DNA of 26,444 nucleotides, from the IMG/VR virus record IMGVR_UViG_3300009027_000030, positions 1 through 26,444 of that record, one strand, 5' to 3'. Shown one piece after another: positions 1 to 26,444 of this stretch; the first letter of the stretch is position 1, and every line of letters starts with the position of its first letter. Both the position numbers and the translations under genes were made by a program. Below the pieces are notes generated by a model. That model was not told the DNA's origin and searched no databases. It saw only the letters and a list, made by a program, of their open reading frames with translations. The DNA is from a virus.

Positions 1-20
1 TCTAATGCTTGCTTTGCCAT
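1..20 (-). CDS. 5' end of a further leftward late gene (partial)
   Basis: On the minus strand an ATG at 20-18 opens a frame reading MAKQAL before the window ends. AGGA lies at a suitable distance upstream (about 24-28), and the start is only a few bases beyond the stop of the preceding leftward gene. Too little is visible to assign a function. It shows that the late operon continues past position 1. Confidence 0.5.
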
Positions 21-29
21 GATGTGTCC

Positions 30-503
30 TTATGGTTCTACAGGCCAGTCCTCGTCTGCTAAGTGAGGCCATGCATCTAGATCACTGATGTCACGTAGTT
101 CTTGACGGTACGTAGCCCATGCAGTCTTGTCTTCATTAGACAACGGACTATCATTCATCTGAGTCCAATCAGTATTAGCTAATAGAGTATCACGTTTTTC
201 TCTATTCTTACCGCTTACATGATTTGCATAACTTGCAATTTGTTCATCATTTAAAGCAACAACAGTTTTTGTAATAGTCCAAGTACCATCTTTTAAAACT
301 GGTGAAGTACTATGCTGTACTCTTTCTGTAGCAGGATCATAAGACGGTTGAGCTTCAAAAGAAACAGGGTGTACGCCGTATCTTTCAAGAACGGTATCCG
401 AAACACTAGCAGGAAAGCTAGTATTAGGATTATCACTTTTTAAGTTTGCTACAGAATAAGGATACTGTGCAACTACATCATTTTCTATTTTTACATAATA
501 CAT
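30..503 (-). CDS. Tail fibre assembly chaperone-like protein
   Basis: 157 residues. The C-terminal third reads KRDTLLANTDWTQMNDSPLS followed by an AWATYRQELRDI stretch. This is the signature of the phage tail assembly chaperone family (Phage_tail_APC type), in which an R-LL-TDWTQ-D motif is followed by K-W--YRQ-LRD. The N-terminal two thirds is not recognised. Such proteins usually sit directly downstream of the fibre or adhesin gene they serve. Here the gene lies 11 bases downstream of the propeller-like adhesin gene on the same strand, which suggests a chaperone or assembly factor for it. A start with GGAGAAC just upstream (about 505-511) fits. Family assignment is from motif recognition; the client protein is inferred from position. 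Confidence 0.85.
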   Translation of the reverse strand: MYYVKIENDVVAQYPYSVANLKSDNPNTSFPASVSDTVLERYGVHPVSFEAQPSYDPATERVQHSTSPVLKDGTWTITKTVVALNDEQIASYANHVSGKNREKRDTLLANTDWTQMNDSPLSNEDKTAWATYRQELRDISDLDAWPHLADEDWPVEP

Positions 504-514
504 AACAGTTCTCC

Positions 515-2176
515 TTACGATGTATCTTCAACACCAATTCTTATGACTCTATCTTCATTACTATCAAGATAAAACAACTTTGTTCCATCTGGTTTAAACC
601 TGATCCCATGTGGCGATACATTACCTATCTTTGTTCGTGCGTCATAAAAAGTATTGTCATAACTAACAGTAGTTAAATCCCATGCGGTGCTTAAACTATA
701 CTGATATATCTTGTCATCTTGTTCAGAATGAATGTATAATTTCTTACCATCAGGTTTAAACTCTATTCCCCAAGCATTTGCAGATTGAGTTGAATAATCA
801 AAAGATTGTCCTGTTGCATATGAAGCAGTTGATATATCCCAAGCAGTACTTAAATTTAAAGCTTTTACAGTATCATCAGCTTGATAATTTACAAACACCT
901 GAGTGCCATCAGGTCTAAATCTCATACCCGTGGCTCCAGTTGGTGTATGATTAAAAGTACTACCTGTTGAAGCAGTCGATGTATCCCATGCAGTACTCAT
1001 ATCATATTGTGTAATATTGTTTTCAGTACTAACGTAAAGACTTGTTCCATCTGCTTTAAAGTCAAGTGCGTTGGGTACACTTTCATTCTGACTGAATCTT
1101 TTTGCACCATCTACAACAACATTATCTTCTGACGTATCATAAGGAATTGTTAAGTCATAATAGTTAATGTCATTCCCTGCATCATCTAGGATGTACATTA
1201 TAGTGCCATCATCATTGAAAGCTATGTCTCTTGGGGCTGTTCCTTCAGAAAGGAAAGACCATCCACCCACATATAACTTTCGAACTTGATCACTACCAGT
1301 TCCAGTATAGAAAAGAGCACGACCATCTTCCCCCCAAACAAAACTTCTTGGCGAAGTTTCAAGACCTCCAACATAAACTTGGCTACCGTTTATAAGAGTA
1401 GCAGTTGATGTGTCCCATGCAGTACTTAATTTAAAGCTAGTAAAATCATCTCCTGCGTATCCAAGTATTGTCATATACTTACCGTCAGGACTAAGGGCTA
1501 TACCTGCAGGAGAAGATTCTTCACCCCCAACATAAAAGTCTGTTTGTCTTGTCCAGTTGCTTGCAGTTAAATCCCAAGCAGTAGATAAAGTAAAATGGTG
1601 GACATCATCATTACCAGGGTCTATTACATAAAATTCAGTACCATCATCCTTGAAAAAGATGCTTGTAGCGGTGGCTATTATATCCCCTGCAAAACTTGAC
1701 AAAACTACAGATACACTATCATAAGATGCTGTAGATACATCCCAAGCAGTAGATAAAGAATACTGAAAAAGAGTATCGTTTAAAGAGCCAGACATATACA
1801 TCTTAGTACCATCTGGTTTAAACCACAACCCCCAAGGGCTAGTCTCTTGTAATGCAAAAGAAAACTTTTTACTATCGTAACTTTTTGTAGTCACATCCCA
1901 AGCCGTACTCAGAGAGTATTGGAATACTGTGTCGTTATCACCACTTGAAGCACCTGCGCTGATAATGACATACATCTTTGTACCGTCAGGTTTAAAGAAT
2001 ACTGTAAAAGGATTTGAACCTTCAGCAAAAACTCCGCTAGAAGAATCATTAATTCCCATACCATAAGTTACATAAGTATTAGGATCGTCTGGAAAAGCAT
2101 AGGCTAAGTCCCATGCACCTGGAATACCTGTAGATACACCTGATGCAGCTTGTAATAACTTTTTCTTAGAAGCCAT
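515..2176 (-). CDS. Propeller-like repeat tail adhesin (LSTAWD repeats)
   Basis: 553 residues made almost wholly of a repeat of about 45-60 residues. Each unit holds an F-K/D-DGT-[KM]-[ML]-Y-V/I strand, reminiscent of beta-propeller or NHL-like blades. It then ends in a Y-[ST]-LSTAWD-[VLTI]-[ST]-T-A-SYD cap. Seven units keep STAWD exactly. One is degenerate (DLTIPYDTS), one is eroded (the KLYVGGWSF segment), and the N-terminus has a GAWDLAYAF start, giving about nine units. No signal peptide or catalytic motif is seen. The position between fibre-like genes and an assembly chaperone gene points to a virion tail or spike protein that contacts the host surface. AGGAG precedes the ATG. The repeat fold is inferred; the adhesin role rests on context. 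Confidence 0.85.
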   Translation of the reverse strand: MASKKKLLQAASGVSTGIPGAWDLAYAFPDDPNTYVTYGMGINDSSSGVFAEGSNPFTVFFKPDGTKMYVIISAGASSGDNDTVFQYSLSTAWDVTTKSYDSKKFSFALQETSPWGLWFKPDGTKMYMSGSLNDTLFQYSLSTAWDVSTASYDSVSVVLSSFAGDIIATATSIFFKDDGTEFYVIDPGNDDVHHFTLSTAWDLTASNWTRQTDFYVGGEESSPAGIALSPDGKYMTILGYAGDDFTSFKLSTAWDTSTATLINGSQVYVGGLETSPRSFVWGEDGRALFYTGTGSDQVRKLYVGGWSFLSEGTAPRDIAFNDDGTIMYILDDAGNDINYYDLTIPYDTSEDNVVVDGAKRFSQNESVPNALDFKADGTSLYVSTENNITQYDMSTAWDTSTASTGSTFNHTPTGATGMRFRPDGTQVFVNYQADDTVKALNLSTAWDISTASYATGQSFDYSTQSANAWGIEFKPDGKKLYIHSEQDDKIYQYSLSTAWDLTTVSYDNTFYDARTKIGNVSPHGIRFKPDGTKLFYLDSNEDRVIRIGVEDTS

Positions 2177-2189
2177 TAGTTATTACTCC

Positions 2190-2807
2190 TTAACCTAGTG
2201 CTTGACCTGCAGTGAATCCATACCAGTTAGTACCGCCATCTCGTGTATAGAACACGAAGACATCTTTAGCGGATGCAGTTGCAGTTAATGTAGGAGCCGT
2301 AGCAGAGGGCCAATCAACAGACGTAGGCCATGTGACTGTGTAGCCGCTTGCTGATGCATCCTGAATAATCTCTAAACTAAAACTAAATGCAGTGCCACTT
2401 GCAGGTGGACTACTAAAAGTAAATGTAGTGTTCTCTGTCAGAGTATGACTGAATGCATTACCGTTCTCACAGTTAACTGTTGTAGCGTTAGAGGTAGAAG
2501 TAACTGCAGCGTATGTCTCGTTATATGATTTAGCTTTTAGTTCTTCTGTTAAGTTAACATCACCGTTAGCATCTGCAGTAACAGTCTTACTTGCTTCAGA
2601 TGTACCTAGAGTCGTAATGTCATTATAGTTTAATTCAGTAGCTGAAGCAGTTACACTCAAGTCAGCTAGGGTTACAGTACCTCTGACATAAGTAGAAATC
2701 TGAGCACCAGTTACTTTCTTAGTAGTACCACTTTCATTTACTTCGTATTCCTGCGTACCAGAAGCATTGGCTGCAGCAGTCATATCTGAGATTTTAATAT
2801 TAGCCAT
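2190..2807 (-). CDS. Tail fibre / minor structural protein
   Basis: 205 residues. The N-terminus (MANIKISDMTAA, then a polar stretch with EYEV and TKKVT) is a common opening of phage appendage proteins, where a short conserved tip is followed by variable modules. The C-terminal half (about 105-205) is a beta-rich domain with FSHTLTENTTFTF, an FSLEIIQDASASGYTVTWP segment and a final FYTRDGGTNWYGF segment. This pattern recurs at the ends of phage tail and fibre proteins and probably forms a jelly-roll receptor-binding or trimerisation module. It is sandwiched between two other appendage genes with 3-13 base gaps. Structural role is likely; exact location in the virion is unknown. Confidence 0.8.
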   Translation of the reverse strand: MANIKISDMTAAANASGTQEYEVNESGTTKKVTGAQISTYVRGTVTLADLSVTASATELNYNDITTLGTSEASKTVTADANGDVNLTEELKAKSYNETYAAVTSTSNATTVNCENGNAFSHTLTENTTFTFSSPPASGTAFSFSLEIIQDASASGYTVTWPTSVDWPSATAPTLTATASAKDVFVFYTRDGGTNWYGFTAGQALG

Positions 2808-2810
2808 TTT

Positions 2811-4106
2811 TTAATAAGCCCTCTTCCAAGTATTCGCATCAATCTTTTTATAGATAGCTAGAGGGTCATCCCACGTACCATCTTGTTTAACTTTAGGTGT
2901 GAAGGTAGTCCACTGACCATTCCATTTTATATACGCAGTAGAACTAAAGATAATCTGTGTACAGTCTGCTTCTAAGAAGCCTTCACCGACATTTCCTGCA
3001 ATTAGAACAATTCGTGTATTACCTGCTTCGTCTATACGAGTGTCACCTGCTTCAGTAATACGTGTAAACTCTTCGTCTTCTGTAAGTAAAGCACCGTAGT
3101 GTACAAAGTCATAAACATTGCTAAACGTACCTGATGCACTAAACGACCCAGAAGCATTCTTAATACGTATACCATCGAAGGTTGCTGTACCTGTTCCACT
3201 GAATGCTTTACTAATATCGAAGCTATTCAATCCAAGGAACGTAGCAGTACCTGTTCCTGATACACTTACTGAGTCTTGGAACAACGCACCGCCTGTAGCA
3301 GTCATAGTTCCTGTAGCACTCAGGGTAATAGGATCAGCTTCAGATGTTAATCCTGCAGCAGTAAGCTTAGAACCAATAGACGATAAACTAGACGCAGCCT
3401 GATAAGTAGTATTTGCTACAGAAGCTAGAGCACCTGATCCTGATAGTGCAGATAAACCTTCAACGAACTGTTCTGTAATACGTACATCACCGTTCTCAGC
3501 AATACGTGTATTACTTGCTTCATCTATACGGAAACCTTCAACAGATTGAATATCTACTGTCTGTTGTACCCAAGAAGCAGTGTTTCCTGTGGTAGTAAGA
3601 AGTAAAGGAGATAATCCTGTAGGAGCACCACCTGCACCAGAAGTAATAACTTCAAGGTACACTTTAAGCGTACCCATTGTACTGTCGCTACTATAACGAG
3701 CCTCATAGAAAGTAAAGTCAGGGTCATTCCCTAAAGTTACTTGCGGTCCTCTAAGAAGAAAATCAAATCCTACAGCAGTCGCAGGGCTAGATGTCTCAGC
3801 GTATAAGTAGTAGCTACCTGCAGCAGCAGTATTTAGACCAGTACCAGATGAACCTGTTCCTGCTGTGTCTCTGTTAAACCGTCCTGATGTAGTACCTGTT
3901 AATACAGTAGTCCAACTAGCAGTATCATAATTACTTATATCTGTTGAGGTAGTAGTAGTTTCAAACCCATTACCGCTAGACTCAAAACTATAAGTAGTAC
4001 CGTCTAAACTAATTAGATCAAGCTGAAGGTCAGCCCTAAAACCACCACTTGTATTCTCGTAGTAGAAGACTGGCCTTACGGTTGCGCCTCTGTATATATT
4101 AGCCAT
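2811..4106 (-). CDS. Tail appendage protein with MAM-like domain and RI-E repeats
   Basis: 431 residues with three visible regions. Residues about 55-190 resemble a MAM/LamG-type jelly roll: SGRFNRDTAGTGSSGTGLN, a SYYLYAETSS strand, then DFTFYEARYSSDSTMGTLKVY. Residues about 195-215 and 340-370 carry a short repeat of the form R-I-x-E-x-x-x-x-R-I (for example TRITEAGDTRIDEAGNTRI). Between them lie alternating SGTGTATF / SATGTMTA beta repeats. The C-terminus has IKWNGQWTTFTPKVKQDGTW, a W-rich motif found at the ends of phage fibre proteins. Probably a surface-exposed fibre or tail-tip component. The MAM-like call is by eye and needs a profile or structure search. Confidence 0.75.
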   Translation of the reverse strand: MANIYRGATVRPVFYYENTSGGFRADLQLDLISLDGTTYSFESSGNGFETTTTSTDISNYDTASWTTVLTGTTSGRFNRDTAGTGSSGTGLNTAAAGSYYLYAETSSPATAVGFDFLLRGPQVTLGNDPDFTFYEARYSSDSTMGTLKVYLEVITSGAGGAPTGLSPLLLTTTGNTASWVQQTVDIQSVEGFRIDEASNTRIAENGDVRITEQFVEGLSALSGSGALASVANTTYQAASSLSSIGSKLTAAGLTSEADPITLSATGTMTATGGALFQDSVSVSGTGTATFLGLNSFDISKAFSGTGTATFDGIRIKNASGSFSASGTFSNVYDFVHYGALLTEDEEFTRITEAGDTRIDEAGNTRIVLIAGNVGEGFLEADCTQIIFSSTAYIKWNGQWTTFTPKVKQDGTWDDPLAIYKKIDANTWKRAY

Positions 4107-4124
4107 GACAGAAGCCCTTTGCTA

Positions 4125-4511
4125 TTATGCTAGTGTAAGGTCTACGTTACCTGCAGCAAATGTAATTGTGTCGCCATCTTCAACAGTCTTAGATGCAGTC
4201 ATCGCACCGTGCCATAGTAGGTTACCACCAGAACTTGCATCAAATATACCCACGTGAGTAACTGTGCCGTAGTTAGCACCCGAAGCAGTATAACTTACGT
4301 CAGCAGTATTACTTGTAGCACCACCAGAAGCAGCACTAAATGCAATCGTCTGACGTGTATATCCACCTGTAGATACTTCTGTACCACCACCTGCGTCATT
4401 AGGTGCAGCAGTGAATAGAGCTAGATACCAGGCTGTAGGACGAGTAGCAGTGCCACTTGTCATTAGGAAGTCTAGTAGTAGGTCTTCTGCGTGATCTGAA
4501 AGAGCAGCCAT
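4125..4511 (-). CDS. Small phage structural protein (tail fibre-type)
   Basis: 128 residues: MAALSDHAEDLLLDFLM, then AWYLALFTAAPNDAGGGTEV, a TRQTIAFSAA strand and GTVTHVGIFDASSGGNLLWH. This is a widespread phage protein of constant layout (short N-terminal helix, WYLALFT--P, GTEV--GGY-RQ, VTHVGIFDA--GGNLLWHG, DLTLA end). It is found near tail fibre genes in many phages and usually annotated as a tail or minor structural protein. Nothing enzymatic is visible. It lies in the leftward fibre operon, 18 bases from the next gene. I recognise the family pattern, not a specific biochemical role. Confidence 0.75.
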   Translation of the reverse strand: MAALSDHAEDLLLDFLMTSGTATRPTAWYLALFTAAPNDAGGGTEVSTGGYTRQTIAFSAASGGATSNTADVSYTASGANYGTVTHVGIFDASSGGNLLWHGAMTASKTVEDGDTITFAAGNVDLTLA

Positions 4512-4545
4512 ATTTTATATTCCTTCTTTGCTTTCGCTTTATTTG

Positions 4546-4839
4546 TTAACTAGATACTTTAAACCAGATGTCACCGTCTTCACCACCTGTAGGGCTTGCT
4601 GTACTAACAGTAACATTGTCTAAGACATTAAGAACATTAACACCATCTACATAGATAGCACGTACATTTAAAAGATCATTATCGTTTAGGTCTAAGTCAC
4701 CTTGCATAGCATTCGGAGCACTACCATCTAGTGACAGAGTATTATTAAATCCATTTTTAAGATTTGTAAAGTTTTCATTTAACTGACTCTGTGAAGCATA
4801 GCCAGAACTAATCGTATTTACTGTAGGCCGTTTAGCCAT
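4546..4839 (-). CDS. Short fibre N-terminal-like protein
   Basis: 97 residues. QSQLNENFTNLKNGFNNTLS and a following NAMQGDLDLNDNDLLNV segment are the classic opening of podovirus tail fibre and appendage proteins, where the DLDLN-N-LLN strand packs in a trimer. Here the protein stops shortly after, with a DGDIWFKV end. It therefore looks like a free-standing virion-binding adapter module rather than a full fibre. A strong GGGAGG lies upstream of the ATG at 4839. Either a genuine small adapter or the remnant of a longer fibre whose distal modules now sit in the following genes. Confidence 0.75.
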   Translation of the reverse strand: MAKRPTVNTISSGYASQSQLNENFTNLKNGFNNTLSLDGSAPNAMQGDLDLNDNDLLNVRAIYVDGVNVLNVLDNVTVSTASPTGGEDGDIWFKVSS

Positions 4840-4861
4840 TCGCTTGCGCCTCCCTTTTGAA

Positions 4862-5404
4862 TCAGTTTATTAAACCCTGATCTTTTAATCGCTTCAAGTC
4901 TTCGTTTACACCTGCTCTTTCGAAAGCTTCTTCAGATGTAGTCTTGTCTTTTAGATTCTTTTCTTTACGAGCAGCACGTCCGTCTTCTTTAGCTTTCCAT
5001 TCTTCGTTGATTAAGAACTTAGCTGCAGTGAAACTACTACGCCCACCCTCTTGTATTTCTTTTATAACAGACTCAAAGGCAAGTGATTTACGTTTTACTT
5101 CTGCCTCTCTACGCCACTTCTCAATAGGTTTCTTGAGTGGCACAGTCGTCTGCATCTTTTCCCAGACTTCCCAACTACCAAAGACTGCAGTAGCGAACTG
5201 GTACTCTGTCGGGTCCATTGTTGCAAATGCTATGTACAACTTACCCAGAGCCGTAGCAGGTCTGCCATCAGGCATCACGATGTCTTCTTCTTTCAGCGTA
5301 AACAACGCATACTCTGGTGAGTCATAGGACAGTTCGTAAAACAAACTCTTAGTCCTTATGATTCCGTTCTCTGTTTTAAGCTGTTGTAGGTTATACATAG
5401 ACAT
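4862..5404 (-). CDS. First gene of leftward late operon; possible small terminase
   Basis: 180 residues, soluble and charged. It has PTEYQFATAVFGSWEVWEKM in the middle, a WRREAEVKRKS helix, SSFTAAKFLINEEWKAKE, and a basic/acidic tail ending KDQGLIN. The A-KFL--E-W motif and the general layout recall small terminase subunits of podophages that recruit DNA for packaging, but I cannot confirm this. No large terminase follows within the window. It is the promoter-proximal gene of the leftward transcript, starting just 9 bases after the conserved promoter end. A GGGGG run just upstream may act as the ribosome binding site. The open frame on the opposite strand (4944-5327) is a shadow. Confidence 0.8.
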   Translation of the reverse strand: MSMYNLQQLKTENGIIRTKSLFYELSYDSPEYALFTLKEEDIVMPDGRPATALGKLYIAFATMDPTEYQFATAVFGSWEVWEKMQTTVPLKKPIEKWRREAEVKRKSLAFESVIKEIQEGGRSSFTAAKFLINEEWKAKEDGRAARKEKNLKDKTTSEEAFERAGVNEDLKRLKDQGLIN

Positions 5405-5412
5405 GGTTTAGT

Positions 5413-5456
5413 CCCCCTATACTTATATATTAACACGGAAACAATAGGTTTGTCAA
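5413..5456 (-). promoter_or_regulatory. Leftward late promoter, extended sigma70-like
   Basis: Read on the minus strand: TTGACA (5456-5451), 18 bases, TAATAT (5432-5427), immediately followed by ATAAGTATAGG. The same TAATATATAAGTAT block with a TTGACA or TTTACA box 17 bases upstream occurs at 8583-8622 and 13654-13692 on the plus strand, each ahead of a gene start. It sits directly before the first leftward gene and probably starts the late transcript. Confidence 0.75.
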
Positions 5457-5522
5457 CACTAAAACGACATAAAGTGTAAAATTAATTTACTTTACAACAG
5501 ATGTTTTTTATGATACCCTATA

Positions 5523-5600
5523 TTACTTTAAGTAATTATTACTACAAGTACTTGTGTTATAAGTATATTATAATACTTTAAACACTATTACTTAAAGTAA
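5523..5600. repeat. Paired 13-bp palindromes around a promoter-like core
   Basis: TTACTTTAAGTAA at 5523-5535 and TTACTTAAAGTAA at 5588-5600 are 13-base palindromes with identical 6-base arms and a single central base. Between them lies GTGTTATAAGTATA (5554-5567), then AAGTAT-ATTATA-ATACTT, another dyad, overlapping a TATAAT at 5569-5574. An equivalent arrangement recurs at 8282-8353. The layout looks like operators bracketing a promoter; the binding protein is unknown. Confidence 0.6.
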
Positions 5601-5790
5601 GGATACTACAAGTGTACACCGCACCCCTGTATGTAAAATACCTCTGAGAGCCACGGAGAGGACCGTACAGTGCAGGTTCTGTTGTTACAAGTACCTACCC
5701 CCTCTGCAGGGTCTAATGTTTTTCTGAGATAATTTTATGTCGTAATGTACAATACAGAGGAACCCCCTAGACCCCCGCCTCACCCCTGCG

Positions 5791-5875
5791 TGTGATCACA
5801 AAAAAGTACCCCCCGGCAATCTGTGATCACAAATAATACGTCAAGAATGCTGACCTATCTGTAAACGTGATCACA
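5791..5875. repeat. Three TGTGATCACA palindromic sites
   Basis: TGTGATCACA occurs exactly at 5791-5800 and 5822-5831, and as CGTGATCACA at 5866-5875; each is followed by AAA. Centre-to-centre spacings are 31 and 44 bases. The third copy lies where a -35 box would be for the TATAAT at 5893-5898. Likely binding sites for a regulator or initiator. The half-site resembles the TGTGA/TCACA arms of CRP sites but without the usual 6-base spacer, so CRP itself is not claimed. Confidence 0.6.
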
Positions 5876-5994
5876 AATAGGATCGATACTGTTATAATGT
5901 AACACTTTGTAAGGGAAATACAATAAAGGTCAACAAACCTTACCTATCTGATTGATCTGATTGGATTAATACGTCAATAGTTCTTACCTATCTG
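5834..5994 (+). repeat. 28-bp direct repeat (two copies) plus ACCTATCTG motifs
   Basis: TAATACGTCAA-N8-ACCTATCTG occurs at 5834-5861 and 5967-5994, both exactly 28 bases, with 24 of 28 positions identical, 133 bases apart. A third ACCTATCTG lies alone at 5942-5950, after a small AAGGT/ACCTT dyad (5926-5941). Each 28-base copy is followed by a TATAAT box (5893-5898, 6017-6022). Could be iterons of an origin or activator sites for early promoters. Confidence 0.6.
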
Positions 5995-6136
5995 AACCGA
6001 TTCAATGGGTATACATTATAATATACAATTGGACCTATCCTTTAGTATAGACTGGATATACTTTGTAGTCGTTTACAACTGTGATTTAATTTGCAATACT
6101 GAATATATCGAAACAACAACACGAAAGAAAGAAACA

Positions 6137-6262
6137 ATGACAACTGATCAAGAACTTGAATATCTTTTAAAGACAATAAAAGAGAATAACAAAAAGATTG
6201 CAGAAAAGCACAAACAAATAAGAAAACAACTTGAAGAACTAGAAAAACAAATTAACTATTGA
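6137..6262 (+). CDS. Small coiled-coil protein, unknown function
   Basis: 41 residues if the ATG at 6137 is used: MTTDQELEYLL followed by an almost uninterrupted charged helix (KTIKENNKKIAEKHKQI, ending LEELEKQINY) with heptad-like L/I spacing. The frame is open back to an ATG at 6005. The upstream part (hydrophobic and C/Y/I-rich, inside the repeat-bearing control region) looks non-coding, so the internal start is preferred. A possible TTTACA-N17-AATACT promoter lies at 6072-6100. First gene of the rightward early region. The coiled coil suggests oligomerisation or partner binding. No family recognised. Confidence 0.55.
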   Translation: MTTDQELEYLLKTIKENNKKIAEKHKQIRKQLEELEKQINY

Positions 6263-6274
6263 CATTCTTGGTTA

Positions 6275-6294
6275 GGTGCTGCCACAATAGCACC
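6275..6294. promoter_or_regulatory. Hairpin GGTGCT-N8-AGCACC upstream of the next gene
   Basis: A perfect 6-base inverted repeat with an 8-base loop sits between two early genes, 16 bases after a TTGACA at 6259-6264. It has no downstream T-run, so it is not a classical terminator. It may be an mRNA processing or stability element, or a protein site. Confidence 0.35.
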
Positions 6295-6328
6295 ATTCCA
6301 AGACGGTCAATCAAAAGAGGAAAGAAAA

Positions 6329-6745
6329 ATGAAATACGTTATATTCTCAATAGACAATGTAACCGACACACACACACAAGCTAAATTTTTGCGTCATATA
6401 GATACCGCAAGAGCCATGCAAAAAATGAAAGGTAACATGGTACACTGTATCGGATCGTATAAAGGTGAAATTGAGCCGTCCTATATGATGTTATGGGATG
6501 ATTTCAAAGAACACGTTATAGGCAAGGGGTTCGTTGAAAATCAGGAAAGTATACTTAGGGTATCAGAGTGCAATAAACAATATGCTGAACTGGTTTATTC
6601 CGATCAGACAAGGGAAAGTGTAGGCTCTTTAAAAGATGTTTCTAAAGATGAAGCAATGAAACATGATGCTTGGACATACCGACCAGATTTAAACATGTAT
6701 TGGATCACTGTTAAAGGAAATCCAGACACAGTACACAATGGATAA
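6329..6745 (+). CDS. Early protein of unknown function
   Basis: 138 residues, starting at an ATG preceded by AGAGGAAAG. MKYVIFSIDNVTD opens with a beta strand; then come FLRHIDTARAMQKMKG, VHCIGSYKGEIEPSYMMLWDDF and NQESILRVSECNKQYAELVY; the end is TYRPDLNMYWITVKGNPDTV. It looks like a compact alpha/beta soluble protein. The conserved-looking GSYKGEIEPSYM segment may form a functional loop, but I recognise no family. It stands alone, with hairpins in both flanking gaps, so it may be transcribed or processed as its own unit. Position in the early region suggests a host take-over or regulatory role; that is inference only. Confidence 0.8.
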   Translation: MKYVIFSIDNVTDTHTQAKFLRHIDTARAMQKMKGNMVHCIGSYKGEIEPSYMMLWDDFKEHVIGKGFVENQESILRVSECNKQYAELVYSDQTRESVGSLKDVSKDEAMKHDAWTYRPDLNMYWITVKGNPDTVHNG

Positions 6746-6762
6746 AAGGGGTTGATTTATTG

Positions 6763-6784
6763 GTGACATCTGTTAAGGTGTCAC
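6763..6784. promoter_or_regulatory. Hairpin GTGACA-N10-TGTCAC in early intergenic gap
   Basis: A perfect 6-base inverted repeat with a 10-base loop lies between the 138-residue early gene and the next gene. There is no T-run downstream, so a regulator site or RNA processing element is more likely than a terminator. Confidence 0.35.
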
Positions 6785-6827
6785 TAGATAAACCAACACA
6801 AATAGGAAAGAAAGAGGAACAGGACCA

Positions 6828-7418
6828 ATGACACAACACGTCAAAAACATACTCAAAGTATACCGCAGAGCAACACCAGAGGACCACGCAAACGGTCTAG
6901 AATGGTATGATCGTGCGGCAAGATACGCAAAAGTAATCTCAACCAAGTACATGATCCACCGTCATACTGTCATTGGTGTCATGGCTGCGCTGTCACCCAA
7001 CAATCGGTGGGAACGCAACATCAAGGACACAGAAACAATGTGTGTTGCATGGATACAAGGTGGTGATCTGACCGACTTCAAGGTGTCGTGTTATAACAAG
7101 ATGAAAGAAAAGGCGTGGTCTATCCTGTCAGATAATCTAGTTGATGATGATGACATACTGACTCGACTCAACGGACAGAAAATCAGATCATTCTACTCTA
7201 ACATTCGTGGACTCAATGAGGTTACGATTGACGGACATGCACTCAACATTGCTCGTGGGTATCGTGAAGGACTGACCACAGACAAGACAAACATGGGTAA
7301 GAAATTATATCTTGACATGCAAGCTGCATATGTTAAAGCTGCAAAGCGTGTAGGCATACTACCTCATGAATTGCAAGCAATTACATGGACTACATGGAAA
7401 CGTGAACACAATATCTAA
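6828..7418 (+). CDS. Phage protein of the ALSPNNRWERN family (DUF7178-like)
   Basis: 196 residues with the hallmarks of a widespread, uncharacterised phage family: ALSPNNRWERN (54-64), KAWSIL (95-100), GQKIRSFYSNIRG (116-128), VTIDGHALNIARG (132-144) and LQAITWTTWKR (182-192). I associate it with the DUF7178 label, from memory. The order 'G-K--SF--NI, then V-IDGHA-NIA' faintly recalls helix-hairpin-helix DNA glycosylases, where a G-rich hairpin precedes a V-D-H-V-R catalytic Asp, so a DNA repair or base-processing role is a testable guess. Codon use is GC-richer than in the two preceding genes. The start has a GAGGAACAGG leader. Confidence 0.85.
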   Translation: MTQHVKNILKVYRRATPEDHANGLEWYDRAARYAKVISTKYMIHRHTVIGVMAALSPNNRWERNIKDTETMCVAWIQGGDLTDFKVSCYNKMKEKAWSILSDNLVDDDDILTRLNGQKIRSFYSNIRGLNEVTIDGHALNIARGYREGLTTDKTNMGKKLYLDMQAAYVKAAKRVGILPHELQAITWTTWKREHNI

Positions 7419-7428
7419 GGGGTTGACA

Positions 7429-7500
7429 ATGACAATAGGAATTTTTCTCTTGACAATACTAATCTGTTGCTATATTCTAGCATGGTTAATTGAATCTTAA
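7429..7500 (+). CDS. Possible 23-residue membrane peptide
   Basis: ATG at 7429 with AAGGGG at a good distance upstream opens MTIGIFLLTILICCYILAWL followed by IES and a stop. This is essentially one transmembrane helix. The same bases contain a TTGACA-N17-TATTCT promoter candidate, so the frame could be fortuitous. No homologue is recognised. Confidence 0.35.
   Translation: MTIGIFLLTILICCYILAWLIES
7450..7478 (+). promoter_or_regulatory. Candidate sigma70 promoter
   Basis: TTGACA (7450-7455), 17 bases, TATTCT (7473-7478), ending 52 bases before the ATG of the next gene. It lacks the TAATATATAAGTAT extension of the other promoters here. Confidence 0.4.
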
Positions 7501-7529
7501 TCCGCATAAGCAAATCGAAAGGAAATAAC

Positions 7530-7751
7530 ATGGGTAAAGTAAACGCAATGGCAATGGACAGGTTGGAATCTGCATACGACAGGGGTCACGCTGATAGATA
7601 CTACGGACGCAGAGCTATGCCTAACCTATGGCTTGACAGTTTAGGATCACGTGTCGTAACAATGGAACACATGACACAAGAGGAGATCGACGCATACGAT
7701 GATGGTTGGAACAACTGCACAGTAACAAAGGATTGGGGTGACGACGAGTAA
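7530..7751 (+). CDS. Small phage protein with DRGHADRYYGR motif
   Basis: 73 residues, with GAAAGGAAA before the ATG. The stretch ESAYDRGHADRYYGRRAMPN matches a motif (A-Y-RG--D-YYGR---P) that I recognise from many small phage and plasmid proteins of unknown function. The C-terminal part has MTQEEIDAYDDGWNNC, which repeats the theme (AYDDGW). It may be a helical pair. The stop overlaps the ATG of the following membrane protein by one base (TAATG), implying coupled translation. No catalytic motif seen. Confidence 0.75.
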   Translation: MGKVNAMAMDRLESAYDRGHADRYYGRRAMPNLWLDSLGSRVVTMEHMTQEEIDAYDDGWNNCTVTKDWGDDE

Positions 7752-7885
7752 TGGGTTTACTTACATGGTTGGTAGTGTTGTCACTGTACATAGCGATACC
7801 GCTACCACCACAATACGTAATGATCGTAGGCAGAGCACTGACTTTATCTATGGTTGTAATGATACTACTAGCACTAGGAAGGTAA
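7751..7885 (+). CDS. Small membrane protein, two transmembrane helices
   Basis: 44 residues starting at the ATG in TAATG, coupled to the preceding gene. TWLVVLSLYIAIPLPP and a second segment from ALTLSMVVMILLALG form two hydrophobic helices joined by a short QYVMIVGR loop. No charged head or lysis motif is visible. An early membrane peptide could alter the host envelope or exclude superinfecting phage, but nothing in the sequence proves this. Coding status rests on tight packing (one-base overlap upstream, ATG of the next gene one base after its stop). Confidence 0.6.
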   Translation: MGLLTWLVVLSLYIAIPLPPQYVMIVGRALTLSMVVMILLALGR

Positions 7886-7886
7886 C

Positions 7887-8099
7887 ATGGATAACAAACC
7901 AGACGCATACGTAATCATCGCTGAACTAGAAGACAATACATTCAGGGTGATAACAGAGAAACTTAATGTAAGAGAAGCACGTGAGAAGCTAGAGATAGTA
8001 CAGTTGAAGATCAAGGATTCGCATAAGCAGAACAAGATGTTTCACGGTGTCATCAATGCTTTCATGTTCAACCTAAAGGAGCAGTACGTTGACACTTGA
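7887..8099 (+). CDS. Small early protein, unknown function
   Basis: 70 residues beginning MDNKPDAYVIIAELEDNTFRV, with AAGG upstream inside the end of the previous gene. It looks like a strand-strand-helix: an AYVIIAELEDNTFRVIT hairpin, then a NVREAREKLEIVQLKIKDS helix, then FHGVINAFMFNLKEQY. No family recognised. The 3' end overlaps the next gene by 11 bases and contains that gene's AAAGGAG ribosome binding site. Confidence 0.75.
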   Translation: MDNKPDAYVIIAELEDNTFRVITEKLNVREAREKLEIVQLKIKDSHKQNKMFHGVINAFMFNLKEQYVDT

Positions 8100-8271
8100 T
8101 GGATGGTTGGTAGCCTTGATCGGTCTAGCGTTTGCACTGGGATTCCTAGTTGGGCGCAAGGACTCTGAGCAGATCGACAACAAGGTTATCAAATCTAACT
8201 TCTGGAATGGATTTGAGATGGGGTATCATGCACACATGCAAGAAGCACTTGACAAAGAGAATGATTTGTGA
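8089..8271 (+). CDS. Small single-pass membrane protein, TTG start
   Basis: 60 residues if started at TTG 8089, which has AAAGGAG eight bases upstream. There is no ATG in frame until well after the hydrophobic segment, so the TTG is the best start. GWLVALIGLAFALGFLVGRK is one transmembrane helix, followed by a soluble tail (NFWNGFEMGYHAHMQEAL). The N-out or N-in topology cannot be decided. It is the last gene before the 8282-8353 control block. Function unknown. Confidence 0.65.
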   Translation: MTLDGWLVALIGLAFALGFLVGRKDSEQIDNKVIKSNFWNGFEMGYHAHMQEALDKENDL

Positions 8272-8281
8272 TACTCTATCT

Positions 8282-8353
8282 TACTTAAAGAATAGTACTT
8301 AAAGAATCTGTGTTATAAGTATAGTAATACTTTATACACATTACTATTAGTAA
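8282..8353 (+). promoter_or_regulatory. Second copy of the operator/core control block
   Basis: TACTTAAAGAAT occurs twice (8282-8293, 8296-8307). It is followed by GTGTTATAAGTATA (8310-8323), an AAGTAT-AGTA-ATACTT dyad, and TTACTATTAGTAA (8341-8353), a palindrome with 6-base arms. The 5523-5600 block has the same order: TTACTT-type site, GTGTTATAAGTATA core, dyad, then a 13-base palindrome 34 bases after the core start (31 here). Likely a regulated promoter for the gene at 8377. Confidence 0.55.
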
Positions 8354-8376
8354 GAGACTAAAGAAAGGGGCAGGAC

Positions 8377-8580
8377 ATGAGATGTTTTTGTTGTAACAGA
8401 GCAGACGCTACGTTTGTAGATAAAAAGATGCAACGGTTCTACTGCGTTGAGTGTAAGGACGATATTAACAAGACTGCTTACAGTACATTCGGTAGAGATG
8501 ACCTTGAAAGAATCTTCAAGATCAACGAAGAGGATGAATTGAAAAGACTTCTTGGTATCAAAGATAAATATGAAGAATAG
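8377..8580 (+). CDS. Small zinc-finger-like protein
   Basis: 67 residues. CFCCNR near the N-terminus (C3, C5, C6) and YCVEC (C23, C26) make a CxxC...CxxC zinc ribbon or treble-clef-like knuckle. It is followed by a charged helical tail (FGRDDLERIFKINEEDELKRLL). AAAGGGG lies ahead of the ATG. Similar short MRCF-CN proteins are common in podophages and have no assigned function; nucleic-acid or host-protein binding is plausible. It is flanked by promoters on both sides (8282-8353 and 8583-8622), so it is probably expressed as a short separate unit. Confidence 0.75.
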   Translation: MRCFCCNRADATFVDKKMQRFYCVECKDDINKTAYSTFGRDDLERIFKINEEDELKRLLGIKDKYEE

Positions 8581-8582
8581 TC

Positions 8583-8622
8583 TTTACACGTCGATCAGAA
8601 TGTACTAATATATAAGTATAGG
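8583..8622 (+). promoter_or_regulatory. Extended sigma70-like promoter
   Basis: TTTACA (8583-8588), 17 bases, TAATAT (8606-8611), then ATAAGTATAGG (8612-8622). This is nearly identical in its downstream half to the promoters at 5413-5456 (minus) and 13654-13692. GGAG within it also serves as the ribosome binding site of the ATG at 8633, giving a short leader. It probably drives the 8633-13649 gene run including thyX, primase-helicase and polymerase. Confidence 0.75.
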
Positions 8623-8632
8623 AGTAATAAAC

Positions 8633-8794
8633 ATGAACACAGAACTAGAAATTTTTATGCGTGAGATTGGTGTGATGACACCAGTAGACTTAGACTTCGA
8701 GGATGACGATGATGACTTTGATCCTCGCCAGGAATGTATGATGAAGGGTTACTTCAGGAGTCCATACGATGAAGACGGTAACATCACGTTCTAA
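8633..8794 (+). CDS. Small acidic protein, unknown function
   Basis: 53 residues: MNTELEIFMREIGVMTPVD, a strongly acidic run (DLDFEDDDDDFDP), then CMMKGYFRSPYDEDGNITF. First gene behind the 8583-8622 promoter, with GGAG about 10 bases before the ATG. The acidic centre could mimic nucleic acid, as some early phage inhibitors do, but that is speculation. The minus-strand frames across this region are shadows. Confidence 0.65.
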   Translation: MNTELEIFMREIGVMTPVDLDFEDDDDDFDPRQECMMKGYFRSPYDEDGNITF

Positions 8795-8798
8795 TCCA

Positions 8799-8909
8799 AT
8801 GGCTAAAGACTTGAGGCAACCTAAGTACAAGCAGAAAGTCATACCAGATAAGAAGAAACCTAAACCATTTAGGAAAAAGAAACACAAAGGAAAGGACGAG
8901 GATGTTTGA
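8799..8909 (+). CDS. Tiny highly basic protein
   Basis: 36 residues, of which more than a third are Lys or Arg: MAKDLRQPKYKQKVIPDKKK, then PKPFRKKKHKGKDEDV. The ATG lies four bases after the preceding stop and the end overlaps the next start by eight bases. There is no strong ribosome site apart from the coupled position. Unstructured, probably nucleic-acid binding or a partner of the acidic protein just upstream; both ideas are inference. Confidence 0.55.
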   Translation: MAKDLRQPKYKQKVIPDKKKPKPFRKKKHKGKDEDV

Positions 8910-9021
8910 AGTAGGTGGATTAGTATGGTGGCAGTGGTGGATACTGTTGATGGTAACGATTAACACTGGGTTGAATACTATCGTGTTCTTCAAGCACAGA
9001 TTCAAAGGTGGTAAGCAATGA
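8902..9021 (+). CDS. Tiny Trp-rich membrane protein
   Basis: 39 residues: MFEVGGLVWWQWWILLMVTI, then NTGLNTIVFFKHRFKGGKQ. One transmembrane helix flanked by four tryptophans and a basic C-terminal tail, which predicts N-out/C-in by the positive-inside rule. AAAGGA precedes the ATG. Its stop overlaps the next start as ATGA. No known family; an early envelope-acting peptide is possible. Confidence 0.55.
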   Translation: MFEVGGLVWWQWWILLMVTINTGLNTIVFFKHRFKGGKQ

Positions 9022-9188
9022 TATGGGTATTGGTTTGGTTTCAGATAACCAACAGTCAGGGTGTAGAGTATTATCAGATTAAATCTTTCCCGAAGAAAGA
9101 TGAATGCATACAAGCATTGGATGAAGCACAGGTGTTAGTCACACACAAAGGCGAGGCAGTTGTATGTTTAGAGGTGGATGTAAAATGA
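9018..9188 (+). CDS. Small protein, possible paralogue of the late gene at 19899-20087
   Basis: 56 residues: MIWVLVWFQITNSQGVEYYQ, a KSFPKKDECIQALDEAQ helix start, then a GEAVVCLEVDVK strand. The pattern (hydrophobic N-terminus, Y/F--F---eC---l-ea helix, A-V--C final strand) also fits the 62-residue late protein at 19899-20087. Coupled by ATGA overlaps at both ends (9018-9021 and 9185-9188). The two Cys (C30, C50) could form a disulfide if exported. Function unknown. Confidence 0.6.
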   Translation: MIWVLVWFQITNSQGVEYYQIKSFPKKDECIQALDEAQVLVTHKGEAVVCLEVDVK

Positions 9189-9502
9189 TTGAGTTAGAAA
9201 GGATAGACAAAGAGATAGAGAAGCAAAGTGAAGAAGTGAGGCTTGCTGAGATAAGGGTTTATGATAAAGATCAATACGGAAAAGGGCCGTGGAATGAGTT
9301 AAAAAGATTGCAACAGGAAAGAGAGCTTATACTGAGTGGTGTTAATTGGAAACATCATGGGTCAGGGACTGTGTTAGTAGAAGATAAGTTTATCTATGCA
9401 TTACTTACTGGTAAGTGGAGAGTTCTTAATAAAAATAAATGGTATCAAAGTAAGAGTGTCAAACACTTCATAGAAAATTATGTAAGGAAAGATGATGATT
9501 GA
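9185..9502 (+). CDS. Early protein with N-terminal coiled coil, unknown
   Basis: 105 residues from the ATG at 9185 (ATGA overlap with the previous gene). An ATG at 9164 is also in frame but lies inside the upstream gene. MIELERIDKEIEKQSEEVRL and a GPWNELKRLQQERELIL stretch form a charged helical hairpin. The C-terminal half (SGTVLVEDKFIYALLTGKWR, then NKNKWYQSKSVKHFIENYV) looks like a small globular alpha/beta domain. It overlaps thyX by 11 bases and carries that gene's AAGGAAA ribosome site. Family not recognised. Confidence 0.7.
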   Translation: MIELERIDKEIEKQSEEVRLAEIRVYDKDQYGKGPWNELKRLQQERELILSGVNWKHHGSGTVLVEDKFIYALLTGKWRVLNKNKWYQSKSVKHFIENYVRKDDD

Positions 9503-10148
9503 GGTAACCTATATCAATCACATGGGTGATGACTTAACAGTGGTCAACGCTGCACGTGTTAGCTTCGGTAAGAAGTCAGACTACATGCCACGTGTTCACA
9601 TGGGTGAGCCGAAGGTACTACAGTTCAAAGATGACAAGCTAATCAAGTACCTTGCAAAGCACAAACACATCAGTCCATTCGGGCATTGCTTCGCATCTTT
9701 CCATGTCAAGGCACCTGTGTTTGTAGCACGTCAGCTAGTCAAGCATAAGTTCCTACGTTGGAACGAGATCAGTCGTCGGTACGTTGACATTGACGTAGAG
9801 TTATACGAATCACCTGAGTGGCGTGGACGTAGCGCAGACAAGAAGCAAGGCAGTGAAGGTACAGTCAAGAGTAACTTTAACATTAAGTACTACAACACGA
9901 AAGCTCTCATGGCGTATGAGCAACTACTCAACGAGGGTGTCGCACCAGAGCAAGCACGTATGGTGTTGCCTCAGTCTATGATGACAGAGTGGTATTGGTC
10001 AGGTAGTCTTGACGCATTCGTTGACATGTGTAACCTACGATGCACTGATGACACGCAACGAGAGTCACGTATTGTAGCGGATGCTATTGACGAAGAGATG
10101 GAACGTCTGTTCCCTGTATCATGGAGCGCACTAAGAAATGCAAGCTAG
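9492..10148 (+). CDS. thyX: Flavin-dependent thymidylate synthase ThyX
   Basis: 218 residues; makes dTMP from dUMP using FAD, NADPH and methylene-tetrahydrofolate. Family marks: VVNAARVSFGK near the N-terminus, KHKHISPFGHC (57-67), then FVARQLVKHKFLRWNEISRRY (77-97), and QARMVLPQSMMTEWYWSGSL towards the end. The ThyX signature RHR-x7-S appears as KHK-x7-S (K84, H85, K86, S94), keeping the His and Ser but with both Arg replaced by Lys. The second ATG at 9495 has the better spacing to AAGGAAA, so the true start may be there. It overlaps the primase gene by 11 bases. With NrdJ, MazG and DUF3310 it forms the phage's dNTP supply set. Confidence 0.95.
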   Translation: MMIEVTYINHMGDDLTVVNAARVSFGKKSDYMPRVHMGEPKVLQFKDDKLIKYLAKHKHISPFGHCFASFHVKAPVFVARQLVKHKFLRWNEISRRYVDIDVELYESPEWRGRSADKKQGSEGTVKSNFNIKYYNTKALMAYEQLLNEGVAPEQARMVLPQSMMTEWYWSGSLDAFVDMCNLRCTDDTQRESRIVADAIDEEMERLFPVSWSALRNAS

Positions 10149-11730
10149 AGAAGTAACACACCAACCCTGCCCACATGCAGACTGTGAAAGTTCAGATGCC
10201 TTTGCGTACAACACAGAGAAGATGACAGGGTACTGCCATAGTTGTGACCGTGGCTACCCAAGTAAAGGTATGAGCCTGAAACCCTGGGCGAAGGAGACTT
10301 ATCCATTGCAAGAACTAAAACAAGTATCAGTACAGACAATCAAGACCACAGAGATCGAAGGGCTTGGTGACTACGAAGCTTACCGTGGTGTACGCAAAGA
10401 TGTCATGGAGTTCTACGATGTACAGACATTCGGATTCAATCAGGTGTACAAGTACCCATCAGGATTCCGTAAGGTACGCAACACCAAGGAGAAAGGATTC
10501 AAGACAGACAAGGGATTCAAGACTGATGAACTATTCGGTATGGATAAGTTCAACGCAGGGTCAGCTAGGTCTATCGTGATATGCGAGGGTGAGCTAGATG
10601 CTATGTCTGCATTCCAGATGCTCGACAAGAAGTACCCATGTGTATCCGTGCCTAGTGCCACACCTAATCAGAAACTGTGGCAGGGTAAAGCAAAGGAGTG
10701 GATCGATAGCTTCGACAGGATTGTGTTGTCAGTAGATAACGACGAGGCAGGACGTGCATTGGCTACCAAGATCGGCGCACTGTTCCCGAAGAAAACATTC
10801 CAGATCATACACGATAAGTTCAAGGATGCTAACGAGTTCTTAGAGGCAGGTGCTAAACCTAGCTACGCTGCAGCATTCTACAATGCTAAACGGTACACAC
10901 CTGACAACATTCGTAGCACACCTGAACAGTTCCTAGAACTATTCGAGAAGCAAGACGATGCAGTGTACGTATCGACAGGTATCGAATCCTTTGATGACGT
11001 TGCACTTGGTCTGATGCAAGGACACTTCACTGTGTTCCAAGCACCCGAAGGTATCGGCAAGACAGAGTTCATGCGCTACCTAGAGTACCACGTCTTGACT
11101 GAGCACAAGGATACAAGCATTGCTATCTGTCACCTAGAAGAAACAGAGAAGCGAAGTGTGTTAGGTCTAGTGTCGTACCACTTGAACATGAACCTGACAC
11201 GTAAAGACTTGATACAAGAACACGATATGGAAGAGGAAGTCAAGCAAGCAATCATTGAACTCTCACAAGATGAACGCCTGTTCCAGTTCCAGATCGCAGT
11301 AGACGAAGACCCTATGGACATACTAGAAAAGATCAGGTATTTCCGTGAGGCTTGTGGAGTAGACTACGTATTCTTTGAACCGATACAAGACTTAGCCTAC
11401 TCTCGTAAGGGTGAGGAGTCAGTAGAGAAATGGTTGTCTGCTTTGTCAGTACAGCTATCTCGCATTGCCTCTGAACTAAACGTGGGAATCGTAACCATCG
11501 CCCATGAGAATGATGATGGACAGGTACGAGATTGCAGAACCATTGCGAAACGTGCATCTGTTGTAGTGAAACTAGAACGTGATAAGATGGCAGAGGATCG
11601 TGATGAAAGGAACACAACGAAACTACTCCTCGTCAAGAACAGACCTGCAGGTAAAACAGGATTCGCAGGGAAGCTTAGATTCGACGAGGCAAGCTTCAAA
11701 CTCTCAGAAGACAGAGGTAGATGGAGCTAA
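10138..11730 (+). CDS. T7 gp4-like primase-helicase
   Basis: 530 residues. An N-terminal zinc-binding domain has C11, C16, C33 and C36 (CPHADC ... CHSC) for recognising primase start sites. The TOPRIM domain has VICEGELDAM (E150) and LSVDNDEAG (D200, D202) for primer synthesis. The RecA-like helicase domain has Walker A PEGIGKTE (303-310) and a Walker B-like VDYVFFEP near residue 405. Same order and about the same length as T7 gp4 (566). A KGFKTD hexapeptide is tandemly duplicated at about 119-130. It acts at the replication fork with the polymerase encoded next, 38 bases downstream. A neighbouring frame continues past the stop with protein-like sequence (see findings). Confidence 0.95.
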   Translation: MQAREVTHQPCPHADCESSDAFAYNTEKMTGYCHSCDRGYPSKGMSLKPWAKETYPLQELKQVSVQTIKTTEIEGLGDYEAYRGVRKDVMEFYDVQTFGFNQVYKYPSGFRKVRNTKEKGFKTDKGFKTDELFGMDKFNAGSARSIVICEGELDAMSAFQMLDKKYPCVSVPSATPNQKLWQGKAKEWIDSFDRIVLSVDNDEAGRALATKIGALFPKKTFQIIHDKFKDANEFLEAGAKPSYAAAFYNAKRYTPDNIRSTPEQFLELFEKQDDAVYVSTGIESFDDVALGLMQGHFTVFQAPEGIGKTEFMRYLEYHVLTEHKDTSIAICHLEETEKRSVLGLVSYHLNMNLTRKDLIQEHDMEEEVKQAIIELSQDERLFQFQIAVDEDPMDILEKIRYFREACGVDYVFFEPIQDLAYSRKGEESVEKWLSALSVQLSRIASELNVGIVTIAHENDDGQVRDCRTIAKRASVVVKLERDKMAEDRDERNTTKLLLVKNRPAGKTGFAGKLRFDEASFKLSEDRGRWS

Positions 11731-11768
11731 CCCATATGATGACGTGACGCACTGGATAGGAGAATTGA

Positions 11769-13649
11769 ATGATAGTATTCGCAGACATAGAGACAGAGAG
11801 CCTGACCCCTGACAAGTTGTGGTGTATCTGTGTGAAAGAGAAAGAGTCAGGTAAGACACACCAGTTCGTCAACCTACATGAGAACGAAGAGGAACGTGAT
11901 CGGTTCAAGCAGTACGCCAAGGGTGTCACACGTTGGGTTGGTCACAACTTCATCAACTTCGATGCGCCTGTGATCAACAGGATTGTAGGACAAGTCATCG
12001 ACATGCAGAAGATTGTTGATACCTTGGTTGTGTCTATGCTTGTTGACTTCGGTATCGGATCACACAGTCTTGCAACATGGGGTGAGAAGCTAGGCTTCCC
12101 GAAGGATAACTTCAAGGACTTCGAGGGTGGCCTGACACAAGAGATGCTAGACTACTGTCACCGTGACGTTGAGGTAACAGAGAAACTATTCGATCACTTC
12201 TCTAAGCAGATCAAGGATAAGGATTGGTCACAATCTATGCGCCTTGAACATGATGTAGCAATCATCTGCCAAGAGATGCACGAGGGTGGGTTCGAGTTTG
12301 ACATAGCAACTGCGAATCGTTTGCATCTAGAGATTACTAAACGACTACAAGAACTAGAGGAACGTATTCATCAGGCATTCCCACCCAAGCTAGAACTAAT
12401 CAAGACTATCAAGTACCGTGTTAAGGAAGACGGTAACCTGTTCAAGAATGTAGAGACTGCACTTGAGACATACCCTGAGACAAAGATCGTTGACGATATG
12501 CTAGAGTGCTACGACTACGTAGAGTTCAACCCAGGTTCTACGAAGCAACGAGTCGAGAGATTGTGGGATGCAGGTTGGAATCCTGTAGATAAAACAGTCG
12601 GTCACCGTGAGGCTATCCGCAAGGAACAGACAGAGAAGCTTGACTACTACAAGAAGTATGGTTGGACAGTATCAGAGGAGAACCTCAACACGCTGCCTCA
12701 GAGCGCACCAGAGGGGGCAAAGGCACTTGCTGAGTGGTTGACCTTAGAAGGACGCAGAAGCACACTCACAGAGTGGCTACAGGCAGTGGAGAGTAGCAGG
12801 GATACACGCATCCACGGTCAGTTCATGCACATAGGATCATGGACAGGACGCATGGCACACCGTCACCCTAACATGGGTAACATACCAAGTGTGTATCATG
12901 GTGATGCTAAGACTGCGGTAGACAAAGTAAAGGCAGATTACGATGGACAGTTTAGAGACTTATGGACAACACCTGATGGGTGCTATCTTGTTGGTACGGA
13001 TGCTGCAGGAATCCAACTTCGGATACTTGCTGACATCATGGAGAGTAAGCAGTATGTTAAGGCTATTATCGAAGGTAAGAAAGAAGACGACACAGATATA
13101 CACAACCTTAATCGTAAGGCTCTGGGTCTGAATCATATCACTAGAGACATGGCTAAGACATTCATCTATGCATTCCTACTTGGTGCAGGTACAGCAAAGA
13201 TCGCACAGATACTGAAGACAGGTATGGGTCAGGCAAACAAAGCAGTGTCTAACTTTACTAATAGTATTGAAGGACTAGCTAAACTAAAGAAGAATGTTAT
13301 ACCTGAGATAGCATCTCGTGGTTACTTCAGAGGGTACGATGGACGCAAGGTTGTAGTACCTAACGAACACAAGACACTAGCAGGTATGTTGCAGAATGGC
13401 GAGACACTTGTAATGAAGTACGCTACAAGACGGTGGCGTGAACAGGCAAAGCAAGAAGGTCTTGACTTTAAGATATGTACATGGGTACATGACGAATGGC
13501 AAACAGAAGTGAGAGGAAGTTATCAAGACGCAGAGAGACTAGCTCAGATACAACGTGATGCGATCCAATGGGCAGGTTTGCATCTCGGAATTATGTGTCC
13601 GTTAGAGGGTGAATCTTCGATAGGAAAATCGTGGAAAGATACACATTGA
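11769..13649 (+). CDS. Family A DNA polymerase with 3'-5' exonuclease (T7 gp5-like)
   Basis: 626 residues. Proofreading domain: DIETE (D6, E8), GHNFINFDAP (N60, D65) and YCHRD (Y129, D133). Polymerase domain: TGRMAHRHPNMGNIPS (359-374), motif A GTDAAGIQLRILA (D411), motif B RDMAKTFIYAFLLGAG (R459, K463, Y467) and motif C WVHDEW (H574, D575, E576). It is about 80 residues shorter than T7 gp5 (704). The segment where T7 holds its thioredoxin-binding loop is reduced, so thioredoxin dependence is doubtful. Motif B differs from T7's YGFLYGAG by having Ala and Leu in place of Gly and the second Tyr. ATG 11769 is preceded by AGGAG. Replicates the phage genome with the primase-helicase and SSB. Confidence 0.95.
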   Translation: MIVFADIETESLTPDKLWCICVKEKESGKTHQFVNLHENEEERDRFKQYAKGVTRWVGHNFINFDAPVINRIVGQVIDMQKIVDTLVVSMLVDFGIGSHSLATWGEKLGFPKDNFKDFEGGLTQEMLDYCHRDVEVTEKLFDHFSKQIKDKDWSQSMRLEHDVAIICQEMHEGGFEFDIATANRLHLEITKRLQELEERIHQAFPPKLELIKTIKYRVKEDGNLFKNVETALETYPETKIVDDMLECYDYVEFNPGSTKQRVERLWDAGWNPVDKTVGHREAIRKEQTEKLDYYKKYGWTVSEENLNTLPQSAPEGAKALAEWLTLEGRRSTLTEWLQAVESSRDTRIHGQFMHIGSWTGRMAHRHPNMGNIPSVYHGDAKTAVDKVKADYDGQFRDLWTTPDGCYLVGTDAAGIQLRILADIMESKQYVKAIIEGKKEDDTDIHNLNRKALGLNHITRDMAKTFIYAFLLGAGTAKIAQILKTGMGQANKAVSNFTNSIEGLAKLKKNVIPEIASRGYFRGYDGRKVVVPNEHKTLAGMLQNGETLVMKYATRRWREQAKQEGLDFKICTWVHDEWQTEVRGSYQDAERLAQIQRDAIQWAGLHLGIMCPLEGESSIGKSWKDTH

Positions 13650-13653
13650 CCCC

Positions 13654-13692
13654 TTGACAGACGCTACTATATGTATTAATATATAAGTATGG
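13654..13692 (+). promoter_or_regulatory. Extended sigma70-like promoter before ssb
   Basis: TTGACA (13654-13659), 17 bases, TAATAT (13677-13682), then ATAAGTATGG. Best match of the three to a consensus -35/-10 pair. It lies in the only sizeable gap within the replication genes (13650-13716) and so probably boosts ssb, exonuclease, endonuclease I and the downstream nucleotide genes. Confidence 0.8.
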
Positions 13693-13716
13693 CCCTACAA
13701 AATAGAAGGAAAACCA

Positions 13717-14211
13717 ATGCCTAAAACAATCTACAAAGAAGTAAAAACTACTGGTGCAATCGAATGGCCTCGTCTAACTGAGGAAAACCGTGACCTTACA
13801 GGGTATGGTGGTGCGTATGAAAAGTCGGACGGTGCTTACACTGTCAACCAAGTACTCACCAAGGACGGTATGAAAGCACTGAAGGACGCAGGTTCTCAGA
13901 AGCAACCTAACCAGAATCGTATGATTGATGGTGAGATTGTAGTAAAGTTTGTACGTCCACACAAGGTTACAAAGAAGGACGGTACTGAGATTCCACAAGC
14001 AGGTGGAGCACCGAAGGTAACAGACAAGGACGGTAACCCTTGGACTGCAGACATGGGTGTGATCGGTAACGGTACAGTAGCTGAGTGTACTAACCTAGTC
14101 ACTACCTTCACAGGTTCAGACGGTAAACAGTACAGCCGTACATCCTTGGTTGGTGTCAAGGTTCTTGAGCTTGTTGAGTACATCCAAGAGAACGAGGCAG
14201 TAGGCTTCTAA
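13717..14211 (+). CDS. Single-stranded DNA-binding protein (gp2.5-type analogue)
   Basis: 164 residues in the position and size class of T7 gp2.5. It has a beta-rich body with RMIDGEIVVKFVRPHKVTKK, DKDGNPWTADMGVIGNGT and a SRTSLVGVKVLELVEY segment. It ends in an acidic tail with a terminal aromatic (IQENEAVGF), the usual protein-interaction tail of phage and bacterial SSBs. It has its own strong promoter, consistent with the high copy number an SSB needs. AGAAGGAAA precedes the ATG. The stop overlaps the exonuclease start by one base (TAATG). Assignment rests on tail, fold pattern and context rather than a unique motif. Confidence 0.75.
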   Translation: MPKTIYKEVKTTGAIEWPRLTEENRDLTGYGGAYEKSDGAYTVNQVLTKDGMKALKDAGSQKQPNQNRMIDGEIVVKFVRPHKVTKKDGTEIPQAGGAPKVTDKDGNPWTADMGVIGNGTVAECTNLVTTFTGSDGKQYSRTSLVGVKVLELVEYIQENEAVGF

Positions 14212-15071
14212 TGAAAACCATTGATACTCTGATTGCTGATATGCAAGAGGTTATCAAAGGTAACGGTGGGTGGTCTGGATTAGAGGGTTCTATTCTAGGC
14301 CACAACATCGCTCTGATGGCTAACAAACGATTCAGCAAACCACAGGAGCCACGAGGTTATTTATCTCTGTCTTCTATCGGTACTCCATGCAAGAGAAAGC
14401 TATGGTACAAAGTCAACACACCTGCAGAGGGTAAGCCACTAGAGTCTGACGCACTGTTCAAGTTCTTTTATGGTGACATGATTGAGGAACTAGCACTGAC
14501 ACTAGCAATAGCTGCAGGACATGATGTGAAGGGACAACAAGATCGTCTGAATGTACACGGTATCAAAGGTCATCGTGATGCAGTGATTGACGGTATGACT
14601 ATCGATGTCAAGTCTTGTAGTCCATACGCATTCAAGAAGTTCAAGGAAGGGAACCTACGACAAGACGATCCATTCGGTTACATCAGTCAGCTATCTAGTT
14701 ATGTGTATGCAGGACAAGATGATGACAAGGTAACAGACAAAACACACGGCGCATTCTTAGCGATAGATAAACAGAACGGACACATGTGCCTAGATGTTTA
14801 TGACTTCACAGAGGAACTCAGAACCAAAGAGCAGGAGATGTTAGAGGCTAAAGAACTTGTCGCAGGTGATATGCCTGATCAACGACAGAATAAAGTTCCA
14901 CAGTCCAAGTCGAGTCCCAATAGCAAGCTGCCTATCATGTGTAGCTACTGTGAGTTTAAGAAGCAGTGTTGGCCTGAAGCACGTAAGTTTATTTACAGCA
15001 CTGGCCCTGTATACCTAGTTGATGTACGCTCAGAACCTAAAGTTCCAGAGGTATCTATGGATGAAGATTAA
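14211..15071 (+). CDS. PD-(D/E)XK exonuclease, Cas4/RecB-like, probable Fe-S
   Basis: 286 residues. Nuclease core: E92/E93 in GDMIEEL, GHRDAVIDGMTIDVKS (D123, D132, K134) and QLSSY (Q160, Y164), the standard E, D, D-x-K, QxxxY order. Four cysteines arranged as in Cas4/AddB proteins (C60 in GTPCKRKLWY; C244, C247, C253 in CSYCEFKKQC) probably hold a 4Fe-4S cluster. It likely takes the role of T7 gp6 exonuclease: degrading host DNA, removing RNA primers and generating ends for recombination. Coupled to ssb (TAATG) and overlapping endonuclease I by 11 bases. Confidence 0.9.
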   Translation: MKTIDTLIADMQEVIKGNGGWSGLEGSILGHNIALMANKRFSKPQEPRGYLSLSSIGTPCKRKLWYKVNTPAEGKPLESDALFKFFYGDMIEELALTLAIAAGHDVKGQQDRLNVHGIKGHRDAVIDGMTIDVKSCSPYAFKKFKEGNLRQDDPFGYISQLSSYVYAGQDDDKVTDKTHGAFLAIDKQNGHMCLDVYDFTEELRTKEQEMLEAKELVAGDMPDQRQNKVPQSKSSPNSKLPIMCSYCEFKKQCWPEARKFIYSTGPVYLVDVRSEPKVPEVSMDED

Positions 15072-15462
15072 GGTAAGACAGAGAGCACTGAGGGCAGGTT
15101 ACCGTTCAGGTCTTGAGCAAGATACTGCTAAGTTCTTAAAGAAGAAAGGTGTGAAGTTCACTTATGAAGAGTTCAAGATTAAGTGGGTTGATCCTAAGAC
15201 TAAGACATACACACCTGACTTTGTACTAGAGAACGGTATCATAATCGAAACCAAGGGACGGTTCATTTCCCCAGATAGAGCTAAACACTTGGCTGTACGT
15301 GATCAGTACCCTGACTTAGATATACGGTTTGTCTTTACAAATAGTAAGGCTAGACTATATAAAGGTAGCAAGACTACCTACGGTATGTGGTGCGACAGAT
15401 ACGGATTTAAATATGCAGACAGGCTGATACCTGATGCTTGGTTAAAGGAACCTAAGAAATGA
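15061..15462 (+). CDS. Endonuclease I, Holliday junction resolvase (T7 gp3-like)
   Basis: 133 residues from ATG 15061, which has AGAGG upstream; an earlier in-frame ATG at 15019 lies deep in the exonuclease gene. The order of motifs follows T7 endonuclease I closely: YRSGLEQD (E19), TYTPDFVLENG (D53), IIETKG (E63, K65), then YPDLDIRFVFTNSKARLYKGS and a LIPDAWLKEPKK end. The four catalytic residues align with T7 E20, D55, E65 and K67. It resolves branched DNA before packaging and helps break down host DNA. The 3' end overlaps the next start as ATGA. Confidence 0.95.
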   Translation: MKIKVRQRALRAGYRSGLEQDTAKFLKKKGVKFTYEEFKIKWVDPKTKTYTPDFVLENGIIIETKGRFISPDRAKHLAVRDQYPDLDIRFVFTNSKARLYKGSKTTYGMWCDRYGFKYADRLIPDAWLKEPKK

Positions 15463-15689
15463 AACTCATACTACACAAGGTGTTACAAGAACCATTTCAA
15501 CATCCTGAGTACGCAGATGAAAACGGTAACAATCCCTACTGTGTTGTCTACTTATCAGAGTACAATGGTGAAGTAGAAGAAACAGAAATGCTATACGAGA
15601 CTTTCGACGAGGCATACCAAGAAGCTAAGAAAGTATCACAATCTATAGAGGGTGTTGTTATCCGTAACAATAGTATGTATGATGCTTAA
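15459..15689 (+). CDS. Small acidic protein, unknown function
   Basis: 76 residues: MKLILHKVLQEPFQHPEYAD, NPYCVVYLSEYNGEVEETEM, then LYETFDEAYQEAKKVSQSIEG and a VVIRNNSMYDA end. It reads as a small beta-alpha-beta protein. Coupled to endonuclease I by ATGA and overlapping the metallophosphoesterase by 11 bases. No family recognised. Expression together with nucleases suggests a DNA-metabolism accessory, by context only. Confidence 0.7.
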   Translation: MKLILHKVLQEPFQHPEYADENGNNPYCVVYLSEYNGEVEETEMLYETFDEAYQEAKKVSQSIEGVVIRNNSMYDA

Positions 15690-16470
15690 AAAGAAGAAGA
15701 CTGTACTGGTATTCACGTGTGCTCACGCTGACCCAGGTACGCCTAACGACAGGTTCAGTTGGCTAGGTGCATTCATATATGATCTGAAACCAGACTATGT
15801 TGTAGACTTAGGTGACGGTGCTGATCTTAAATCACTCAACAGTTTCGATACACGATACCCACAGGCTATTGTATCACAGAACTACGGTAGAGATATTGAG
15901 TGTTACAATGACGCACAAGAAAGACTACGGTGGAAGTTCAGACATCATAAACGTAAACGTCCCTTCTGGATAGGACTTGAGGGTAACCATGAAAATAGAA
16001 TCAAAAAGGCTATCGCCCACGACCCAAGACTACAGGGAGAAAAGTACGGGATTTCCTTCAGCCATCTTCAAACGAAGTACTGGTTCGACGAGTACCATGA
16101 GTACCACAATTCGGCCCCCAGTATCGCTGATTACGATGGCGTATCTTACGCTCACTTCTTTGGTGCTGGGAATTATGGGACACCTGTCTCTGGTGTTCAT
16201 CATGCTTACACCCTACTACAAAACAGGAACCATAGTTCTACTTGTGGTCACAGTCACAAACGTAGTATTTATTTTAAAGATACTGCACATCCTACTTCGA
16301 TTATCGGGCTTGTTGCGGGATGCTTCAAGGGAAGCGAGGAAACGTGGGCAGGACAATCTAATAATGAGTGGTGGAAAGGTGTTGTAGTTAAACGTGAGTT
16401 AGAGAACGGTGTCTACGAGCCTGAGTTTGTATCACTCGAAACCATCAAACGGCAGTATGGGAGCGGATGA
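15679..16470 (+). CDS. Calcineurin-like metallophosphoesterase
   Basis: 263 residues from ATG 15679 (ATG 15682 is also possible; 15652 would overlap the upstream gene further). Metallophosphoesterase motifs in order: CAHADPG (14-20), DLGDGAD (D46, D49), GNHENR (N103, H104), YAHFFG (H159) and CGHSHKRS (H191, H193). The first motif is normally D-x-H; here Cys14 replaces the Asp that would bridge the metals, while H16 remains. Phage enzymes of this type may act on nucleotides, phosphodiesters or nucleic-acid ends; the substrate here is unknown. It sits between recombination nucleases and nucleotide enzymes and overlaps the next gene by ATGA. Confidence 0.9.
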   Translation: MMLKKKKTVLVFTCAHADPGTPNDRFSWLGAFIYDLKPDYVVDLGDGADLKSLNSFDTRYPQAIVSQNYGRDIECYNDAQERLRWKFRHHKRKRPFWIGLEGNHENRIKKAIAHDPRLQGEKYGISFSHLQTKYWFDEYHEYHNSAPSIADYDGVSYAHFFGAGNYGTPVSGVHHAYTLLQNRNHSSTCGHSHKRSIYFKDTAHPTSIIGLVAGCFKGSEETWAGQSNNEWWKGVVVKRELENGVYEPEFVSLETIKRQYGSG

Positions 16471-16661
16471 TGTTTGATTATAGAGGACAACTTGAATTGT
16501 TAGTTGATAGTTATGGACTAAGTAAACTCTTAGAGATGAATGACATCACTGAGAATGTAGTCCTTGAAATGTTAGTTGAACGTGGTGACATAGACTTGTC
16601 AGATTATTTCTACAACGATATGCCTATTGATGTGTTAGAAGAGGATGAAGAGTATGATTAA
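16467..16661 (+). CDS. Small acidic protein, unknown function
   Basis: 64 residues: an SYGLSKLLEMNDITENVVLE helical segment followed by LVERGDIDLSDYFYNDMPID and an EEDEEYD tail. Short proteins with this 'LL--NDI----VL--L-E-G-IDL-DYF' look recur next to nucleotide genes in marine podophages, as far as I recall, but have no assigned role. Starts at the ATGA overlap with the phosphoesterase; a second ATG follows at 16470. It overlaps mazG by 8-17 bases. Confidence 0.7.
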   Translation: MMFDYRGQLELLVDSYGLSKLLEMNDITENVVLEMLVERGDIDLSDYFYNDMPIDVLEEDEEYD

Positions 16662-17019
16662 TCAGAGTGACATAGAAGCATTCGAGTATTACAACGAGGA
16701 TGTAGACATCACTATGAACTACTACCAGAAGCAAGCTGCTGAGACTGCAGTCTACAAACAAGAACATGCAGTGATCTACCCTGCCCTTGGTCTTGCAGCA
16801 GAAGCAGGTGAGGTAGCAAACAAAGTAAAGAAGATTATGCGTGACGGTACATTCAATCGTCAGGCTATTGCAGACGAGGTGGGTGATTGCCTCTGGTACA
16901 TTGCAGCATTGTGTCGTGACTTGAACGTGGACATGTCAGACGTAGCTACAGCTAACCTAGAAAAATTACATGATCGTAAGAAACGTGGTGTCATACAAGG
17001 GAGTGGAGATAAAAGATGA
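16654..17019 (+). CDS. mazG: MazG-like nucleotide pyrophosphohydrolase
   Basis: 121 residues from ATG 16654 (AGAGG upstream; an ATG at 16645 is also in frame). The metal-binding helices carry GLAAEAGEVANKVKK (E50, E53) and AIADEVGDCLWYIA (E75, D78), the EXXE...EXXD pattern of all-alpha NTP pyrophosphohydrolases. Single-domain phage MazG proteins hydrolyse (d)NTPs and have been proposed to lower (p)ppGpp or recycle host nucleotides. Here it is translated immediately before ribonucleotide reductase (ATGA overlap), which favours a role in dNTP balance. Confidence 0.9.
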   Translation: MINQSDIEAFEYYNEDVDITMNYYQKQAAETAVYKQEHAVIYPALGLAAEAGEVANKVKKIMRDGTFNRQAIADEVGDCLWYIAALCRDLNVDMSDVATANLEKLHDRKKRGVIQGSGDKR

Positions 17020-18758
17020 CTGAACAATACGGACCAACGATAGCAATCTCAGAAGAGATTCATGCCATGAAATACCGTGGCAAAGGAGAAACATTTCGTG
17101 AGGCTATGACACGAGTAGCTGAAGCACTGAAGGACACTGAGTCACACTTCAATAACTTCCGTAACATTCTCTACAACCAACGCTTCCTACCTGCAGGACG
17201 TGTGCAATCAGCAATGGGTGCGCCTCGTCGTGTAACACCATACAACTGCTTTGTGTCTATGACTATCGAAGACAGTATGGACGGTATCATGGAAGCTGCT
17301 CGTCGTGCTGCAGAGACTATGCGACTAGGTGGTGGCATTGGCTATGACTTCTCAACACTACGTCCACGTGGTACGTTGATCAAGTCACTAGACTCTAAGT
17401 CCTCTGGCCCTCTGTCCTTTATGGAAATATTCAATGCAGTGTGTAAGACTATATCATCTGCAGGTCACAGACGTGGAGCACAGATGGGTGTGTTGCGTGT
17501 CGATCACCCTGACATCGAAGACTTCATTACGGCAAAGAACAACAGTGATACACTGACTCAGTTCAACATCTCTGTAGGTGTGACTGACGAGTTTATGACT
17601 GCAGTTAAGGATGACCTAGACTTCGATCTAAAGTTTGATGGGCGTGTCTACAAGACTGTTAGTGCTCGTGCATTGTGGGATCAGATTCTACGTAGTACAT
17701 GGGATTGGGCAGAACCTGGTATCCTGTTTATAGATCGTATCAATAGAAAGAATAACCTATGGTATGCAGAGAAGATTGCAGCTACTAACCCATGTGGCGA
17801 ACAACCGCTACCACCTAACGGTGCATGTCTACTAGGCTCGTTTAACTTAACCAAGTACATAGTAGAACATGAGGGTAAGTACGTCTTCAACACAAACCAA
17901 CTGCGTAACGATATACCTCACGTTGTCCGTGCTATGGATAATGTAGTTGATCGTGCAGTGTATCCACTAAAAGAACAGGAGCAAGAAGCTAAGAGTAAAC
18001 GTCGAATGGGCCTTGGTGTTACTGGTGTAGCGAATGCTATCGAAGCACTAGGGTTTGAGTATGGTAGTGAACGATTCCTACAAACCCTTGAAGAAATCAT
18101 GGGAGTAATTAGGGATGTCGCTTATCGCACTTCTGTTGAGTTGGCTATTGAGAAGGGACCGTTTCCTCTCTTTACTCAAGCTTATCTTGAGAGTGACTTT
18201 GCTAAGTCTTTGCCTAGTGATATTCGTAATCTCATTAGCGATCACGGTATTCGTAACAGTCATCTGCTTTCTGTTGCTCCAACAGGAACTATCAGTCTGT
18301 CAGCAGACAACGTATCCTCTGGAATCGAGCCTGTTTTCTCACATTACTACGACAGAACTATCCAAACCTTCGATGGTCCAAGAACAGAGCGAGTAGAGGA
18401 CTACGGTTACCGTGTGTTTGGTGTGAAGGGTAGAACTGCAGACGAACTATCAGTGTTCGATCACGTCAAGGTATTGAATGTAGCATCACGATTCGTAGAC
18501 TCTGCATGTTCTAAGACATGTAACGTAGGTGATGACGTAACATGGGAAGAGTTCAAGCAGGTGTACATGGATGCCTACGATGGTGGTTCATCTGGTTGTA
18601 CTACATTCCGTGCATCAGGTAAACGGTACGGTATCTTGAACGCATCAACATCAGAGGATGTAGTAGAGGAACCTGTAGTAGAGGAAACACAAGACTTCGT
18701 AGATGAAGGTGGTGCTTGCTACTTCGATCCTGCTACTGGTCTACGTCAGTGTGAGTAG
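17016..18758 (+). CDS. nrdJ: Class II (cobalamin-dependent) ribonucleotide reductase
   Basis: 580 residues. Reduces ribonucleotides to deoxyribonucleotides using an adenosylcobalamin-derived radical. Visible marks: YNCFVS (C78, first redox Cys), NPCGEQPLPPNGACLLGS (N258, C260, E262), APTGTISL (421-428) and GSSGCTTFRASGKRYGIL near residue 530. The C-terminal tail has C568 and C579 for thiol exchange. It lacks the paired C-terminal radical-transfer tyrosines and separate small subunit of class I, and the GCTT-R motif is typical of NrdJ. Oxygen-independent and needing host B12, it suits a host that makes or takes up cobalamin. Start overlaps mazG (ATGA). The gene ends 8 bases into the DUF1289 frame. 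Confidence 0.95.
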   Translation: MTEQYGPTIAISEEIHAMKYRGKGETFREAMTRVAEALKDTESHFNNFRNILYNQRFLPAGRVQSAMGAPRRVTPYNCFVSMTIEDSMDGIMEAARRAAETMRLGGGIGYDFSTLRPRGTLIKSLDSKSSGPLSFMEIFNAVCKTISSAGHRRGAQMGVLRVDHPDIEDFITAKNNSDTLTQFNISVGVTDEFMTAVKDDLDFDLKFDGRVYKTVSARALWDQILRSTWDWAEPGILFIDRINRKNNLWYAEKIAATNPCGEQPLPPNGACLLGSFNLTKYIVEHEGKYVFNTNQLRNDIPHVVRAMDNVVDRAVYPLKEQEQEAKSKRRMGLGVTGVANAIEALGFEYGSERFLQTLEEIMGVIRDVAYRTSVELAIEKGPFPLFTQAYLESDFAKSLPSDIRNLISDHGIRNSHLLSVAPTGTISLSADNVSSGIEPVFSHYYDRTIQTFDGPRTERVEDYGYRVFGVKGRTADELSVFDHVKVLNVASRFVDSACSKTCNVGDDVTWEEFKQVYMDAYDGGSSGCTTFRASGKRYGILNASTSEDVVEEPVVEETQDFVDEGGACYFDPATGLRQCE

Positions 18759-18936
18759 GAACCGTAAACAGTTAGGTGATGTGCCTACACCCTGCATCAA
18801 GGTCTGTCGTTTAGAGGATGGATACTGTGTAGGGTGTAAGCGCACCCCTGAAGAGATACGAGATTGGATGATCATGTCTACATATGAACAGAACATGTTA
18901 GTCCATGAGTTGAAATGGAGACAAGAGAATGGCTAA
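18751..18936 (+). CDS. DUF1289-like four-Cys protein
   Basis: 61 residues if started at GTG 18751, overlapping the nrdJ end; GTG 18781, directly after AGGTGAT, is an alternative. The ATG at 18703 gives a hydrophobic leader that is only the nrdJ tail in another frame. TPCIKVCRLEDGYCVGCKRT (C15, C19, C26, C29) followed by EEIRDWMIMSTYEQ matches the DUF1289 pattern (PC---C---G-C-GC-RT--EI--W). This is a small, probably Fe-S or zinc protein common in proteobacteria. Likely picked up from a host; it may serve redox chemistry beside the reductase. It overlaps the next start by 8 bases. Confidence 0.8.
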   Translation: MSRNRKQLGDVPTPCIKVCRLEDGYCVGCKRTPEEIRDWMIMSTYEQNMLVHELKWRQENG

Positions 18937-19120
18937 TAGTGGAATACCTTGGATAGACTTCGTGTTTGATCAGTGTGTGTTGTTCTTGATATGGTCAGCA
19001 AACATACTAGGTATAACATACGAAGAGATTAACGTGTGGTTGTTCTGTATTATATGGCCCATCCTTACGTTGTATCACTTAGCACGTATCAAGTACCTGA
19101 AGTGGAAACTATATGGCTAA
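18929..19120 (+). CDS. Small membrane protein, two hydrophobic segments
   Basis: 63 residues: FVFDQCVLFLIWSANILGIT and VWLFCIIWPILTLYHLARIK are two membrane helices, followed by a basic KYLKWKLYG end (C-terminus predicted inside). It starts and ends in identical ATGGCTAA overlaps with its neighbours, so it is expressed with them. No holin or lysis motif is visible and it lies in the early/middle region, so lysis is unlikely. Function unknown. Confidence 0.65.
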   Translation: MANSGIPWIDFVFDQCVLFLIWSANILGITYEEINVWLFCIIWPILTLYHLARIKYLKWKLYG

Positions 19121-19451
19121 TTGTGATGACTGTGGTAACCTGTTAGATGACGATGGATATTGTGGTGAGTGTTATGTCTATGAGTATCCTGATTTTACAG
19201 ACGAGGAGTACAAGAAGATTAAGAAGAATGATGTAGTAAACAACCCTATTCACTACAATCACAGTGGTATTGAGTGCATTGATGCAATAGAGGCTATGAC
19301 AGAGAACATGTCGGGGAGTATAGCACCTCATGCAGCAAACGTACTCAAGTACATGTGGCGTTGTGAGTACAAGAATGGCTTAGAGGATATTGATAAAGCT
19401 ATCTGGTACCTGCAACGACTACGAGAACGATGGTGTAAGATACACCAATAA
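19113..19451 (+). CDS. DUF3310 protein with N-terminal zinc ribbon (gp1.7-like)
   Basis: 112 residues. N-terminal CDDCGNLL and YCGEC (C4, C7, C17, C20) form a zinc ribbon. The C-terminal domain has NPIHYNHSGIECIDAIEAM, APHAANVLKYMWRCEYKNGL and EDIDKAIWYLQRL, the DUF3310 signature. T7 gp1.7, a nucleotide kinase acting on dTMP and dGMP, is the characterised member of this family. A nucleotide kinase role would complete the ThyX/NrdJ/MazG supply pathway. Last gene of the rightward run, ending directly before the terminator. Confidence 0.85.
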   Translation: MANCDDCGNLLDDDGYCGECYVYEYPDFTDEEYKKIKKNDVVNNPIHYNHSGIECIDAIEAMTENMSGSIAPHAANVLKYMWRCEYKNGLEDIDKAIWYLQRLRERWCKIHQ

Positions 19452-19454
19452 GAA

Positions 19455-19490
19455 AAAACCCCCAGGGATTTCTCCTTGGGGGTTTTCTTT
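19455..19490. terminator. Bidirectional rho-independent terminator
   Basis: A 14-bp stem with one G-T wobble (19455-19468 with 19473-19486) has five G-C pairs in a row and a TTTC loop. It is flanked by A-rich sequence on the left and TTTTCTTTT on the right, so both strands end in a T-run. It lies exactly between convergent gene ends at 19451 and 19490. Confidence 0.9.
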
Positions 19491-19723
19491 TATGTTTTCT
19501 TTTTTCTCTTTTTACCTGAAGCAGTGACTGACCAACTCACTCGTTTCGGTCCTGTCTTTTTCCTTGCTTCACTCTTTGAGATTCTTCCTGCAACTGCTTT
19601 AGGGCGACATGCAGGGTAGCTTTTGCGCTTATCGTTTTTCCCTGACCTGCCACATGGCTTTCCTGTTTTAACGTCAACCCACTTCTCCCCGAACCACTTG
19701 CCTAGTCCACCTTTCTTAGCCAT
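19490..19723 (-). CDS. Small basic phage protein (WFGEKWVDVKTGKPCGR family)
   Basis: 77 residues from the ATG at 19723. The frame is open further upstream, but that part overlaps the next gene. MAKKGGLGKWFGEKWVDVKT, GKPCGR (C24), SYPACRPKA (C39) and a lysine-rich end (GKKRKKKT). The W-GEKWVD---G-PCGR...YPACRP pattern occurs in small proteins of many marine phages (DUF5872-like, from memory). It probably binds nucleic acid or metal through the two Cys; role unknown. Last gene of the late transcript. Confidence 0.75.
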   Translation of the reverse strand: MAKKGGLGKWFGEKWVDVKTGKPCGRSGKNDKRKSYPACRPKAVAGRISKSEARKKTGPKRVSWSVTASGKKRKKKT

Positions 19724-19725
19724 GA

Positions 19726-19899
19726 CTACGCTTTCTTTACTCTGTTGTCTTTGCCTCGCCAACCACCGCCCTTGGATTTGTACCACTTAGCGGCCCATGC
19801 ATTAGCGTATGCTGAAGGGTAGACCTTGAACTTCTTCTTGGCTTCTGCCTTGGCTCGTGACCATAGCTTCGGATTTGTAGGTGTTGGACTCTTAGCCAT
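19726..19899 (-). CDS. 57-residue basic protein (YPSAYANAWAAKWYK family)
   Basis: Reads MAKSPTPTNPKLWSRAKAEA, then KKKFKVYPSAYANAWAAKWY and KSKGGGWRGKDNRVKKA. The K-KVYPSAYAN-WA-KWYK--GGGW motif is a recurrent short phage family that often neighbours the WFGEKWVD proteins, as here (2-base gap). Its ATG overlaps the upstream stop by one base (TAATG). Strongly basic and aromatic, so packaged-DNA or membrane association is conceivable; no function is known to me. Confidence 0.75.
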   Translation of the reverse strand: MAKSPTPTNPKLWSRAKAEAKKKFKVYPSAYANAWAAKWYKSKGGGWRGKDNRVKKA

Positions 19900-20087
19900 T
19901 ACGTACTACTCCCTTCGACTTTGTGACAGTGTGGTGTAACATAAGCACCGCCTCTTCTTATATCCATAGCTATCTGTTCTGCTTCCTCTAGGCAAGCTTG
20001 CTCACTATAGAATGGTTCAGGCTTTGCTATGATCCTGCAAGATAGTGCCATAGGATCGAAGCAAACTAATAATATTCCTACCCACAT
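19899..20087 (-). CDS. Small Cys-containing protein with hydrophobic N-terminus
   Basis: 62 residues: MWVGILLVCFDPMALSCRII looks like a weak signal or membrane segment. A FYSEQACLEEAEQIAMDIRR helix and a GGAYVTPHCHKVEG strand follow. The F----C---A---A helix with a later A-V--C strand matches the early 56-residue protein at 9018-9188, so they may be diverged copies. One-base gap from the upstream gene and one-base overlap (TAATG) downstream. Possibly an exported disulfide-bonded protein; unproven. Confidence 0.7.
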   Translation of the reverse strand: MWVGILLVCFDPMALSCRIIAKPEPFYSEQACLEEAEQIAMDIRRGGAYVTPHCHKVEGSST

Positions 20088-20088
20088 C

Positions 20089-20340
20089 TCACCACTTCAC
20101 TTTCGCAGCCCAGTATGCTGCACTCATTTTTCCCTTTTTAATGTTCTTAGCATGTCTAGCACGAAACGCTTTATTTCTTGCGCTACCTTTAGGACTGCCT
20201 TTGACACCTTTCTGACCGAATCGAATAATCTTTTCTTTACCATTCACACACGCCTTTACTACATGAGATTTAGTTGGATGTTTAGGTGTAGTCCGTGGAC
20301 TATTACATTTCATCTTAGCTTTGTTAAGCCTTGCTGCCAT
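20089..20340 (-). CDS. Small basic phage protein (KMKCNSPRRTP family, DUF6321-like)
   Basis: 83 residues from ATG 20340 (AAGGAG eight bases upstream; the frame also has a GTG at 20343). KMKCNSPRTTPKHPTKSHVV, then KACVNGKEKIIRFGQKGVKG and ARHAKNIKKGKMSAAYWAAK form a strongly conserved pattern that I recognise from many T4-like and podo-type marine phages, with DUF6321 as the likely label. Highly basic. Its role is unknown; nucleic-acid binding or a virion-associated position are both possible. It overlaps the spanin-like gene by 17 bases. Confidence 0.8.
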   Translation of the reverse strand: MAARLNKAKMKCNSPRTTPKHPTKSHVVKACVNGKEKIIRFGQKGVKGSPKGSARNKAFRARHAKNIKKGKMSAAYWAAKVKW

Positions 20341-20698
20341 CACTCTTTCTCCTTAGTGTTGCTATTAGAGTAAGTAAACCACGTCCCATTTCTTGTGGAC
20401 TAGGGGCTAACCAACCTAGCACTAGAAGGATCAAGACCCACGGCGGTATTTCATTTATGTTTATATTTTCTACGCTATCTGTGTTTACTTTGTTTGTGTC
20501 GTTGCTCTGTTTCAGGTCACCTGTCAGTGTATCCACTACCACTTCTTGATCAGAGTTGTTCGTAGTTCCAACTGTCTGAGAGTTAGTCTTTCCTGCCTGT
20601 ACATTTGCTGCGACATTCGGTCCACCCCCACCTCCCATGAGAAAGGATGGAATCTGAGAACAACCAGACAGGAACAGAGCTAAGACTAACCACCTCAT
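20324..20698 (-). CDS. u-spanin-like lysis lipoprotein
   Basis: 124 residues. N-terminal signal with a lipobox LSGC (Cys13), so the N-terminus should be lipid-anchored in the outer membrane. A Gly/Asn/Thr-rich periplasmic stretch follows (about 20-82). Near the C-terminus is a transmembrane helix IPPWVLILLVLGWLAP (84-99) and then a short basic cytoplasmic tail. An outer-membrane lipoprotein tethered by a C-terminal inner-membrane helix is the layout of unimolecular spanins such as T1 gp11, which fuse the two membranes at the last step of lysis. It lies beside the EF-hand membrane protein and near the M15 endolysin. Assignment is by architecture. Confidence 0.75.
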   Translation of the reverse strand: MRWLVLALFLSGCSQIPSFLMGGGGGPNVAANVQAGKTNSQTVGTTNNSDQEVVVDTLTGDLKQSNDTNKVNTDSVENININEIPPWVLILLVLGWLAPSPQEMGRGLLTLIATLRRKSDGSKA

Positions 20699-21015
20699 TT
20701 ACTCATTGCCACCTTGTTACCCATAGGCTTACCTGCCATGTACGCAGTAGCACCCATATACGCTGCAACAACACCTGTCTGTGCAATGTAGAATAGACCT
20801 AGTAGATCAGCTAGTGCAGATACACGAGAGTCTGACATGAATGGAGTAAACAAGAACACAGTAAAGATAATCATCATACCCATAGCTACCCAAGCCATGA
20901 ACTTCTGCGACTCTGCTTTCTCTTCACGTAGCTCTATCTCAAGCATACGTTCCTTCATTGCTACTTCTTCTGCAGTGATCTTACCGTCACCATCAATATC
21001 GAAATCAACTACCAT
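20695..21015 (-). CDS. Holin-like membrane protein with EF-hand
   Basis: 106 residues. The N-terminus carries a canonical EF-hand loop DIDGDGKITAEE (residues 6-17: Asp6, Asp8, Asp10, Glu17), followed by a charged helix (MKERMLEIELREEKAES). Two or three membrane helices follow: FMAWVAMGMMIIFTVFLFTP, then ADLLGLFYIAQTGVVAAYMG. Proteins with one EF-hand in front of this membrane part recur in marine phages beside endolysin and spanin genes, where they are reasonable holin candidates. Calcium binding is predicted from the loop, not shown. It overlaps the spanin gene by ATGA. Confidence 0.8.
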   Translation of the reverse strand: MVVDFDIDGDGKITAEEVAMKERMLEIELREEKAESQKFMAWVAMGMMIIFTVFLFTPFMSDSRVSALADLLGLFYIAQTGVVAAYMGATAYMAGKPMGNKVAMSK

Positions 21016-21109
21016 TTTCTAATCTCTCAGCTATTCGTCTGTTCCTTGTAATGATAAGTATCTTTCCGTTCTTGTCGAACACGTAATACTTATCACCTAT
21101 CTTAATCAT
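21005..21109 (-). CDS. 34-residue protein, unknown function
   Basis: Reads MIKIGDKYYVFDKNGKILII, then TRNRRIAERLENGS. A small beta hairpin (KYYVFDKNGKILII) plus a basic helix. Its ATG overlaps the upstream stop (ATGA, 21106-21109) and its end overlaps the EF-hand protein start by 11 bases, filling what would otherwise be the only gap in this tightly packed block. That packing is the main support for it being real. Confidence 0.55.
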   Translation of the reverse strand: MIKIGDKYYVFDKNGKILIITRNRRIAERLENGS

Positions 21110-21567
21110 CTGTTGGCGAAGAACCACGCAAAGAATATAATCGCACCAATACCTGTTAGTAATAATAGTCCTGATATTGTCCAAGTAATGATGGCTTCTT
21201 GTAGTTCTGCCTTACGATACTCGTGTTCTTTTTTCTGCTTACGAATCTTAGCCTCAATAGCTACAAGCTCGTCCCATGCAGATGGCCCCATCGTGAAACT
21301 TATATAGTCCTTGAGTTCTTTTCTCATGGCCTCTGCCTTACGCTTTGCAGCGAAAACTTCCAGACTTTCAGCCTCTACAGAGCCTCCGATTGACTTCCAC
21401 CAAGGGGGATTCTTGACCTGTTTCTCAGCCTGACCAAGATCAGCCATATGACCTGCCCACTTGGTTAGTTGGCTACCCATATCTTGTAAGTCCTTGCCTA
21501 CAGCAAACCCTTTCTTGAGGGCGTTAAATGCGACAGTGGCTCCTGTGATTATGGTAACTGGGTCCAT
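21106..21567 (-). CDS. Phage membrane-anchored protein, unknown role
   Basis: 153 residues. MDPVTIITGATVAFNALKKG, then GKDLQDMGSQLTKWAGHMAD and NPPWWKSIGG, a long charged helix (about 65-125, with AKIRKQKKEHEYRKAELQEA), and a C-terminal transmembrane helix TISGLLLLTGIGAIIFFAWF. This 'DPVTIIT-A-AFN-LKKG---GK---DM---L-KW' pattern is frequent in marine phages near lysis or tail genes and is unassigned. The amphipathic N-terminus and tail anchor could suit a holin partner or a virion membrane protein. Coupled on both sides (TAATG upstream, ATGA downstream). Confidence 0.75.
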   Translation of the reverse strand: MDPVTIITGATVAFNALKKGFAVGKDLQDMGSQLTKWAGHMADLGQAEKQVKNPPWWKSIGGSVEAESLEVFAAKRKAEAMRKELKDYISFTMGPSAWDELVAIEAKIRKQKKEHEYRKAELQEAIITWTISGLLLLTGIGAIIFFAWFFANR

Positions 21568-21797
21568 TATCTATCTCGCAATGCTTGCTCTATATTGTCT
21601 AGCTTATTGAAGATTGCTCTGATTGTTTCTTTCATCTCTTTCATCTCACGATCATAAGATGTTTTAGAGGACTCATGTTGCGCTTGTATTACTGCAATGT
21701 CTCTTTCGTTCTTGTTTACTTTATTAAACAGAACCCATACTACAACAATAATAGGAGCTACTAACCATTGCATGAATAAGTCTATCATCTCGTACAT
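21567..21797 (-). CDS. Small membrane protein with coiled coil (holin or i-spanin type)
   Basis: 76 residues: a single N-terminal membrane helix LFMQWLVAPIIVVVWVLFNK, then a charged coiled coil (NERDIAVIQAQHESSKTSYD, then MKEMKETIRAIFNKLDNIEQ). The same layout is seen in inner-membrane spanin subunits and in haemolysin XhlA-type holin helpers. Since a one-gene spanin is already present nearby, a holin-accessory role is slightly favoured. It starts two bases after the endolysin stop, and its own stop overlaps the next ATG by one base. Confidence 0.75.
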   Translation of the reverse strand: MYEMIDLFMQWLVAPIIVVVWVLFNKVNKNERDIAVIQAQHESSKTSYDREMKEMKETIRAIFNKLDNIEQALRDR

Positions 21798-21799
21798 GA

Positions 21800-22246
21800 T
21801 TATAGAACCTCGAAATGTGGGGCATCAATGAAGGGTCTACGCCCTGCAGAACGACGAATGTCTATGTACTCATTCATCAAGTCTTCTGCCGTACCATCCC
21901 AATCATTAAGAGCCTTGTGCCATGCAGCACCCCAACGGATAGTGACTCCTAGTTCTTTAGCTGCCTTGAGCATTGCATCAGCTATTTCGTCGTACAAGTT
22001 CAGTTCCCAACGACCACCGTCAACCCAAGCCATAAGGTCTACAGCATTACCTTCAAGGTGTTTAGACTTCATGGTTTGTGATGCACCTTTAGCGACCAAG
22101 GCTTCCTGTTCCTGAATGGTACGTAGACCACAGATCACAGAGAAGTCCTGCTCAGATAGCTCAATAGCTCTCTCCACTACAGCTACTAGCCGTGGGTTCA
22201 CACCTTCAAGTTTCTCTTTACTTCGATTACCTAAAACATATCCCAT
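21800..22246 (-). CDS. M15-family peptidase endolysin
   Basis: 148 residues. VICGLRTIQEQEALVAKGAS, then SKHLEGNAVDL (H63, D70) and DAPHFEV (D141, H144) are the zinc-binding and catalytic motifs of M15 peptidases (SxHxxGxAxD ... D/E-x-x-H), the group that includes T5-type L-alanyl-D-glutamate endolysins and VanY. It cleaves peptide cross-links in peptidoglycan to release progeny. There is no signal peptide, so it needs a holin for export, and the membrane proteins just downstream supply candidates. Its start overlaps the preceding gene's stop by one base (TAATG). Confidence 0.9.
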   Translation of the reverse strand: MGYVLGNRSKEKLEGVNPRLVAVVERAIELSEQDFSVICGLRTIQEQEALVAKGASQTMKSKHLEGNAVDLMAWVDGGRWELNLYDEIADAMLKAAKELGVTIRWGAAWHKALNDWDGTAEDLMNEYIDIRRSAGRRPFIDAPHFEVL

Positions 22247-23067
22247 TAGTTACCTGCCATAGCTATTTGTTGATCATTCTTGCCTAAGTTAAGTACGACC
22301 TTACGGCCTGTGTCACGCTCTGTTCCTTCATAGTCTCGACTACCGAACAAGAACGCAAGGTTACGAATCATTTGATAATCAGATGGTGCATTCTTCACAG
22401 AGTCCATTACAGCTTCCATGAAGGGTATACCTGAGTTCTCAAACTCCTCTGCACTAAGGTTACGGTATCGACCTGACTTGTCTTTTCCTCTACCGAAGTG
22501 TGTCCAACTGTTGAAGTCATACTGGTCTTGTGCAGTGATGTTACCATCTTCGTCTACACTTACAAGTATTTCACCTAGTGTCATCTTTAATTCATCAGCA
22601 GGTGTGATGTTCTTTAGTTTTTCTTTCAGACTAGCAGTGTCATCAGCAACATTACTACCGAAGAATGCAGCAGAAATCTTAGCACCGTATTTGTTGTAGT
22701 CCTTATAAGATAACTTTACAGGTTTTCCAGGTTTCAAGTTCTTATCTAGTGCAGCTTTACGTAGTACATCCATAGCTTCAGGGCTAAAGTTAGACTCAGT
22801 AATGTCACCTGTTATAAACTTAGGAACAAAGATGTCTTCAAGCATAGTACGTACAGGGGTAGAGGATGCTACTTGAACACCCTCGTAAGCTTTCTCACCT
22901 ACATCCTGTACAAAGTCTAGACCTTTGCCTACAGACTCACCTACTGCAGTTGCAGCACTCGTACCTTTTTCGAGTAAGTCTGAACTATACTCTTTAATAG
23001 TCTCCCATCTAGAGTCAGATTTTTTATTAACACTAGACCCGAATGTTTTTATTACTTCATAGCCCAT
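22246..23067 (-). CDS. Probable virion structural protein, unknown
   Basis: 273 residues, soluble. An N-terminal helical part (ETIKEYSSDLLEKGTSAATA, VGKGLDFVQDVGEKAYEGVQ) is followed by DIFVPKFITGDITESNFSPE, an ILVSVDEDGNITAQDQYDFN segment, and FMEAVMDSVKN near the end. Segments such as SVDEDGNI--QD-YDFN-W recur in phage proteins encoded between internal core proteins and endolysin. Position between the muramidase-bearing virion protein and the endolysin, with one-base overlaps on both sides, supports a structural role. No enzymatic motif recognised. Confidence 0.75.
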   Translation of the reverse strand: MGYEVIKTFGSSVNKKSDSRWETIKEYSSDLLEKGTSAATAVGESVGKGLDFVQDVGEKAYEGVQVASSTPVRTMLEDIFVPKFITGDITESNFSPEAMDVLRKAALDKNLKPGKPVKLSYKDYNKYGAKISAAFFGSNVADDTASLKEKLKNITPADELKMTLGEILVSVDEDGNITAQDQYDFNSWTHFGRGKDKSGRYRNLSAEEFENSGIPFMEAVMDSVKNAPSDYQMIRNLAFLFGSRDYEGTERDTGRKVVLNLGKNDQQIAMAGN

Positions 23068-25793
23068 TACTCAGTAACCCTTACAAATTCAGGACGACCT
23101 TCAATTAGTAAAAGAACTTCTTGCCCTACTTTGATAGCACCTGAGTCTAATGCATTTTCTAATTCTTGATCAGACATAAAGAACGGTGTATTGTTAATAT
23201 CAACGCCATCATCACTCATTTCTTTTTCTAAGTCAGGTGTTAACCAATCAGCATTAGAAATCATATTCAAAGCCATAGGCTCTGTTTGAGTGTCATCCGC
23301 AGGACGTAAGACAGGACGTGGACTACGGTCACGGCGATCAGCAGATTCAATAGCCTGTGATGCAGTGTCCATGATTTGTGTAGTAGACATTTCACCTTCA
23401 CGTGGTATTACTTCTGAAATAATACCTGAAGCATACGCTTCTCTTGCACGTTCTAGTGCCTCACGTGTTTCTGCTACAGTGTGCTTTGCCTTGTTACCCT
23501 TATCAGCGTAGTAGCTACGTCCTGTATTCGGATCAGGTACTGATGCAAACTCTTTAGCGAACTCCAACATAGCAGTGTTAATATCATCAGACTCGCCTTT
23601 GATGTACGCAGCTAGTTTAGGACGTTTAGTACCAAGCAATAAACCTAATCCCATACGATCCTGCACAGTAGGGCTGAAGATTGTGTTGTCGTTAACACCT
23701 GCAGCTTTCATTGCAGCGTCCATTGCTTCAGGTGTAATCTGATATGCACCTACAGCAAATAGACGATTAGGATCATTAGGGTCTGTAATACGTTGATAGC
23801 GTTTAATCTCGCCTAGTGTCATTTCTGATAGAGATGTACCACCACGTTTTGTACCATTGTCAGAACCAATAATCTCTTTTCCTATTGTGCCACGGTTACT
23901 AGAGTTATACCCACCTTCACCTGAACTAATAAAGCTTAATACTTCCATACGCTCTGGTACAGGTACGCCACCTACATCAACCATAGTTTCATCAGGTTCT
24001 TCTACCTTAGTCTGAGCTAGAATACGGTTAGCTGCAGATACAACATCACGGTGTTCATATGCTTTAGCAATATCACGATAAGCTAGGGCAGTATTTTTAG
24101 GAAGACGTAGACGACCATTCACCATGTTTCTAGAGAACAAAGATGCATCAGTAGCATCACTGAAACCTAGAGCAACCTGTTCAATATACTCTTTATCAGT
24201 GGCGTAGTATACCTGCTCTGCTTCGTCCCATACAAGTCCAGGGTTACGGTTTGTGTACCCTTTACCATCTGTCTCAATAGAACTTATTTTAAGTTCAGAG
24301 AAACGTAGGTTATTTGTTACAACACTATTCAGTAGTGTGCGAATCTGGTTAGCAGTAGCCTTGTCGTAGTTATCTAAGAACTTAATCTTATCAATAAGAC
24401 CTGAGTCGATTACTAGCTCACTTAACTTAGAACCTGTTTGTTGTATATCAAGGTTATTAAGAGACTTTACTACAGATGCAATACCTGATACTAGTTGTCT
24501 CTTACCTTGATCAGTGCCAAGTTCACCAACGTCTAGAGACTTAATTAATTCTAGTCCTGCAGCACGTTCATCCATCATATCTTTAGGAGTCTTGTTTCTG
24601 GTATCAAACACTATGTTCAACTCTTCTTGAGTCATAATAGTGTTAGGTCCAATAACCTCACCCTGACGTGCTTCAACAAGAGCGTCATAAATAGAACCTA
24701 AATCTCCACCAACAGCTAGAGCAGCAGTAGAAGAACCGTCACTCAACTTAGTTGTGATTACCTTAAATATTTCAACACCTGCTTGTGATGAAAGTATCTC
24801 AGCTTTAGCAATCTTAGCACCTGCTAGAATCTCACCCATAGTCTGCCCTGTCTGAGCTAGATAAGAGGCAACACCTGTAGCAATTCTATCAGGGTCTTTA
24901 CTTTCTTTCATCTGAGTAAGAAAATCATTTAGGTTTGTAAAGTATTCATCTACCTGACTTCTTTCCTCTTCAGGAACAGTGTTAGGGATTAAGACATCTA
25001 CAAGACGTTGAGCCTCTGCTACTCGTACTTCAAGACTTTCAATATCAAGTGTTGTGATAGGCTGACCAGTATCACGCTTTAACTGAATAGATGCAACAAT
25101 AGCAGTATCTAAGTTGGTTAGTCGTTGCTCTACTGTACGTTTAGTATCAGTATAGTACCTAGATAAGTCTTCCGTCTTAACAGTTGTTTGCATAAGCTCT
25201 GCTGCAGCAGTCTTTGCGGCTTCGTTCTGAGCGTATATGAATCTATCTTCTTCAGAAAGGTTAGGCTGAGTTACTTTAGAAGCAAGGTATGCAGTCTGAA
25301 ACACAGGGTTCTGTTGCATTTGTTCGTACTGCTCTTGCTCAGTAGACTTAGCTATACTAGCAATGTCCATGCCAGTTGCTGCTTTGATAGCAGTGTTGTG
25401 TTTAGCTAATGTTGAGTAACCACCTGGTATCTCTGAAGCAGCTTTCATTATAGCATTATTATACTTAGACTTCTTTGTTTCAAAAGGCATGGGCTTTTGT
25501 GAGTCTTGAGATTCTATATTTTTTATCTCATTGAAAAGAGCATCTACTGCGCCTTTCTCCCTGCCTTTAATATTAATAGTATAAGCATCCCCTGCAATAC
25601 CAATAGCAGATTGAATAAGACCTGCTTCAGCACGTTCAAGAGCAGCCTGTCCCTGCACTGCCTTGGCTTGAGCACCTAGAGACATTGCTTGAAAGTCTGC
25701 TTTAATCTTTTCAGTGTTGTCTACTACACCCTGTTGAGGACGTTCATAGCCTATATCGAAGGATGTTTTAGGTGCAAATATATCTTGTGCCAT
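23067..25793 (-). CDS. Internal virion protein with muramidase domain
   Basis: 908 residues. The first about 600 are long helical, low-motif sequence (MAQDIFAPKTSFDIGYERPQ start; many Q/A/E-rich helices), typical of podovirus core or ejected proteins. Residues about 614-790 form a lysozyme-like domain: EVLSFISSGEGGYNSSNRGT with candidate catalytic Glu626, LSEMTLGEIKRYQ, and FAVGAYQITPEAM (679-691). The order Glu, then 'VGAYQITP', resembles phage virion muramidases/transglycosylases. It probably travels in the capsid and opens the peptidoglycan during DNA entry, as T7 gp16 does, with the enzyme at the C-terminal side instead. One-base overlap with the next gene. Confidence 0.85.
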   Translation of the reverse strand: MAQDIFAPKTSFDIGYERPQQGVVDNTEKIKADFQAMSLGAQAKAVQGQAALERAEAGLIQSAIGIAGDAYTINIKGREKGAVDALFNEIKNIESQDSQKPMPFETKKSKYNNAIMKAASEIPGGYSTLAKHNTAIKAATGMDIASIAKSTEQEQYEQMQQNPVFQTAYLASKVTQPNLSEEDRFIYAQNEAAKTAAAELMQTTVKTEDLSRYYTDTKRTVEQRLTNLDTAIVASIQLKRDTGQPITTLDIESLEVRVAEAQRLVDVLIPNTVPEEERSQVDEYFTNLNDFLTQMKESKDPDRIATGVASYLAQTGQTMGEILAGAKIAKAEILSSQAGVEIFKVITTKLSDGSSTAALAVGGDLGSIYDALVEARQGEVIGPNTIMTQEELNIVFDTRNKTPKDMMDERAAGLELIKSLDVGELGTDQGKRQLVSGIASVVKSLNNLDIQQTGSKLSELVIDSGLIDKIKFLDNYDKATANQIRTLLNSVVTNNLRFSELKISSIETDGKGYTNRNPGLVWDEAEQVYYATDKEYIEQVALGFSDATDASLFSRNMVNGRLRLPKNTALAYRDIAKAYEHRDVVSAANRILAQTKVEEPDETMVDVGGVPVPERMEVLSFISSGEGGYNSSNRGTIGKEIIGSDNGTKRGGTSLSEMTLGEIKRYQRITDPNDPNRLFAVGAYQITPEAMDAAMKAAGVNDNTIFSPTVQDRMGLGLLLGTKRPKLAAYIKGESDDINTAMLEFAKEFASVPDPNTGRSYYADKGNKAKHTVAETREALERAREAYASGIISEVIPREGEMSTTQIMDTASQAIESADRRDRSPRPVLRPADDTQTEPMALNMISNADWLTPDLEKEMSDDGVDINNTPFFMSDQELENALDSGAIKVGQEVLLLIEGRPEFVRVTE

Positions 25794-25794
25794 A

Positions 25795-26444
25795 TTAGTT
25801 TCCTAGTGTTGCAGCTAGACGTTCAGCCATAGCAGTCTTATCATTCTTACGTAGTTTAAGAATTAGTTGAGGTAGTTCATCTTGTAGTGGAGTTACCAAT
25901 GATTTACGTAAACTCATTTTATTTATCTCTGATGCACCACTTAAATCAATACGTAGCTTCAAGGCTTCTAGTAGTTTGAAGCCTTCTTCGTATTGTTGTG
26001 GATCACCTGACTTAATCATAGTATGAGCTTTATCTGCTAGTCGGTTAATGTCTCGACGTTCTTTACGTAATTTTCTGTCATCATTATAAATATTAGTCTT
26101 GACTGAGTAGAACTCTTGTACCTTTAATGGTTTAATACCTGTTAAAGCAATCATCCAAGCCTCAGTAATAGACATTTCACCAGGAACTCTAGCACCTGTC
26201 TTACTACGATAGTAGCCATTGTTTTTAATACCAAGGGCTATAGCAGCGTTATCTAGTGTCGTGATGTTACGGAAGGTTTTAATAACATCCTCTTTCATAA
26301 GTGTGCCATTTCCGTCTGTAAGATTTATAATAGCATTCCACAAAGAAGAGATTATGTCTCCACCGATCTGAGCAGACGGACCACCTACAACTTCTAAGAA
26401 CTGCCCTTCTTGAATCTGACGCAGTGTCTCACGTACCTGACCCA
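25795..26444 (-). CDS. C-terminal part of a large internal virion protein (partial)
   Basis: The frame is open from the window edge at 26444 to a stop at 25795. The first visible residues are GQVRETLRQIQEGQFLEVVG, then GPSAQIGGDIISSLWNAI, running without a break into DGNGTLMKEDVIKTFRNITT. The TTG at 26343 is therefore internal, not a start. GPSAQIGGDII---W, DVIKTFRNITTLDNAAIALG and RKERRDINRLADKA resemble the C-terminal ends of very large gp16-like ejected core proteins. At least 216 residues are seen; the rest lies beyond the window. Followed one base later by the muramidase-bearing gene. Confidence 0.85.
   Translation of the reverse strand, partial: GQVRETLRQIQEGQFLEVVGGPSAQIGGDIISSLWNAIINLTDGNGTLMKEDVIKTFRNITTLDNAAIALGIKNNGYYRSKTGARVPGEMSITEAWMIALTGIKPLKVQEFYSVKTNIYNDDRKLRKERRDINRLADKAHTMIKSGDPQQYEEGFKLLEALKLRIDLSGASEINKMSLRKSLVTPLQDELPQLILKLRKNDKTAMAERLAATLGN

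Follow-up and report, generated by a model that had tools for sequence, protein, structure and literature searches.

What reads the cluster of repeats in the gene-free gap of this viral DNA, and does the cluster act as an origin of replication or as an early switch? An earlier note on this DNA had named both functions as candidates and had considered either a host factor or an unassigned early phage protein as the reader. The stretch analysed, referred to here as the window, comprised the full 26,444 nt of virus record IMGVR_UViG_3300009027_000030. Sequence comparison assigns the window to a Cobavirinae phage (Zobellviridae), of which it is a fragment, near Roseobacter phage CRP-4, the closest named phage, with 77% nucleotide identity across the matching part; judging from CRP-4, its hosts are probably Roseobacter. 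The left operon runs leftward and carries structural genes, with a predicted leftward promoter (5427..5456, minus strand; TTGACA-18-TAATAT) in a block kept in relatives. The right operon runs rightward and encodes a SAM lyase, a DUF7178 protein, ThyX, a primase/helicase, DNA polymerase, a Cas4-type nuclease, MazG and ribonucleotide reductase. Its first ORF (6137..6262, plus strand; 41 codons) starts at an in-frame ATG within a 6005-6262 ORF, and is followed by an early gene of the S-adenosylmethionine lyase family (6329..6745, plus strand; Pfam PF23780, E 3e-9), which probably has an anti-restriction role, as in T3. The gap without genes between the two operons extends over 5405-6136, and not over 210 bases as first described. 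Rfam and tRNA scans of the window gave zero matches.

The two 28-base repeats reported previously were found at 5834-5861 and 5967-5994 (24/28 identical, 86%), and the third ACCTATCTG lies in a weaker copy at 5923-5950 (71%). Alignment of the gap among related viral contigs resolved the 28-mer as an imperfect dyad of 23 bp, ATASGTMA-N7-TKACSTAT. The sequence is present in repeated copies, as the earlier note had it, and each copy is an imperfect palindrome. The MarR/PetP-type dyad A (ATACGTCAAGAATGCTGACCTAT, 5836..5858), dyad B (AAAGGTCAACAAACCTTACCTAT, 5925..5947) and dyad C (ATACGTCAATAGTTCTTACCTAT, 5969..5991) form the cores of the first, the weak third and the second 28-mer, respectively. 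The three shorter palindromes were likewise recovered: TGTGATCACA at 5791..5800 and, 31 bp further on, at 5822..5831, and CGTGATCACA, which has one mismatch, at 5866..5875, 44 bp from the second; TGATCACA occurs within all three. We treat these as putative GntR-type operators 1, 2 and 3, for reasons given below. When 2000 first-order random gaps were generated, even one dyad of equal quality arose in only 17 and one TGTGATCACA in 3, while the real gap has three dyads and two exact copies of TGTGATCACA plus one with a single mismatch. The remainder of the 26-kb window contained a single further dyad-like match (2 mismatches) and no further exact TGTGATCACA.

Conservation in related phages, which the earlier note had suggested examining, was borne out: relatives whose gap is full-length keep the repeats at the same position, and dyads B and C are spaced by 44 bp in every relative that has both. 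The repeats are genuine, conserved and not due to chance. In the sister clade, dyad A is reverse-complemented (ATAGGTCAGTATTCTTGACGTAT), and thus the dyad has no functional direction, as for the operator of a dimer. The operator set differs among close relatives; TGTGATCACA is missing from CRP-4, L005-L007 and L025, which do have dyads. The window's operators were absent from the gaps of ICBM2, CRP-5, CRP-6, SIO1, P12053L and T5S1, so the arrangement is not common to the whole subfamily. The CRP-6 gap (L031, 44332-44927) has another repeat system, in which a TTGCAAnAATGTCAC-like direct repeat occurs six times or more. Among the matches listed, further viral contigs had dyad clusters in divergent gaps, often with LexA boxes. 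Up to five dyads or several LexA boxes were found close together in gene-free viral stretches of L222 (104-304), L135 (1996-2107), L116 (3314-3667) and L260 (6795-7179).

The position of the gap in the packaged genome was indicated by phages with mapped ends. ICBM2, which belongs to the genus of CRP-4, has a PacBio-determined direct terminal repeat of 159 bp whose edges align with window positions 5744 and 5919; for the 172-bp repeat of ICBM1, the left edge coincides with that of ICBM2 and the right edge falls near 5914. By this homology, the gap appears to be a collapsed genome junction that holds one copy of a direct terminal repeat at 5744..5919, and the two operons should therefore sit at opposite ends of the packaged genome. 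Since assemblies collapse the repeat, contig ends are no test of it. The three GntR-type sites, dyad A and a predicted promoter (P1) fall within the inferred repeat, and dyads B and C and a second promoter (P2) follow it. Upstream of the repeat, at 5519-5610, there is a conserved array of TACTTTAAGTA- and TACTACAAGTA-like palindromes beside a conserved rightward promoter-like block.

This location would suit a packaging or maturation signal in which terminase, or an enzyme that resolves concatemers, recognises palindromes of the terminal repeat: several of the sites lie in the inferred repeat, and its GC-rich left edge and right-edge palindrome are conserved in the subfamily. Dyads B and C and P2 are nevertheless outside the repeat, the sites vary among genera that have common repeat edges, and the same sites occur at host metabolic genes, all of which make this explanation very improbable.

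The two TATAAT motifs noted after the 28-base copies were confirmed at 5893-5898 and 6017-6022. The first belongs to predicted promoter P1 (5870..5898, plus strand; ATCACA-17-TATAAT, with TG before the -10 and 10/12 matches), whose -35 falls inside GntR-type site 3. P1 is present in the window, L003 and L015 and absent from the sister clade. Its -10 is overlapped by the palindrome GTTATAATGTAAC (5891..5903) at the right edge of the terminal repeat; similar palindromes occur in CRP-4, SIO1 and ICBM1, and this element may have a role in DNA processing instead of, or besides, serving as the P1 -10. The second motif (6017..6022, plus strand) is the perfect -10 of predicted promoter P2, which has no recognisable -35. 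A distance of 25 nt separates it from the upstream dyad C in the majority of relatives; one has 24 nt, two have 37 nt and a few show a change. No RNA polymerase gene is present in CRP-4 or CRP-5 (PMC6918029); thus, the host polymerase must start the early genes.

Both types of repeat were found in front of host genes. Twenty Planktomarina-group genomes had 3-20 copies of TGTGATCACA each, compared with an estimated two or so per genome expected from base composition alone; the reversed-pattern control gave 0-2 copies, but this control includes CTAG, a tetranucleotide that many bacteria have only rarely. Paired copies precede sucC and a glutathione-transferase-like gene, and a single copy precedes sdhC. 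In L514, TGTGATCACA lies 8 bp before a gene at 826-1470 for a GntR/FCD regulator (GntR helix-turn-helix PF00392 and FCD PF07729) beside lpd. An exact TGTGATCACA was present before that gntR gene in 13/30 Rhodobacteraceae (12 from a fixed-offset scan, and L522 found separately), and a one-mismatch form in 3 more. The identification of TGTGATCACA as the putative operator of this host regulator, to which operators 1 and 2 of the window match exactly, is well supported by these comparisons. A literature search for the TGTGATCACA string returned no relevant report.

The dyad was traced in a collection of species genomes with a strict form, ATAGGTMA-N7-TKACCTAT; many of the loci are related, so the counts are not independent. 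Among the strict-dyad matches listed, 45 of 80 loci were alphaproteobacterial by title, most dyads were intergenic, and the neighbouring genes encoded indolepyruvate:ferredoxin oxidoreductase, GltD, class I aminotransferases, IlvE and a few other families, with MarR genes also adjoining. One of these, a MarR gene of Ghiorsea, had exactly one homologue per genome in eight alphaproteobacterial genomes; in Planktomarina, a gene for an OmpR-type response regulator comes after the homologue, which is itself divergent from ilvE, a layout that we take to be the petP-petR arrangement named in Rhodobacter capsulatus. Seven MarR proteins encoded beside strict dyads were 33-44% identical to alphaproteobacterial PetP, with the helix-turn-helix conserved; a host PetP is encoded at L443:1231-1758. 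Upstream of petP itself, a GTCA-N7-TGAC core was found in 29/30 Rhodobacteraceae at a near-constant distance, as a degenerate form of the dyad that matches the strict dyad at just 11-12/16 positions. The Planktomarina petP site (GTCAATAATACTGAC) differs from site A of the viral contig L005 (GTCAAGAATACTGAC) at 1/15 positions, and the core of window dyad A differs from it at few positions.

The dyad core is an inverted repeat, GTCA-N7-TGAC, with half-sites about one helical turn apart, as for a MarR operator. It fits a LysR box (T-N11-A) as well, and the host indolepyruvate oxidoreductase site has a divergent LysR gene next to it; on the petP and MarR comparisons above, a MarR reader is tentatively favoured over a LysR one. 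AsnC/Lrp, prompted as a candidate by the amino-acid targets, was rejected, as a convincing dyad was present in 0/30 AsnC/Lrp loci.

These matches bear on the proposal that the cluster is a replication origin with iteron-like repeats. The region is AT-rich and without genes, and the cumulative GC-skew minimum, which the earlier note had proposed to compute, does fall in it. However, the skew turns again at about 19.5 kb, where genes converge, and thus follows gene orientation. The sites are palindromic and orientation-reversible, unlike iterons, and they match host operators. No phage initiator gene was recognised in the genes scanned, and no origin feature was found. An origin here is extremely improbable.

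Arrays of TGTGATCACA were not confined to cobaviruses. The HMO-2011-type roseophages CRP-1, -2, -13, -345 and -603, isolated on the same RCA strains and belonging to a different group from cobaviruses, had TGTGATCACA in the gap with neighbour spacings of 31, 32, 44, 46 and 74-75; the dyad was not found in the ends examined of HMO-2011-type isolates. Among viral contigs, at least 227 distinct TGTGATCACA pairs were found at no fewer than 160 loci, many of them related, so that these counts are not independent. At these loci, the spacings clustered at 20-23, 30-34, 39-46, 52-54, 62-65 and 72-77, with peaks among the matches listed at 21, 31, 42-44, 53, 64 and 74. A Rayleigh test at 10.5 bp gave p about 2e-39 for the listed pairs, with relatedness ignored. 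After dereplication, phasing was significant in each group alone: HMO-2011-like (51 pairs, p 2e-7), cobavirus-like (34, p 2e-7) and CRP-6-like (12, p 5e-4). Of at least 191 loci with TGTGATCACA pairs, 171/191 resembled these three phage groups, and 181/191 of those listed were intergenic. The dyad accompanied TGTGATCACA pairs in only 4/191 listed contigs, so beyond close relatives the two do not form a fixed pair.

The control palindrome TGTCATGACA gave 58 listed loci, of which 56 were unlike these phages and about half were intergenic. Its pair spacing had one main peak at 24-26 and no series, and the Rayleigh p of 3e-5 reflects that peak. The 58 viral contigs concerned are L758-L815, in the main unrelated to these phages, and most of their pairs have a spacing of 24-26 bp. 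In viral contigs, palindromes in pairs are by themselves nothing unusual, and the weight of the TGTGATCACA arrays lies in their phasing and in which phages carry them.

The same geometry bears on whether the sites are decoys, titrating host GntR and MarR proteins as phage DNA multiplies and so freeing host energy and amino-acid genes. The sites do match host operators, and several copies are inside the terminal repeat, which would double some sites per genome. Simple titration, on the other hand, would need neither a fixed geometry at early promoters nor helical phase, and the sites per genome are few; we consider this explanation unlikely. A phage-encoded early protein with the specificity of a host regulator, working as a repressor-operator switch, would fit the divergent layout with its repeated operators and the several small early ORFs without a family. 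Against this, no DNA-binding domain was recognised among the early genes scanned, there are two different operator types, for each of which a conserved host gene has a matching upstream site of its own, and unrelated phages with different genes share the sites. A phage reader in place of the host regulators is thus quite improbable, although small phage proteins without a family could bind the cluster too. As to a temperate-type repressor beside the operators, the early ORFs scanned had no helix-turn-helix domain; small ORFs without a family remain.

A putative third host operator was found in related phages. The gaps of L005-L007, L009-L014 and L016-L022 contain between one and three copies of GAAC-N7-GAAC, which is the LexA box of alphaproteobacteria, and the same box occurs near host lexA genes. 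In sister phages, the boxes lie about 45-90 bp into the terminal repeat, at the place of the window's TGTGATCACA site 1 or 2; CRP-9 has two LexA boxes in place of TGTGATCACA. Most sister-clade phages have such boxes, while the window's gap has zero GTTC-N7-GTTC LexA boxes. LexA boxes occurred within 300 bp of TGTGATCACA arrays at 42/191 listed loci, compared with 2/224 control regions. AGTTTAA-nn-TTAAACT palindromes were also observed in L010, L013, L018 and L019 and at the ends of CRP-9 (L560) and CRP-13 (L556). They are common to cobavirus terminal repeats and unrelated HMO-2011-type gaps (15/191 array loci and 1/224 controls), and are possibly a further host operator.

The identity of the sites is well supported by comparison, which also showed their presence at host genes, and their conservation, spacing and helical phasing. 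We put at roughly 0.6 the probability that this cluster at the phage genome junction serves as an early control hub under host regulation. The suggestion of an early switch would then be largely right, and the matches to operators of two host regulators support a host protein as its reader. In the mechanism proposed, the three TGTGATCACA-type sites would be operators of the host GntR/FCD regulator, whose gene is beside lpd and whose sites precede sucC and sdhC, and the three 23-bp dyads would be operators of a host PetP-like MarR regulator, with dyads B and C and P2 at the presumed left, entering end of the genome. GntR bound to site 3 would occlude the P1 -35, stabilised by the phased upstream sites, and PetP on dyad C would activate the -35-less P2; we infer these directions of regulation, repression of P1 and activation of P2. 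Early transcription would thereby depend on the carbon and amino-acid status of the host; in those sister phages that carry LexA boxes, it would also be tied to DNA damage. The wider proposition seems to us evenly balanced: that unrelated lytic phages of marine roseobacters have repeatedly assembled host operators (carbon/TCA GntR, amino-acid MarR/PetP, SOS LexA) into a sensor of physiology with several inputs, placed in the main control region on one DNA face, with cooperative or looped binding, by which a virulent phage would restrain or express its early genes depending on the state of the host.

Parts of this arrangement resemble known systems. The left end of T7 has a terminal repeat and then early promoters read by the host polymerase; the position of the promoters relative to the repeat and the T7-like replication genes are shared. 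Unlike T7, CRP-4 and CRP-5 have no phage RNA polymerase gene, and here the putative operators are those of host regulators and P2 lacks a -35. The closest precedent, in our analysis, is that of CtrA-binding sites in the promoters and terminal repeats of alphaproteobacterial phages, discussed as "lytic deferment" (PMC9437464). There, too, sites for a host transcription factor are massed in control regions, including terminal repeats, of unrelated alphaproteobacterial phages; however, CtrA is a cell-cycle regulator, the phages are pili- or flagellum-tropic and binding was shown by experiment, whereas the present case involves GntR- and MarR-type metabolic regulators plus LexA, phased arrays and small roseophages, and is drawn from sequence comparison. 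Cyanophage genes under host PhoBR (PMC10976474) similarly place a marine lytic phage with a host nutrient-sensing regulator, but that is two-component phosphate control of single genes and not an array at the genome junction. GIL01 is controlled by LexA (PMC4551915, PMC6182141) and, like the sister phages, has host LexA boxes in its control region; it is temperate, whereas neither an integrase nor a repressor was found in the scanned parts of phages of the window's type, and LexA boxes are just one of several operator types here. Literature on PetP/PetR, roseophage host-factor sites and roseophage promoters did not report these operators, and no report of GntR- or PetP-type operators in phages was found in a search mostly outside subscription journals.

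If the proposed reading is true, a defined 250-bp region ties phage early transcription to named host regulators, which would make the timing of infection by virulent marine phages in slow-growing hosts directly testable. The comparison also supplies predicted target sites for two little-studied roseobacter regulators, and the phased TGTGATCACA array offers a sequence marker for other phages that may sense the same host state. The virus, in that case, may read the physiological state of its host before switching on its early genes.
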